From Deferrivibrio essentukiensis (GTDB taxonomy: Bacteria; Chrysiogenota; Deferribacteres; Deferribacterales; Deferrivibrionaceae), in NCBI RefSeq assembly GCF_020480685.1, contig NZ_JAJAFU010000003.1, positions 62,001 through 126,000 of the forward strand: a stretch of DNA of 64,000 nucleotides, given 5' to 3'. Of the stretch, positions 1 to 64,000 are shown piece by piece. The notes below the pieces were generated by a model. It was not told the DNA's origin. It made no database searches and saw only the letters and a list, made by a program, of their open reading frames with translations. Position 1 is the first letter of the stretch, and the number at the start of each line of letters is the position of its first letter. A program made the position numbers and the translations under genes.

Positions 1-95
1 GTAATCGGGTATCCGCCAAAAAACTTGCAACCAGCATACAGTGCCCCTTCTGCGATTGCATAGTTACCCATCATAAATTCTACTTTTTTAGCCAC
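1..95 (-). CDS. korA: 2-oxoacid (2-oxoglutarate):ferredoxin oxidoreductase alpha subunit, N-terminal fragment
   Basis: Only the first 31 codons are in the window; the gene continues off the left edge. The visible N-terminus reads GNYAIAEGALYAGCKFFGGYPIT, the signature opening (GNxAIAEGAxxAGCxFxxGYPIT) of the alpha subunit of 2-oxoacid:ferredoxin oxidoreductases, which form acyl-CoA from a 2-oxoacid and CoA with ferredoxin as electron carrier. I choose the GTG at 95-93 because an AGGGGG ribosome-binding site precedes it at about 7 nt; internal ATGs lack one. It lies 16 bp after the korD ferredoxin gene and downstream of sucCD, which points to 2-oxoglutarate as substrate. That assignment is contextual; a pyruvate or branched-chain enzyme cannot be excluded from 31 residues. 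Confidence 0.8.
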   Translation of the reverse strand, partial: MAKKVEFMMGNYAIAEGALYAGCKFFGGYPI

Positions 96-111
96 GTGTA
101 TCCCCCTTAAT

Positions 112-315
112 TTACTCTTTCTCTTTCTTATAAACTACAATTGCAAAATCAGGACATCTCAGTTCACACTGCATACAAGCAATACACTTTTCCAAGTCCT
201 TTACGGCAACTTTAAAGTCAACCATTTCAATTGCATTTGTAGGGCAAAGCTCAACACATATCTCACAACCTTTGCACCATTTTTTATTAATCTCTATTCT
301 TTCTGCTTTAGCCAT
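112..315 (-). CDS. korD: 2-oxoglutarate:ferredoxin oxidoreductase delta subunit, 2x[4Fe-4S] ferredoxin
   Basis: This 67-residue protein has two classical [4Fe-4S] binding motifs, CKGCEICVELCP near residue 14 and CIACMQCELRCP near residue 44, and little else. It matches the small ferredoxin-like delta subunit of 2-oxoacid:ferredoxin oxidoreductases, which passes electrons between the TPP/cluster core and soluble ferredoxin. It sits 14 bp after sucD and 16 bp before the alpha subunit, so sucC-sucD-korD-korA look like one transcript joining the 2-oxoglutarate and succinyl-CoA steps. The ferredoxin-linked enzyme lets this part of the TCA cycle run in either direction. Family and role are clear; exact substrate rests on neighbours. 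Confidence 0.88.
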   Translation of the reverse strand: MAKAERIEINKKWCKGCEICVELCPTNAIEMVDFKVAVKDLEKCIACMQCELRCPDFAIVVYKKEKE

Positions 316-329
316 CTACTACTCCTTAA

Positions 330-1199
330 TTATTTAAGAATTTTAGCAACTGTTTCACCAATATCTGCCGGACTCACAACGACATGAACACCTGCCGCTG
401 TCAAAGCATCCATTTTTTCTTTGGCAGTCCCTTTACCACCGGAAATGATAGCACCTGCATGCCCCATTCTTTTACCTTTAGGAGCAGTCTGTCCGGCTAT
501 AAATGCTACTACCGGTTTTTTTATATTTTTCTTAATAAATTCAGCTGCTTCTATCTCCAAAGTACCACCTATTTCACCAATCATAACTATTGCTTTGGTT
601 TCAGGGTCTTCTTCAAACATAGGAAGCAAATCTTTATAACTTAATCCGATAATTGGGTCCCCACCAATTCCAACGGCTGTAGTCACACCAAAACCTGCTT
701 TAACTACCTGGTTACTTGCTTCATAAGTCAAAGTACCTGATTTGGAAATTAGTCCAACAGGTCCTTTCTTAAAGATAAATCCGGGCATAATTCCGATTTT
801 GCACTCTTCAGACGTAATAATTCCCGGACAGTTAGGTCCAATCATCTTCATACCTTTTTTGACTGCATAGGCCTTAGCATACATCATATCTTTTACAGGT
901 GTGCCCTCAGTAATTGTAACAGCAAGCTCGATACCGGCATCAGCAGCTTCCATAACAGCATCAGCAACAAATGCAGGTGGAACAAATATCAAACTAACTG
1001 TTGCACCGGTAGCCTCAACAGCTTCTTCAACGGTATTGAAGACAGGTTTACCAAGATGAGTCTGCCCACCCTTACCAGGAGTAACACCGCCAACTATCTT
1101 AGTGCCATACTCCATACATTGCTCGGCATGAAAAGTACCTTCCCTTCCGGTAAAGCCTTGAACTATTACTTTTGTGTCTTTATTAACAAGAATGCTCAT
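330..1199 (-). CDS. sucD: Succinyl-CoA synthetase alpha subunit
   Basis: The 289-residue protein is full length for the ADP/GDP-forming succinyl-CoA ligase alpha subunit. It begins [18 protein letters not shown], the CoA-binding Rossmann domain, and contains the phosphohistidine segment [12 protein letters not shown] near residue 245, whose His is phosphorylated during catalysis. SucD and SucC interconvert succinyl-CoA and succinate with nucleotide triphosphate formation. Its start codon overlaps the sucC stop by one base (TAATG), so translation is probably coupled. The gene is co-oriented with korD and korA downstream. Nothing is missing or unusual. Confidence 0.96.
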
Positions 1200-2377
1200 T
1201 ATTTACCCCCTTTAGCTGCGCTAACAACTTTTTTAGCGCCATCTTTAAGATCATTGGCTGATATAATATTTTCAATTCCTGAATTGTTAAGTATTTCAGA
1301 GGCTTCTTCTGCATTTGTACCATCAAGTCTTACTACCACAGGCACATCAACTTTTGTAAGTTTGGTTGCTTCAAGAATACCGTTTGCTACTCTATCGCAT
1401 CTTACTATACCACCAAAAATATTCACAAAAATTGCCTTCACGTTTGGATCTCTTAAAATTATCTCAAAACCCTTAGCAACAGTTTCAGCACTTGCTCCGC
1501 CGCCAACATCCAAAAAGTTTGCAGGCTGACCACCTTCATGCTTTATAATATCCATAGTTGCCATTGCAAGCCCTGCACCATTAACCATACAGCCTACATT
1601 GCCATCAAGCTTAATATAACTTAAGCCGTACTTTCCGGCCTCTATCTCTGTAGGCTCTTCTTCAGTTAAATCTCTCATAGCAAGAATTTCAGGTTGTCTG
1701 TACAGTGCGTTGTCATCAAATCCCATTTTAGCGTCAAGAGCTACAAACTTCTTATCTTTTGTGCGGATTAATGGGTTTATTTCGATAAGATTTGCATCGT
1801 AATCCATATATACGTGATAAAGTGCCTGAGCAAAACTTATAAATTTATTTACCTGATCTTTAGAAAGACCAAGACCAAATGCAAGTTTTCTACCGTGAAA
1901 TCCCTGAAAACCGATTGCAGGATCTATTTCAACCTTGATGATCTTTTCCGGGGTTTTAGCTGCAACCTCTTCTATCTCCATTCCACCTTCAGTGGAAGCC
2001 ATCATAACCGGCTTTTCAGAAGCTCTATCTAACACCATCCCAAGATAAAACTCTTTTTCAATCTCAGCACCCTCTTCAATATAGATTCTGTGCACTGTTT
2101 TACCTTCAGGACCTGTTTGATGTGTAACCAGTGTTTTACCTAAAAGCTCCTTTGCAAACATCCCAACCTCTTCTGTGGATCTTGCAAGTTTGACACCGCC
2201 GGCTTTCCCCCTGCCTCCGGCATGAATCTGAGCTTTTACTACCCAAACATCTAAATCTCCACCTAATTGTTGAGCAGCCTTAACAGCATTTTCAGGTTTG
2301 AATGCGACAAAACCCTTTGGAGTTGGGACTCCATACTTACGGAAAATCTCTTTTGCCTGATGCTCATGAATGTTCAT
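1199..2377 (-). CDS. sucC: Succinyl-CoA synthetase beta subunit (ADP-forming type)
   Basis: The 392-residue protein starts [18 protein letters not shown], the standard opening of the beta subunit, followed by the ATP-grasp domain ([16 protein letters not shown] near residue 48) and the C-terminal CoA-ligase domain with GGGA and NIFGGIVRC motifs. It partners SucD. An AAGGTG Shine-Dalgarno precedes the ATG. It is the first gene of the sucCD-kor unit, separated from mdh by about 150 bp that holds a terminator hairpin. A possible -10 (TAAAAT) lies upstream but I see no convincing -35, so the promoter is not assigned. Confidence 0.96.
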
Positions 2378-2488
2378 AACTCACCTTCCTAATTATTATG
2401 TTTATTCTGTCCATATTTTAGCAAAATTCACTACTAATACCATTCTAGCCCCATTTCAAGCATTATTTTAAGGTGAGCTACTTTTAAA

Positions 2489-2510
2489 ACGGGGTATTAA
2501 AATACCCCGT
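2489..2510 (-). terminator. Intrinsic-terminator-like hairpin after mdh
   Basis: A perfect 10-bp inverted repeat, ACGGGGTATT-AA-AATACCCCGT, lies 18 bp past the mdh stop codon. On the minus strand it is followed by TTTAAAAG, a short U tract, so it probably ends or attenuates mdh transcription ahead of sucC. Confidence 0.7.
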
Positions 2511-2527
2511 AAATCATATGTTAATTT

Positions 2528-3514
<987 letters not shown>

Positions 3515-3558
3515 TTATATTTTTTCTTGCTAATGCAAGCATTACACACTCAAACAGC

Positions 3559-3576
3559 TCGGGGCACTAGCCCCGA
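3559..3576 (-). terminator. Hairpin between icd and mdh
   Basis: The inverted repeat TCGGGGC-ACTA-GCCCCGA starts 4 bp before the icd stop (minus-strand sense: just after it). The stem is GC-rich, but the bases after it (GCTGTTTGAG) are not a good U tract. It may be a weak terminator or a 3' stabilising hairpin that lets part of the transcript run into mdh. Confidence 0.5.
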
Positions 3577-3580
3577 AAAT

Positions 3581-5806
3581 TTATATAGCATCAATTATTG
3601 CATTATAAGTCGCACTTGGCCTCATCGCAGCTTCAGCCTTAGCTGGGTCAGGCCTATAGTATCCGCCAATATCTACAGGCTTACCCTGACATTTAATGAG
3701 GTCAGCATCTATCTTTTCAGCATTTTCAGCCAGCTCTTTGGCAACTTTTGTAAACTTAGCTTTCAATTCAGCGTCCTCATTTTGAGCTGCGAGAGCTTGT
3801 GCCCAGTAAAGAGTGAGATAAAAACTGCTGCCTCTATTATCTATCTCTCCTGCTTTTCTTGAAGGAAGCTTTTGATTTTCAAGATATGTACCAATTGCTT
3901 CATCCAATGTTTTTGCCAATACTTCAGCTTTTTTATTTTTATAATTTCTCGCTACAAGTTCCAAAGAAGGAACAAGTGCGCAATATTCGCCCAATGAATC
4001 CCACCTTAAATGCCCTTCTTTCAAGAATTGCTGAACATGCTTAGGTGCTGAACCACCTGCTCCTGTTTCAAAAAGTCCGCCACCTGCAAGAAGTGGAACA
4101 ATAGAAAGCATCCTTGCTGAAGTACCAAGCTCCAATATTGGGAAAAGATCAGTTAAATAATCCCTTAAAACATTACCCGTAGCAGAAATTGTGTTAAGCC
4201 CTTTTCTTATCCTTTCAAGAGAGAATCTCATCGCCTCAACAGGGGCCATTATATGCCACTCAACCCCTTCAGTATCAAACTCAGGCGCATACTTTTTAAT
4301 TTTTTTAATAATTTCAGCATCATGCCCTCTTTTTTCATCAAGCCAAAAAACTACAGGCTCCCCTGATTCTTTCGCTCTTCTAAATGCAAGGCCAATCCAA
4401 TCTTTAATTGGTATATCTTTTGTCTGGCATGAGCGATATATATCACCTTTTTCTACTTCTTGCTCCATCAAAACAGTACCGTCTGAAGCAACAACCTGAA
4501 ACTTACCTTTAGCTTCGGCTATAAATGTCTTGTCATGAGAACCATACTCTTCAGCCTTCTGAGCCATTAAACCGACATTTGACACACTGCCCATAGTCGC
4601 AGGGTCAAACTGCCCATTCTTTTTACAATCTTCTATGATTTCGCTGTACATAGTAGCGTAACATCTATCAGGAATCATAGCTATTGTATCTTGTAGCTCA
4701 TCATTTTTATTCCACATTTTCCCGCCATCTCTTACAACAACAGGCATTGAAGCATCAATTATAACATCATTTGGAACATGAAGATTTGTAATATTGTTTC
4801 TTGAGTCTACCATTGCAAGGGCCGGCTGTTTTTCATAGCAGGCCTCTATATCTTTTAAAATCTCTTCCTTTTTCTCAACAGGTAATTTTTCCAGTTTTGC
4901 TAAAATATCACCCAAACCAAAGTTAGGGTTTGCTCCTATCTCCTTTAAAGTATCAGCATGTTTTTCAAGTGCATCTTTAAAATATACTGATACTGCGTGG
5001 CCAAACATAACGGGGTCAGATACCTTCATCATTGTAGCTTTTAAATGCAAGGATAGAAGAACATCTTTTTCCTTAGCCTCTTTTGCAGTTTTCTCATAAA
5101 ATTCACGAAGCTTAGCCACATGCATTACTGAGCTATCGAAAACTTCGCCATCAAGAAGCTTTACTTCTTTTTTAACTTCTACTTTTCCATTTTCATCTAC
5201 AAATTGTATTTTAACTGTATCTGTTTTAGTCATTGTAACTGACTTTTCAGTCTCATAAAAATCTCCACTATCCATGTGGGCTACCCTACACTTTGAATCA
5301 GTAGGCCAAGGTTTCATCATTTTATGAGGATTTTTCTGAGCAAACTTTTTAACTGACTTAGCAGCCCTTCTATCTGAATTACCTTCACGCAGCACAGGAT
5401 TAACAGCAGAACCTAAAATTTTTGAATATCTTTCTTGAATCTTTTTTTCCTCGTCGGTCTTAGGCTCTTCAGGATATGATGGCACATTGTAACCTTTTTC
5501 CTGCAACTCTTTAATTGCAGCTTGCAATTGAGGCACGGAAGCACTAATATTTGGTAATTTTATAATATTTGCCTCAGGCTTCTTAACAAGATCCCCTAAT
5601 TCAGCTAAATAATCAGGGATTCTCTGTTCTTCTGTTAAATAGTCAGGAAAGGCTGCAAGAATCCTTCCGGACAATGAAATATCCTTTAACTCAACATCGA
5701 TACCCGCTTCTTTTGCAAATTTTTTAACTACCGGATAAAGCGCATAGGTAGCAAGTGCGGGCGCTTCATCAATTTCAGTCCATATTATCTTTGGATTCAC
5801 ACTCAT
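3581..5806 (-). CDS. icd: Isocitrate dehydrogenase, monomeric type (IDH-II)
   Basis: At 741 residues this is the large monomeric isocitrate dehydrogenase, unrelated in length to the roughly 400-residue dimeric enzyme. It opens with the family's [15 protein letters not shown] segment. The conserved [18 protein letters not shown] block lies near residue 252, and the [16 protein letters not shown] block near 355 is also preserved. It converts isocitrate to 2-oxoglutarate and CO2, normally with NADP. An AAGGAG site precedes the ATG. It has its own promoter with a palindromic operator shared with acnB, so it is probably regulated together with aconitase rather than with mdh. The family is certain. 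Confidence 0.95.
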
Positions 5807-5876
5807 AATACATCTCCTTATTTTTTGTTTAAAATATATAACACCTTTTCAATTTACAAAACATAAAAAATAACAA

Positions 5877-5920
5877 TGTATACTGTATACAGATATACTC
5901 CAGACTCTATGTTTTGTCAA
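5877..5920 (-). promoter_or_regulatory. icd promoter with palindromic operator
   Basis: On the minus strand there is a -35 TTGACA (5915-5920), a 17-bp spacer and a -10 TATATC (5892-5897). A perfect 15-bp palindrome, TGTATAC-T-GTATACA (5877-5891), follows immediately and would cover the transcription start. The same arrangement precedes acnB. The GTATAC core resembles operators of FadR/GntR-type repressors, but no such regulator is in the window, so the binding protein is unknown. Confidence 0.7.
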
Positions 5921-6037
5921 GAAATATTGAATATTTTAATAATAACACCTCACAAAGTGATTGGTTCAAAGATTTAACCATAAATACTATCGAAAAAAAC
6001 TATACTACAACTAAACCAACGTTTTACTAAGCAAAAA

Positions 6038-6054
6038 GGCGCCAAATAGGCGCC
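6038..6054 (-). terminator. Intrinsic terminator of acnB
   Basis: GGCGCC-AAATA-GGCGCC lies 6 bp past the acnB stop. In minus-strand sense the stem is followed by five T residues, a compact rho-independent terminator separating acnB from icd. Confidence 0.82.
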
Positions 6055-6060
6055 CTCTGA

Positions 6061-8601
6061 TTAAGCATACTTGAGCACTACTTTTTCCATTTTGTCAAAT
6101 TCCAGATACCTATAGATCTCATCCTTATTAGGAGTAACCTTTTCATTAAATATCTTAAAGTACTCATCAACTGTCGGCAACTTCCCAAGTAAAGCTGCAA
6201 TGGCAGCAAGCTCAGCTGAACCCAAAAATACTTGAGCTCCGTCACCAATCCTGTTATCGAAATTCCTTGTAGAGGTAGATATGACATTTGCTTTGGAGCG
6301 AACCCTTGCCTGATTACCCATACAGAGTGAACATCCAGGAATCTCTGTCCTTGCACCTATAACAGAGTAAATAGAGTAGTAGCCTTCACTCATAAGCTGA
6401 GCCTGATCCATTTTAGTCGGAGGTGTTAGCCAGATTTTAGTAGGAGCTTCTTTACTTCCTTCCCAAATTTTACCTGCAGCTCTAAAATGGCCAATATTAG
6501 TCATGCAAGAGCCGATAAACATTTCATCTATTTTAGTACCAGCAACATCAGATAACAATTTTACATCATCAGGGTCATTTGGACAAGCAAGTATAGGCTC
6601 TTTAATATCCGCCAAATCTATCTCTATAACGGCAGCGTATTCTGCATTTTCGTCACGTGAAAGAAGCTCAGGTTTTTCAAGCCACTTTTCACAATTTTCT
6701 ATCCTTCTTTTTAGTGTATCAGCATACTGATATCCATCCTCTATCATAGCCTTCATTAAGGCAATGTTGCTTCTTAAATAGTTTGCAACAGTTTCTTCCG
6801 AAAGCTTGATAGTTGCTGCAGCAGCAGATCTTTCAGCAGCAGCATCAGTAAGCTCAAATGCCTGCTCAACTGTAAGATTTGGCAAACCTTCCATCTCAAG
6901 TATGCGACCATTAAATACGTTTTTCTTACCTTTCTTCTCTACAGTCAAAAGACCCTGCTGAATAGCATAATAAGGTATCGCATTTACCACATCCCTTAAA
7001 GTAATTCCTGGATTAAGCTCACCTTTAAATTTAACCAACACAGATTCAGGCATATCAAGAGGCATAAAACCTAATGCACCTGCAAAGGCAACAAGTCCAG
7101 AACCGGCTGGGAAAGATATACCAATTGGGAACCTTGTATGAGAATCGCCCCCTGTTCCAACTGTATCAGGAAGCAATAACCTGTTAAGCCATGAGTGGAT
7201 TACACCGTCACCAGGTTTAAGTGCTACACCCTCCCTTTCAACAACAAATTGAGGTAGTGTCTTATGCATTTTCACATCTGCAGGTTTTGGATATGCTGCT
7301 GTATGGCAAAATGATTGCATAAACAGATCAGCCTGGAATTTCAAACATGCAAGCTCTTTTAATTCATCTGCAGTCATAGGACCTGTGGTATCCTGAGAAC
7401 CAACTGTTGTCATTACCGGCTCACATGAAGTACCAGGTAATACACCTTCAACTCCACATGCCTTACCAACCATTTTCTGAGCTAAAGTATAACCCTGATT
7501 TGGTTTTGGTTTTGGATTATCCGCCTTTATGAATATATCTGTTTCAGGAAGACCAAGAAACTTCCTTGCCTTACCGGTCAAAGCCCTGCCTATTATAAGA
7601 TTTAACCTTCCACCTGCTCTAAACTCATCGCGCAAAGTTGGTGGTTTAATTTCAAATGTTGAAACTACCTCACCTTTTTCATTTCTAATTTCACCTTTCT
7701 TGGTATCAATAGTAATTATATCACCTGTATTGAGCTTAGATACATCGCACATAATTGGCAAACCACCTGAATCCTGAGTCGTATTAAAGAATATAGGAGC
7801 AATAAGTCCACCCAATATTACCCCGCCTCTTCTCTTGTTTGGCACAAATGGAATATCATCGCCAATGTGCCACATTACAGAGTTGCAAGCAGATTTTCTT
7901 GATGAACCTGTCCCAACAACATCACCCACAAAAGCAACTTTGAGCCCTTGCTTTCTAAACTCTGCAATTTTTTCGTTTCCACCAGGAAATCTTGTTTCTC
8001 CCATAGCAAGAGCATGAAGAGGGATATCAGGTCTGCTCCAAGCATGCTTTGCCGGAGAAAAGTCATCCGTATTAATCTCACCGTCTACTTTATAAACTAC
8101 AACCTTTATTTCATCTGCCAAAGGTTCTTTTGATGTAAACCACTCAGCATTTGCCCAAGATTCAAGAACCTCTTTTGCATATTTGTTTGTCTTAGAAAGC
8201 TCAGCTACTTTATCAAATGCATCGTAAACCAAAATAGTATTTTTTAACCCTTTTGCTGCTTCTTCAGCCAGCTCACTATCGCTCAAAAACTCTACCAAAT
8301 ACTGAACATTATAACCGCCAAGCATTGTCCCGAGCATAAAAACAGCGTCTTTTTTCGAAACCACCGGGGACTTAACTTCACCCTTAGCAACCTTGTTTAA
8401 CCAATCAGCTTTTACCTTTGCAGCCGGATCAACACCCGGAGAAACCCTATCTCTCAATAGTTCAAGATAAAACTCACCCTTACCTTCTTCAGGAGATTGA
8501 AGCTTGTTACAAACAAACTCTGTCATCTCAGGACTTAAAGGAAGTGGTGGTATATTCATCTTTTTTCTGTCTTCAACATGTTTTAAATAATTATCTAACA
8601 T
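6061..8601 (-). CDS. acnB: Aconitate hydratase B (bifunctional aconitase/2-methylisocitrate dehydratase type)
   Basis: This is an 846-residue AcnB-type aconitase starting [22 protein letters not shown], the usual AcnB N-terminus (HEAT-like domain). The swivel domain follows, then the catalytic domains. Cluster ligands are visible in [12 protein letters not shown] and [12 protein letters not shown]. It isomerises citrate and isocitrate. The reading frame is open back to a TTG at 8640, but that would start inside the promoter. I choose the ATG at 8601-8599, which has an AGAGGT site 8 nt before it and matches the family start. It is followed by icd and is controlled by a promoter whose -10 box lies inside a palindrome shared with icd. 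Confidence 0.95.
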
Positions 8602-8624
8602 AACTCTACCTCTCAAAAGTATTT

Positions 8625-8660
8625 TGTATTCTGTATACAATTTTATTTACATTTTGTCAA
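8625..8660 (-). promoter_or_regulatory. acnB promoter with overlapping palindromic operator
   Basis: On the minus strand a consensus -35 TTGACA (8655-8660) is followed by 17 bp and a -10 TATACA (8632-8637). The -10 is embedded in TGTATACAGAATACA (8625-8639), which differs from the icd operator by one base. A protein bound there would exclude RNA polymerase, so the site is most simply read as a repressor operator. Confidence 0.72.
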
Positions 8661-8794
8661 AATATTTTTAAAACATCTTTTTGAACAGTAATTAACGACT
8701 ATTATATCTCAAAGCAAATAAATTAATTTAACCAATAATTGATATAGTATTTAGTAATAATATTTTAACTATCAATAAGTAATAAAATATTTTC

Positions 8795-8823
8795 TCGACA
8801 AAACCATTTTTTTGAAATAGAAT
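8795..8823 (+). promoter_or_regulatory. fumarase promoter
   Basis: TCGACA (8795-8800), 17 bp, TAGAAT (8818-8823), a good sigma70-type promoter. It gives a leader of roughly 40 nt with a strong AAGGAGG site before the fumarase ATG. The GTATAC palindrome seen at acnB and icd is absent here. Confidence 0.7.
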
Positions 8824-8867
8824 GGCGTTAAATTTGCGTCAAACGACTAATAAAAAGGAGGTATGAC

Positions 8868-10484
8868 ATGGCAACACCAGAATTTTTTTATCAAGATCCA
8901 TTCCCTCTGGGAAAAGAAAAAACTAAATACAGATTACTTTCAAAGGATGGAATCTCAATCAAAGATTTCAATGGACAAAAAATGCTTGTAGTTGAACCTG
9001 AAATGCTGACATTTCTTGCTAACCAAGCAATGAGGGATGTATCATTTCTATTAAGAGCAGAGCATAATGAAATGGTTGCAAAAATTTTATCTGACCCTGA
9101 AGCTTCTGAAAATGACAAGACAGTTGCACTTGCTTTTTTAAAAAATGCAGAAATAGCAGCTAACTTTGAGCTCCCATTCTGCCAAGATACAGGTACGGCA
9201 ACAATAGTAGCCAAAAAAGGGCAAAATGTTTTCACCGGTGCTAACGATGCAGAATATTTAAGTAAAGGTGTATATAAAACATACACGGAAGAAAACTTAA
9301 GATATTCGCAAACTGTGGCTTTGGATATGTACAAAGAAAAAAACACCGGGACAAATCTACCCGCACAGATAGATATTTATGCTACTGAAGGTGATGAATA
9401 TAAATTTTTATTTGTAGCTAAAGGTGGAGGAAGTGCCAATAAAACATACTTATTTCAAGAAACAAAGGCACTTTTAAATCCAGAAAAACTTGAAAAATTT
9501 CTTATAGAAAAAATGAAAACGCTTGGTACTGCAGCTTGTCCACCTTACCATCTCGCTTTTGTTATAGGCGGAACAAGTGCAGAAGCTAACCTTAAAACAG
9601 TAAAGCTTGCTTCAGCAAAATATTTGGATGAGCTCCCAACTACAGGAAATGAACACGGTAGAGCTTTCAGAGATATTGAACTCGAACAAAAAATACTAAA
9701 AGCTGCTCAAGAACTCGGGCTTGGCGCTCAATTTGGCGGTAAATACTTCTGTCACGACGTCAGAATAATCAGATTGCCAAGACACGGTGCATCTTGCCCA
9801 GTAGGTATGGGCGTGTCCTGCTCTGCAGACAGAAATGTAAAAGCAAAAATCAATAAAGATGGGATATGGCTTGAAGAGTTAGACAGAAACCCAGGTAGAC
9901 TTATCCCTGACGAATACAGGACAAAAGAGGAAGCAGGAATCCCTATTGACCTTAACAAACCTATGAAAGAAGTCTTAGCTGAGTTAAGTAAATACCCTGT
10001 CGGTACTGCTCTCAGACTAAATGGCACATTGATAGTAGGAAGAGATATTGCTCACGCCAAGTTCAAGGAGATTATAGATAGTGGTAAAGAAGTTCCTGAA
10101 TATCTTAAAAAACACCCCATTTATTATGCAGGACCTGCAAAAACTCCTCAAGGTAAACCTTCCGGTTCTTTTGGCCCTACTACAGCAGGTAGGATGGATT
10201 CTTATGTTGATCTGCTTCAGTCACACGGTGCATCAATGATTATGATTGCCAAAGGTAACAGAAGTCAGCAGGTAACCGATGCTTGTAAAAAATACGGCGG
10301 TTTTTATCTTGGCAGTATAGGAGGGCCTGCAGCACTGCTTGCTGAGAAAAATATTAAAAAGGTCGAATGTATAGATTTTCCTGAGCTCGGAATGGAAGCA
10401 GTATGGAAAATTGAAGTGGAAAACTTTCCTGCATTTATACTTGTCGATGATAAAGGTAACGATTTCTTCTCAAGATTTAAATAA
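8868..10484 (+). CDS. Fumarate hydratase, class I, [4Fe-4S]-dependent
   Basis: This single-chain class I fumarase has 538 residues and carries both the alpha-like and beta-like regions. The three cluster cysteines fall at C105 (FCQDTGTA), C224 (AACPPYH) and C318 (GVSCSADRN), with the 119- and 94-residue spacings known from the family. It interconverts fumarate and malate and is oxygen sensitive, in keeping with an anaerobic host. It is transcribed divergently from acnB with its own promoter and ends in a strong bidirectional terminator. fumA/fumB-type naming is possible, but I leave the symbol empty because lineage naming varies. Confidence 0.95.
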
Positions 10485-10516
10485 CAAAAAAGCGGCCCAA
10501 TGGCCGCTTTTTTGTT
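10483..10516. terminator. Bidirectional terminator between fumarase and the DUF2155 lipoprotein gene
   Basis: GCGGCC-CAAT-GGCCGC is flanked by a six-A tract on the left and a six-T tract on the right, with pairing extending through AAC/GTT. It works in both orientations for the two convergent genes. Confidence 0.9.
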
Positions 10517-10533
10517 ATTCTATTAAAATTAAT

Positions 10534-11052
10534 CTATTTTGTAACTGAACCTTTTAAGCTAATAGCGTACTCTTCATCAGTAAAAGGGTGCATGTCAGGA
10601 AAATTTTTAAATAACCAACCATCAAAAATCAGCTCTCCACCTTTGTAAACTTTAACCTTTGCGGCAGGGTTGTTTTCATCTGCTGATTTAGTAGTCATCT
10701 TATTGTCAGCATCCATAACAAAATCCGGTAAATAGTACTCTACCTCAATTGAAAGTGCAGTGCCAGAGGCCTGAGATTTCTGCCCAATCAACACTTCTGT
10801 CTCAAAATCTTTATTAGACTTTTTATCTACCACAGACAAAATTACACTTTTATATTTTTTTGCTACATCTTCAGGGACAATAATGCGTTTTTCAACAGGA
10901 GCTTTTTCAGCAGTAGGCTGCATCTGAGCTGCAGGCTGCTCCACCTGCTGTTGCTTTTGAGGCTGTGCACTTTCACTACCCTCATCCTTTATTGTATTTT
11001 GAGAACAAGAAATTATAAACACTGCCAAGCAAAGAACAATCAATCTTTTCAT
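10534..11052 (-). CDS. DUF2155 family lipoprotein
   Basis: This 172-residue protein has a lipoprotein signal peptide: MKRL, a hydrophobic stretch, then the lipobox FIISC with the lipidated Cys at about residue 16. A low-complexity Gln/Pro/Ala linker runs to about residue 55. The rest matches my recollection of DUF2155, with VEYYLPDFVMDAD and NNPAAKVKVYKGGELIFDGWLF. The residue after Cys is Ser, so in a Gram-negative cell it would be sent to the outer membrane. Function is not known. It is monocistronic with its own promoter and a shared terminator. Confidence 0.8.
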   Translation of the reverse strand: MKRLIVLCLAVFIISCSQNTIKDEGSESAQPQKQQQVEQPAAQMQPTAEKAPVEKRIIVPEDVAKKYKSVILSVVDKKSNKDFETEVLIGQKSQASGTALSIEVEYYLPDFVMDADNKMTTKSADENNPAAKVKVYKGGELIFDGWLFKNFPDMHPFTDEEYAISLKGSVTK

Positions 11053-11086
11053 CCATATCCTCCGATACTAAAATTATAATTCTTAG

Positions 11087-11115
11087 TGTATAAAATTAAA
11101 TACACTTAAAATCAA
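11087..11115 (-). promoter_or_regulatory. Promoter of the DUF2155 lipoprotein gene
   Basis: On the minus strand TTGATT (11110-11115), 17 bp, TATACA (11087-11092), followed by about 30 nt that include a CGGAGGA ribosome-binding site. The rest of the gap to 11328 holds only AT-rich sequence with no gene I can support. Confidence 0.7.
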
Positions 11116-11328
11116 GAACTTTTTATCTGTCGTTAAACCTTTTTTTGTAACTTTATACTTTATTGCTAAATATTAAGTTTCTAAAACCTTTATAACCTAT
11201 ACAATCTTTATAAGAACTATTCTTTGCCCACAATTTACTGCTCACTTTTCACATCCCACTTTGCACAATTTTATAATTCAACTTTATATCACTTCTGCTC
11301 TGTGGGCATCTTAAGTATAACTTATTAT

Positions 11329-12246
11329 TTATATTTTATGTTCAAAACCACTATCAGATATATTCGTCATTAAAGAGGAATCTTTTAAATAGACACCTTC
11401 ACCTTCGGTAACATATCCAATCGATCTCACATCAGGGAATTTTTCTCTACAAGCACTTTCAAACTCTTCATTATTTTCACTTTTTACTGTAAACAAAAGT
11501 GCAAATTCCTCACCTGAAGAAATTATGTAATCGATAGGATTTTCTAAAGACAAACCATTAAAAATACTGCTATCAAGTTTATTTTGTTCAACAATTATTC
11601 TAACACCACTTTGTTTTGAAATATGGGAAGCATCCCTACCAAGTCCATCACTGATATCTATACAGGATGACACAAATGACGATTCACTCAAATACTTTGA
11701 AAGCTTAAGTTCAGGCTCATTTTTATAATGCAAGTATGGGTCGACATTAAAATCAACTACCTCTAATTCCTTTTCCAAAGAAACTTTAGAAAGACCTACA
11801 GACCTTGACAAATAAACCAAATCACCCGGCCTTGCTCCACTTCTCTTTAAAAGATTTTTGTACGGCTTGCCAATTACTGTTAGAGATAAAAAGATATCAC
11901 TTCTACTTTTAGTGGTATCACCACCAATAAGCTCGATATTATAATTTTCAGTCATTTTGTTAATGGCAATCACGATATTATCTAAAAATGTATATTTGTC
12001 AGGAATCGATATACCAAGCAGGCAGTATTTTGGATACCCACCCATGGCGCATATATCGCTTATATTGGAAACAAATAATTTTTTAATTACCATTTCAATA
12101 GGAGTAGTGGGCAAAAAATGAATATTTTCAATCAGTATATCTTTTGCCACAAGATAGCCGTCAAAAAATGCCGCATCATCACCTATTGACAGGACATCCT
12201 CTTTTGGAGCTCTCTTTAATCTTTCTATAAAGTCAAATTCACCCAT
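11329..12246 (-). CDS. thiL: Thiamine-monophosphate kinase
   Basis: The 305-residue protein belongs to the PurM/ThiL ATP-binding fold. It has the N-terminal SIGDDAAFF metal/nucleotide motif near residue 21, GGDTTKS near residue 105 and the SSCIDISDGLGRD segment near residue 195. It phosphorylates thiamine monophosphate to thiamine diphosphate, the last step of the pathway begun by ThiC upstream. It is a little shorter than the roughly 325-residue E. coli enzyme. Its start overlaps the thiE end by 8 bp, so it is translated from the same riboswitch-controlled transcript. Confidence 0.92.
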   Translation of the reverse strand: MGEFDFIERLKRAPKEDVLSIGDDAAFFDGYLVAKDILIENIHFLPTTPIEMVIKKLFVSNISDICAMGGYPKYCLLGISIPDKYTFLDNIVIAINKMTENYNIELIGGDTTKSRSDIFLSLTVIGKPYKNLLKRSGARPGDLVYLSRSVGLSKVSLEKELEVVDFNVDPYLHYKNEPELKLSKYLSESSFVSSCIDISDGLGRDASHISKQSGVRIIVEQNKLDSSIFNGLSLENPIDYIISSGEEFALLFTVKSENNEEFESACREKFPDVRSIGYVTEGEGVYLKDSSLMTNISDSGFEHKI

Positions 12247-12880
12247 TTAAAATATCTAAAAACTCTCTAACAACTCTTTTCGGCTCACCAGAAGCACATA
12301 TGGCACTTGAAACAGCTACACCAGCAACCTTAGTTTTACTAAAAACTTCAACATTATTAAGATTAATCCCGCCAATTGCAACCGCAGGCATATCTGTCAT
12401 TTCTACAAGATTTAAAATACCTTCGGGGCCTATAACCGTCCGCAAGTCATCTTTAGTATTTGTATAAAATGCCGGTCCTACGCCTATATAATCTGCACGT
12501 GACTCTTCAGCAATTTTTAAATCTTCTAAATTGTTGCACGAATAGCCATAGCATATTTCAGGAAATCTTTCTCTCGCAACATCTAAAGGGATATCCTTGC
12601 CACCCAAATGTACATTTTTTACCCCTAAAGCCAGAGCAAGATCTAACCTATCATTTATAACTGTCAGAATATCATGCCCTTTGACTGCACTTAATAAAGT
12701 TTTAGCATTATAGTATCTTTCATTTATACTTTTATTTTTATCCCTTATTTGAATTGCGGTAATACCGCCATCAATAACTTCCTCTAAAAAATTTTTTAAA
12801 GGAAGCTTCAACATTGATGTTTCCAAAATAAGGTACAGTCGCAAATACTTCCTTATTTCTTGTCTATCTTTACCGCACAT
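12239..12880 (-). CDS. thiE: Thiamine-phosphate synthase
   Basis: A 213-residue TIM-barrel protein. Family motifs include TAIQIRDKN near residue 41, VINDRLDLALALG near residue 75, VHLGGKD and the phosphate-binding VGPAFYTNTKDD near residue 137. It joins hydroxymethylpyrimidine diphosphate and the thiazole phosphate to make thiamine phosphate. The start overlaps the thiC 3' end by 28 bp. The synthesis genes for the thiazole half (thiG, thiS, thiH) and thiD are not in this window. Confidence 0.93.
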   Translation of the reverse strand: MCGKDRQEIRKYLRLYLILETSMLKLPLKNFLEEVIDGGITAIQIRDKNKSINERYYNAKTLLSAVKGHDILTVINDRLDLALALGVKNVHLGGKDIPLDVARERFPEICYGYSCNNLEDLKIAEESRADYIGVGPAFYTNTKDDLRTVIGPEGILNLVEMTDMPAVAIGGINLNNVEVFSKTKVAGVAVSSAICASGEPKRVVREFLDILNG

Positions 12881-14118
12881 AACTTACCGCACATTGTGCA
12901 TGAATTAACATCATTGTTTTTTTGATATTTTTCCCTTGCCCTCACAGGATCAATTGCCATAGAAAACATCCCTTCCCAATCAAGATTTTTTCTATAGATA
13001 CTCATCTGGATATCCTTATCAATAGCACCCGGATACCCTTTAGCGATATCAGCGATGTGAGCAGCAATCTTTGAGGCGATTACACCTTCCCTCACATCAT
13101 CCATATCAGGCAAGCATAAATGCTCGGCAGGAGTAACATAGCATAAAAAGTCAGCTCCGGCAGCACCTGCTATTGCTCCACCTATTGCACTGGTAATATG
13201 ATCGTAGCCCGGTGCAATATCTGTAGGTAGAGGGCCTAAAATATAAAATGGTGCATCATTACACAATCTTTTTTGCAAAATCATATTAGCTTGAATCTGA
13301 TTAAGAGGGACATGCCCTGGGCCTTCTATCATTGTCTGCACGTTTCTCTCTTTTGCCCTTTCTGCCAACTCACCCAATATAATTAACTCATCAATTTGCC
13401 CTCTATCTGTGGCATCAGCGATGGCTCCCGGTCTGAACCCGTCGCCAAGACTTAATGTTACATCATATTTGTAAGCTATTTCAAGCAAATCGTCATAATA
13501 TTCAAAAAGGGGATTTTCTTTTCCGTTTTTTCTTATCCAGTCAGCAAGTATTGAGCCCCCACGGCTGACTATCCCGCAAATTCTGTTTGACCTGTCCATT
13601 CTGGCAACAGATTCCTTTGTAACACCACAGTGCACTGTAATGTAATCGACCCCCTGCTCACACTGCTTTTCAATAGACTTTAAAAGTTCTTCTCCATCCA
13701 TTTTGTTTGTAGGGATATCTTTTTCAGCTAACCTGGCAGCAACTGCATAAATAGGCACAGCTCCAACCATAACGGAAGAATTTTCCAGTATCATACCCCT
13801 TATCTTTTCAAGGTCCCCCCCGGTAGACAAATCCATTACACTGTCTGCTCCGGCATCAATTGCGACCTGAAGTTTCTCCATTTCTCTTTCATAAGTGGGG
13901 CAATCACCGCTAGTCCCTATATTTGCATTAATTTTTGTTCTCATCATCTTTCCAATTGCCATTACATTTTCAAAATTTCGGTTTTTATTTTTTGGGATTA
14001 CAACTTTACCTTCCGCAATTTGTCTCATTAAATCTTGAATTTCAATATTTTCATCTTTAGCAACTTTCCTCATCTCTTCAGTCGGGTTAAGTTGCTTAGC
14101 CGCTTCAAGCTGTGTCAT
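12853..14118 (-). CDS. thiC: Phosphomethylpyrimidine synthase (ThiC), short form
   Basis: ThiC is a radical-SAM enzyme that rearranges aminoimidazole ribotide to hydroxymethylpyrimidine phosphate. This is the compact 421-residue form. The C-terminal cluster motif is CTMCGKLC, one residue shorter between the last two cysteines than the E. coli CxxCxxxxC form. Conserved blocks include NANIGTSGDCP and MIEGPGHVPLNQI. An upstream in-frame ATG exists at 14151, but it lies in the riboswitch terminator. I use the ATG at 14118, which has a GGAGG site and starts MTQLEAAKQ. Transcription is governed by the TPP riboswitch directly upstream. Confidence 0.95.
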   Translation of the reverse strand: MTQLEAAKQLNPTEEMRKVAKDENIEIQDLMRQIAEGKVVIPKNKNRNFENVMAIGKMMRTKINANIGTSGDCPTYEREMEKLQVAIDAGADSVMDLSTGGDLEKIRGMILENSSVMVGAVPIYAVAARLAEKDIPTNKMDGEELLKSIEKQCEQGVDYITVHCGVTKESVARMDRSNRICGIVSRGGSILADWIRKNGKENPLFEYYDDLLEIAYKYDVTLSLGDGFRPGAIADATDRGQIDELIILGELAERAKERNVQTMIEGPGHVPLNQIQANMILQKRLCNDAPFYILGPLPTDIAPGYDHITSAIGGAIAGAAGADFLCYVTPAEHLCLPDMDDVREGVIASKIAAHIADIAKGYPGAIDKDIQMSIYRKNLDWEGMFSMAIDPVRAREKYQKNNDVNSCTMCGKLCAVKIDKK

Positions 14119-14140
14119 CTTTATTCCTCCAATTTTTATA

Positions 14141-14172
14141 AAAAAAGCCACCGACGCGTAAACGGGTGGCTT
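14141..14172 (-). terminator. Riboswitch expression-platform terminator upstream of thiC
   Basis: In minus-strand sense the stem AAGCCACC/GGTGGCTT closes a 12-nt loop and is followed by a run of T residues. It lies between the TPP aptamer and thiC, so ligand-dependent premature termination is the likely mechanism. Confidence 0.88.
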
Positions 14173-14189
14173 AATATCTTAAGTCATAT

Positions 14190-14260
14190 CCGTTTCCTAC
14201 GCCGGCATTACCCGGTTCAGGTTCAGGGGTATATCTCAGCCATTCACGGCACCCCCACGG
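14190..14260 (-). ncRNA. TPP riboswitch (THI element)
   Basis: In minus-strand sense the region carries the hallmark pieces in order: GGGGGTGCC, GGCTGAGA, ACCC, GAACCTGA, CCGGGTAATGCCGGCGTAGG and GAAACGG. P1 closes as CCGT (14257-14260) with ACGG (14190-14193). It precedes thiC-thiE-thiL and is followed by an intrinsic terminator, so thiamine diphosphate should switch the operon off. Confidence 0.96.
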
Positions 14261-14273
14261 AAATTTTAGAGTT

Positions 14274-14301
14274 ATTATAGACAACTTTTATATTAAAGCA
14301 A
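14274..14301 (-). promoter_or_regulatory. Promoter of the thiC operon
   Basis: On the minus strand TTGCTT (14296-14301), 16 bp and a perfect TATAAT (14274-14279). The predicted start lies about 7 nt before the riboswitch aptamer, as expected for a riboswitch leader. Confidence 0.72.
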
Positions 14302-14382
14302 GAAATTAATTTAACAAAAGGCTGTATCTATCTGATAAACATTCTAAATGATGAGGTAACGCATTTACGCTTAAAATTTTAC

Positions 14383-14411
14383 TTGAATTTGAACATGAAA
14401 AAATTTATTAA
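14383..14411 (+). promoter_or_regulatory. Promoter predicted to give a leaderless mRNA (IorA-like gene)
   Basis: TTGAAT (14383-14388), 17 bp, TATTAA (14406-14411), then only 6 nt to the ATG at 14418. The A of the ATG would be about the +1 nucleotide. No Shine-Dalgarno fits upstream. Confidence 0.6.
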
Positions 14412-14417
14412 CTTCCA

Positions 14418-15707
14418 ATGGATTTGATATACAAGACAACGGAAGAAATTTTTGAAAGCTTTGTAGTTAACGCAAAATTTGATATTGTTGCCAAAGAGCA
14501 TAACTTCGATATACAAATCGATAGCAACATATCTTATCTCACAGGCGCACAGATACCTAATGTACTTAACATTTCGGCAATTTTTGGCAAAAAATGTATA
14601 GCGTTCATATCCGAACTTTCTGAGTTTAAAATAAAAAATTTATTAAGCGGTGTTTTTATAATAGTTACCACCTCAATTCCAAAAAAGATTACAATCCCAA
14701 CACTATTTTGCAAAAACGCAGATCAACTTGGATTTACCCTTGAAGCCGCTTATGAACTTTCCCTTGAAACAAGGCTCCCCGTCAATGTAGTGCTTGGCAG
14801 CAAAGCCATTAATAGTCTTGCCAAAGATTATACATTCAACATAAGCAGTCAGCAAAGCAGACAAAATATTTCAAAATCTAACATTAGAGATATTGACACT
14901 ACCGTAATTGTGGAAAAACTTTCTCTTGCCGAAGCAATTCTTAACGCTAAATTGCCAAATACATTAAATTCTGATTTCTTATCCCTTAATTTTGAAGGTG
15001 AGTTTTTAAATTATATAATACCTCATACCAACCCAAACCCTGTAAGAACCACTTTTAAAGTATATAAAAAAGAGGTAGAGTATTTAAAACCTGTGTTAGA
15101 GTTGTTGAATATTAAATTTGATATAGTAGAACTTAGTAACTATGAATGTAATATCAGCACAAGAACTGCACTTTGCCCCGGCTGCCCTTTTGTAAGTATC
15201 TTTACAGCTTTGAAACTAAACGATTTTTACATATTCTCCAATATAAAATGCAAAAGTATTTATGAATCTTTTGATATCAACTATATGACTATGGATGAAT
15301 TTTACGGACTACTGCTCGCCGAGGTTAAACAAAACTTTCTTTTTATCACTAACTATTCCGACTTTAATCAAAAATACCTTAAAAATGTCGATATCAAAGG
15401 GAAAGTTATACTCTTAAAAGATACGGAAATTGACAGAGAATTTTTTAAACTAACCAAATATCCATTTAAACTTACTAAACCAAACTTTATATTCCCATAT
15501 TCCTGCGAAAACATTATCTCTTACAAAATCCCAAAAATAAAGACTGAAAAATGTAGCTGTTTAAGAGATGGAAAAGTGGCTGACTGCATGGCAAAAACGT
15601 TCTGCCCTGCTATCAAAGCTACCGATAATGCAATCAAGATAGACCCTCAGTTTTGTACCGGCTGTAGAGCTTGTGTAGCTTATTGCCCAAAAGGAGCCAT
15701 AAAGTGA
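14418..15707 (+). CDS. Degenerate indolepyruvate:ferredoxin oxidoreductase alpha-like protein
   Basis: This 429-residue protein ends like IorA. It has CPGCPF near residue 255, a cysteine-rich CSCLRDGKVADC...FCPAIK stretch and a C-terminal [4Fe-4S] motif CTGCRACVAYCPKGAI. The middle shows the PFOR-domain-II-like LGFTLEAAYELSLETRLPV. It is much shorter than IorA (about 600 residues). The expected TPP/Mg region after CPGCP, including the GDStFFHxG-type motif, is not recognisable, so classical 2-oxoacid oxidation looks unlikely. It is followed by a GTG-coupled small gene in the position of iorB. It could be a diverged electron-transfer or regulatory paralogue. Homology to IorA is my recognition, not a search result. 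Confidence 0.6.
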   Translation: MDLIYKTTEEIFESFVVNAKFDIVAKEHNFDIQIDSNISYLTGAQIPNVLNISAIFGKKCIAFISELSEFKIKNLLSGVFIIVTTSIPKKITIPTLFCKNADQLGFTLEAAYELSLETRLPVNVVLGSKAINSLAKDYTFNISSQQSRQNISKSNIRDIDTTVIVEKLSLAEAILNAKLPNTLNSDFLSLNFEGEFLNYIIPHTNPNPVRTTFKVYKKEVEYLKPVLELLNIKFDIVELSNYECNISTRTALCPGCPFVSIFTALKLNDFYIFSNIKCKSIYESFDINYMTMDEFYGLLLAEVKQNFLFITNYSDFNQKYLKNVDIKGKVILLKDTEIDREFFKLTKYPFKLTKPNFIFPYSCENIISYKIPKIKTEKCSCLRDGKVADCMAKTFCPAIKATDNAIKIDPQFCTGCRACVAYCPKGAIK

Positions 15708-16090
15708 ACTATACAGTCAACATGATTGGCAACTTAAGAGATTCTGTATTCTTAGATATTTTAAAACTAACACTTATCACAGCCGAAGAATCTGACTATT
15801 GTGTCAAAATATCTTCCAAACCGACAAAAAACCCTTTTGATTATGCAACAATATGCATAGAACTTAAAGGGAGCAATAAAAACAGTTACCAAAATATAAT
15901 AGCTGATTTTGAAAATGCACTTTTAGACACAAAAATTGAAGCCACAATAATACAGGATACTGACTTCTATTCGCTTTTAGGTAAACTGTTGAAACAAATT
16001 GAAGATATAAACCCTTCTTTTGTCATAGGCTTCCTTCTCGACAAAAATAAACATAAAGAACTCGAAGCGTTTAAAGCAAGTTTCTACTAA
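15704..16090 (+). CDS. Small protein coupled to the IorA-like gene, unknown function
   Basis: I start this 128-residue protein at the GTG 15704-15706. The GTG overlaps the stop of the preceding gene (GTGA), has an AAGGAG site at the right distance, and follows the frame directly. The longer frame beginning at 15671 would lie inside the upstream gene. The protein has no signal peptide, membrane segment or cysteine motif. Its position matches iorB, and the first 30 residues could be a worn Rossmann-like beta-alpha start, but the GxGGQG loop of IorB is missing. I do not assign a function. Its 3' end overlaps the convergent AMMECR1 gene by 4 bp. Confidence 0.7.
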   Translation: MNYTVNMIGNLRDSVFLDILKLTLITAEESDYCVKISSKPTKNPFDYATICIELKGSNKNSYQNIIADFENALLDTKIEATIIQDTDFYSLLGKLLKQIEDINPSFVIGFLLDKNKHKELEAFKASFY

Positions 16091-16650
16091 TGTAAAATAT
16101 CTTCAGAAAAAACAACAGCCTCAAATCTGTATATTTTGACATCAGGTTGTTTCCAACAATCACCACTCAACCCGGCCTTATAACATGTGTGAGTCAAAAA
16201 AGTTTCCCTGTCAAAATTATGCTCAGTCGCCACTTGCGGCAACAAAACACCTGAATAATATCCTTTTCGAATATATATCCCATCCCTTCCTACAACTATA
16301 TCCTCCGGACTGCAGGGGATCATTGGAGATAACACAGAAATTTCTATTTCACACTGTCTCAACTCATCGATATCTGCAACAGCAGGAAACCTCGGATCAT
16401 TGAAAGCCGCATTTACTGCCATCTCGGCAACATTTTCAACAATATTCACATCCTCTCTAAAATTACCTATACACCCTCTGAGCATACCATCTAAATGTAA
16501 GGTAACAAAGCACCCCGAATTAAACTTCAAGCTATCAGGTATATTTTGCACATTAAAACAGATATCATTAAGTTTGCTCTGTATACTTTCCCTTGCCACT
16601 TTAAGCAAAAATATTTTGTCTTTTTTAGTAAGTCTAAAATCCACATTCAT
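16087..16650 (-). CDS. AMMECR1 domain protein
   Basis: This 187-residue protein carries the defining LRGCIGN motif near residue 58, followed by NAAFNDPRFPAV and the EISVLSPMIPC segment of the AMMECR1 family. In many bacteria the domain occurs with MEMO and radical-SAM partners (the AmmeMemoRadiSam group), but neither partner is next to it here. The biochemical role is not established. It is convergent with the IorA-like pair and ends within the small gene's stop codon. No Shine-Dalgarno stands out before the ATG. Confidence 0.88.
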   Translation of the reverse strand: MNVDFRLTKKDKIFLLKVARESIQSKLNDICFNVQNIPDSLKFNSGCFVTLHLDGMLRGCIGNFREDVNIVENVAEMAVNAAFNDPRFPAVADIDELRQCEIEISVLSPMIPCSPEDIVVGRDGIYIRKGYYSGVLLPQVATEHNFDRETFLTHTCYKAGLSGDCWKQPDVKIYRFEAVVFSEDILH

Positions 16651-16872
16651 TGTTGAAAACCTGTTGATAAAAATATTTTACAACAACTTAGGCTATCATT
16701 ATTTTCAATATAGCAATATTTTTTGCTCATACTACAATAAGTTACGGGAAAGCCCCTAAAAATAAAGAATAGCTTGTCAAGCATTTTTTTACATTTAAAT
16801 ATGTTGAAAATTTGTTTACAAATTAGATATAAAAAGAAAAAATCCAACCCTCTAAAAACGGTAACCATATGC

Positions 16873-17871
16873 CTAATTTTTAACCACATATTTTACCCTG
16901 TTTTTTCCATCATTTTTTGCCATATAAAGAGCTCTATCTGCATTCTCAACTATCTCATATAGTTTATCTCCACTTTCAGGAAAGCCTGCAATACCTATAC
17001 TTACTGTTATTTTAAAATCTTTACCTTTATCCGTAAAAAGTGACTTAACTTCTATCATTTTTCTTAACCTTTCGGAAAATTCATAAGCGGAATGAACATC
17101 AGTTTCAACAAGACAAATCATATATTCATCTCCACCATACCTACCGGCAAAATCAGTCCTTCTGCAACTCTCTTTAACGATGTCGGCAATAAGTTTTATA
17201 ACCATATTACCATACTTATGACCATAACTGTCATTTATTTTTTTAAGATCATCAGAATCTAACATTATCAAGCAAAAAGATTTTTTATATCGCAAAGACC
17301 TGTAATATTCATCTTCAAGCTTTTTCAAAAAACCTTTTTGGTTTAAAAGTCCCGTCAAACCATCTGTAATCGATAGCTCTTCAACCTTCAGGCACAACTT
17401 GTTAAAAACATCTCGTAAATAGTATGCAATATAAAAAATTAAAATATAATTAATTATGTAGGCCTTAAGAAACTTTGAACCAACGATATCTTTAAAGTAG
17501 TAGAAATCTGCCACTAAAATAGCAAGACTTAGTATAATTATAAAAAAATTATTAGATATTCTTAAAAATAAGAATATCCCCAATAGCTGTAGCAACAGGA
17601 TAAGGTATGCAAACTCATTTAACAAAATAGTAGCACCCAGAATCAACAAGTAAAAAAGCAAAATATGAAGTAAATCACCCTTTTCGGTATTATATGCCCT
17701 ATACCTTAGTACAAAAAGCAAAATAAGGTATACCACATTTATGTAAAGAAACGTATTAGATATCTGATCAAAATCGTAAAGCAGATTAACTCCAAACAGA
17801 TAAACTCCAACAATCAGACATATGTTGTTGTTCAAATTATCAAGGAATTTATTCCATATTGTATTGTTCAT
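16873..17871 (-). CDS. Membrane-bound diguanylate cyclase (GGDEF domain)
   Basis: The first 160 or so of 332 residues form about five or six hydrophobic helices with no recognisable sensory fold. The rest is a GGDEF domain: LTGLLNQKGF near residue 175, LDSDDLKKINDSYGHKYGN, and the active loop RYGGDEY. Tyr replaces the usual Phe in the signature, a tolerated variant. The product-inhibition I-site RRTD sits exactly five residues before the loop, so feedback control by cyclic-di-GMP is probable. It should convert two GTP to c-di-GMP. A TATTAT box 6 nt before the ATG and no SD suggest a leaderless transcript, though the -35 is poor. Confidence 0.9.
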   Translation of the reverse strand: MNNTIWNKFLDNLNNNICLIVGVYLFGVNLLYDFDQISNTFLYINVVYLILLFVLRYRAYNTEKGDLLHILLFYLLILGATILLNEFAYLILLLQLLGIFLFLRISNNFFIIILSLAILVADFYYFKDIVGSKFLKAYIINYILIFYIAYYLRDVFNKLCLKVEELSITDGLTGLLNQKGFLKKLEDEYYRSLRYKKSFCLIMLDSDDLKKINDSYGHKYGNMVIKLIADIVKESCRRTDFAGRYGGDEYMICLVETDVHSAYEFSERLRKMIEVKSLFTDKGKDFKITVSIGIAGFPESGDKLYEIVENADRALYMAKNDGKNRVKYVVKN

Positions 17872-18009
17872 ACTAAAATAATAACATATATATTTATGAA
17901 AATAAATATTAATAAATGTTCAATCCATATTAACGGTATAAATAACTTATACAAATATTACGGAGTTATTCACAAAAACTAAAGCCACCAATAATTCGCT
18001 ACTATTTAA

Positions 18010-18038
18010 TTGACAATTTTTATCTCTATATTTATCAT
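18010..18038 (+). promoter_or_regulatory. Promoter predicted to give a leaderless mRNA (TSUP transporter)
   Basis: Consensus TTGACA (18010-18015), exactly 17 bp, TATCAT (18033-18038), then CGCAAA and the ATG at 18045. The ATG would be at or within a base of the transcription start, and there is no Shine-Dalgarno. Confidence 0.72.
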
Positions 18039-18044
18039 CGCAAA

Positions 18045-18863
18045 ATGTTATCAGTCATAACCTTGCTTACTGCCGGTCTTTTTGTTGGATTTTTAGGTGG
18101 GATATTAGGGATAGGCGGTGGCTCGATTATGGTGCCTATTCTCGTCTTATGGTTTAAATATCCCATTCATGTTGCAATAGCAACATCTTTAATCACAATA
18201 GTAGCAACAAGTATAAATATTACTGGGTATAATATTGCCTCAGGGCTTGCAAATATCAGATTTGGACTTTTTCTTGAAATCACAACAGCCCTGTTTGCGA
18301 TTTTAGGTGGGGTGTTGAGTGTATCAGTAAATGAAAAGCCAATCATAATAGCATTTTCAATTATTCTTGCTTTCATATCGTTTCTTTATTTTATCCGTAG
18401 AAATATAAATGACGATGTAGTTACAGATAATACAGCTAAAAGTTTCTTTGCCGCATCATACTATGATGCTTTAAATAAATTTAACATTTCATATAAACCT
18501 ATAAATGTTATTCCTACTGCCTTAATCTCTGCTTTTGCAGGGCTTATATCAGGCATGCTTGGAATAGGTGGTGGGGTTGTCAAAGTACCTGCAATGAATA
18601 TATTGGCAAAGTTGCCAATAAAAGCTGCAACGGCAACAAGTAATTTTATGATTGGAATAACAGCAGCAGCAGGCTCAATTGTATATTTCAATTCAGGGTT
18701 TATCGACCCTTCGGTTACTTCACTAATGATTATTGGTGTTACTTTCGGCTCTAAAATAGCTTCTAAAAAATTCAACAAGATTGCAGATAAACGGATTAAA
18801 ACACTTTTTATGATTTTTATGATTTTTGTAGCAATTCAAATGTTTATAAAAGGTATTAAGTAA
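18045..18863 (+). CDS. TSUP (TauE/SafE) family anion permease
   Basis: A 272-residue membrane protein with the two family repeats: GILGIGGGSIMVP near residue 20 and its internal duplicate GMLGIGGGVVKVP near residue 172. About eight hydrophobic helices are visible. TSUP members export or import sulfite, sulfoacetate, thiosulfate and other small organosulfur anions; the substrate here cannot be read. The stop overlaps by one base (TAATG) with a DUF1634 gene, a common partner of TSUP permeases, so the two probably form one transport unit. Confidence 0.9.
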   Translation: MLSVITLLTAGLFVGFLGGILGIGGGSIMVPILVLWFKYPIHVAIATSLITIVATSINITGYNIASGLANIRFGLFLEITTALFAILGGVLSVSVNEKPIIIAFSIILAFISFLYFIRRNINDDVVTDNTAKSFFAASYYDALNKFNISYKPINVIPTALISAFAGLISGMLGIGGGVVKVPAMNILAKLPIKAATATSNFMIGITAAAGSIVYFNSGFIDPSVTSLMIIGVTFGSKIASKKFNKIADKRIKTLFMIFMIFVAIQMFIKGIK

Positions 18864-19195
18864 TGATGAATAAAAACATACTATTTTCAAAAATATATAA
18901 AAGAGGTGCGGATATAAGCTTTGTTATAATACTCATTGGGCTTATAGAGCTCTTGATTTTTCAAGGCGCAAACAAACCAAATACATTAAATATACTTTAT
19001 CTTTTCAATCAGGCTCTTCATTTTAACCCTTATGCAACAATGTATGCAGGGTTAATATTATTAATATCAACCCCTATTGCCGTTCTATTAGCTATTTTAA
19101 CTGTCAGTATTATTCAAAAATCTATAAAAGAGATTTTACTGTCATCTACAATTTTGTTAATAATTATAATTGCAATCATTTTTGGCATCAGATAA
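18863..19195 (+). CDS. DUF1634 membrane protein, TSUP partner
   Basis: This 110-residue protein has three strongly hydrophobic helices (about residues 18-34, 58-80 and 88-109) and the NPYATMYAGLILLISTPIAVLL segment typical of DUF1634. The family is routinely encoded next to TSUP permeases, as here, where the start codon shares a base with the permease stop. It may be an accessory subunit; no activity is known. The roughly 60-bp gap after it contains the tetR promoter. Confidence 0.82.
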   Translation: MMNKNILFSKIYKRGADISFVIILIGLIELLIFQGANKPNTLNILYLFNQALHFNPYATMYAGLILLISTPIAVLLAILTVSIIQKSIKEILLSSTILLIIIIAIIFGIR

Positions 19196-19225
19196 CAAAA
19201 TAATATTATAAGTTTTATTCCTAAC

Positions 19226-19275
19226 TTGACAAAAATATACAGTGTAATATATCATCTGACTGATGAGTCAGTCAG
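19226..19275 (+). promoter_or_regulatory. tetR promoter and palindromic operator over the start codon
   Basis: TTGACA (19226-19231) is followed by 18 bp and TATCAT (19250-19255). A palindrome with 8-bp arms, CTGACTGA-TGAG-TCAGTCAG (19256-19275), spans the predicted transcription start and the ATG at 19263. This is the expected layout for autorepression by a TetR protein. The ATG is 7 nt past the -10, so the mRNA would be leaderless or nearly so. Confidence 0.7.
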
Positions 19276-19823
19276 AAAACACGAAAGAGAAAATAATAAA
19301 ATCTGCAATAAAAATATTCGCTCAAAAAGGGTACTGGAGAACCAAAGTATCTGATATCGTAGCTGATGCAGGGTTTGCACAGGGCAGTTTCTACAACTGT
19401 TTCAGCGGGAAAGAAGAGTGTTTTAAAGAGATTTTATTAATGCTTCATAATGAAACTGTAAGCCAAGTCGAAAGCACACTTTCAGCACTTCCGACCAAAG
19501 ATAAACTTCCGGGTTTTTTAAAACTTTTAAACAAAAGATTTAGGCAATCCCAAGATATCGCAAAAATATTTCTTTATGAGGCTTTAACATGCAGTCACGA
19601 GCTTAGAGAAATATACATATCTTTTAAACAGAAAAACTTTGAAATTTTATATTCAATTTTAACTGAACTAAAATGTGAATACAGATATGAGAAGGCCTTC
19701 ATTTTAAATAGTTTTATAAAAAGCATGATTGAAACTTTAATCATAGAGAATAACTTTGACATTGATAAGGTTAATAAAATCATTGATAATACACTAAAAA
19801 TTGTCATAAAGGAGCGACAATGA
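19263..19823 (+). CDS. TetR family transcriptional regulator of the efflux operon
   Basis: A 186-residue protein whose first 50 residues are a TetR helix-turn-helix: IIKSAIKIFAQKGYWRTKVSDIV then AGFAQGSFYNCFSGKEECF. The remainder is a diverse ligand-binding domain. It is the first gene of tetR-tolC-emrA-emrB and most likely represses the operon until an efflux substrate binds. A CTGACTGA/TCAGTCAG palindrome overlaps its start codon. The gene has no Shine-Dalgarno. Its stop overlaps the tolC-like start (ATGA) with an AAGGAG site inside the end of tetR. Ligand unknown. Confidence 0.9.
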   Translation: MSQSENTKEKIIKSAIKIFAQKGYWRTKVSDIVADAGFAQGSFYNCFSGKEECFKEILLMLHNETVSQVESTLSALPTKDKLPGFLKLLNKRFRQSQDIAKIFLYEALTCSHELREIYISFKQKNFEILYSILTELKCEYRYEKAFILNSFIKSMIETLIIENNFDIDKVNKIIDNTLKIVIKERQ

Positions 19824-21116
19824 AAAAGATACTTTTGATGCTTTTGGTCTCGTCCAATATCTTTGCATTAAATATTGACGAAGCTGTACAAAATGCTCTG
19901 CAAAATAACCATATTTTAAAGTTTTACGAATCTTCAGTCAAAAGCAGCAAATACGATACAGAATCTTCCAAATCGTTACAAATGCCCTCTTTTTTCTTAG
20001 ATTCTTCATACACATTACTTGATAAAGAGAAAAAGCTTAATGTGGAAATCGCTCCGGGAATAACGAGCAGTATGACTCAAGTAAAAGATAAATACTTTGA
20101 TGCAACTGTAGGTATAAAGTACAATATTTATACAGGGGGAGCTGTTAGCTCAAACATCAACATTAATCGTTACAAAGAGGAAAGTGTCAAACAAAACTAT
20201 TTAGAGTTTAAAAATGAGCTTATTTTTCAAGTAAAAAAGCAATATGCAGAGATACTTAAGCTTTTGGCACAAAAAGAAATAGCGCAAAGACATCTTGATG
20301 CCTTAAACAACCATTATTCAGATGTAAAAAATTTTTATAAACAAGGTATAGTAGCCGAATTGGACTTGCTGCAAACTGACGTAAAATTAAAAGAAGCTAA
20401 ACAGTCTCTTACCAAAATTGATAATTACATCAAAGTTGCTAAATCCGCCCTAAGTCTTTTAATAAACAGTAATATTGAAAGCTCTGATTTTCCTTTGACA
20501 GAATTAAATCAAAACACTATCGAAAAAACAATAAAGATAGATACTCTTTACGAGGAGGCAGTAAAAAACAGACCTATAATAAAACAGACCTATAATAAAA
20601 CAGATTGAAGCAGAAATTAATGCCCTCAATGAATCTAAAAAAACTATAAAATCAGGCTATTTACCAAAAATTTATGCTGCAGGCGGATATACTTATAACA
20701 ACCAAAATGATGAAATTTCCCCAAAAGGTGGATTTTTTGGAAAACTCGGTATTCAAATGAATATTGACTGGGATTACCCAACGAAGAAGCTTAAATCTGT
20801 CAGCGAAAAACTAATTGCACTAAATCAACAGAGATTAAATACAATTTTGAAAGTAAAACTTGAAGTTAAAGAAGCTTACGAAACATATCAAACTGCTCTT
20901 TTAAACCTTGAAGTAGCCAAAAGTGCTGTGGATGAAGCTAAAGAATATAACAGAATAATCAAGCTCAAATATGACAATGGCCTAGCTTCCAACTCTGATG
21001 TATTAGATGGACAAGCACTACTCACGACAGCACTAAGTAACGAAAAGAATGCTTACTACGATCTATTTATAGCATACTTCCAGATAGAAAAAACAATTGG
21101 AAAAAACTTGAGGTGA
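19820..21116 (+). pseudogene. TolC-like outer membrane efflux protein, frameshifted by a 16-bp tandem duplication
   Basis: The first frame (19820-20608) encodes a signal peptide and the first OMF half. It ends prematurely just after RPIIKQTYNKTD. Reading on in the shifted frame from 20600 gives QIEAEINALNESKKT then SGYLPKIYAAGGY, a typical OMF continuation, through to 21116. Between them is a direct duplication of ACAGACCTATAATAAA at 20568-20599. Removing one copy gives an uninterrupted 426-codon gene of normal OMF length (outer membrane channel for EmrAB-type pumps). It may be a real loss, an assembly or sequencing error, or a reversible switch. The rest of the operon is intact. Confidence 0.85.
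20565..20604 (+). repeat. 16-bp tandem repeat (2.5 copies) inside the tolC-like gene
   Basis: The sequence has an exact 16-base period from 20565 to 20604, with unit ACAGACCTATAATAAA and the octamer AAAACAGA occurring three times. Sixteen is not a multiple of three, so gain or loss of one unit changes the reading frame of the surrounding gene. Confidence 0.95.
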
Positions 21117-21120
21117 TTAT

Positions 21121-22248
21121 ATGAAGAAACAGGTAAAAATTGCTCTTGTACTGCTTTTTATTGGGCTTATTGCAGCCATTGTAATCGGTTATAAGTGGCT
21201 TGAAAACAGAAAACTCTATGCCAGCACTGATGCTTTTTTTGTCAAAAGTGACAAAATAGCAAATGTATCATTTAAGAGGATTTCAGGAAAAATAGTTAAA
21301 ATGAACTTTAAGGAAGGGGATAGTGTAAAAGCCGGTGACATCATGGCCGAAATTGATAGCACCGATTACCAAACCCAACTTGAAAAAATTAATCATAATA
21401 TAAATTCACTTTTAGCTGAAAAAGATGCCTTGACTGTTAACAAGGATAAGACAGAAAAATCACTTAAAATAGAGAAAAACATTAAGAATGATACGCTGAA
21501 ATCTGTTGAGAAAGAGATTGAATCTTTTAAACAGAATATTAATGAGGTTGATATACAACTCAGTCAGCTTGAAAAAGATTATAACAGGTATAAAAACTTA
21601 AAAGAGGAGAAAGCAATATCTGAAAAAAGCTTTGAAGATATTCAAACAAATCTCAAAAGACTTAAGGCTAAAAAAGCTTCCCTATCAGAGAAACTTAAAT
21701 CACTTTATTACTCAAAACAAATTGCTGAAAAAGACCTTGCTCTTGTAGATGTTAAGCTCAAAATAATTTTTGAATTGGAGAAAAAGCTACAATCTCTGGA
21801 CGAGCAGATAAGCGCCCTGAAAAAGGACAGAGAAGACATAGTCAAAATGATAGAATACTGCAAATTAAAAGCTCCTTTTGATGGAGTCATAGGGCAAAAA
21901 TACGCTGAAGAAGGGAGCGTAGTAAAGGCCGGCAGTTATATTTATTCATTAGTTGATACGACTAATCTTTACGGATATGTATTGATGGAAGAGGAAAAAA
22001 TTAATGGAGTAAACCCTGGCGATGTAGCTGAAATAAAAATTGATGCTTACCCTGATGAAAAGTTTGAAGGTGAAGTAGTGGAGGTATTCCCTGCATCTGC
22101 TGCCACTTATGCCCTGGTGCCAAGAGATATTTCTGCGGGTGAATTTACTAAAGTATCACAGAGGATTCCTATAAGAATTAAATTTACATCAGGGAATTTG
22201 CAACTATTAAGAGTTGGACTTGGTGGAGAAATAAAAATAAAAAGGTAA
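21121..22248 (+). CDS. HlyD/EmrA family membrane fusion protein
   Basis: This 375-residue periplasmic adaptor has one N-terminal transmembrane anchor (about residues 6-26). The first half of a split lipoyl domain follows (GKIVKMNFKEGDSVKAGDIMAEI). Next comes a long helical hairpin rich in Lys/Glu and Leu heptads (about 80-240), then the second lipoyl half (KAPFDGVIGQKYAEEGSVVKAG) and a C-terminal beta domain. It would bridge the EmrB-like inner membrane transporter and a TolC-type channel. A GAGGTGAT site precedes the ATG, 4 bp after the broken tolC-like gene, so it can still be translated independently. Confidence 0.92.
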   Translation: MKKQVKIALVLLFIGLIAAIVIGYKWLENRKLYASTDAFFVKSDKIANVSFKRISGKIVKMNFKEGDSVKAGDIMAEIDSTDYQTQLEKINHNINSLLAEKDALTVNKDKTEKSLKIEKNIKNDTLKSVEKEIESFKQNINEVDIQLSQLEKDYNRYKNLKEEKAISEKSFEDIQTNLKRLKAKKASLSEKLKSLYYSKQIAEKDLALVDVKLKIIFELEKKLQSLDEQISALKKDREDIVKMIEYCKLKAPFDGVIGQKYAEEGSVVKAGSYIYSLVDTTNLYGYVLMEEEKINGVNPGDVAEIKIDAYPDEKFEGEVVEVFPASAATYALVPRDISAGEFTKVSQRIPIRIKFTSGNLQLLRVGLGGEIKIKR

Positions 22249-22251
22249 CAT

Positions 22252-23811
22252 ATGGTTATTGATAATGAAAAACCGATATACGAGCAGATTAGTTTAATCG
22301 GACGCCTTTTAATCACCTTTGTGGTGATGGCTGGTACATTTATGGCAATATTAGATACAACAATAGTAGATGTTGTAGTACCAAAAATGATGGCTCCGCT
22401 AAAAACAGATTTATACGGTGTGCAGTGGGTTATTACATCTTATATGGCTTCAGCTGCCACAGCATTATTGTTGGTAGAATCTCTTGATAAAGTCTTAGGG
22501 CTCAGCAAGCTTTTTATTATAGGGATAACAATTTTCACAATATCAAGTTACTTATGCGGTGTTTCTTCTGACTTGACGCAGATGATAGTTTTTAGATGTA
22601 TGCAAGGCACAGGAGAAGCTTTTGTAGTAGCTTCAGCTCAGGCAATTCTGTTTTCTCTTTACCCCCCTCATATGAAAGGGCTTGCTATGGGTATCTACGG
22701 AATGGGAGTAAGTTTTGCTCCGGCACTTGGCCCGACACTCGGCGGGTGGCTTACCGAACACCTCGGATGGAGGAGTGTTTTTTTTGTTAATATCCCTATT
22801 GGTCTTATGGTAGTGGTTTTGGGGCTTCTTCTTCTACCAAAATATTCAAAATCTACTGAGAAATTTAAATTTAATTTTATAAGCTATTTTTTTCTTGCGT
22901 CATTTACAATATCACTACTAATTATGCTATCAAAAGGGCAGCAAAAAGGGTGGTTTCAGTCTAATTTTATCTTTGTACTATTTTTCTTAAGTGCTATATC
23001 TCTTATAATTTATATAATTTTCGAACTTATTTCAAAATATAAACTAATCGACTTTTCTATCTTTAAAATTCCTCAATATAGGTATGCCACACTAATATAT
23101 TTCTTTACACTTGGGCTTTCAATCTATCAGCTTTTTTATCTAATACCACTTTATTATGAAAACCTTAGGCATTTTACTACCCTACAAACAGGCCTTCATA
23201 TGTTGGGATTTGCCATATTTATAGGGCTTACTTCTCCTATAGCAGGGATACTTTCAGACAAAATTGGCGAGCATTATGTTTTACTCTTTAATACTGTGCT
23301 TTACATTTTAACAAGTGTATTTCTTATGCCACAGTTAAATTACTATACGCCATCAGTCCAAACTATCTTGCTGACAGTCCCTCTCGGATTTTCTTTGGGC
23401 AGTTTTTTTGCTCCAATTACTACACTTGCCATGAGACACTTAAAAGATAAAACAAGTCTTGGCGTTGGACTTTTGCATTATTTACGATTTATGGGTGGGT
23501 CATTTGGCACGGCAATCGCGACTAACACGTTGCAATCTAAATATAACTTACACTTTGAAGAAATTGGAAATATGCAAAATCAGTCACATGTGTACTATTA
23601 TTTCACTACACTTAAAGAGCAACTCTCTGGCCTTTTAAGTCCCGATGTTATAGATCTGAAAATGGGTGTTTTGCTTGGAAAAGCTATGTCAGTTCAGGCT
23701 TTAAGTAATGCTTTTCAAGATGTATTCAGCCATGCGGGATATTTTGGAATTTTTGGACTTTCCTTTTTGACTTTTGTGTTTATTCATGAGATAAAAGCAA
23801 AAAAGGCTTAA
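22252..23811 (+). CDS. DHA2 family MFS drug:proton antiporter (EmrB/QacA type)
   Basis: A 519-residue protein with about 14 hydrophobic segments, the size of the DHA2 family. Typical blocks are visible: [17 protein letters not shown] in the first helix (with the family D), [10 protein letters not shown], and the motif-C-like [17 protein letters not shown] in helix 5. It would expel drugs or other amphipathic compounds together with the adjacent adaptor. An AAGGTAA site precedes the ATG. hisF begins 13 bp after its stop, so the biosynthetic genes may share this transcript. Substrate not predictable. Confidence 0.92.
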
Positions 23812-23824
23812 TAAGGGTGTTTAT

Positions 23825-24583
23825 ATGCTCACAAAAAGAATTATTCCCTGCCTTGACGTTAAAGATGGCAGAGTAGTAAAGGGGACAAAATTTCTTGATT
23901 TGAAAGATGCAGGTGACCCGGTTCTGGTTGCTGAAGAGTACAACAGGCAAAAAGCGGATGAGCTTACCTTTCTTGATATTACAGCAAGCCATGAAAACCG
24001 GGGCATTATCCTTGATATTGTGGCAAAAACAGCTAAAAAAATATTTATGCCACTAACTGTAGGCGGTGGCGTAAGAACCCTTGAGGATATAAGAAATCTT
24101 CTTAATGCAGGAGCCGATAAGGTTTCTATAAACACAGCCGCGGTAAAAAACCCCGAATTTGTTAAACAGGCATCAAAGAAATTCGGTTCACAGTGTATTG
24201 TTGTGGCAATTGATGCAAAGATGGTTGGGGAAAACACATGGGAGGTATTTACCCATGGCGGCAGAAATCCTACCGGGATTGATGCTATAAAATGGGCAAT
24301 ACGCATGCAGGAATATGGCGCAGGTGAAATACTTTTAACCTCAATGGACAAAGATGGTACAAAAGATGGATACGATATTAATTTGACACGAAATATCGCA
24401 GAGGCAGTAAAAATTCCCGTAATTGCCTCCGGTGGAGTCGGAAACGCACAGCATATACTTGATGGTTTAACAAAGGGTAAAGCTGATGCGGCACTTGCAG
24501 CAAGTATTTTTCATTTTGGAGAATACACCGTGCAAGAAGTTAAAGAATTTTTAAAAAATAACGGCGTAAATGTGAGGTTGTAA
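23825..24583 (+). CDS. hisF: Imidazole glycerol phosphate synthase, cyclase subunit
   Basis: This 252-residue (beta/alpha)8 barrel starts [20 protein letters not shown], with the catalytic Asp11 in CLDVKDG. The second catalytic Asp is in VVAIDAK near residue 130, and a C-terminal phosphate-binding SGGVGNAQ lies near residue 200. It uses ammonia from HisH to close the imidazole ring, releasing AICAR. hisH and hisA are not adjacent; only hisE follows. It lies immediately downstream of emrB, an unusual neighbour for a histidine gene. Confidence 0.96.
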
Positions 24584-24868
24584 ATGGACTTATCATTTCT
24601 TGAGAATTTGGTCAAAATAATTCATGACAGGAAGATAAACCCTTCTGAGAGCTCTTACACTGCTAAGCTTTTTGAAGGTGGAGAAAACAAAATAATCAAA
24701 AAACTTGGAGAAGAAAATGCTGAATTTATCCAGGCTTTTTTAATACAGTCTGATAAGAGGATAATTTCAGAGGCAGCTGATTATCTTTATCATTTAATTG
24801 TGGCACTTGAATATAAAAACATATCTTTTGAAAGTGTGATAGATGAACTTAAAAAAAGGCACAAGTAG
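24584..24868 (+). CDS. hisE: Phosphoribosyl-ATP pyrophosphatase
   Basis: A 94-residue all-alpha MazG-like pyrophosphohydrolase. The family pattern is visible in SSYTAKLFEGGENKIIKKLGEENAEFIQAF, with metal-binding acidic residues in GEENAE and the later SEAADYLYHL. It hydrolyses phosphoribosyl-ATP to phosphoribosyl-AMP in histidine synthesis. The start is adjacent to the hisF stop, so the two are coupled. It is a standalone HisE, not fused to HisI. Its last 26 bp overlap the next gene. Confidence 0.93.
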   Translation: MDLSFLENLVKIIHDRKINPSESSYTAKLFEGGENKIIKKLGEENAEFIQAFLIQSDKRIISEAADYLYHLIVALEYKNISFESVIDELKKRHK

Positions 24869-25583
24869 CCTGATACTCGAAAATATAGTTGATGAAGTCT
24901 ATGACACATTAAAAAGTTTGACAATAGAGGATTATGTAATAGGACTTAATTACGTTGCTGTACGAACAGAAGCCGGAACAGGGCTTGCTTATTCATTTTT
25001 TGACAATCAACAATCAGAGTGTTGTGTAGATATTACATCCCTTAAAGGAATAAAAGGTAAAGAGGTCGCAGGATTTATCTACAATAATAACTTCTTACTT
25101 AACAGCATCTTGGTAGCTATGATAAATTCTATCCTAAAAAATGGTGTTGAAGATAATTTGCAACTATATGACAGATTTGACTTTAAAAATAAAACTGTAG
25201 GGATGATAGGTGACTTCAAACCCCTTACAAAAAAAATCAAAGATACAGCAAAGAGGCTTGATATTTATGAACTTAAAAACATCCCCGGCACAATTAAACC
25301 AAACTTTGCAAAACTATTTCTAAGAGAAACAGATTATCTTATAATAACCGGATCAACTCTTGTAAATTTTACTGCAGATGATTTTATAAATTTTGCAAAA
25401 GATACATGCGAAATAATTTTTGTTGGCCCCACGGCACCGCTTTCAACCGCTCTTTCAGAAATTGCACACATTGCAGGCTCATCGGTAAATAATCACTCTA
25501 AATGCTTTGATATCGTTAAAAAAGGTGGTGGGATGCATGCCTTGAAAAGTTATTTAGTTAAAAAGTGGCTTGCTAAAAATTAG
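24843..25583 (+). CDS. DUF364 family protein (putative heavy-metal chelation domain, with DUF4213-like N-terminus)
   Basis: This 246-residue cytosolic protein has an N-terminal region resembling DUF4213. A Rossmann-like DUF364 domain begins at about residue 110 (KTVGMIGDFKPL) and includes IITGSTLVNFT and IIFVGPTAPLS. Members often sit near molybdenum or other metal-cofactor genes, and the family is only provisionally linked to metal chelation. Here it follows hisFE with a 26-bp overlap, so it is translated from the same mRNA, but nothing suggests a histidine role. Its 3' end overlaps the convergent response-regulator gene by 4 bp. Confidence 0.78.
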   Translation: MNLKKGTSSLILENIVDEVYDTLKSLTIEDYVIGLNYVAVRTEAGTGLAYSFFDNQQSECCVDITSLKGIKGKEVAGFIYNNNFLLNSILVAMINSILKNGVEDNLQLYDRFDFKNKTVGMIGDFKPLTKKIKDTAKRLDIYELKNIPGTIKPNFAKLFLRETDYLIITGSTLVNFTADDFINFAKDTCEIIFVGPTAPLSTALSEIAHIAGSSVNNHSKCFDIVKKGGGMHALKSYLVKKWLAKN

Positions 25584-25957
25584 CTTTTTAACTTAGATCT
25601 CCTTTTTTCTATCGCCTTTTCTACCCTTTCAAGGATAAGGGACGGTTTCTTTGTTTTTACAAAATATTCATCTGCATAAAGGGAAGCAAAATTCCTCTTA
25701 TGCTCTTCGTATGCGGTCAGTAGAAATACAGGTATATTTTCATCAATCTCCCTTATTTCTCGTAATACATCAAGCCCATTCTTTTCCGGCATACTGATAT
25801 CAAGTAATATTATGTCAGGTTTTTGCTCCTTAAAATATTCAAGTCCGACGATTCCGTCCTCAGCGGTTATTACGTCAAAACCATTCTCTACAAAAAAAGT
25901 TTTGTAAAACTCTCTTATACTAAAATCATCATCAATGATTAAAACTTTATTCTTCAT
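25580..25957 (-). CDS. Single-domain response regulator (CheY-like)
   Basis: A 125-residue stand-alone receiver. The acidic pocket is DDD at 9-11, the phosphoacceptor is D53 in LLDISMP, the switch Thr is in LLTAYE near residue 81, and a Lys-Pro pair closes the domain. There is no output domain. Its start lies inside the end of the upstream histidine kinase gene (11-bp overlap), so the two form a two-component pair. Such single-domain regulators act by protein contact, phosphorelay or phosphate buffering. The downstream target is unknown. Confidence 0.92.
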   Translation of the reverse strand: MKNKVLIIDDDFSIREFYKTFFVENGFDVITAEDGIVGLEYFKEQKPDIILLDISMPEKNGLDVLREIREIDENIPVFLLTAYEEHKRNFASLYADEYFVKTKKPSLILERVEKAIEKRRSKLKS

Positions 25958-27395
25958 AACTTCTCCCTAAAGGCAACTCTATCGTCACACATGCCCCGTT
26001 ACTTATATTTTTTATTTTAATATTTCCGCCATGTTTGCCAATTATCTCTTTACATATAGAAAGTCCAAGGCCTGTCCCGTGCTCTTTAGTGCTAAAAAAA
26101 GGGTCAAACACCTTGCTTAAAATGTCCTCTGGGATACCACACCCAGTATCCTCTATATTAACATATATTTTTTTGCTGTTACACTTTGTAGAAATCTTTA
26201 GAATACCGCCTTTTTCCATTGCATGTATCGCATTCTCAAAGATATTCAATAAAACCTGCTTAATCCTCTTAACATCAGCATTGACTTTTACACGTTCACT
26301 ATCTATGTCAATAGAAAGCTCAATATTGTTCATACGTAATTTTTCAGAAATCAGCTCAATAGTTGAATAGACAAGGTCGCCGATTTCAACCTGTTCAAAA
26401 TTTAATTTATTCTGTCTTGAATACCCAAGTATATCCGAAACAATTCTGTCCAATCTCTCAATTTCACTATTTACAATATTCAAATAAGTTTTACCTTTCG
26501 GGTCATTAATATACTTTTCAAGCTTTGCAGCAAAACCTCCAATTGCAACAAGAGGGTTTTTAATCTCGTGTGCAACAGTAGCCGCAAATTTGCCTACCTG
26601 AGCCAAAGTGCTTGTTTTGGCTACATTTTCCTTAAAATATTTAATATCTTCAACCGCAAAATCATACATTTTAAACATTTTATTGAGCTCTATGGCAACT
26701 GAAATCATTCTAACATAAAATTTAAATTGCTCTTCAGTACCTTTATCGTAAAATAAAGGCTGAGCCAGCACAATGCCTGTAGGACCAGTCTTGGAAAAGA
26801 CATTACCCGCCAAAATTTTTCCGTCAAAGCAACTTTTAATATTTTCAAACCCAATTGCATTAAGGTCAACATATTCAACTTTGTTATAAAACAGAATATC
26901 TGTAAGCACACTCTTATTATCTATATTGGCTACAAAATTTTTAAAATTGTTAAGCGCTTTATTTGAATTATCCTTTGAAACAAAAAATACACACTTGAGA
27001 GTCATTACAGCTTCATTGAACAACATAAGCCCAATACTTTTAAAATTTCCTTCGGACAAGAGAAGATTGGAAATCAACTTAAGGCTTTCATCAAGATTCC
27101 TATTTTCCAAGACACTTAGCAAAATATCGGAGCATTTTAACACACTTTGAGAACAGTTTAGACTTTCTTTTTTTATTTGCTGTTCAAAATATTCTGATAA
27201 CAATTCAGTATTTACATTTCCATTAATATTTTTATCAAAACCAAACTTCATCTGAAGATTATTTTTATTAACAGTCAGTTGCGAGATTGTACTACTCCCG
27301 TTGCGGTATTCCATGATGAGTCCATCCCCATCTGAAATAACTATTTCCGAAAAATTCAATCCAAATAGCTTCTCAGCTAATTTAACACTATTCAT
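25947..27395 (-). CDS. Soluble sensor histidine kinase
   Basis: The protein is 482 residues. A long N-terminal region with GAF-like character (about 60-240) precedes a HisKA domain with the phosphoacceptor His in VAHEIKNPLVAIGGF near residue 275. A complete HATPase follows (ENAIHAMEKGG, DTGCGIPEDI, TKEHGTGLGLS). There are no membrane helices, so it senses a cytosolic cue. The frame opens with a TTG at 27401. I prefer the ATG at 27395, because a perfect TATAAT (27401-27406) ends 5 nt before it and a start at 27401 would lie inside the promoter. No SD is present, so a leaderless mRNA is predicted. Confidence 0.9.
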   Translation of the reverse strand: MNSVKLAEKLFGLNFSEIVISDGDGLIMEYRNGSSTISQLTVNKNNLQMKFGFDKNINGNVNTELLSEYFEQQIKKESLNCSQSVLKCSDILLSVLENRNLDESLKLISNLLLSEGNFKSIGLMLFNEAVMTLKCVFFVSKDNSNKALNNFKNFVANIDNKSVLTDILFYNKVEYVDLNAIGFENIKSCFDGKILAGNVFSKTGPTGIVLAQPLFYDKGTEEQFKFYVRMISVAIELNKMFKMYDFAVEDIKYFKENVAKTSTLAQVGKFAATVAHEIKNPLVAIGGFAAKLEKYINDPKGKTYLNIVNSEIERLDRIVSDILGYSRQNKLNFEQVEIGDLVYSTIELISEKLRMNNIELSIDIDSERVKVNADVKRIKQVLLNIFENAIHAMEKGGILKISTKCNSKKIYVNIEDTGCGIPEDILSKVFDPFFSTKEHGTGLGLSICKEIIGKHGGNIKIKNISNGACVTIELPLGRSYEE

Positions 27396-27435
27396 ATTCA
27401 ATTATAGCATATTTTAATTTTGAGTCGGATTTTTT

Positions 27436-27939
27436 TTAGCTATTTGCGATAAATTCTCTAAACTTTCGTATAAATATATACCAATCATCAGTTGTTCTGT
27501 TTTGAGCAAAATCACTCAACAAAATATCATATATTTCGTAAATCTCTTTTAAATACAGAGCCCTTTCAATCACCTTATCCTGAAGCTCCTCAGCAATACT
27601 TTTTGGTGCGTTGACTCTCACTATTCTCAAAGGGTCTGTTCTAAAAGTGATATCAAAAGAAACACTCTCCATTTTGACCTTTATAGAAAGTTCAAATACC
27701 TTTTTACCATCTTTTAAAGATGTATAAATCTCTTTGCATGAATTAAAATCGTCCGACTCAATAGATATCTTCTCTTCACTGTTAGGGTCGTAAAGTACGA
27801 TATGTTTGCTAGCCTCATAATAAAAAGAGCCGTTTTGACTCTCAAATACATTGTCACCTAAGTAATACTTACCTAAAAGATACGTTAAAAACTCAGATTC
27901 AAGAAATGTAATATCTTTTTTATCTGTATAAAGATTCAA
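27436..27939 (-). CDS. Hypothetical protein, possible C-terminal partner of the RdgC-like protein
   Basis: A 167-residue protein with no signal peptide, membrane segment or cysteines. It starts near ESEFLTYLLGKYYLG and continues with KDGKKVFELSIKVK and a helical C-terminus. From memory this order (EFLTWLW-like helix, SxxGKKV strand, helical tail) resembles the second half of the longer RdgC-like proteins of Deltaproteobacteria. It follows the RdgC-like gene by 9 bp in the same direction, supporting a two-piece version of that protein. The link is tentative; otherwise it is an unknown. Confidence 0.6.
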   Translation of the reverse strand: MNLYTDKKDITFLESEFLTYLLGKYYLGDNVFESQNGSFYYEASKHIVLYDPNSEEKISIESDDFNSCKEIYTSLKDGKKVFELSIKVKMESVSFDITFRTDPLRIVRVNAPKSIAEELQDKVIERALYLKEIYEIYDILLSDFAQNRTTDDWYIFIRKFREFIANS

Positions 27940-27948
27940 CCTTCTCTC

Positions 27949-28551
27949 CTAAAAATTATATGGTGTAAGCTTTAGCATGTCATCAATCAACTTAGCATTA
28001 CCTGTCTTTTTTCTAACGTTTTCTACCATACTTTCTCTGTATACGGCTATTTCAAATCCCAGTCTGAAAAGATGCTCCAATATATCCATAACTTTAGTAT
28101 TCAAAGCAGACACATAAATGCATTTCTCATCCTGATTTAAAATAACTTCAACAATAGAGGTGCTTGGCAAAGAATTCTTCAACAATTTAGTATTGAGTGC
28201 ATTTTTAATAAATTCTTTATCTGTTTTTGTGAGATATGTTTTTCCATTCTCTTGCATAAATGCATTTTTCATTCTTTCAAATTCTATATCAAAATATTTT
28301 TTGTTTACTTTTTTTTCATCTATTCTAACCCCAAAAACGGAAAGTCCGTCAAAATCCGTTTCAGCGGTCAAAAAATCTGTCTGCACCGGAAAATCAAACG
28401 GTACAAAACCGTAGTTTACAAACTTTTCTTCCTCAAACAAATTATTAAAGCTATACTGCTCAAGGGCTGATTGAATCTCCCGATTGGATAGTTTAAGAGC
28501 TTCTTGAAAATGAAGTCTGAAAAATGTCAGGCTTCCCGAAATAAGTCCCAT
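27949..28551 (-). CDS. RdgC-like recombination-associated protein (N-terminal type)
   Basis: This 200-residue protein opens MGLISGSLTFFRLHF and has NYGFVPFDF, FGVRIDEKKVNKK and a charged helix ending KNALNTKLLKNSLPSTSIVEVIL. ALNTKVMDILEHLF follows. This succession matches RdgC-family proteins, DNA-binding ring proteins that modulate RecA-dependent recombination, but at about two thirds of the 300-residue E. coli length. The next gene, 9 bp downstream, may supply the rest. A GAGGATT site precedes the ATG. It lies just after the ppdK terminator, so it may depend on read-through or an unseen promoter. Confidence 0.68.
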   Translation of the reverse strand: MGLISGSLTFFRLHFQEALKLSNREIQSALEQYSFNNLFEEEKFVNYGFVPFDFPVQTDFLTAETDFDGLSVFGVRIDEKKVNKKYFDIEFERMKNAFMQENGKTYLTKTDKEFIKNALNTKLLKNSLPSTSIVEVILNQDEKCIYVSALNTKVMDILEHLFRLGFEIAVYRESMVENVRKKTGNAKLIDDMLKLTPYNF

Positions 28552-28560
28552 ATAATCCTC

Positions 28561-28588
28561 AAAAAATAGGGGGGGGTAACCCCCCTTT
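28561..28588 (-). terminator. Intrinsic terminator of ppdK
   Basis: In minus-strand sense GGGGGG-TTA-CCCCCC is followed by CCTATTTTTTG. The stem begins 5 bp past the ppdK stop. The opposing strand carries eight consecutive G residues. Confidence 0.82.
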
Positions 28589-28589
28589 A

Positions 28590-31217
28590 TTATATATTTT
28601 TTAAAGCAGCATGAGCAGCTGCAAGTCTTGCAACGGGCACCCTATAAGGTGAACAGCTCACATAATTAAGTCCAACCTTCTGACAGAAATATATTGACTC
28701 AGGGTCACCGCCGTGCTCACCACATATCCCTGTCTTTAAATTAGGACGTGTCTTCCTACCTTTAGTAACTCCAAGCTCAACAAGCTGACCTACACCAGAA
28801 ACATCTATAGAAACAAACGGATCTTCCTTATAAATTCCTTTGTCTACATATTCAGGTAAGAATTTGCCTGAGTCATCCCTACTAAGTCCAAGGGTTGTTT
28901 GAGTAAGGTCGTTTGTACCGAATGAGAAAAATTCAGCATATTCAGCTATCTCATCCGCAGTTAAAGCTGCTCTTGGCAATTCTATCATAGTTCCCACAAG
29001 GTACTCAATTTTGTCATTATATGAATTCATTACCTCTTCGGCAACTCTATTTACCATCTCTTTTAATATTGAAAGCTCTTTAAAATGTCCCACAAGTGGA
29101 ATCATTATTTCAGGTAATACTTTTACCCCTTCCTTTTTAACTTTACAAGCAGCTTCCATTATAGCGTATACTTGCATCTCGTAAATTTCAGGGAAAGTAA
29201 TTCCAAGTCTACACCCTCTATGACCAAGCATAGGGTTAAACTCTTTAAGCTCCTCAGCCTTTTTCTGTAACCTATCAAAAGGGATACCGGATGCATCTGC
29301 AACCTTCTGAATATCTTCATCAGTATGAGGGATAAATTCATGAAGTGGCGGGTCAAGCAACCTGATTGTTACAGGCAAGCCGTCCATTGCCTTGAATATA
29401 CCTATAAAGTCTTCTTTTTGGTAAGGCTTAACCTTTTCAAGTGCTCTTCTTCTTCCTTCTTCGTTCTCAGCCAAAATCATCTCACGCACTGCATCAATCC
29501 TATCCCCATCAAAGAACATATGCTCAGTTCTACAAAGTCCAATCCCTTCTGCACCAAAATCTCTGGCAATTTTTGAATCGTGCGGAGTATCAGCATTTGT
29601 CCTTACACCAAGAGTTCTAAACTCGTCAGCCCACTTTAAAATTTCTGCAAATTCTCCGGATAACTCAGGCTCTATAAGTGTAACTTTTCCAAGAATAACT
29701 TCACCTGTGCTACCATTTATAGTTATGAAATCACCCTCTTTAACTACATTGTCTCCAACGGTAAACACTTTTTTGGCTTCATCTATTTTCAAAGCACCAC
29801 AACCGGCAACACAACATTTACCCATACCTCTTGCAACAACTGCAGCATGACTTGTCATACCTCCGGTAGCAGTTAATATCCCCTCAGATGCATGCATACC
29901 ACCGATATCTTCAGGAGAAGTTTCATTCCTCACCAAAATTACCTTTTCCCCTGCAGCAGCCATTTTTTCAGCATCTTCAGCAGAAAATACTACTTTACCA
30001 ACAGCGGCACCCGGAGAAGCAGGAAGCCCTTTTGCTATAGTAGCGTACTTTTCTTTCGGGTCAATCATTGGGTGTAAAAGCTGATCTACCTGCTCAGGCA
30101 ATACCCTAAGCACTGCAGTCTTTTTATCAATAAGCCCCTCTTTAAACATATCATAAGCAATCTTAACAGCTGCCTTTGCAGTCCTTTTACCACTTCGAGT
30201 TTGAAGCATATAAAGCTTCTTACGCTCAACTGTAAACTCAATATCCTGCATATCTTTATAGTGAGTTTCAAGCTTCTTATAAACATCTTCAAGCTGGGCA
30301 AAAACCTCAGGCATTTCATCTTTTAGTCTTGCAATCGGCTCAGGAGTTCTTATACCTGCAACAACATCTTCCCCTTGAGCATTTATCAAAAACTCACCGA
30401 AAAATTCTTTTTCCCCTGTAGAAGGATTTCTTGTAAACGCAACACCGGTACCGCAATCATCCCCCATATTGCCAAATACCATTGCCACAATATTTACCGC
30501 TGTCCCCCAATCGTCAGGAATCTTGTTTAACTTTCTGTAAGTTTTTGCTCTTTGATTATCCCAAGAATTAAAAACAGCATTTATTGCAAATTCCAACTGT
30601 TTTGTTGTATCCTGAGGAAATGGCTTCCCTGTTTCGTCTTCAACTATCTTTTTATATTCTGCTACAAGCTGCTTTAAATCTTCTGCATTAAGCTCTGTAT
30701 CACTCTCAACGTTCCTATCTTGCTTCATTTTTCTTAAGACTTTTTCAAATTTGTGATGATCTACCCCTAAAACAACATCGCCAAACATTTGAATAAATCT
30801 TCTGTATGAATCATAAGCAAACCTTTCATTTCCAGAAGCCTTGGCAAGACCTTTTACCGTCTCATCATTAAGACCAAGATTAAGAACTGTGTCCATCATA
30901 CCCGGCATAGAAACTCTCGCACCACTTCTTACTGAAACAAGCAAAGGATTTTCTGTGCTTCCGAAGTTTTTACCTACAGCTTCCTCAAGCTTTTTCATTG
31001 CCTCAAGAGTTTGTTCCCACATCCCTTCAGGATATCCGTGTTTTTTTTGATATTCGATACAAGCTTCGGTGGTAATTGTAAATCCCGGCGGAACAGGAAT
31101 ACCAAGATTGGTCATTTCAGCAAGACCTGCACCTTTCCCCCCCAATAGATTTTTGTCCTTACCATCACCTTCTGCTTTACCGTTACCAAAAAAGTAGACA
31201 AACTTTTTAGCTGACAT
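28590..31217 (-). CDS. ppdK: Pyruvate, phosphate dikinase
   Basis: A full-length 875-residue enzyme. The N-terminal ATP-grasp domain includes [23 protein letters not shown] near residue 24. The swivelling phosphohistidine domain has [17 protein letters not shown] near residue 450. The C-terminal PEP/pyruvate barrel carries [10 protein letters not shown] with the catalytic Cys near residue 832. It interconverts pyruvate, ATP and phosphate with PEP, AMP and pyrophosphate. In a host with ferredoxin-linked 2-oxoacid oxidoreductases it can feed gluconeogenesis from pyruvate. It lies 24 bp after glyS and probably shares its transcript. A strong terminator follows. Confidence 0.96.
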
Positions 31218-31241
31218 CAGCTACCCCCTGTTTAATTTATT

Positions 31242-33302
31242 TCAGTTTATTTTTTCAAACTTTAATAATTTGTCAAAAGTCACCTTTAATGATGCCAAAA
31301 GTCCAAGCCTGTTATTCTTTATGTTTTCATCTTTATCCATAACCATAACATTATCAAAAAACTCATCTATAGCACTTCTCATATTTAAAAGCTCATTCAT
31401 AGCTGTTCCAAAATCTTCATTCTCTATCATTATTTCAATCTGCTTTTTGGTTGAAGTCAAAAGCTCTGCCAATCTTTTTTCATAACTTGTCGTAAATAAG
31501 CTCTCTTTATAATCTATATTACTGTAATCCGCTTTTTTAAGGATATTTGCGATTCGTTTGTAACTTGCCGCAACAGTCATAAAGTCCTCGGAATTCCGCT
31601 TAGGACTAATCTCCTTGGCGGCCTTTTCTATTTTCAGTATGCTTGAATAATTATCTGAAACCGACTCGAAGACTTCAGGGTCGACCCCTTCACCGACAAG
31701 AATCTGCTTAAACCTCTGAATAATAAATTCGTACACCTTTAGCGTCAATTCTTCCACATTAAAATTTGCCTTTTGAGTCAACTGCTCGAGGGCAAACCTT
31801 ATCAATTCTACAATATTAATAGCAATTTTCTTTTCTCTGAGAATATTCAATATACCTATGGCACCCCTTCTCAAAGCATATGGGTCATTATTACCTGTAG
31901 GAATAAGGCCTATGGCAAAACAACCACAGATGGTGTCTATTTTATCTGCAATCGAAACCACAGAGCCTTCAAAGGTCGTAGGAAGATTATCCCCAGCAAA
32001 CCTTGGCATATAATGTTCATTTATAGCCAAAGCAACATTTTCATCTTCCCCCTGCAATCTTGCATAAATCATCCCCATATACCCTTGAAGCTCAGGAAAT
32101 TCATAAACCATTTCTGTCATCAAATCAGCTTTACAAAGTTGGCAAGCTCTCTTAACAGTATTTAATTTGGATTTATCAACATCCAAGGTAATCTTTTCGG
32201 CAATCTTAGTAAATCTTTCCACCTTTTCCCAAGAAGTACCAAGCTTTTCCTGATATACAACTTTTTTAAGTTCATTTGCTCTTTCTTCAAGAGGAACATT
32301 TTTGTCGTTTTCATAAAAGAAAATAGCATCGGTAAGTCTTGCTCTTAAAACTCTTTCATAACCATTTCTGACATTGTCGTTCACAGGTTTAGTATTGGAA
32401 ATGCCAATAAAATAATTTAGTATATTGCCGGCATCATCAAGAATATAAAAATACTTTTGGTGCACCTTCATGGAGGTAACCAATACTTCCTGAGGAAGTT
32501 TTAAAAACTCTTCGGAAAAACTACCAATCACTGCATAAGGATACTCAACAAGATTTGCTACAGTATCCAATAACTCTTCATCCACAGGGACAACGAAACC
32601 TTTTTCTTTTTCAATATTTTTAATCTGGTTCAATATTTCACTTTTTCTATCTTCAAATGTTGCAAAAACATACATTTTCTTAAGACTATCGATATAGGAA
32701 TCAAAATCAGTCACAGCAAAAGAATCTTTTGCCATAAATCTGTGACCGTAAGAAATGTTTGATGCTTTGATTCCATCTATTTCAAAAGGGAGTACTCTTC
32801 CGTCAAAAATAGACAAAAACCAATGTATAGGCCTTGCAAATCTTATATTTTTATTGCCCCAACGCATAGACTTTTTGAAAGGGACTTTTAAAACAATTTC
32901 TTCTATATGGTTTAAAATAAATTCAGAAGTCGATATCCCTTTTATACGCTTTACCCCTTGCAGATATTCCCCTTTATCGGTTGAAACTTTTGATAAGTCA
33001 GCCTCATCAATCCCTTTAGATTTTGCAAACCCCAAAGCAACTTTGGTAAGTTTTCCACTTTCATCAAATGCAATTGAAGCTGGAGGTCCAATAATAATCT
33101 CGTCCCTGTCACTTTGCTTTTCAGGGAGCCCATCAATATAAACAAAAAGTCTTCTTGGTGTACCATTAGAAATTATTTGAGTGAAATTTATATTGTTTTG
33201 TTTGAAAAGTCTTTCAAACTCTTCCTTTAAAAAAGTGTATGCAGGTTTAAGTAACCCGGCAGGAATCTCTTCAGTCCCAATTTCAAGCAGATAAAACGAC
33301 AT
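31242..33302 (-). CDS. glyS: Glycyl-tRNA synthetase beta subunit
   Basis: The 686-residue protein begins FYLLEIGTEEIPAGLL, the diagnostic GlyS start. It contains the HD-like core and a C-terminal anticodon-binding region (DEFFDNVMVMDKDENIKNNRLGLL). With GlyQ it makes the tetrameric bacterial glycyl-tRNA synthetase. glyQ usually lies directly upstream, but here the next gene is leuD, so the alpha subunit must be encoded elsewhere. It has its own promoter and a TGGAGGC site, and runs into ppdK, a known glyS neighbour in related bacteria. Confidence 0.96.
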   Translation of the reverse strand: MSFYLLEIGTEEIPAGLLKPAYTFLKEEFERLFKQNNINFTQIISNGTPRRLFVYIDGLPEKQSDRDEIIIGPPASIAFDESGKLTKVALGFAKSKGIDEADLSKVSTDKGEYLQGVKRIKGISTSEFILNHIEEIVLKVPFKKSMRWGNKNIRFARPIHWFLSIFDGRVLPFEIDGIKASNISYGHRFMAKDSFAVTDFDSYIDSLKKMYVFATFEDRKSEILNQIKNIEKEKGFVVPVDEELLDTVANLVEYPYAVIGSFSEEFLKLPQEVLVTSMKVHQKYFYILDDAGNILNYFIGISNTKPVNDNVRNGYERVLRARLTDAIFFYENDKNVPLEERANELKKVVYQEKLGTSWEKVERFTKIAEKITLDVDKSKLNTVKRACQLCKADLMTEMVYEFPELQGYMGMIYARLQGEDENVALAINEHYMPRFAGDNLPTTFEGSVVSIADKIDTICGCFAIGLIPTGNNDPYALRRGAIGILNILREKKIAINIVELIRFALEQLTQKANFNVEELTLKVYEFIIQRFKQILVGEGVDPEVFESVSDNYSSILKIEKAAKEISPKRNSEDFMTVAASYKRIANILKKADYSNIDYKESLFTTSYEKRLAELLTSTKKQIEIMIENEDFGTAMNELLNMRSAIDEFFDNVMVMDKDENIKNNRLGLLASLKVTFDKLLKFEKIN

Positions 33303-33374
33303 AATGCCTCCATATTCTGTTAAAAGGATTAAAAAAACAAACTGTATGCTTTTTAACCCACAATTTGCTGAAAA

Positions 33375-33403
33375 CTTATAACCTCAAGAGAGCATATTTT
33401 CAA
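33375..33403 (-). promoter_or_regulatory. glyS-ppdK promoter
   Basis: On the minus strand TTGAAA (33398-33403), 17 bp, TATAAG (33375-33380), giving a leader of about 65 nt ending in a GGAGG site before glyS. Confidence 0.65.
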
Positions 33404-33460
33404 GGGAAAGTTTACTTTGGCATCTGTCTATTAATCTTTTTTTAGTCATTTTAAAAAGTG

Positions 33461-33490
33461 CTTCGGCAACCATTGTCACAATTGCCGAAG
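33461..33490 (-). terminator. Intrinsic terminator of leuCD
   Basis: CTTCGGCAA and TTGCCGAAG form a 9-bp stem with a 12-nt loop, 7 bp past the leuD stop. In minus-strand sense it is followed by CACTTTTTAAAA. Confidence 0.78.
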
Positions 33491-33497
33491 TATACTT

Positions 33498-34100
33498 TTA
33501 TGCAAAACTATATGGCAGATTTTTCTCAACTTCCTTGACTTTATCCATATTTTTCAAAAGCACTCCGAGGCTGTCATATTCCCCATCCAAAAAAGATTTT
33601 TTTGTGGAAGGTTTTATTCCACAATTGTATACCTTTTCTCCGGCTCTAATCACTTCCCTTTCAATATCAATCTCAATTTGAATATTCGGGTTTGCATCTA
33701 CGGTTTTTGCCAATTCTTCAATTTCAGTTTTTGGTAAAGTAACGCAGACAAGCCCTAAAGTTGTGGAATTACCATAAAAAATTTCAGCGAAACTTTCAGC
33801 TATAATTGCATTAAATCCTGCCCTTTTAATGGACTGCGGAGCGTGCTCCCTTGAAGAGCCACAACCAAAATTATTACCGGCTATTATTATGGATGCATCT
33901 TTAAACCTGTTGTCATTTAGCGGATGTTTTTTGGGTTTACCCTCACTGTCAAATCTTTCATCATAAAATGCAAATTCTCCAATACCGTCAAAAGTCACAC
34001 ATTTCAGATACCTTGCAGGTATTATTCTATCAGTATCAATATCATCACCTAAAATTGGAACAGCTTTTCCTATCACTCTATTTATAGGTTTAATAGACAT
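33498..34100 (-). CDS. leuD: 3-isopropylmalate dehydratase small subunit
   Basis: A 200-residue aconitase-type swivel domain with GDDIDTDRIIPARYLK near residue 18, the GNNFGCGSSREHAPQSIK substrate loop near residue 75, and FAEIFYGNSTTLGLV. With LeuC it isomerises 2- and 3-isopropylmalate in leucine synthesis. It follows leuC by 10 bp with a GGGGGA site and closes the two-gene unit with its own terminator. leuA and leuB are not nearby. The length is typical of the roughly 200-residue bacterial form. Confidence 0.94.
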   Translation of the reverse strand: MSIKPINRVIGKAVPILGDDIDTDRIIPARYLKCVTFDGIGEFAFYDERFDSEGKPKKHPLNDNRFKDASIIIAGNNFGCGSSREHAPQSIKRAGFNAIIAESFAEIFYGNSTTLGLVCVTLPKTEIEELAKTVDANPNIQIEIDIEREVIRAGEKVYNCGIKPSTKKSFLDGEYDSLGVLLKNMDKVKEVEKNLPYSFA

Positions 34101-34110
34101 ATTTTCCCCC

Positions 34111-35502
34111 TTAATTTAACTCAAAGACTTCTCTTGCATCACTGATTTCACCCGTAACCGCTGCTGCAGCAGCCATTGCAGGACTCATCAAAATTGTTCT
34201 TCCCGAAGATGAGCCTTGTCTTCCTTTAAAATTCCTATTGGAAGTAGAAGCACAGATTTGGTCCCCAATAAGCTTGTCAGGGTTCATTGCAAGACACATG
34301 GAGCAGCCCGGATTTCTCCATTCAAAACCAGCTTCAATAAATATTTTATCAAGCCCTTCCGCCTCAGCTTTTGCCTTAACAGTAGTTGACCCCGGAACGG
34401 CAAGAGCTTTCACATGACTTGCTACTTTCTTACCCTTTAAATACTTTGCGGCTTCTCTTAAATCTTCAATACGCCCATTCGTACAACTCCCTATAAAAAC
34501 CACATCTATCTTAGTCCCTTTAATAGGGGCACCCGGCTTAAGCTTCATATACTCGTAAGCTTCTTTAAATGACGGATTGTCATCTATTGGAAGCTTTTCA
34601 GATATTCCAACCCCCTGCTCAGGGTTTATTCCCCAAGTGACCATTGGTTCTATATCTTCCGCATTAAATACCACCACATCATCGTACTCTGCATCTTTAT
34701 CAGATTTTATACTCTCCCAGTAAGAAAGCATTTTATCCCAATTTTCACCTTTTGGTGCATATTTTTTACCTTTTAAATATTCAAATGTTTTTTCATCAGG
34801 ATTGACGTAACCTACCCTTGCTCCACCTTCGATCGCCATATTACAAACAGTCATTCTTCCTTCCATTGAAAGGTTTTCTATTGTACTCCCGGCAAATTCA
34901 TAAGCATACCCGATTCCGCCATTTACCCCTAAATGCCTAATTAAATACAAAATTATATCTTTTGCATACACACCCGGCTTAAGCTTACCGTTCACCTCAA
35001 CTCTTCTCACTTTTAAATCATTAAGAGCCATTGTCTGCGTAGCCAAAACGTCCCTTACCTGACTTGTGCCTATACCAAAAGCTATTGCCCCGAAAGCACC
35101 ATGAGTGGCAGTATGGGAATCCCCACAGGCAACAGTAATACCTGGTTGCGTAAGCCCCAATTCAGGGCCGACAATATGCACAACCCCTTGATACCCTGAT
35201 TCAGGACCAAAAAAAGTAATCCCATTCTCTTTGGTATTTTTTTCAAGTGCCTGCATCATCTCTTCAGCCATAGAATCAGCAAAAGGTCTTGTTATATTAT
35301 CCGTAGGAATGATATGGTCACACGTTGCAAAAGTCCTGTTAGGATATGCAACTTTTAACCCTAACTCCTTAATCATAGCAAAGGCTTGAGGACTTGTAAC
35401 CTCATGTATAAGGTGTAAGCCTATAAATAGTTGCGTCCTTCCACCTGGCAGGTCGGCAACTTTATGAATATCCCACACCTTTTGAAAAAGATTTTTGCCC
35501 AT
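34111..35502 (-). CDS. leuC: 3-isopropylmalate dehydratase large subunit
   Basis: A 463-residue aconitase-family catalytic subunit of the long bacterial LeuC type. It starts with [11 protein letters not shown], and carries [12 protein letters not shown] near residue 30, the [21 protein letters not shown] block near residue 125, and cluster-ligand segments [14 protein letters not shown] and [13 protein letters not shown]. It needs LeuD for activity and is the second aconitase-like enzyme in the window besides AcnB. Upstream there is a TATACT box in an AT-rich stretch but no clear -35, so the promoter is unassigned. Confidence 0.95.
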
Positions 35503-35632
35503 AAAAAACTCCTTGTTTTAGTATTAATATAAAAACATAGTATAAAAATCCTAAAATTTAAAGAGTAAAGTTTAATTTGATTAAATTTTTTTAAGTATTA
35601 CAATAATCGGAAGGAACAAAAAACAAAAATTT

Positions 35633-35655
35633 AGCCCACTTTAGAAGAGTGGGCT
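35633..35655 (-). terminator. Intrinsic terminator after proX
   Basis: AGCCCACT-TTAGAAG-AGTGGGCT lies 7 bp past the proX stop. In minus-strand sense the stem is followed by AAATTTTTG and a further T tract. Confidence 0.85.
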
Positions 35656-35662
35656 GTAAATA

Positions 35663-36685
35663 CTATTTTGCAGCTTTTCTTGCTTCTTCAAGCCATGAAT
35701 TCCATTTCTCTTTATTTTTTTCTATCCACTGGTCAACATGTCTCTGAATATCTTGTTCTGATTTTTCACCTTCATACATTTTGGTATTTTGTTCGTTAAT
35801 ATCTTCTAAAGGTAGGGAAAATACACTAAAAAATGCTTTGATCGGTGGATTTTTTTCCATAAACTTATGGTTGGCTACTATATTTATATCGCTTACCACA
35901 AAGCCAGCTTTCAATGGATCAGTTACAGCACCCTTAACTCCACTTACTGTCATCCTATCTTCAGCACCTTTCTGAGAAGATCTCGGTATAATTTTAGGTA
36001 CATTTATCCACATCACATCTTCGCCCGGCTTTAGCTTAAAAATAGTCCAATTTGGGGCCCAAGTATAAAAGAAAATCGGTTCACCTTTCTGATGTCTTGC
36101 CATAGCTTCTGCCATACTTGCTGCGTATGATGCTTTTATAAGATTAATATCATTTGCCAAATCGTAAACTTTCATATGATGGTCTATAACCAAAGCACAA
36201 CCCCAACCAGGAGGGCATGCTACCAAGTCAGCTTTACCATCCCCATTTGCATCAAACGCTTTTTTAACTTCAGGCCTCTTAAAGTCATCAAGAGATTTGA
36301 TATTAAACTTATCAACAGCACTTTTTGATACCAAATAACCTTGAAGTCCGCCTGCCTTTACAACGGTCCCATATATTCCGGCCTTCTTTTTAAAGTTCTT
36401 AGGTGTTTGCCCCCAGTGATTTGGAAACCAACCATTTGCCCAATAGTCTACATCCCCAAGTGCAACCGACTTATAAAAAAGTGCGTTCTGAAGCTCTTTA
36501 GGCTTTTTGACGTTGTACCCCAAGGTTTCAAGGGCTCTTCTGATAAGAGCTTCCTGAAAATATCCGGTATCCCATGTTGCCCTTGCAGGCCTCACTGTAA
36601 TACCTTTTCCCGGCAACTCTTGATAACTAAAAGCCGGGAATGCCAAAATAATTATTAGCAAACTTGTTAAAAAAAATCTCTTCAT
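35663..36685 (-). CDS. proX: Glycine betaine/proline ABC transporter substrate-binding protein (ProX type)
   Basis: A 340-residue periplasmic protein with a cleavable signal peptide (MKRFFLTSLLIIILAFPAFSY). The mature part follows ProX closely: LPGKGITVRPARATWDTGYF at the start, YWANGWFPNHWG with binding-site tryptophans, the disulfide-like ACPPGWGCALVIDH block, and FFYTWAPNW. The quaternary-amine cage is made of Trp residues, and several are in the right places. It is the last gene of proV-proW-proX and supplies the osmoprotectant-binding component. Confidence 0.92.
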   Translation of the reverse strand: MKRFFLTSLLIIILAFPAFSYQELPGKGITVRPARATWDTGYFQEALIRRALETLGYNVKKPKELQNALFYKSVALGDVDYWANGWFPNHWGQTPKNFKKKAGIYGTVVKAGGLQGYLVSKSAVDKFNIKSLDDFKRPEVKKAFDANGDGKADLVACPPGWGCALVIDHHMKVYDLANDINLIKASYAASMAEAMARHQKGEPIFFYTWAPNWTIFKLKPGEDVMWINVPKIIPRSSQKGAEDRMTVSGVKGAVTDPLKAGFVVSDINIVANHKFMEKNPPIKAFFSVFSLPLEDINEQNTKMYEGEKSEQDIQRHVDQWIEKNKEKWNSWLEEARKAAK

Positions 36686-36694
36686 AACATCCTC

Positions 36695-37528
36695 CTATTT
36701 ATTTTTTCTTCCTATGTTTTGGCTAAGTCTATCTAAAACTATTGCCATTAAAACTATACTGATGCCGCCGATAAATGCTAACCCGATATCAAGATTGTTA
36801 AGCCCCTGGAAAACAGGCTCACCTAAACCGCCAGAGCCTATCAAAGCAGCAATAACTACCATTGAGAGAGCCATCATAATTGTCTGATTAAGCCCTGCCA
36901 TTATCGTAGGCCAAGCCAAAGGTATCTGAACCTTTAAAAGAAGTTGCCACTTTGTAGCTCCAAAAGCTATCCCTGCCTCTACAAGCTCTTTATCAACCTG
37001 CCTAATCCCAAGACTTGTCAATCTAACTATCGGAGGAAGTGCAAATACGATAGTAGCAATTACCCCGGAAACATTTCCTATGCTAAAAAGCATAACTACA
37101 GGGATAAGGTATACAAATGCAGGAGTTGTCTGCATTGCATCAAGCAAAGGTTTTAGGGCGTTTTCAAATCTATCGCTCTTACCTGACATAATTCCAAGAG
37201 GGACACCTACCAAGACACAAAAGAATACCGACGCTGCTATCATGGCAAGAGTAGTCATAGATTCATGCCATAACCCTAATAATCCGATAAACACAAAAGT
37301 AATCACCGAAAAGATTGCAAGTTTTTTCCCTGATAATTTGTAAGCTAAAAAGGCGAACAAAATTATAATAATAATTGGATTAACCGCATTAAATAACCAA
37401 TCAAGCCAATCAAGCGTCTTTTCTATTGGTAACTTTACTGCCTGAAAAAAATCACGATAATTATCGACAATATAATCGATACCGTCCTGAACCCATTTAT
37501 CCAAAGGAATAACTTTCTTATCAAACAT
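36695..37528 (-). CDS. proW: Glycine betaine/proline ABC transporter permease
   Basis: A 277-residue inner membrane protein with an N-terminal amphipathic stretch (residues 1-40) and about six or seven hydrophobic helices. The binding-protein-dependent permease loop EAGIAFGATKWQLLLKVQIPLAWPTIMAG near residue 178 contacts the ATPase. The proV end overlaps its start by 8 bp and proX follows 9 bp later. It is slightly shorter than the 350-residue E. coli ProW, mostly in the N-terminal extension. It conducts betaine-type osmolytes into the cell. Confidence 0.93.
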   Translation of the reverse strand: MFDKKVIPLDKWVQDGIDYIVDNYRDFFQAVKLPIEKTLDWLDWLFNAVNPIIIIILFAFLAYKLSGKKLAIFSVITFVFIGLLGLWHESMTTLAMIAASVFFCVLVGVPLGIMSGKSDRFENALKPLLDAMQTTPAFVYLIPVVMLFSIGNVSGVIATIVFALPPIVRLTSLGIRQVDKELVEAGIAFGATKWQLLLKVQIPLAWPTIMAGLNQTIMMALSMVVIAALIGSGGLGEPVFQGLNNLDIGLAFIGGISIVLMAIVLDRLSQNIGRKNK

Positions 37529-38747
37529 TTACATTCTCCATCTCAGACTTATTTTGATACAAAGATTTTATAAAAGAGTTCCTTGAGATAACCCCCTTAA
37601 ATCTCATATCATCATCAACCACAGGGATAGGCACATTGGATTTAGCCAGCAATTCCAATAAGTTTTGCATAGGCTCATTTATATTAACCGGCTCAACCTT
37701 TTCTATTAGTGCATCTACAATTGTCAGCTCTCTGTCATCATTTAGTATTTCTTTTAATTTATCTGCGGAAACAATACCAACAAACCTTCTATCCTTATCA
37801 AGAACATATCCAAAATCTCTGTCATAATTAATTAATCTCTGCAAAGCAACCCTTGGGCCATCTCCGGGATGTCTGATTACCGTAACTTGAGTATCTTTTC
37901 TCAGAAGGTCGCCGGCTGTTAAAATATTAGCCGGGTCTACACCTTTAAAAAATGCTTTAACATAGTCATCAGCAGGATTTTTTAATATTTCCTCTGCAGT
38001 CCCTATCTGGACAATTCTACCACCTTCCATTATGGCTATTCTATCACCTAATTTAATTGCCTCATCAAGGTCATGAGAAATAAACACAATTGTCCTTTTT
38101 TGTTTTGATTGCAGCTCCAAAAGCTCATCCTGCATTTCACTTCTAATTAGTGGATCAAGTGCAGAAAATGCCTCATCCATAAGCAATATTTCAGGATCAA
38201 CTGCCAAAGCTCTTGCAAGCCCTACCCTCTGACGCATTCCACCTGATAGCTCATCAGGCATACTTTTAGCGTATTGAGAGAGCCCTACCTGCTCAAGTGC
38301 AGCCATCCCTCTTTCATATCTGTTTTTCTTTTCGACTTTTGCAAGCTCCAAACCAAAACAAACATTATCAATAACATTCAAATGAGGTAAAAGCGCAAAA
38401 GACTGAAAAACCATGCTCATCTGAGTTCTTCTCAAGCTGATAAGCTCATTATATTTCATTTTAGTAATATCTTTACCATCAATTATAACTTCACCGCTGG
38501 TAGGCTCTATCAACCTATTAAGCATCCTTACAAGTGTAGATTTGCCGGAGCCGGATAAACCCATTATGACAAATATTTCACCTTCATTTATGGAAAATGA
38601 TGCATTTTGAACCCCTACATTATTACCTGTTTTTTTGAATATCTCATCTTTCGTTAACCCTTGCTTTATAAGTTTTAAAGCCTTTTCAGGGGTAGGTCCG
38701 AAAATTTTAAATAAATTATTAACAACTATTTTTTGTTTTTCGCTCAT
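37521..38747 (-). CDS. proV: Glycine betaine/proline ABC transporter ATP-binding protein with CBS domains
   Basis: A 408-residue ATPase. Walker A is GLSGSGKST near residue 69, the signature is LSGGMRQRVGLARAL near residue 175, Walker B is ILLMDEAFSALD and the switch His lies in FISHD. Two CBS motifs follow from about residue 290 (VGIVSADKL and GVISRNSFI), which in this family sense ionic strength or nucleotides. A GGAGGATGA site precedes the ATG. The preceding 217 bp hold a TTGACA on the minus strand but no box at the usual spacing, so I do not assign a promoter. Confidence 0.94.
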   Translation of the reverse strand: MSEKQKIVVNNLFKIFGPTPEKALKLIKQGLTKDEIFKKTGNNVGVQNASFSINEGEIFVIMGLSGSGKSTLVRMLNRLIEPTSGEVIIDGKDITKMKYNELISLRRTQMSMVFQSFALLPHLNVIDNVCFGLELAKVEKKNRYERGMAALEQVGLSQYAKSMPDELSGGMRQRVGLARALAVDPEILLMDEAFSALDPLIRSEMQDELLELQSKQKRTIVFISHDLDEAIKLGDRIAIMEGGRIVQIGTAEEILKNPADDYVKAFFKGVDPANILTAGDLLRKDTQVTVIRHPGDGPRVALQRLINYDRDFGYVLDKDRRFVGIVSADKLKEILNDDRELTIVDALIEKVEPVNINEPMQNLLELLAKSNVPIPVVDDDMRFKGVISRNSFIKSLYQNKSEMENVNV

Positions 38748-38964
38748 TCATCCTCCATATCGTAAAACTGTTAAAAAAGAATTACAGTGCTATTTAAGAT
38801 ATTTATTTTTTGATTAGCTTTTGGTGTTAAAAAGTACATAACATGCTAAGGCTAACATATTATACTTATTTGTCAACCCCCGCAAAAATAAAAACACTAC
38901 TATAAAAATGCTATAATCGATTAAAATATTTAAATATTCATTATTTTCTGCTATATTTTGTTGT

Positions 38965-41574
38965 ATGAGAAAAATATTTTTAACTTTCGCAATACTTACA
39001 ATTAGTAACATTCATCTATTTGCAGGGGAAATTCTCATTAAACAGCTTAGCTTTGCAACAGAGCTATTGCTTAAAATTGAGAATATAAATATTATAGATT
39101 CAAAAGTTGACAATGGTACTGCCACAATAACTTTTAATAAAAATCTCGATATTAAAGTCGATAATATTAAGGATAACTTTATCGAAAACATTCGCTCAAT
39201 AAACAATCAGCTCATAATAAATCTAAAAACACCTGCAAGTATTGATGCGATTGCAGGTAAAAAAGAGGTAAAAGTATTTATTACGAAAAGGAAGATAAAC
39301 AACAATTTCAATATACAAAATACCATAGAAAACCCTAAAGCTGTCGTTGGCAAAGAGATTATAAAAGACCCTGCTGCCGAATCGGAGCTTTTGGCAATAA
39401 AAAATAAAATTGAGAATGAAGACTATCAAAATGCAATCAATCAGATAAATGACTTTATAAACAAGCATGGTAATGACATATACGGTCAAGAAGCATATTT
39501 CTTACTTGGAAAGGCATATATGGGGTTAGGCAAATTTTCAGATAGAAATTATGTACAAGCATCTGCAATATTTGAGGATTTTGCAAAAAGATATTCAAAC
39601 AGCTATCTCTATATTGATGCTCTTTGGAATTCTGCAATCGCGAAAGAGAGTGCAGGTCTATATTTTGAAGCAGTTTTTGAATACAGAAATATAATTAATG
39701 CTATGCCTGATACAGAGCTTGCCAAAAAAGCATACGAAAAGATCGGACAGATATATGAAAATATAGGGCAATATGACAAGGCAATCGAAAGCTACAGGGA
39801 AATGCTCAGTAAGTTTCAAGTAGATAATATTAAGCTTTATGCAAAAATAGGTATGCTTTATAATCAGTTAAAAGATACAAATGCTGCATATGAATACTTT
39901 TCCAAAATACTTGATAGCGATATTGAGTATAATGAACTTGGAGAAGATATATTATACAACTTTGCATCAATTCTTGAAAAAAAAGAATTTTACGACAAAG
40001 CAATTTCAATATATGAGAAGATTTACAATCTTTATCCGGAAGGGAAATATGCTGATTTGGCAATGTTTAAAGCAGCCGAAATTTTAGAAAAAACAGGGAA
40101 AGATAAACTTGCAGACCAACTTTACCTTGATGCAAAAAATAAATATTTTAACAAAAAAGGGGGGCAGCTCTCTGCAGTCAGATATGCAAAAAAATATTTG
40201 GAAAGGAATATAACTGACTATTGGTTAGAATTCTTAAGAGATGTTTTAAATTCAGATATTGATGTCAATATCAAATCTGAAGGGTATTTGCTGATAATTC
40301 AATCTTATTTCAGAGAAAAAATGTTTGATAATGCACTTGAATATATTAAAATTTTTGAGTCATCCTTTTTTGACTCCCCATATCTTAGCCAGGCATATGA
40401 TGTCAAACAGAAAATCTATATGGAAAATGCAAAAAACTATTTTAAAAACAGCAATCTGGATATGGCTAAAAACGAACTTAGCAAGCTTTTGAACGAATTC
40501 CCCGACACAAAATTTAAAAAGGAGATAAACTCAATCCTTGAGGATATCAGATATAATGAAATACTTGCTCTTTTAAATGATAGAAAATATCACGATGTAA
40601 TAGATCAAGCACAAACATATATGGCTACAAACAAAGAGCTTACAAATGCTGACAGATGGAAAGAATTGCTTGACATTACTTATTATGAGTATATCACGAT
40701 GCTTGACAGCACAGGCAATATTGATACTACTCTGCTCTTTCTAAAAGAATACTTTATAAATATTGAAAATGGAAAACACAGTAATAAGCTAAAAGAAATA
40801 TTAAATTCTAATTTATTACATAAATTCAGCAAGTTAGCAGAAGAAAGCAATCATATAGATATTCTCAAAACTTACCACGATAACATATCTTGGCTCAAAT
40901 ATTTGACTGAAAGCACAAAAGATTCTATTTTCAGTTACGTGGCGTATGCTTACTATTCTCTTGGAGAAATCCAAAAAGCAAAGAAAATCATACAAAATAT
41001 AAAAGGGGTAAAAAATAACGATATTTTTATCATCAAAATGTTGCTAAATGAAAACACGGCTGATTACGACATAAATAAACTTGATATTAATCAAATAAAG
41101 TTTCTTGCTAATGAATTTTATAAAACTAATCCGATAAAGGGGATAAATGAATTAAGAAAATATACGGTAAACAGGGAATTAGCATATATATTAAGGGCCA
41201 AAATGATAAATAAAATAAATGATAGTCTGATAGTGGAAAACTTTTACAATGAAATATTTGACTACAACAACTATACCAGTCAAGAGATTATAAGATTCCT
41301 GTTAAATGGCGGAATTTATTTTTATAACACAAACAATTACGACAAGTCTAAGCAATTTTTTGAGAAAATTATAGCTTTGAAAAAAGTAGATGACAATATT
41401 TTGGGGGATTCCCATTACTATTTAGGAAAAATACACCTTCAAAACAGAGATGAAGAAAATGCTTTAAAACATTTTAATGAAGTATCAATTAAGTATAAAA
41501 ATTCATCTTTTTACAAAGAAGCCGTGATGGAGTTAGAGGACTTAAATTGGAAAAAGAAACTAAGAAATCAATAG
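38965..41574 (+). CDS. Tetratricopeptide-repeat protein with signal peptide
   Basis: An 869-residue exported protein. The signal peptide (MRKIFLTFAILTISNIHLFAG) is followed by a short beta-rich AMIN-like region to about residue 115. After that come many TPR-type helices, for example YGQEAYFLLGKAYMGLGKF near residue 175 and YEKIGQIYENIGQYDKAIESY near 255. Such proteins are periplasmic scaffolds; a specific role is not visible. It is followed by a histidine kinase gene whose start is inside its 3' end, and then an NtrC-type regulator. A TATATT box 7 nt before the ATG without SD suggests leaderless initiation. Confidence 0.85.
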   Translation: MRKIFLTFAILTISNIHLFAGEILIKQLSFATELLLKIENINIIDSKVDNGTATITFNKNLDIKVDNIKDNFIENIRSINNQLIINLKTPASIDAIAGKKEVKVFITKRKINNNFNIQNTIENPKAVVGKEIIKDPAAESELLAIKNKIENEDYQNAINQINDFINKHGNDIYGQEAYFLLGKAYMGLGKFSDRNYVQASAIFEDFAKRYSNSYLYIDALWNSAIAKESAGLYFEAVFEYRNIINAMPDTELAKKAYEKIGQIYENIGQYDKAIESYREMLSKFQVDNIKLYAKIGMLYNQLKDTNAAYEYFSKILDSDIEYNELGEDILYNFASILEKKEFYDKAISIYEKIYNLYPEGKYADLAMFKAAEILEKTGKDKLADQLYLDAKNKYFNKKGGQLSAVRYAKKYLERNITDYWLEFLRDVLNSDIDVNIKSEGYLLIIQSYFREKMFDNALEYIKIFESSFFDSPYLSQAYDVKQKIYMENAKNYFKNSNLDMAKNELSKLLNEFPDTKFKKEINSILEDIRYNEILALLNDRKYHDVIDQAQTYMATNKELTNADRWKELLDITYYEYITMLDSTGNIDTTLLFLKEYFINIENGKHSNKLKEILNSNLLHKFSKLAEESNHIDILKTYHDNISWLKYLTESTKDSIFSYVAYAYYSLGEIQKAKKIIQNIKGVKNNDIFIIKMLLNENTADYDINKLDINQIKFLANEFYKTNPIKGINELRKYTVNRELAYILRAKMINKINDSLIVENFYNEIFDYNNYTSQEIIRFLLNGGIYFYNTNNYDKSKQFFEKIIALKKVDDNILGDSHYYLGKIHLQNRDEENALKHFNEVSIKYKNSSFYKEAVMELEDLNWKKKLRNQ

Positions 41575-42662
41575 ATATAAATGAACTACATGAAGCCTTC
41601 AAAATATTCAGTGAAGCATCTAACAATCTCACTGCAAGTTATGAAGCACTTAAAGGCGAAGTGGAAAGGTTAAAAGATGAAATCAGGGTAAAAAACCAGC
41701 AACTAAAAGAATATGGTGAGCTTGTAGATACTATATTAATGAACAGCAGCAGTGGAATTCTTACCATAAACAGCGACAAAGAGATACTTCTCAAAAATAA
41801 CATAGCCGAAAATATAATAAAAACTTTTGGAAATGAATTTTTAAATTTATTATACACTTTTGATGAAACAGGGTTGTTTGAATTTAGTATCAAAGACAAT
41901 TATTTTAAAGTTAGCGTAAGCAAGTTTAATATGAATAATGTTAGCGGTTTGATTTATATATTTGATGACATTACCAATCTCAAACTGATGGAGATAGAAA
42001 AACAAAGAAATGAAAAACTTGCCCTTATGGGTGAGATGGCTGCAAATATTGCCCATCAAATTAGAAATCCACTTGGCAGCATAGAGCTTTTCACCTCTCT
42101 TCTTCAAAGGGATTTAAAAGGGGATGAACCAAAAATTAACCTTACCAACTCAATATTAAAGGGGATTAAAACAATAAACAGCACAATTTCAAATATTTTA
42201 CTGTTTACTAAGGACGTCAAAGTAAAAAAACAGTTATACTTTATTGCAGATATTGTAGACGACGTGGTGCTTTACTTGATGCATCTTATGAAAGATAAAA
42301 ATATTCAATTTATAAACAAAATAAATGAAAATGATACTATTTACTGTGATATCGAACTAACTAAACAGTGTATAATGAATCTTATACACAATGCTATTGA
42401 TGCTGTTGATAATGGTGGAAAAATTATGATTAGTTCATTTTCTGATGACAAATACTCAAAAATAGAAATAACTGATAATGGACATGGAATCTCAGAAGAT
42501 TTCTTAAACAGACTCTTCATCCCTTTTCAAACTACAAAAGCAAAAGGGACAGGGCTTGGTTTATCAATAGTCTATAAAATCATAAAAGCTCATGGAGGAA
42601 ATATTATTCCGGAAAGCAAACCTAATGAGTACACAAGTTTTAAGATAATAATGCCAAAATAA
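41547..42662 (+). CDS. Soluble histidine kinase (FleS/FlgS-like)
   Basis: A 371-residue kinase without membrane helices: an N-terminal coiled coil (about 10-60), a small PAS-like region (about 62-145), the DHp helix with phosphoacceptor H170 in IAHQIRNPLGSIELF, and a full HATPase (NLIHNAIDAVDNGG, DNGHGIS, KAKGTGLGLS). The start is a TTG at 41547 with AGAGGA before it, overlapping the TPR gene by 28 bp. The pairing with a sigma54 activator and the motif style recall FleS/FlgS kinases that time flagellar genes, but no flagellar gene is in the window, so this is only a suggestion. Confidence 0.88.
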   Translation: MEKETKKSIDINELHEAFKIFSEASNNLTASYEALKGEVERLKDEIRVKNQQLKEYGELVDTILMNSSSGILTINSDKEILLKNNIAENIIKTFGNEFLNLLYTFDETGLFEFSIKDNYFKVSVSKFNMNNVSGLIYIFDDITNLKLMEIEKQRNEKLALMGEMAANIAHQIRNPLGSIELFTSLLQRDLKGDEPKINLTNSILKGIKTINSTISNILLFTKDVKVKKQLYFIADIVDDVVLYLMHLMKDKNIQFINKINENDTIYCDIELTKQCIMNLIHNAIDAVDNGGKIMISSFSDDKYSKIEITDNGHGISEDFLNRLFIPFQTTKAKGTGLGLSIVYKIIKAHGGNIIPESKPNEYTSFKIIMPK

Positions 42663-42681
42663 ATTTATTCATGAGGTGGTT

Positions 42682-44088
42682 ATGGCCGACAAAAGAAATA
42701 TCTTAATAGTAGATGATGACGATAATATGCAAAGTGCGCTTCTTGAAACTGTAAAAAGGCTGGGGTTTGATGTGGATACCGCTTCAGATGGCAGTGAAGG
42801 CTTTGATATGGCAATGAAAAAGACTTATGATTTGATTATATCCGATATAAGGATGCCAAAGGTTGACGGACTTAAAATGTACGAAATGCTTAAATCTGCA
42901 GGGATTCACACCCCTATATGCTTTATCACCGCATACGGCACAGTTGATAATGCCATTAAAGCGTTAAAAGAAGGTGCTTTCGACTTTATAATCAAACCTT
43001 TCCCTCTTAACGTTATTGAAGAGATGATTTCAAGGGTATTTGAAATTCAGGAAGTAAAACATTCCAAAAAAGAGGGGGAAGTAAATTTAATATTCAAAAG
43101 CAAATTTATGGAAGAGGTTTTTAATATAGCAAAGGATATAGCTCCCACTGAAGCTACAGTCCTTATCACAGGGGAGTCAGGTACAGGTAAAGAAGTAGTC
43201 GCTAAATTTATTCATGAAAACAGTAAGAGAAAGGGGCAATTTATTGCCATAAATTGTGCGGCTATCCCCGAAAGTCTAATCGAAAGCGAACTCTTTGGCT
43301 ATGAGAAAGGTGCTTTTACAGGGGCAATAAATAAAAAACCGGGTAAGTTTGAGCTTGCAGATGGAGGCACTCTCCTCTTGGATGAAATAGGAGAAGTCCC
43401 GCTAAATCTTCAAGCCAAGCTTTTGAGAGTCTTACAGGAAAAAGAGATAGAAAGGCTTGGCTCCACAACTAAACAAAAAATAAATGTCAGAATAATAGCC
43501 ACTACTAACAGAAACTTAAAAGATGAAGTAGAAAAAGGAAATTTCAGAGAAGATTTATATTACAGACTAAATGTAATAAATATAGAATTGCCCCCTTTGA
43601 GAAAGAGAAAAGAAGATATAATGGCTATGACAAGTTTTTTTATAAAAAAATACAGCGAAATAAATTCAAAACCTTTAAAGGAGCTTTCTCAGGAAACAGT
43701 AAACCATTTACTAAATTACGATTGGCCTGGAAATGTCAGAGAATTAGAACATACGATTGAGAGAGCTGTAATACTTTCCAAAGAAAAATACATCACCCCG
43801 AGAGATTTATTTTTACACGGCATAACATTCAATGACACACTCTCAAGTGAGCAAAAAATCCAATCTATAACATATGAAAATAATATTCATGAAGAGCATG
43901 ATAACATAAAATTAGAAGCCGGTGTCACAATCTCTCAAATGGAGCAAGAGCTTATATTAAAAACCTTAAGAGAAGTTGACGGCAACCGTACCAAAGCTGC
44001 AGAGCTGTTAGGGATCACTGTCAGGACTTTGCGCAACAAGCTCAACGAATATAGAGAAAAAGGTATTGATTTGACAGGTATCGATTAA
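42682..44088 (+). CDS. Sigma54-dependent response regulator (NtrC family)
   Basis: A 468-residue activator. The receiver has phosphoacceptor D55 (ISDIRMPK). The AAA+ domain has Walker A GESGTGKE near residue 168, the sigma54-contact loop ELFGYEKGAFTGA near 212 and Walker B GGTLLLDEIGE. The C-terminal Fis-type helix-turn-helix is GNRTKAAELLGITVRTLRNKL. A GTG at 42676 lies inside the SD, so I start at the ATG with GAGGTGG before it. It follows its cognate kinase by 19 bp. Targets must be sigma54 promoters elsewhere; I found none convincing in this window. A terminator follows. Confidence 0.94.
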   Translation: MADKRNILIVDDDDNMQSALLETVKRLGFDVDTASDGSEGFDMAMKKTYDLIISDIRMPKVDGLKMYEMLKSAGIHTPICFITAYGTVDNAIKALKEGAFDFIIKPFPLNVIEEMISRVFEIQEVKHSKKEGEVNLIFKSKFMEEVFNIAKDIAPTEATVLITGESGTGKEVVAKFIHENSKRKGQFIAINCAAIPESLIESELFGYEKGAFTGAINKKPGKFELADGGTLLLDEIGEVPLNLQAKLLRVLQEKEIERLGSTTKQKINVRIIATTNRNLKDEVEKGNFREDLYYRLNVINIELPPLRKRKEDIMAMTSFFIKKYSEINSKPLKELSQETVNHLLNYDWPGNVRELEHTIERAVILSKEKYITPRDLFLHGITFNDTLSSEQKIQSITYENNIHEEHDNIKLEAGVTISQMEQELILKTLREVDGNRTKAAELLGITVRTLRNKLNEYREKGIDLTGID

Positions 44089-44100
44089 GTGTATTGAAAA

Positions 44101-44124
44101 AAAGGGAAGCCCAAGCTTCCCTTT
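44101..44124. terminator. Bidirectional terminator
   Basis: AAAGGGAAGC-CCAA-GCTTCCCTTT separates the convergent NtrC-type and DUF3365 genes. A-rich and T-containing flanks are present on both sides. Confidence 0.82.
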
Positions 44125-44128
44125 CAAT

Positions 44129-44947
44129 TTATTTTAAGTTCATCATCTTTTTGAAACTGATTCTTAATCTTTCGATTGCTTTTGAAAGCTCTCCAATTTC
44201 ATCTTCCCGATGGATTTCGGCAGATACATTTATCTCGCCCGTACTAATCTTATCTGCCTGATCAGTCAGTTTTTTTATAGGCTTAACGACAATTACATTC
44301 ATCAAATAAACCATAATTACAAGCAAGACTGCCATGGTAATCCCAAAAAATGAAGCATAATAAATACGGTTTTGCTTAATTTCCTGAATGATATCCTCTA
44401 TCGGTATTGTAATACTTATTCCACCCTCAATGCTGCCAAGCTCATAATTAGGATGACATTTAAGGCAAAATTGTGAAGTAACCATCGGTTTAACATAACG
44501 TAGTATTTTTTTATCAAAATCAAACTTATATATCTCAGCATCAGGACTCATTGCTCTAAATTTCATCAATGCCTGGTTTTCAAAAGCATCAGATAAATTT
44601 TTAGGATTAAGTGGCTTTGGACTCACAACCCTAAATTTGTAATCTTTATTACCCAAACTTGCATCGGAAAGCTCTGCCAGCACAATAGATGTATTTTTCC
44701 TCGCATATCTTCCTTCTTTTACAATATACCTGTCATCTTTTATATCTTTAATCCATATACCGCCATTCTTACCAATCCATGTTTTCAAATAATCTAGCTG
44801 TTGATAAATAACCTGTGCTTGTTTCAGCTTTTGATCCATAATTTCTGTTTTTTTCTGCTGATCCATAATAAAATAAAAAGCACCAAAAATAATCAGTAAT
44901 ACAATAAAAATTGCAAAGTTAATCTTGGATTGAATACTTTTAAACAT
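44129..44947 (-). CDS. Membrane sensor with DUF3365/Tll0287-like heme-binding domain and HAMP, no output domain
   Basis: This 272-residue protein has an N-terminal helix (about 10-28) and a periplasmic domain with a single c-type heme motif, CLKCHP, near residue 163. A second helix (about 198-222) is followed by a HAMP domain (VKPIKKLTDQADKISTGE). It stops about 45 residues later, so no kinase, cyclase or MCP output is encoded. The periplasmic domain resembles DUF3365/Tll0287-like sensors of redox state or gas ligands. It would have to signal through a partner; the gene before it (44972-45448) is a candidate. A GAGGTTGTT site precedes the ATG. Confidence 0.82.
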   Translation of the reverse strand: MFKSIQSKINFAIFIVLLIIFGAFYFIMDQQKKTEIMDQKLKQAQVIYQQLDYLKTWIGKNGGIWIKDIKDDRYIVKEGRYARKNTSIVLAELSDASLGNKDYKFRVVSPKPLNPKNLSDAFENQALMKFRAMSPDAEIYKFDFDKKILRYVKPMVTSQFCLKCHPNYELGSIEGGISITIPIEDIIQEIKQNRIYYASFFGITMAVLLVIMVYLMNVIVVKPIKKLTDQADKISTGEINVSAEIHREDEIGELSKAIERLRISFKKMMNLK

Positions 44948-44971
44948 AACAACCTCCGGTTATAATAAAAT

Positions 44972-45448
44972 CTAATCCTTCAATTTTTCAGTTATCTTCC
45001 CTTTCATCAAATCAATAAACTTTTTTCTGTCCTCAATCTTATCTATCTCTTTGGAAAGGTTTTCTATAATAGTGTGCATCTGATAAACATTCATCTTCTC
45101 TTTCTTTTGAACATTCTTCTCAACTATCAGTGATGCAACAGGCCCTATAAATAAAGATAAGGACTTAATAAGGCAATCATTAAAATCTGAACATTCAAGA
45201 CCATATTCATCCAGTACATCCCCACCACTTGAACCTGATAGTTCATCTTCATCAACATCAACGGCAGAGAGCTTTTTTAGTTCATTTATCTTTTCAACAC
45301 ATTCCTGCAAATCCATATGACACGAATCTGCCAGCTCATTCAAGTCCTTTTTCCCATCAATCAATATAAAAAGCCTTCTAAGTTTTATATCATTTACCTT
45401 GAGCTCATTAAGACCAATTAACTTTCGGGGCACAACATTTGGATTCAT
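44972..45448 (-). CDS. Hypothetical protein with winged-helix-like N-terminal region
   Basis: A 158-residue soluble protein. Residues 8-62 (including LRRLFILIDGKKDLNELA) resemble the short winged-helix-like module found in many deltaproteobacterial and cyanobacterial signalling proteins. An acidic linker follows, then a helical C-terminal domain with SLFIGPVASLIVEK. I start at the ATG at 45448 because the preceding in-frame ATG (45460) is part of the GGAGG ribosome-binding site. It is 24 bp from the heme sensor gene and co-oriented, so the two may work together. Function not known. Confidence 0.75.
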   Translation of the reverse strand: MNPNVVPRKLIGLNELKVNDIKLRRLFILIDGKKDLNELADSCHMDLQECVEKINELKKLSAVDVDEDELSGSSGGDVLDEYGLECSDFNDCLIKSLSLFIGPVASLIVEKNVQKKEKMNVYQMHTIIENLSKEIDKIEDRKKFIDLMKGKITEKLKD

Positions 45449-45529
45449 TACTTCCTCCATTAAAATAAACTATGCACATTTTAATTTTAACACAATTTTA
45501 TAAACATGCAATAAAATCAAACAGTTTAA

Positions 45530-47353
45530 TTAAATTTTTTCAAAATCCTGAATATTTCCTTTCAAAGAACCTTTAATCCAAATAACCTGATAACCTTCAA
45601 TCAAAAAATTTTGATTCAACAAAATTTCCCTGCCCGATACGATATCAATATTTTTATCAGAACAAAAATATTTTTTAAATTTTGATAAATCAATTTTAAT
45701 TATATCGTCAGACACATTTGTTATACTCAAAATACATTCATCTTCATCATTCAGATATCTGAAAACACAAAACAGTCTGTTGTCTATCTCAAAAATTTTT
45801 TGTTTAAAATTTGGACTAAAAGCTTTCTCACTACTTCTAATAGCAATTAGCTTTGTCAACAAATTCAGGATTTTTGATTGAATGGCATCTTTATCATCTA
45901 AAATCTCTTTTATCTCTTTATATTTAAAAACTTTTCTATTAATACTCCTTGTTTGTTTCTCTTTTAACACTGCTTCCCCGTCATTTTTTGTGCCGAGAAG
46001 CCCATGAATATAGACACCAGGCACCCCCACTAAGCTGAGTGCAATAGCACGAGAGGCAATAAATTTTTTTATCCCCTTATCTTCCACTGTGGAATCACCA
46101 TTTAATGCACTGTACCAGGTGATATTTAGCTCATATGGGACCTCTTCACCATTTTGGTCTGTCCTGTAGGAGATATATCCACCATTTTCAATAGTTTTCA
46201 ACACCATGTAGTTTATTTCTCTTTCATCCAAGATACCGCTTACAGGCAAAACCCCTATTCCATCATGAGAATCAAGAAAATTAAAAAAAGTTGCATAATC
46301 GTTAAGACTGTCTATTGTAGAAGCCCATTTTGATAAAACAGTAGTGTCTTCCCTCAAAAACGCATGCAAAACAAGCGGCGGAAGAGCAAAATTATATACC
46401 ATCTGAGCTTCATCATACCCATTTCCAAAATATTGTATGTTTTTCTCATGAGGCACATTGGTCTCTGTTACAAGTTTTACATATGGCGCCGTTATATCCA
46501 ATATATCCCTAAAAAGTTTAATTATTGCATGAGTTTCCTTCAGGTGAGCACACTCTGTCCCCAACTCCTCCCAAAGATAAGTAACAGCGTCAAGCCTTAT
46601 AAGACTTGCCCCCATCCTGACATAAAAAAGTAATATTTGAATCATTTTCGTAAGTACCTTAGGATTCCTAAAGTTTAAATCGATTTGGTCACTGCTAAAA
46701 GTTGTCCAAACAAGTTTTGGCCCGTCAATGGTAAGAAATTCAGTAAATAAAGGAGTTGTCCTTGGCCTCACAATAAGCTTCAGATGCTCTTCAGATATCA
46801 TCTTTGAGGTTGAAATCGTGATAAAAAAGTCTCTAAATTCGGGGTCACCGTTTAAAAATGACTGAAACCATGCACTTTTTGATGAAATATGGTTAAAAAC
46901 ACCATCAAACATGAGTGAGAACTCTTTGCTCAAATTATGTATATCTTCCCAAGTGCCGATTCTGTGGTCAACTTCGGTAAAATTCTTAACAGAAAATCCT
47001 CTATCAGAGCTGTAAGGGTAAAAGGGTAAGATATGAACTGAATTAAACACATTTTTAAGATATTTTTTGCAAAAATCAGCTATATGTTTTAGGGGCTTTT
47101 TATTCCCCCCTACAATCATATCTCCATATGTTATGAGAACAGTATCACGGGAAGTAAACTTTTCTCTGTTCTCGGGAATAAAATCAAATCCTTTTTTTAT
47201 GTAAGCATGATGTACCTTTACAAGCCTCTCTATTTCACCATAAATCTTTTTACCTGTATCACTACCATACAGCAAAAAAAGTCTGTTTAATATTTTCCCC
47301 TTATATTTTGGCGGGATTAAGAAAAGTTCTTTAGAATAATCAGGCTCATTCAA
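45530..47353 (-). CDS. GH13 subfamily 18 phosphorylase/glycosidase (sucrose- or glucosylglycerate-phosphorylase-like)
   Basis: A 607-residue (beta/alpha)8 enzyme. Visible blocks are VHILPFYPYSSDRGFSV near residue 107, MFDGVFNHIS, the nucleophile Asp in LIRLDAVTYLWEE near 258, the acid/base Glu in LVTETNVPH near 296 and the third Asp in FLDSHDGIG near 362. This arrangement is typical of GH13_18, which phosphorolyses sucrose, sucrose 6-phosphate or glucosylglycerate. Length and host favour a compatible-solute or reserve role, but the substrate cannot be decided from motifs. It follows a STAS gene by 19 bp; there is no sugar transporter nearby. Confidence 0.85.
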   Translation of the reverse strand: MNEPDYSKELFLIPPKYKGKILNRLFLLYGSDTGKKIYGEIERLVKVHHAYIKKGFDFIPENREKFTSRDTVLITYGDMIVGGNKKPLKHIADFCKKYLKNVFNSVHILPFYPYSSDRGFSVKNFTEVDHRIGTWEDIHNLSKEFSLMFDGVFNHISSKSAWFQSFLNGDPEFRDFFITISTSKMISEEHLKLIVRPRTTPLFTEFLTIDGPKLVWTTFSSDQIDLNFRNPKVLTKMIQILLFYVRMGASLIRLDAVTYLWEELGTECAHLKETHAIIKLFRDILDITAPYVKLVTETNVPHEKNIQYFGNGYDEAQMVYNFALPPLVLHAFLREDTTVLSKWASTIDSLNDYATFFNFLDSHDGIGVLPVSGILDEREINYMVLKTIENGGYISYRTDQNGEEVPYELNITWYSALNGDSTVEDKGIKKFIASRAIALSLVGVPGVYIHGLLGTKNDGEAVLKEKQTRSINRKVFKYKEIKEILDDKDAIQSKILNLLTKLIAIRSSEKAFSPNFKQKIFEIDNRLFCVFRYLNDEDECILSITNVSDDIIKIDLSKFKKYFCSDKNIDIVSGREILLNQNFLIEGYQVIWIKGSLKGNIQDFEKI

Positions 47354-47372
47354 GTAAACAGGTCTAATAATA

Positions 47373-47720
47373 TCAACCCTCCGTAAAGCTTGCTATCGCC
47401 TCATCTACCGTTTTATATAACTTTAAAATCTTATTTAAATGGGTAATTTCAAGTATTTCCAGTACTCTGTCACTCAAAACCACAAGCCTGACATCCCCAT
47501 TGTTATTTTTACAAATAGATATTTTAGACACAAGCGCACCCAAACCGCTTGAATCGATAAAGTTTGTCTTACTCATGTCAATTACTATCTTAAAAATCCC
47601 CTTGGAAACAGTATCTGAAATCATATCTTTCAACTCAGGAGAGTTTGCAGCATCAATCCTCTCCGGTGTTTCAACAACAAAAATTTTTTTATCTTCCAAT
47701 AATTTTGAAGTAAAGCTCAT
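47373..47720 (-). CDS. STAS-domain protein (anti-sigma-factor antagonist family)
   Basis: A 115-residue single STAS domain. The phosphorylation loop TNFIDSSGLGAL lies near residue 51. Such proteins are switched by phosphorylation at the loop serine by an HPK-like anti-sigma kinase. None is encoded nearby. An earlier in-frame ATG (47762) exists, but the ATG at 47720 has a GGGGGC site and gives the family length. The GH13_18 gene follows by 19 bp, so the pair is probably co-transcribed, an odd coupling of a regulatory switch with a carbohydrate enzyme. Confidence 0.88.
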   Translation of the reverse strand: MSFTSKLLEDKKIFVVETPERIDAANSPELKDMISDTVSKGIFKIVIDMSKTNFIDSSGLGALVSKISICKNNNGDVRLVVLSDRVLEILEITHLNKILKLYKTVDEAIASFTEG

Positions 47721-47912
47721 CAACTTGCCCCCTTGTGCATTGTATATAATTTTACACTTCATTAATTATAGACACATATTAATATTAAAGCTTCATAGAT
47801 AATATTACCTTGATTTATTTTAAAATTCAATTAATGATTTTTGTTGCCCCGCTAATTATTTTGGAATATAGAAACAGGGCAAAATAATATTCAATTATAT
47901 TTAGGGAGAATA

Positions 47913-49352
47913 ATGAAATTAATATTTTTACCCCTTCTAAGTGCTATACTGCTCACACTCTCATCACCGGGGTTAGATTTGTGGTGGCTAAGCTTTATCA
48001 GTTTTATTCCTGTATTATTTTCTCTTAAAGACAAAAAATATTTTTTTACTAAGACACTGATTTTTTCAACCACATATTATTTTTTCAATCTGTTTTGGAT
48101 TAATTCCTCCGTTAGCCACTTTGGAGGGGCGCCGCTAATCATAGGGGTTCTTGCGGTATTTGGATTATCCCTATACATGTCTATATATCTTTTGCTCTTT
48201 TTTTATCTGAATTTAAAAACAGATAAAATTGTTATTTCAGCTTTAGTGTTTGTAGTAATCGAAATCTTAAGGTCAAAAATTTTTACCGGATTCCCCTGGC
48301 TTAACCTCGGGCTAATACCATATAATTCTCAAATCTTTACAAATTTCTACTCAATATTTGGCGAATACGGCGTATCTTTAATAATTATTCTTGTCAATCT
48401 ATCCCTTTACAAAGTGCTTTCACAAAAAAATACCAAGCAACTTATCCCGACCGGTATCGTTATCTTATTGCTGATTACATCAAATGTAATTAAGCCAGAA
48501 ATAAAATACAACAAATCATTAAATATATCTATAATACAGCCTGCCTATAAACAGGAAGAGAAGTGGCTACCTGAAAAAAGGGAAGAAATAAAAAATTTGG
48601 TAATTTCAATGATAGAGATTGCATCAAAATCAAAATCAGATTTAATCCTTTTACCGGAATCTGTTTTCCCTTTTTTTATTCAAGCTGACAATTTAACTTT
48701 TAGCTATATAACAGAATCTTCACTAAAAAAAGATTTGCTGCTCGGAAATATCCGCTATGACCAAAAATTAAATTACTACAATAGTGCTTTCTTTTTCTCA
48801 AAAGGTAGCTACCAATATTATGACAAAATGCACCTTGTCCCATTCGGCGAGTATTTCCCGCTTAAAATAATCACAGCCCCTATCAGCAGATACTTTTTTG
48901 GGGATGCAAAAGATTTTTCAAGGGGAAAAGTGCACAAGGTATTTAACTCAAACAATATCAATATACTCCCTCTAATATGCTATGAAAGTGCTTTTTACGA
49001 TATAATATTTAATGCTTTTAAAGATAAATCACCTGACATGCTTGTAATACTTTCAAATGACAGTTGGTTTGGTGATACTTTAGGCAGAGTTCAACATCTT
49101 GCCATTGATATCGTGAGGGCTAAAGAGTTTATGAGACCGGTGATAAGAGTAACCCAATCGGGCATATCAGCATATATCAACGAAAAAGGTGAAATAATAA
49201 ATAAAATTGGCAACAATAAACAAGACATAATAGAAGCTAATGTCAACATTGATAGCAATAAGAGAAGCCTTTTTTCAAAATACGGATACCTCTGGCTTGG
49301 TATTTTTGCTTTAATTTCTCTTATTTTCAGTGTGAAAAGGGAAAGATATTAA
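47913..49352 (+). CDS. lnt: Apolipoprotein N-acyltransferase
   Basis: A 479-residue inner membrane protein with about six N-terminal hydrophobic segments. A periplasmic nitrilase-like domain carries the catalytic triad Glu (LLPESVFP near residue 249), Lys (YDKMHLVPFGEYFP near 304) and Cys (LICYES near 353). A last C-terminal helix closes the protein. It adds the third acyl chain to lipoproteins such as the DUF2155 protein in this window. Its presence shows an outer membrane. A GGGAG site precedes the ATG. tatA follows 73 bp later. Confidence 0.95.
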   Translation: MKLIFLPLLSAILLTLSSPGLDLWWLSFISFIPVLFSLKDKKYFFTKTLIFSTTYYFFNLFWINSSVSHFGGAPLIIGVLAVFGLSLYMSIYLLLFFYLNLKTDKIVISALVFVVIEILRSKIFTGFPWLNLGLIPYNSQIFTNFYSIFGEYGVSLIIILVNLSLYKVLSQKNTKQLIPTGIVILLLITSNVIKPEIKYNKSLNISIIQPAYKQEEKWLPEKREEIKNLVISMIEIASKSKSDLILLPESVFPFFIQADNLTFSYITESSLKKDLLLGNIRYDQKLNYYNSAFFFSKGSYQYYDKMHLVPFGEYFPLKIITAPISRYFFGDAKDFSRGKVHKVFNSNNINILPLICYESAFYDIIFNAFKDKSPDMLVILSNDSWFGDTLGRVQHLAIDIVRAKEFMRPVIRVTQSGISAYINEKGEIINKIGNNKQDIIEANVNIDSNKRSLFSKYGYLWLGIFALISLIFSVKRERY

Positions 49353-49425
49353 AAACATATAAGAAACCTATTGATTTGAAAAAGAAAAAGATATAATAAT
49401 GTGAAACCCAAATTTGGAGGTTGAT

Positions 49426-49644
49426 ATGTTTGGACTTGGAACACAAGAAATTTTAATAATATTAGTAATAGCACTTGTTATTTTTGGTGCAGGGAAACTC
49501 CCTCAGATTGGAGAAGGGATGGGGAAAGCCATTAAAAACTTTAAAAAAGCGGCTAAAGAAACCGAAGATGCTATAGACATCACTCCTGAATCTGACAAAA
49601 AAACTGCAGAGAAAAAGGAAGCCGACAATAACAAAGAAGCGTAA
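49426..49644 (+). CDS. tatA: Twin-arginine translocase subunit TatA
   Basis: A 72-residue protein with the standard TatA layout: [27 protein letters not shown], with the FGxxKLP hinge, then an amphipathic helix ([17 protein letters not shown]) and an acidic/lysine tail. It forms the pore-like assembly of the Tat system for folded proteins. The TTG at 49414 is inside the SD region, so I start at the ATG with TTTGGAGG before it. tatB/tatC are not adjacent. The 3' end overlaps the next gene by 17 bp. Confidence 0.93.
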
Positions 49645-50650
49645 GTTTTCAGTTGCAATAGACATTGGTGCTGGCACACAGGATATTCTAATATACTGTG
49701 ATGGCCAGCGGCCAGAAAATTTTATCAAATTAGTCTATCCATCCCCTACCAAAATATTCGCTGATAAAATAGAAAATTATAGCAGAGATATTTTTATTGG
49801 TGGCAGTTTGATTGGAGGAGGCCCGATAGTCTCTGCACTCAAAAATCATCTTAAAAAAGGGTTTTCCGTGTTTGTAGAAAAAAAGGCGGCAAAAACCATT
49901 AGGGATGACCTAAGCGAAGTAGCTGACTTGGGCTTTAATTTGGTTGAAGCTGTTGAAAATCCGGATATATTTTTATCAGAAATAGATTTTAACCTTATAG
50001 ATACTCTTTTGAAAATATACGACAATTATGATTTAGAGTATCATGTTGCCGTACAGGACCATGGATATATTCAGGGGCAGTCTGACAGAGTCACAAGAAT
50101 GAACTTCTTGGAAGATTTCTTGAAAGACGGTCTTAAAAACGCATTTTTCCCTTCAAATCACGAAATACCAAATACTTTTTCAAGGTTTAATAGTATTTAC
50201 AATGAGCTGGTTAAGAAAGGGATAGAAAATTTTAGCATCACAGATACGGCAATTATCGCAGCACTCGGCGCCGTTTACAATAATGAAAAATGGCCTGCAG
50301 TGACAGTTGATATTGGAAACGGGCATACATTTGCCTGTTTAGTAGACAAAGATTATAAGGTTTTAGGTTTTTTTGAACATCATACAAAAATGTTAACCCC
50401 CGAAAAGTTTAAATATTTTATTGATAAGCTCATTGAAGGAAGCATTACTAACAAAGAAGTATATGATGACAAAGGGCATGGTGCAAAAATATTCAAACCT
50501 TATTCATACAAAAATCTTCCTATTTTAGTTACCGGCCCCCAAAGAAGGAGTTTGGTAAATGAAGGTGGAAACATCGTATTTGCATCCCCTCTCGGTGATA
50601 TGATGATTACCGGGCCTGTTGGAATATTCATGCAACAGAATTTGTTATGA
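49628..50650 (+). CDS. DUF1786 family protein, actin-like ATPase fold, apparent ATA start
   Basis: The protein is 340 residues if initiated at ATA 49628, or 280 from the first standard start (TTG 49808). The extra 60 residues include [16 protein letters not shown], an actin/ASKHA-type phosphate-binding loop (DxGxxTxD) conserved in DUF1786, so they belong to the gene. No ATG, GTG or TTG exists between the upstream in-frame stop (49574) and 49808. AGGAAG at 49616-49621 sits about 6 nt before the ATA, inside the tatA 3' end. The second loop [14 protein letters not shown] is near residue 225. Family function unknown; it overlaps the EcfT gene by 4 bp. Confidence 0.78.
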
Positions 50651-51381
50651 ACAAAGTAGTAATCGGAAAATATATTCATAGAAACTCTTTTATCCACAGA
50701 CTAAACCCTATTACAAAATTTTTATCTACAATTGTATTTCTAATTTTTATAGGGCTTAAATTTGACCTTCTAAGCTTTATATTTTATACGATAATAGCTG
50801 TCGCAATAACCTTACTTTCAAGAATAAAGCCAATGGAAATACTTACACTGCTAAAACCTTTCAGATACCTTTTGATATTTACTTTCGCTATTCAGCTTTT
50901 TTATGACAATAATAACGGTTTAAACTATATAGCTGCATTTTTATACACTTGTAAATTTTCCCTTATGATTATAATATCTTCCCTTTTTACAATAACCACA
51001 AAACCAATTGATATAGTTAAGATAGTATATATAATTCTTAAGCCGTTTAAAGTTTTTGGGGTAAATCCAACAGAAATGGCCACATCATGTATAATTGCAA
51101 TAAGATTCATCCCACTTATCTTTGAAGAGGCAGATAAAATAATAACTGCTCAAAAACTAAGAGGGATAATCCCTAAAAAGGGTTTAAGACTATTATTCTC
51201 CCTTCATACATTTTTAATACCTCTTTTCAATAGGGTTTTTTATTATGCTGAGCAGATATCGATTACATTAAATTACAGAACAAATTGGGAGCATATATTG
51301 ACCATTGATAAAATGAGAAAATTAGATATTCTCTTAATCACTTCGATAATAGCAGGATGTTATGGAATCAGTATACTATAA
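50647..51381 (+). CDS. Energy-coupling factor transporter transmembrane protein (EcfT/CbiQ family)
   Basis: A 244-residue membrane protein with about five hydrophobic helices. The N-terminal HRLNPITKF segment is typical of EcfT/CbiQ, and a cytosolic AQKLRG motif near residue 175 is where these proteins contact the ECF ATPases. EcfT normally works with EcfA ATPases and a substrate-binding S component, none of which is adjacent. The gene overlaps DUF1786 (4 bp) and truA (20 bp), so it lies in a tightly coupled operon with unrelated partners. Substrate unknown. Confidence 0.85.
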   Translation: MNKVVIGKYIHRNSFIHRLNPITKFLSTIVFLIFIGLKFDLLSFIFYTIIAVAITLLSRIKPMEILTLLKPFRYLLIFTFAIQLFYDNNNGLNYIAAFLYTCKFSLMIIISSLFTITTKPIDIVKIVYIILKPFKVFGVNPTEMATSCIIAIRFIPLIFEEADKIITAQKLRGIIPKKGLRLLFSLHTFLIPLFNRVFYYAEQISITLNYRTNWEHILTIDKMRKLDILLITSIIAGCYGISIL

Positions 51382-52108
51382 CAAAAAGTGTATAGTAGAA
51401 TATGACGGCACTAATTTTCACGGATGGCAAATCCAAAAAGATTTAAGGACCGTCCAAGGTGAAATAGAGGAAAAGCTCACAAAAATATTCAAAAAAAGGG
51501 TATGTATAATCGGCTCAGGAAGGACTGATACCGGAGTTCATGCATTAGGGCAGGTTTTTAATTTCAGGGCTGAAAAATACATCAACAATGACTCTCTTAG
51601 ATTGGGGCTTAACAGTCTTTTAAGTAATGACATTACAATACTTAGCTGTGAAGATGTGGAACATAACTTTCATGCTCAAAAAAGTGCCAAATCAAAAACA
51701 TACGTTTATAAAATACTCACAAGGGAAAATAGGTCATCTTTATTGAGAAACAGAGTGTGGTGGTTTAGGAGAAAAATTGATATTAAAAAATTAAAAGGTT
51801 ATTTGGATTATTTTGTAGGGGAGCACGACTTCTCAAGTATGTGCACTAAAAAAAGTATCAAAGACAACAATATTCGCACAATAAACTTCATCAACATAAA
51901 CATGGAAAACGAAATTATAAACCTTGAAATCAACGCAAACGGTTTTTTGCATAACATGGTAAGAAATATTGTCGGTACAACAATATTTCTGTACAAAAAA
52001 GATGCACCATTTAGCGAAGTAAAATATATTTTGGAAAAAAAAGATAGGGAGTTTGCAGGACCTACTGCTCCCCCGCAAGGTTTGTACTTAAAAGAAGTTT
52101 TTTACTGA
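51362..52108 (+). CDS. truA: tRNA pseudouridine(38-40) synthase
   Basis: A 248-residue enzyme with VEYDGTNFHGWQ near the start and the catalytic Asp in the motif GSGRTDTGVHALGQV near residue 53. HNMVRNIVGT lies near 196. It makes pseudouridine at positions 38-40 of the anticodon arm. Its ATG lies inside the EcfT 3' end. It is followed by a convergent small gene after 2 bp. All family motifs are present and the length is normal. Confidence 0.95.
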   Translation: MESVYYNKKCIVEYDGTNFHGWQIQKDLRTVQGEIEEKLTKIFKKRVCIIGSGRTDTGVHALGQVFNFRAEKYINNDSLRLGLNSLLSNDITILSCEDVEHNFHAQKSAKSKTYVYKILTRENRSSLLRNRVWWFRRKIDIKKLKGYLDYFVGEHDFSSMCTKKSIKDNNIRTINFININMENEIINLEINANGFLHNMVRNIVGTTIFLYKKDAPFSEVKYILEKKDREFAGPTAPPQGLYLKEVFY

Positions 52109-52110
52109 CT

Positions 52111-52344
52111 TTAACCCTCTGATAGCCTTATTGTTGTCATAACCTCATACACCATATATCTTTCATACCATCTTGAAAACTCTTCATCCGCCCATCTTAA
52201 ATCTTCCTCAAGGATACTCTCTTTCAACAAATCATATTCCTCTTCATATTCTTTTAACTTTTCTCTGTAAGATAATGGCAGATGCTCAAACATATCTCTA
52301 AATCTTGTTATCTCTTTTTTCAAAAAAAGATATCTTTCTCTCAT
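52111..52344 (-). CDS. Small hypothetical protein, highly charged and helical
   Basis: A 77-residue soluble protein, almost entirely helix-forming and rich in Glu, Arg and Tyr, with no cysteines or membrane segments. The in-frame TTG at 52356 is part of the ribosome-binding site TTGGAGGATA, so I start at the ATG at 52344. No family recognised. It is monocistronic, convergent with truA, and a good GGAGG makes it likely to be a real gene despite its size. Upstream (52345-52491) is the AT-rich region holding the hydrogenase-protease promoter on the other strand. Confidence 0.68.
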   Translation of the reverse strand: MRERYLFLKKEITRFRDMFEHLPLSYREKLKEYEEEYDLLKESILEEDLRWADEEFSRWYERYMVYEVMTTIRLSEG

Positions 52345-52457
52345 ACTATCCTCCAATTTAGAAAAATTCTAATATAAATACCTTATTTAATCAAGACAAA
52401 AAATATCCTATTTTAGCCCTTTTAACAGAAAGCTCAGATACACTACCTTAAATAATG

Positions 52458-52486
52458 TTGAATTTTAAATTATTTAGTGTTATTTT
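52458..52486 (+). promoter_or_regulatory. Promoter predicted to give a leaderless mRNA (maturation protease-dapFAB)
   Basis: TTGAAT (52458-52463), 17 bp, TATTTT (52481-52486), then 5 nt to the ATG at 52492. No plausible Shine-Dalgarno. Confidence 0.5.
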
Positions 52487-52491
52487 CGGGT

Positions 52492-52968
52492 ATGAAAAAT
52501 ATTTTAATCCTTGGACTTGGCAATCTGCTTATGGATGACGACAGCGCCGGTGTCGTTATCGCTCAAGAGCTTAAAAATGAAATTCTGGAAGATGAGCAAT
52601 TAAAAATTGTCGAAGGTGGAACTTTAGGGCTTGACCTCCTAAACTATATTGCATGGGCAGATAAGTTGATAATTGTAGATGCAATAGATATGGGATTTGA
52701 GCCTGGAACAGTTATCCGTGCAGAAGGTCAAGATATCGACCCAATATTTGAAAGTAAGCTTTCCCCCCACCAGATGGGGCTGAAAGATATACTTTTAGCA
52801 GCTGAGCTCATCGGTGACAGACCCGAAGAGATAGTACTTTTTGGAATTCAGGTAGAAAGTATTCAAATGAATATGACACTATCTGAAAAGGTAAAGAAAA
52901 ATATGCAAAAACTTAAAAGTAAAGTCATTGAAGAACTTAATATAAGTAAAAACTTTTCAAGAGGTTAA
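52492..52968 (+). CDS. Hydrogenase maturation protease (HyaD/HycI family)
   Basis: A 158-residue protease with the family's nickel/metal ligands: acidic residues in LGLGNLLMDDDSAGV near residue 10, Asp in VDAIDMG near 62 and His in LSPHQMGL near 93. The family trims the C-terminus of a [NiFe]-hydrogenase large subunit once nickel is inserted. No hydrogenase gene lies in the window, so its substrate is encoded elsewhere. The GTG at 52477 would fall within the -10 region, so I start at the ATG. dapF follows after 1 bp, so this is the head of a dapF-dapA-dapB transcript. Confidence 0.88.
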   Translation: MKNILILGLGNLLMDDDSAGVVIAQELKNEILEDEQLKIVEGGTLGLDLLNYIAWADKLIIVDAIDMGFEPGTVIRAEGQDIDPIFESKLSPHQMGLKDILLAAELIGDRPEEIVLFGIQVESIQMNMTLSEKVKKNMQKLKSKVIEELNISKNFSRG

Positions 52969-52969
52969 T

Positions 52970-53761
52970 ATGATAAAATTCACAAAAATGAGTGGCTCGG
53001 GGAACGATTTTATCCTTATAGATAACAGGGATAAAAAGATTGATTACAATAAGAACTTTATTGAGAAGGTATGCAAAAGATCACTTTCGGTGGGGGCAGA
53101 CGGGATAATCTTTATAGAAAAGTCAACAGTGGCAGATTTTAAATGGGCATTTTTCAACTCTGATGGCTCAGTAGCAGAAATGTGCGGTAACGGCTCAAGA
53201 TGTGCAGCTAGATTTGCCTACCTTAATAATATAGCAGGTAAACGAATGAAATTTGAAACCCTTGCTGGGATAATAGAAGCTGAAATAAAAGAAGGGGTTA
53301 ATGTTAAGGTACAACTTACGCAACCTTTTGATGAAAAATTAAATTTTAATGTGGATGATTATAAGTTATCTTACATAAATACAGGTGTCCCACACGCTGT
53401 CATTGAAACTGATAATATCGAAAGTGTTGATATTGTAAAATCAGGTGCTTTTTTGCGTTATCACAATCATTTTGCACCTGCAGGGACAAATGTGGATTTT
53501 TATGAAGTAGTCAATGACAACACTGTAAAAATGAGAACATATGAAAGGGGTGTTGAAGCTGAAACACTTGCCTGTGGCACAGGTGCTGCAGCCGTTTCAA
53601 TAATTGCTTCTAAAAATAATAAGTTAAAATCTCCTATAACTGTAATCACAAGAAGTGGACTGAAGCTAAAAATTTATCTTGAAAATGAAAAAGTATACCT
53701 TGAGGGTGAAGCAAGAGTTATTTATACAGGTGAATTAGACAGGGAAGCTTTTGAATACTAA
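52970..53761 (+). CDS. dapF: Diaminopimelate epimerase
   Basis: A 263-residue cofactor-independent racemase with the two catalytic cysteines in EMCGNGSRCAARF near residue 73 and ETLACGTGAAAV near residue 207. The start is MSGSGNDFILIDNR-like after a short leader. It converts LL- to meso-diaminopimelate for peptidoglycan and lysine. A GAGGT site lies within the end of the protease gene. It is the first of three linked DAP/lysine genes. Confidence 0.96.
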   Translation: MIKFTKMSGSGNDFILIDNRDKKIDYNKNFIEKVCKRSLSVGADGIIFIEKSTVADFKWAFFNSDGSVAEMCGNGSRCAARFAYLNNIAGKRMKFETLAGIIEAEIKEGVNVKVQLTQPFDEKLNFNVDDYKLSYINTGVPHAVIETDNIESVDIVKSGAFLRYHNHFAPAGTNVDFYEVVNDNTVKMRTYERGVEAETLACGTGAAAVSIIASKNNKLKSPITVITRSGLKLKIYLENEKVYLEGEARVIYTGELDREAFEY

Positions 53762-53776
53762 TAGATGGAGGATGTT

Positions 53777-54658
53777 ATGTTTAAGGGAAGTATTGTAGCA
53801 ATTGTAACACCGATGAAAAATAACAAAGTTGACGAGGAAGCACTAAGACGCTTGGTGGAGTTTCAAATCGAAAATGGAACTGACGGAATTGTTCCTTGTG
53901 GGACAACAGGTGAATCAGCAACACTTACTTATGAAGAGCATTGCCAGGTAATCGATATAGTAATCGATCAGGTCAAAAAAAGGGTACCTGTAATTGCAGG
54001 GACCGGCTCAAACAGCACTCATGAAACAATATTTTTAACAGAACATGCTAAAAAGGCGGGAGCTGATGGCGCTTTGGTAATAACCCCTTACTATAACAAA
54101 CCTACTCAAGAGGGTCTTTACCAGCATTTTAAAGCAGTTGCTGAAGCTGTTGATATACCAATAATTTTATACAATGTACCTGGAAGGACGGCTTGCAATA
54201 TGTTGCCTGAAACTGTCATTAGGCTTTCAAAGATAAAAAATATCGTGGGCGTAAAAGAGGCAAGCGGCTCACTTGATCAGGCCACAGAAATTATTCTTAA
54301 TACCGACGATGAATTTGCACTATTAAGCGGGGAAGACTCTTTATCTTATCCACTATACTGTATCGGGGCAAAAGGTGTAATATCAGTAGCCACAAACATT
54401 GTGCCTGCACTTATGGCAAAGATGTGCGACGCTTTTGAAGCAGGAGATTATAAAACCGCCCTTGAAACACATTTAAAACTATTCCCGCTTTTTAAAGCAA
54501 TCTTCTTTGAAACAAATCCTATACCTATCAAGAAAGCAGTGCATTTAATGGGGCTAATAGAGGATGAAATCAGATTACCTCTTGTCAAGATGACCAAAGC
54601 AAATGAGGACAAACTTAGAAAAGTATTAATAGACCTTGGAATAAATCTAAAGAATTGA
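53777..54658 (+). CDS. dapA: 4-hydroxy-tetrahydrodipicolinate synthase
   Basis: A 293-residue (beta/alpha)8 aldolase. The Schiff-base Lys is in VGVKEASGS near residue 162, the proton-relay Tyr in TPYYNKPTQEG near 133, the substrate-contact Thr-Thr in CGTTGES near 44 and the Arg in YNVPGRTACN near 138. It condenses pyruvate and aspartate semialdehyde. The in-frame ATG at 53765 belongs to the ATGGAGG ribosome-binding site, so the ATG at 53777 is the better start. dapB follows after 10 bp. Confidence 0.96.
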   Translation: MFKGSIVAIVTPMKNNKVDEEALRRLVEFQIENGTDGIVPCGTTGESATLTYEEHCQVIDIVIDQVKKRVPVIAGTGSNSTHETIFLTEHAKKAGADGALVITPYYNKPTQEGLYQHFKAVAEAVDIPIILYNVPGRTACNMLPETVIRLSKIKNIVGVKEASGSLDQATEIILNTDDEFALLSGEDSLSYPLYCIGAKGVISVATNIVPALMAKMCDAFEAGDYKTALETHLKLFPLFKAIFFETNPIPIKKAVHLMGLIEDEIRLPLVKMTKANEDKLRKVLIDLGINLKN

Positions 54659-54668
54659 GGGATAATGT

Positions 54669-55469
54669 ATGGTTAATATAGGCGTAATCGGTGCAGCCGG
54701 AAGAATGGGGAGAAGGATAATAGCCCTTAGCGGTGAAGATGCTAATACCAATATCACAGCCGCCTATGAATATTCTAAATCCGAATTTTTAGGACAAGAT
54801 TCAGGGACTTTGGCAGGGATAGGGGAAACAGGTATAAAAATTGAATCTGATATAGAAAACGCAAAAAATAAATGTGATGTATTAATAGATTTTACAGGTG
54901 CAAAACCAACAATGAGCAATCTTGAAAAATACAGGGTAGCAAATATACCGCTTGTCATCGGCAGTACAGGTTTTGAGCCGGATGAAATCGAAAGGATAAA
55001 AGAGCTCGGCAAACAGCTGCCTGTGGTATTTGCTCCAAACATGAGTCTTGGTGTCAATCTTACATTTAAAATCTTAGAAATGGTTTCAAAGGCCATAGGT
55101 GACATATATGATATTGAGATAATCGAATCTCATCATAGACTTAAAAAAGATGCTCCAAGCGGGACAGCCATGAAAATGGCAGAGGTAATTGCTAATACAC
55201 TCAAAAGGGACCTTGATAAAGATGCAGTCTACTGCAGAAGAGGACTCATTGGGGAAAGGACTGATAAAGAGATAGGGATTCAAACTATTAGAGCCGGCGA
55301 TATCGTTGGAGAACATACTGTAATGTTTTGTGGACAAGGGGAAAGGATAGAAATTACCCATAAGGCTCACACAAGGGATACATTTGCAAAAGGTGCTATA
55401 ACTGCTGCAAAATGGTTGAAAGGGAAAAGCCCCGCTCTTTATAGTATGTTTGATGTATTAGGACTATAA
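54669..55469 (+). CDS. dapB: 4-hydroxy-tetrahydrodipicolinate reductase
   Basis: A 266-residue dehydrogenase with the N-terminal dinucleotide loop GVIGAAGRMGRR and the DAP reductase signature EIIESHHRLKKDAPSGTA near residue 152, which holds the catalytic His and Lys. It reduces the DapA product in lysine/DAP synthesis. It ends the unit and is followed by a strong bidirectional terminator. dapL/dapD-type genes for the following step are not in the window. Confidence 0.96.
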   Translation: MVNIGVIGAAGRMGRRIIALSGEDANTNITAAYEYSKSEFLGQDSGTLAGIGETGIKIESDIENAKNKCDVLIDFTGAKPTMSNLEKYRVANIPLVIGSTGFEPDEIERIKELGKQLPVVFAPNMSLGVNLTFKILEMVSKAIGDIYDIEIIESHHRLKKDAPSGTAMKMAEVIANTLKRDLDKDAVYCRRGLIGERTDKEIGIQTIRAGDIVGEHTVMFCGQGERIEITHKAHTRDTFAKGAITAAKWLKGKSPALYSMFDVLGL

Positions 55470-55500
55470 AAAAAGCGACCCTTACAGGGTCGCTTTTTTT
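55468..55500. terminator. Bidirectional terminator between dapB and ilvD
   Basis: GCGACCC-TTACA-GGGTCGC flanked by seven A on the left and seven T on the right. It serves both convergent genes; the ilvD stop codon lies at its edge. Confidence 0.92.
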
Positions 55501-57331
55501 ATTCATACTTTGATATATCTCTTACCGCACCTTTAGCGGCACTTGTAGTAAATATCGAATAAGCCTTTAAGGCTTTGGAAACATTTCTCTTCCTGTTTAA
55601 AGGCTTAAAGCCTCTTTTTGCCACCTCTTCCCTTCTTCTGTTCAGCTCTTTGTCAGAAATTTCTATTGAAATTTTTCTATTTGGTATATCAATCTTTATA
55701 GTATCCCCGTCATTAATAAGTGCAATATTCCCGCCTTCTGCCGCTTCAGGAGAAACATGACCTATGGAAAGCCCTGACGTGCCGCCTGAAAACCTTCCAT
55801 CTGTAATAAGTGCGCATACTTTTCCAAGCCCTTTTGATTTAAGATAGCTTGTGGGGTAAAGCATCTCCTGCATACCCGGACCTCCTTTTGGACCCTCATA
55901 TCTTATTATCACCACATCGCCAGGCACTATTTTATCAGATAAAATGGCATTTACCGCATCTTCCTGACTTTCAAACACCCTTGCTTTACCTGTAAATTTC
56001 AAAATACTTTCATCCACACCGGCAGTTTTAACTATACACCCATCATAAGCCAGATTTCCATAAAGCACGGCAAGCCCCCCATCCTGACTGTACGCATTTT
56101 TCTTATCCCTTATACACCCCTTTTCTCGGTCGGTGTCAAGCTCCCAATATTTATCCTGTGAAAATGGCTCAAGGGTCGGCACATTTCCCGGTGCTGCAGA
56201 ATAAAACTTAAGGGCATCAGCATCTTTATTTACAATATCCCATTTTTTAATGGCATCTTTTAGTGAATCTGTATGAACAGTCTTTACATCTGTGTGTATC
56301 AGGCCTGCCCTGTCAAGCTCACCCAAAATCCCCATTATTCCACCTGCTCTGTGAACATCTTCAATATGGTATTTGTCAGTTGAAGGAGCAACTTTACATA
56401 AGTGGGGAACTTTTCTGGAAAGCCTGTCAATATCAGCCATTGTAAAATCAACACCTGCTTCATAAGCTATTGCAAGAAGATGAAGCACAGTATTTGTTGA
56501 CCCACCCATTGCAATATCAAGGGTCATTGCATTTTCAAAGGCTTTAAAATTTGCGATAGACCTTGGCAACACCGACTCATCATTATTCTCATAATAAGCC
56601 TTTGTAAGCTCTACAATTCTCTTGCCAGCACTTACAAAAAGCTCTTTTCTTAATTTATGTGTGGCAACCAAAGTGCCGTTTCCAGGAAAAGCAAGCCCCA
56701 AAGCCTCAGCCAAGCAATTCATGGAGTTTGCAGTAAACATTCCAGAACATGAGCCACATGTTGGGCAGGCTGAGCGTTCCATAATGACTGTCTCTTCATC
56801 CGTCACTTCATCACTTACAGCAGCTACCATAGCATCCACTAAATCCATCTTTTTTAAATTTCCACGAAGTTCAGCTTTGCCTGCCTCCATAGGACCACCG
56901 GAAACGAATACAGCAGGAATATTTAGCCTCATGGCGGCCATCATCATCCCGGGGGTAATTTTATCGCAATTTGAAATACACACCATTGCATCTACGCAGT
57001 GAGCATTAAGCATATACTCTACCGAATCAGCAATAAGCTCCCTTGAAGGGAGACTGTAAAGCATACCATCATGCCCCATTGCAATCCCGTCATCTATTGC
57101 AATTGTATTCATCTCCTTAGGGACACCACCTGCTTCTTTTATAGCCTCAGCTACAATATCACCATTATGTTTCAAATGCACATGTCCCGGAACAAACTCG
57201 GTGTAAGAATTGACAATAGCAATTATAGGTTTATTAAAATCTTCCTCTTTTGTACCGGTCGCACGCCAAAGTGCCCTTGCTCCCGCCATATTTCTCCCTT
57301 GAGTTGAAGTATAAGATCTGTATCTTGGCAT
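55499..57331 (-). CDS. ilvD: Dihydroxy-acid dehydratase
   Basis: This 610-residue IlvD/Edd family enzyme has the E. coli-type length. Cluster cysteines are visible in [22 protein letters not shown] near residue 118 and in [20 protein letters not shown] near residue 188. The substrate segment [21 protein letters not shown] lies near 515. It dehydrates dihydroxyisovalerate and dihydroxymethylvalerate in valine/isoleucine synthesis and is oxygen sensitive. It has a TTGTGA/TATAAA promoter and a GGAGGA site, and stands alone between the dap cluster and the chemosensory operon. Confidence 0.96.
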
Positions 57332-57360
57332 AACTCCTCCATAATTAGTTATAATGGTTA

Positions 57361-57388
57361 TTTATACCACTTTATAAAAATATCACAA
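57361..57388 (-). promoter_or_regulatory. ilvD promoter
   Basis: On the minus strand TTGTGA (57383-57388), 16 bp, TATAAA (57361-57366), with a short leader carrying GGAGGA before the ATG. Confidence 0.6.
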
Positions 57389-57425
57389 TATTTTTTAAAA
57401 AATATCATTTTTGCATAAAATAATA

Positions 57426-57453
57426 TTGTCATTCATTTTTTTTGTGGTAAAAT
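57426..57453 (+). promoter_or_regulatory. Promoter predicted to give a leaderless mRNA (CheW-like operon)
   Basis: TTGTCA (57426-57431), 16 bp, TAAAAT (57448-57453), then TTTGGC and the ATG at 57460. The first codon would coincide with the transcription start; no Shine-Dalgarno is seen. Confidence 0.6.
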
Positions 57454-57459
57454 TTTGGC

Positions 57460-57909
57460 ATGCATATCCTTTTTAAGCAAAACAATACTTTTTTTTGTGT
57501 TGATGAAAAATATGTAGAAATGTTTGTATTATCAAAAAATTTTTACAATTTTGCAATGACACCGAACTTTATATCAGGCTTTGAAAATATTAAGGGTGAA
57601 ATCTACCCGGTTATCGATTTACATGGATTTATATCTAACTCAAACCATGAGGAAAAGGAGTATTTAATAAAATTAACTCAACCTCTAAGCATCTTGCTTT
57701 ACAGCACCATAAGACCTAATATTATTGAAATTTTGGATACCGTTCAAAAAACGAAAGTAGATTCGGACTTAAAAACCATATGCGATTTCAATTTTAGAAT
57801 TGAAAATAATATCATTTATAATCTAAATATGGGGAAGTTAGAAAACATACTCAAAGATTATCAAAAAAATATTTATATCGGAGATAGTTATGATAAAGAA
57901 AGTTTTTAG
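57460..57909 (+). CDS. CheW-like coupling protein
   Basis: A 149-residue protein with a diverged CheW fold: FCVDEKYVEMFVL at the start, then NFISGFENIKGEIYPVIDLHGFI near residue 37, which is the hallmark GxxNxRGxxxPVxDL segment with substitutions. It would link a receptor to CheA. It is the first gene of a chemosensory-like operon and its end overlaps the receptor gene by 20 bp. Sequence divergence is considerable, so assignment relies on the central motif plus context. Confidence 0.78.
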   Translation: MHILFKQNNTFFCVDEKYVEMFVLSKNFYNFAMTPNFISGFENIKGEIYPVIDLHGFISNSNHEEKEYLIKLTQPLSILLYSTIRPNIIEILDTVQKTKVDSDLKTICDFNFRIENNIIYNLNMGKLENILKDYQKNIYIGDSYDKESF

Positions 57910-60058
57910 TCTCAAATCAATTGTATACTCAAGGCTTATACTCCTTTCGGCTCTGTTTGTCGCTTTTTTAATGTCAATTATGCTTTTAAGTTCTAATCTC
58001 ATCAAAAAGCTTGATGTCAAATATTCAAATATGATTAAGGAAAATTTGGTAGATTTGATAGAATCAAAAATAAATGCCGAATCATATTACCTGGAAAGCT
58101 CCTTTATAAAACTTCACCTTATTGCCGACCAAAATAACGGAGCGATAGAAGATATCGTTAAAAATATATCTTTGGGGGAAAACACAAGGCTAAATCTCTA
58201 CAAGCAAATAGAAAATTCATTCATATTAAGATATTCAAGCGCTGAAAAACCTTCAAACACAATTGGGCTCAATTCAGAAATTGTGGCTGTCACATCAAGC
58301 GGCGGCAGTAAAATTTACAAAACTATCACAAATGACTCTTTATTCTTAAACGGATATTTCGGATACACTTACAAAGGGGATAAATACATCGTCCAGATTG
58401 GTAAAATAACCCCTATGAAATTTGATACATTAAACGAACTAAACATCCACAATGACCAAAACTACAAATTTGTGGATTTTAACAATGAAGAAATTATTTA
58501 CACTGCTAAAGATACCAATAAAAATCCAAATGCTCATTTTATTCCAATGACAAAGCAGTATATAGAAATCAAAAGCATACAAAAAAGCGACTATACTAAT
58601 GTATACGTAATTATCTTTATCGGACTTTTAATCCTTTTTATATGCTGGCTTATCACTGAAATATTTTATTATAAGTTTTCCACAAAACCTATTATAGAAA
58701 TCACTAACTCTTTAAATAATATACTTGAAAATAGCAGTAAATCAGATTTTAAGGAACAGCATATTGAAGAGTACGATAAGATTTCCACAACTATTCAAGC
58801 TGTTATAGACAAAATATCTCTCCAACAACAACAAATGGAAACTCTTTTAAATAGACTACCAATACCGGTGGCAGTAATAGATATAAATTATAACTTTTTA
58901 TATAGAAATTCCTCTTTTAATACTCTTTTAAGTCTACCTGATGATTTAAGCGACCAAAATTTTTTGGACATAATCCCTGAAACTTTAAAAAGCTTAGAAA
59001 CCAATATTACAGCTTTTTTAAATTCACCGAAACAGAAGGATAAATTTGAGCTTTACGACCCGAAAAAGAATGAGTACTTCATAGTAAGATTTGGGAAAAT
59101 CACTAATGAGAGCAGCAAGATTACAAATACCATCATACTTTTCAATGATATCACATTCCAAAAAAGGGAGCTTGAAAATCAGAAGAGAAGGAAAGAAGAG
59201 ATAGAAAATATTTTATTAAATATAGAAGAATCCGTAATGCGCCTTACATCTTCGTCAAAAGAGCTTAGGATGTCTGCCGAATCTCTTAGCACTATGCTTG
59301 CGCAGCAAAACACAAGCCTTGCCGAAACAAACGTTGCAATTCAGGAGCTTAGCACTTCAGCCGACAGTATTTTAAACAAAACGTCACATATCCTTGATGT
59401 CTCAAATAAAGTAGATAAGGCGTCTCAGATAGGTTTTAACGAAGTGGAAAAGTCATTTAACAAAATCAATAGCGTTATAAAGATTACTGACACTTTGACA
59501 GATACAATATTCCAGTTAAACAAAAAAACTCATAATATTAGTAAAATATTAAAAACAATTTATGAAATCTCTGAGCAGACAAATCTTTTGGCACTTAACG
59601 CTTCTATAGAATCTGTAAGAGGTGATTCCAACAGTATGTCATTTAAAATTATAGCTGAAGAGATAAGGGAATTATCTGATAAAACATACGGTTTTAGCAA
59701 AGAGATAGAGAAAGAGCTTGAAGACATTACAGATGTAGGCTCAAATTCCGTAATGATTGTGGAAGAAGCTGAAAAGCTATTAAAAGATACTTTTGAACAT
59801 ATGCAGGAAAATAAAGGCAATTTTGAAGTCATCAAAAATGAAGCTGACCACATAAATAAACATCTTATAGAAATTAACAATGTAATCAAAGACTTGAACA
59901 ATGCCACCAATGATGTACTGACTACATCAAACGACTTAGCGATTGCCATGAAAGATGCACTTAATTCTGCCAATGAATCTCAGCAGGCTAGCAAAGATGT
60001 AGATGCAGTCATTAAAAATTTAAATGAAACATTAGCCCATTTGGATAAATTGAAGTAA
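57890..60058 (+). CDS. Methyl-accepting chemotaxis protein with PAS domain
   Basis: A 722-residue transducer. An N-terminal helix (about 11-37) is followed by a periplasmic domain of about 190 residues of unrecognised type, then a second helix (about 233-257). Next come a short linker, a PAS domain (LLNRLPIPVAVIDINYNFLYRNSSF near residue 320) and a long coiled-coil signalling domain. The hairpin tip YEISEQTNLLALNASIESVRG near residue 558 is a diverged form of the canonical tip; the flanking IIAEEIRELSDKT is also variant. It overlaps the CheW-like gene by 20 bp and CheA by 1 bp. Input signal unknown. Confidence 0.92.
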   Translation: MIKKVFSLKSIVYSRLILLSALFVAFLMSIMLLSSNLIKKLDVKYSNMIKENLVDLIESKINAESYYLESSFIKLHLIADQNNGAIEDIVKNISLGENTRLNLYKQIENSFILRYSSAEKPSNTIGLNSEIVAVTSSGGSKIYKTITNDSLFLNGYFGYTYKGDKYIVQIGKITPMKFDTLNELNIHNDQNYKFVDFNNEEIIYTAKDTNKNPNAHFIPMTKQYIEIKSIQKSDYTNVYVIIFIGLLILFICWLITEIFYYKFSTKPIIEITNSLNNILENSSKSDFKEQHIEEYDKISTTIQAVIDKISLQQQQMETLLNRLPIPVAVIDINYNFLYRNSSFNTLLSLPDDLSDQNFLDIIPETLKSLETNITAFLNSPKQKDKFELYDPKKNEYFIVRFGKITNESSKITNTIILFNDITFQKRELENQKRRKEEIENILLNIEESVMRLTSSSKELRMSAESLSTMLAQQNTSLAETNVAIQELSTSADSILNKTSHILDVSNKVDKASQIGFNEVEKSFNKINSVIKITDTLTDTIFQLNKKTHNISKILKTIYEISEQTNLLALNASIESVRGDSNSMSFKIIAEEIRELSDKTYGFSKEIEKELEDITDVGSNSVMIVEEAEKLLKDTFEHMQENKGNFEVIKNEADHINKHLIEINNVIKDLNNATNDVLTTSNDLAIAMKDALNSANESQQASKDVDAVIKNLNETLAHLDKLK

Positions 60059-61992
60059 TGATTGAAAATAACAAACTCAGAGAATTATTTGTTGATGAAG
60101 TTTTGTACCATATACGTCAAGCCCGTGACTTTTTAAATAAATCTTTTGAGTCATCAAAAGACAGCGCTGAAGTTTTTAAAATTGTCAAAGTATTTCACAC
60201 GATTAAGGGCTCAGCAGGGATAATGGGGCTTGAAAAATTTACAGATATACTACACACTTGTGAAACTTTTTTTCAAGCAATAAATAAGGCAGGTTACACA
60301 CCTGAAACAAAAATAAAAGCTATTAAGATTATCGACGAGATAGAAACCCTTATTTCAAATTTCCCTGACAAGTTTGACCAACATCTTAAAAATCTTGAAG
60401 ACATAATCTCATCAAAAAACGAGGATGAAGCACCCATTGAAAAGCCGGCAGAAAATATCAAAAAAGATGAAATTAAGACATCAGGAATAAAAATAAACAC
60501 AGATATAGTTGCACAATTAAGACAGCTTGCCCAAGAAGTAACCCAAATAGTTGAATACAGTTTTAGCCCTGTTAGTAATAAAGAGAAGAAAAAATATAAA
60601 GACAAGGTTTCTGAACTTTTTCAACATATCGAAAATATTACACTTGTAAGTCTTGAAGAGCTCACACCTAAAATAAAAAATATTGCCCATTACACCGCAA
60701 CAAAGCTCAATAAAGATATAAATATCGATATAAATTTTAACAAAGTAGGTGTAGATAAAAGATTTTTTAGTATTGTCGAAGAAGCCCTGATACACCTTGT
60801 CAGAAACTCTATATCTCATGGAATCGAGTCACCAGAAGTAAGAAAGGAAAAAGGGAAAAATGATAAGGGGAGCATAATTGTCACTGCAAGCAGTCATGGA
60901 AGCAAAATAAAAATTACGGTAGAAGATGACGGGCAAGGTATTAATATTGAAGCTATTACAAAAAAAGCCATAGAGCAAAACATACTAACTGAAAATGAAG
61001 CAAAGACCGCTTCTGCTAATATGTTGATAAACCTAATTTTCAGACCTAATTTTTCCACAGCAGAGACAATTGACAATATTAGTGGCAGAGGTATCGGGCT
61101 TGATATTGTAAAAGAAAGGGTAGAAGCAGTAGGCGGCCTTATAAAAGTATCCACTTCAAACAAAGGGACAAAATTCATTCTGGAAATGCCCGTCTCATTC
61201 AATATTATGTATTGCGGCATTCTATCTACAAAAGGTGAAAAAGTCGCAATTCCTCTTTATCTAATAGACAGATTTATCTCTATTAAAGAGCATATGTTAA
61301 TTAGAGACAATAGGTCAAACAGGATAATCTATAACGAAAAAGAATATGAGCACATAAGTATTTCTAACTTCTTTGCTACAGAATCAGAATATGATGCCAT
61401 TGGTGTAATAGTGATGGGAAAAGAAACGGTGTTGTCTTTCGAAAAGTATGAAGGGGAAAAATTATTCTACGTCAAACAGTTAACAGGGGTAATAACATCA
61501 GTGCCAAATATAATAGGCTTTGCAGTTGATGATACTTTTAGGCCTATTGCCATAATTAACCCCCTCACCATATCAAGCTCAAACCTATACCCAATTAATA
61601 GCACAGTTGAAAATCAAAAATCTATAAAATCAAAAAAACACACTGCTTTGGTAGCCGATGATAATAACCTTATAAAAGAAATGATTTCAGACTTTTTAAA
61701 AGGGGAAAATATAGACGCAGATACAGCTCAAAATGGTGTAGAAGCGCTTAAGCTGTTTAAAAATAATAATTATGATATAATAATAACGGATATAGAAATG
61801 CCTGAAATGGATGGTATATCCCTTTTAAAAGAGGTTAGAAGTGGCAATAAGGTTGTCCCGGTGATAATACTCAGCTCAAAAGGGGATGAAAACGATATAA
61901 AACTTGCACTAAAAAATGGAGCAAACGGATATTTTGTAAAGAAATTTTTCACAAGGGAAAATTTCATTAAAAAGGTAAAATCATTATTATGA
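60058..61992 (+). CDS. CheA-type hybrid histidine kinase with C-terminal receiver
   Basis: A 644-residue kinase. The Hpt domain has H47 in VFHTIKGSAGIMG. A linker with no clear P2 follows, then an HATPase with N-box LVRNSISHGIE near residue 262, where Ser replaces the usual Asp, and VEDDGQGI, NISGRGIGLDIVKERV. Then come a CheW-like P5 domain and a receiver from about residue 525 (ALVADDNN, ITDIEMPEMDG). Dimerisation helices are reduced. The fused receiver and absence of a separate CheY here suggest a phosphorelay rather than standard motor control. It overlaps cheB by 4 bp. Confidence 0.9.
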   Translation: MIENNKLRELFVDEVLYHIRQARDFLNKSFESSKDSAEVFKIVKVFHTIKGSAGIMGLEKFTDILHTCETFFQAINKAGYTPETKIKAIKIIDEIETLISNFPDKFDQHLKNLEDIISSKNEDEAPIEKPAENIKKDEIKTSGIKINTDIVAQLRQLAQEVTQIVEYSFSPVSNKEKKKYKDKVSELFQHIENITLVSLEELTPKIKNIAHYTATKLNKDINIDINFNKVGVDKRFFSIVEEALIHLVRNSISHGIESPEVRKEKGKNDKGSIIVTASSHGSKIKITVEDDGQGINIEAITKKAIEQNILTENEAKTASANMLINLIFRPNFSTAETIDNISGRGIGLDIVKERVEAVGGLIKVSTSNKGTKFILEMPVSFNIMYCGILSTKGEKVAIPLYLIDRFISIKEHMLIRDNRSNRIIYNEKEYEHISISNFFATESEYDAIGVIVMGKETVLSFEKYEGEKLFYVKQLTGVITSVPNIIGFAVDDTFRPIAIINPLTISSSNLYPINSTVENQKSIKSKKHTALVADDNNLIKEMISDFLKGENIDADTAQNGVEALKLFKNNNYDIIITDIEMPEMDGISLLKEVRSGNKVVPVIILSSKGDENDIKLALKNGANGYFVKKFFTRENFIKKVKSLL

Positions 61993-63005
61993 GTAATAAA
62001 ATTAAGATATTTATTGTAGATGATTCCGCATATATCAGAAACTTTTTAAAATCAAATCTTAAAGATGAATTTGACATTGTAGGTGAGGCAAAAGACGGCA
62101 TTGAAGCGTTAAAGAAGGTTTATACCCTAAACCCTGACCTTGTTATTCTTGACCTTATGATGCCCAAAATGAGTGGAGATATGGTAGCAAAAGCGATTAT
62201 GTCCAATAAACCGCTACCAATAATAATGCTAACATCCCTTTCTGACTCAGAAATAAAAAAATCCTTTAATCTTTTAGAAAGTACAGTGGTCGAAATAGTT
62301 AAAAAGCCTATGGAGCTTGATAGTAACTTCGTTAATAACCTGACAAAAAAGATAAAAATATGTAAAAATCTTAAAATAAATAAGGTGAGCGAGTCCCTCT
62401 CTCAGTATGTTACAATGCCCAATAACATCACCCTTAAAAAAAATTATGCTTTAACAATAGGTGTTTCAACAGGTGGTCCAAAAACATTGAGAAATTTAAT
62501 ACCATTTTTAACCTCTATAGAAAATCTTCCGATTTTTTTGATTCAACACATAGACTTAGAATTTGAAAAAGGGTATTCTGAGTGGATTCAAGAGTTTTCA
62601 CAAAAAGAGGTTATATTATTATCAAAAAAAACTGTTTTGGAAGATAAATTATATTTATGCTCAGGTAAATTTAATTTGGATCTAACAAATAATTCAAACA
62701 GGCTCTATATTGAGCTCTTACAGGCTGAGCCAAATCAGCTTTATTTCCCTTGTATTGACAAAATAGTTACAAATGTTGCCTATAGACTTAAGGATAGGCT
62801 GATACATCTTCAACTTACGGGGCTTGGAAATGACGGCCAAGAGGGTGCATTGATTGCTCACAAGCTTGGAGCTACCATTATTTGTCAGAAACCAGAATCA
62901 GCAATTGCAAGCTCAATGCCTAAAGCGGTAGCTGATTTTGCTGATTACATTTTGGAACTGCATGAAATAAAAGAAAAAATTTTAAATATTCTGAGTGGAC
63001 AATGA
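61989..63005 (+). CDS. CheB-type protein-glutamate methylesterase
   Basis: A 338-residue protein with an N-terminal receiver (phosphoacceptor D55 in ILDLMMPKMSG) and a C-terminal methylesterase. The catalytic triad is present: S160 in GVSTGGPKT, H187 in LIQHID and Asp in LTGLGNDGQEGA near 283. It removes methyl or amide groups from the receptor's signalling helices, so adaptation is probable. No cheR is visible up to the window edge, so the methyltransferase is either downstream or elsewhere. It overlaps the next gene by 4 bp. Confidence 0.92.
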   Translation: MSNKIKIFIVDDSAYIRNFLKSNLKDEFDIVGEAKDGIEALKKVYTLNPDLVILDLMMPKMSGDMVAKAIMSNKPLPIIMLTSLSDSEIKKSFNLLESTVVEIVKKPMELDSNFVNNLTKKIKICKNLKINKVSESLSQYVTMPNNITLKKNYALTIGVSTGGPKTLRNLIPFLTSIENLPIFLIQHIDLEFEKGYSEWIQEFSQKEVILLSKKTVLEDKLYLCSGKFNLDLTNNSNRLYIELLQAEPNQLYFPCIDKIVTNVAYRLKDRLIHLQLTGLGNDGQEGALIAHKLGATIICQKPESAIASSMPKAVADFADYILELHEIKEKILNILSGQ

Positions 63006-64000
63006 TTCTTGCATTGGTGAAAAAAACTCTTCTCAAAGAGCAGCTTAAAAATTATTTTAAAGAAATAAAATTCTATGACTCCCCTCTTGAGCTTGTGCAG
63101 GAAATGCATAAATTTAATAAACTTGCACTTATTGTTGAGAATACAGGTTTTGAAATCAGCGGTTTTCTATTCTCGGCAATAATCGATAAGTTGATACCTG
63201 ACAGGAGATTTCATATATATTTGCTTACCAACGATACTTCAAAATCTTTCCTCGTCAATAAAACGTTTCATAATATTTATACTGTGCCATATTCAGACCT
63301 ATCGTTGTTAGAAAATTTATCTGAAAACGTGTGTCAATTATCTCCGGTGGAAAAAGAAGCTTTTTACGATACTTTTGAAAAAATTTTTATTACTGAAAAA
63401 ATTAAAACTTTTATTCTTGATTACTCACATCTAATTTTGGAAAATATAACCGAGCCGAGCACATGGTTTAATGAATACTATGATTTAGTCAAATTAATTA
63501 CGGGCATTGAAAAAACTGTAATAAAACTTTTTCTTGATACTCAGCAATTGATATTCACGAGTATAAAAGACTTTCGCCTTCATAATATTTTACATTACGA
63601 AATTACTAAAAATATAGACAACTATATTATTCTAATGCCTGAAACCTGTTATGATGTTGATAATAGTGAAGAGTTTATTAAATACAATATAGAGTCTTTT
63701 GGGCAAAAGATAGGTGAAATAATATTTGTCTTTAATAAGGCAATATTTAACAATGACTCGGTTGAATCAATATTAAGATTTTTGCTTAACCCTCTTAAGT
63801 TTTTCTCATGGTACAACTCCTACTCATTCATTAAAAATAAAGCCACTTCAGGGCTTAACTCTGCAAAAATGTTTCAAAATATTTTTAAAAAGATAGAAAA
63901 TGTAATGCCAAAGAATAATAACATAATTGTTTCTGCAGAAAAAACATCTTACTTTACCATAAAACATAGAGACAGCTTATATTACTTTGTGTCAACCGCT
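63002..64000 (+). CDS. Unrecognised protein of the chemosensory operon, 3' end cut by the window
   Basis: The frame starts at an ATG overlapping the cheB stop (ATGA) and stays open for 333 codons to the window edge. The first 110 residues could be a worn receiver-like alpha/beta fold (LALIVENTGFEI, IYLLTNDTS), but no phosphoacceptor Asp pattern is clear. The remainder is Phe/Ile/Lys-rich with no motif I recognise (for instance around LKFFSWYNSYSFIK). Co-translation with CheB implies a role in the same pathway. A cheR, a diverged receiver-effector or a phosphatase would each be conceivable; I do not assign it. Confidence 0.7.
   Translation, partial: MILALVKKTLLKEQLKNYFKEIKFYDSPLELVQEMHKFNKLALIVENTGFEISGFLFSAIIDKLIPDRRFHIYLLTNDTSKSFLVNKTFHNIYTVPYSDLSLLENLSENVCQLSPVEKEAFYDTFEKIFITEKIKTFILDYSHLILENITEPSTWFNEYYDLVKLITGIEKTVIKLFLDTQQLIFTSIKDFRLHNILHYEITKNIDNYIILMPETCYDVDNSEEFIKYNIESFGQKIGEIIFVFNKAIFNNDSVESILRFLLNPLKFFSWYNSYSFIKNKATSGLNSAKMFQNIFKKIENVMPKNNNIIVSAEKTSYFTIKHRDSLYYFVSTA

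Follow-up and report, generated by a model that had tools for sequence, protein, structure and literature searches.

A putative, very recent slippage duplication probably inactivates the outer membrane channel gene of an EmrAB-type efflux operon in Deferrivibrio essentukiensis

Our analysis of a 64,000-nt stretch of the Deferrivibrio essentukiensis genome (the window, in contig 3 of a 2,356,432-bp draft comprising 64 contigs) indicates that the TolC-type outer membrane factor (OMF) gene of an EmrAB-type efflux operon is interrupted by a 16-bp tandem duplication. We think it likely that this is a very recent loss-of-function allele that arose by slippage duplication and is revertible at low frequency, and that no evolved switch is involved.

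A perfect 16-bp duplication interrupts the OMF gene

The affected gene and the repeat within it comprise the following features:

19820–20608, + strand: 5' part of the TolC/OMF gene, ending at 262 aa (PF02321, E = 4.4e-22; TIGR01844 under its cut-off)
20565–20604, + strand: perfect 16-bp tandem duplication, 2.5 copies (TRF and pattern search; 16 bp in excess of both congeners)
20565–20572, + strand: AAAACAGA, 8-bp direct repeat opening each unit, a putative slippage substrate (read directly)
20607–21116, + strand: 3' part of the OMF gene, out of frame but conserved (PF02321, E = 1.4e-15 for 20757–21116; dN/dS of 0.03 to the nearest congener)

The initial annotation had described a 16-bp tandem duplication with an extra half unit, and this is what TRF and a pattern search both recovered at 20565–20604. 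ACAGACCTATAATAAA occupies 20568–20583 and again 20584–20599, followed by ACAGA; the match along the tract is 100%, and its TRF score of 80 is the highest of any tandem repeat in the window. When up to two mismatches were allowed, ACAGACCTATAATAAA gave two matches versus 0.13 expected by chance. Within 310 kb sampled from the same genome, the tract is the sole perfect tandem repeat whose unit measures 14 bp or more, and a Markov-1 null produced none.

The OMF reading frame that starts at 19820 runs into a TGA at 20606–20608 after 262 of about 426 codons, and the C-terminal half lies in another frame that is open from 20583 to 21116. The frame break proposed at the outset is borne out both by this stop and by two congeneric genomes, that of Deferrivibrio metallireducens V6Fe1 (G001; 2,358,333 bp in a single contig, the nearest genome compared) and a second one (G002), each of which has a single unit, is exactly 16 bp shorter at the tract and carries an uninterrupted OMF gene (426 and 427 aa, respectively). 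A TolC-type channel requires both OEP repeats (PF02321). The V6Fe1 gene has the two within one frame, whereas in the window no single protein has both and each fragment carries one. With the frame displaced by the extra 16 bp, the predicted protein ends after 262 residues and lacks the second OEP repeat, a loss which suggests that the channel no longer functions.

The operon and its regulation

The remaining parts of the operon are:

19226–19255, + strand: candidate promoter-like TTGACA-N18-TATCAT ahead of tetR (consensus scan)
19256–19277, + strand: palindrome TCTGACTGATGAGTCAGTCAGA across the tetR start codon (arms of 9–12 bp, conserved in three genomes)
19263–19823, + strand: TetR-family regulator (PF00440), overlapping the OMF start by 4 bp
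21121–22248, + strand: EmrA-like periplasmic adaptor, intact (TIGR00998, HlyD domains)
22252–23811, + strand: EmrB-like DHA2 MFS permease, intact (TIGR00711)

The gene order is thus tetR, OMF, emrA-like, emrB-like, with the three neighbours all full length, as had been thought, and the order OMF–adaptor–permease is also found in all seven relatives examined. The EmrA-like adaptor matches TIGR00998 over its full length (E = 1.8e-67) with 227.7 bits, against a curated cut-off of 390.8, while the EmrB-like permease scores 453.4 bits with TIGR00711, above the curated cut-off of 230.2. The identification of the broken gene, which has PF02321 matches on both fragments, as the OMF of an EmrAB-type operon is upheld. 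The EmrB model match, the EmrA match below its cut-off, the adjoining OMF gene and the TetR regulator liken the locus to the EmrAB-TolC tripartite MFS efflux operon; it differs in that the operon includes its own OMF gene, in this case a truncated one. In E. coli, the TolC gene is located apart from emrAB, and emrAB is controlled by MprA/EmrR rather than by a TetR protein.

Loss of the OMF would leave the pump with no outer-membrane channel of its own, unless one of four other OMFs with two repeats, encoded elsewhere in the genome (contigs C1, C32, C19 and C7), stands in; these could serve the EmrAB-type pump. In addition, about 510 nt ahead of emrA would go untranslated, perhaps with some polarity on emrAB. 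Rfam models detected no RNA element at the OMF locus, and a contig search with the 3' OMF fragment as query returned zero relatives. The plasmid collection contained no DNA similar to the operon, so that nothing found there ties it to a known plasmid.

The palindrome TCTGACTGATGAGTCAGTCAGA sits just 3' of the promoter-like site and is kept in all three congeneric genomes, among which the promoter region upstream diverges more than the palindrome itself. It is likely an autoregulatory TetR operator, partly inside the tetR coding sequence.

Age of the frame break

The window's species is a Deferrivibrio-type thermophile with a reported ANI of 89.79% to V6Fe1 (PMC11896075), and aligned blocks of the window are 88.7–95.1% identical to that genome. 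Among the three congeneric genomes compared, the 16-bp lesion is by sequence private to the window genome, because both congeners carry one unit and intact OMF genes. Over the 64 kb, the tract is the only indel relative to V6Fe1 that clearly breaks a window gene. Where window ORFs have apparent stops in V6Fe1, the differences lie at ORF ends and no gene is broken.

The dN/dS to V6Fe1 is 0.03 for the OMF 3' part (dN 0.027, dS 0.88), compared with 0.056 for the 5' part, 0.048 for tetR, 0.054 for emrA and 0.045 for emrB. When G002 was used as the outgroup, a single residue change in the 3' part proved specific to the window and four to V6Fe1. Constraint downstream of the break is therefore not relaxed, suggesting that the break is very recent and that no measurable period of relaxed selection has followed it. 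The recency claimed in the initial annotation is thus supported by dN/dS, by the lineage-specific changes and by the absence of the duplication from both congeners.

Probable origin by replication slippage and plausible reversion

The 8-bp AAAACAGA recurs at 20581–20588 and at 20597–20604, the last copy just past the final unit, such that each unit opens with AAAACAGA and closes right before the next one, the layout by which slippage duplications are defined (PMC4169377). Short direct repeats are what replication slippage usually acts on, and we propose that in an ordinary event of this kind the nascent strand moved from one AAAACAGA copy to the next, 16 bp away, whereby 16 bp would have been copied twice. 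The second 8-bp copy that would have been present before duplication is inferred, and V6Fe1 counts against it: at the homologous place that genome has AAAACAGA and, 16 bp further on, AAAGCAGA, which is 7/8 of a second copy. In the window's genome, direct repeats 8 bp or longer, with offsets of 8–40 bp, occur at 1.46 per kb, so such a slippage substrate is commonplace and the site is not special.

De novo two-copy duplications of 9–60 bp are known from the beta-lactamase gene penA of Burkholderia thailandensis, and some of them, flanked by direct repeats of 3–8 bp, have been attributed to slippage during replication (PMC4169377). The OMF duplication resembles these in its two copies, its place inside a coding sequence and its bounding direct repeats. 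At the same time, the penA duplications kept the protein functional, changed its substrate range and were selected (PMC4169377), whereas the 16-bp unit disrupts the OMF frame, with no selection or reversion observed here. The two penA duplications tested reverted at 9.3e-7 and, for a 60-bp unit, 3.6e-5 (PMC4169377). Published duplications make a reversion rate of some 1e-7 to 1e-5 plausible for the 16-bp unit, and what is expected of the OMF duplication is ordinary two-copy instability. A search for literature on pneumococcal capsule duplications with reversion yielded nothing usable.

Alternative explanations

There is a small but appreciable chance that the duplication is a sequencing or assembly artefact (or a PCR slip) and that the strain has one unit and an intact OMF gene. 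From the assembled sequence alone, such an error would look identical to a real recent mutation; the draft is in 64 contigs, the OMF is intact in the congeners, and apart from the tract the frame is fully preserved and under constraint, as if nothing had happened. On the other hand, the tract is embedded some 80 kb deep in a 170-kb contig and, at 40 bp, is short relative to reads, a typical short read being longer than this. Neither a second perfect tandem repeat whose unit is 14 bp or longer (in 310 kb) nor a further evident frame break (in 64 kb) was found, and this lack of similar lesions in the sampled sequence suggests no general tendency of the assembly to such errors. In annotation, the OMF gene is best flagged as frameshifted or else verified in the reads.

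The initial annotation had also raised on/off phase variation of drug efflux, a claim that the evidence does not support. An evolved contingency locus, in which slippage toggles the channel, would fit a perfect in-gene tandem repeat whose unit is not a multiple of three, as well as the reversion of short two-copy penA duplications at 9.3e-7 to 3.6e-5 (PMC4169377). However, the tract has two copies only and is missing from both congeners, there are no comparable repeats in 310 kb of the genome and no sister loci, 8-bp direct repeats are frequent, and four other OMFs are intact. The tract of a contingency locus is conserved or varies in copy number among relatives; here both congeners have a single unit, and no copy-number variation beyond the one duplication was seen among the three congeneric genomes. 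Absence in the congeners, uniqueness in 310 kb and the abundance of direct repeats together argue for a chance mutation, and we regard a contingency locus as very unlikely. Just as doubtful is a two-copy contingency switch in Deferribacterota, with duplicated and single-unit alleles coexisting in populations of the window's thermophilic species and toggling the channel. Recoding, in which ribosomal frameshifting or polymerase slippage would let the duplicated allele still encode a full-length channel, could explain the open, conserved 3' frame, but recency accounts for that conservation, and we give recoding almost no credence, since upstream of 20583 this frame is closed and there is no long slippery run: the frame opens only after a TAA at 20580, some nine codons are left ahead of the zero-frame TGA at 20606, and the A runs in the overlap are just 4 long, with no strong slippery site.

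If the duplication is, as we favour, a chance loss-of-function mutation, a Deferrivibrio-type efflux operon is here seen at an early stage of channel-gene loss, with little import beyond annotation. Should both lengths occur in one culture, the locus would offer a simple test case for the speed of two-copy reversion in a thermophile.

Other observations in the window

A sigma-54-type response regulator gene at 42676–44088 is intact in the window, and its V6Fe1 counterpart (L029/L030) is split by a 1.3-kb insert containing a 413-residue ORF that, by eye, resembles an IS256-type (mutator) transposase. About 190 bp at 11130–11322 lack a V6Fe1 counterpart; the alignments on either side are otherwise continuous. 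A TPP riboswitch lies on the minus strand at 14177–14266 (RF00059, 75.3 bits).
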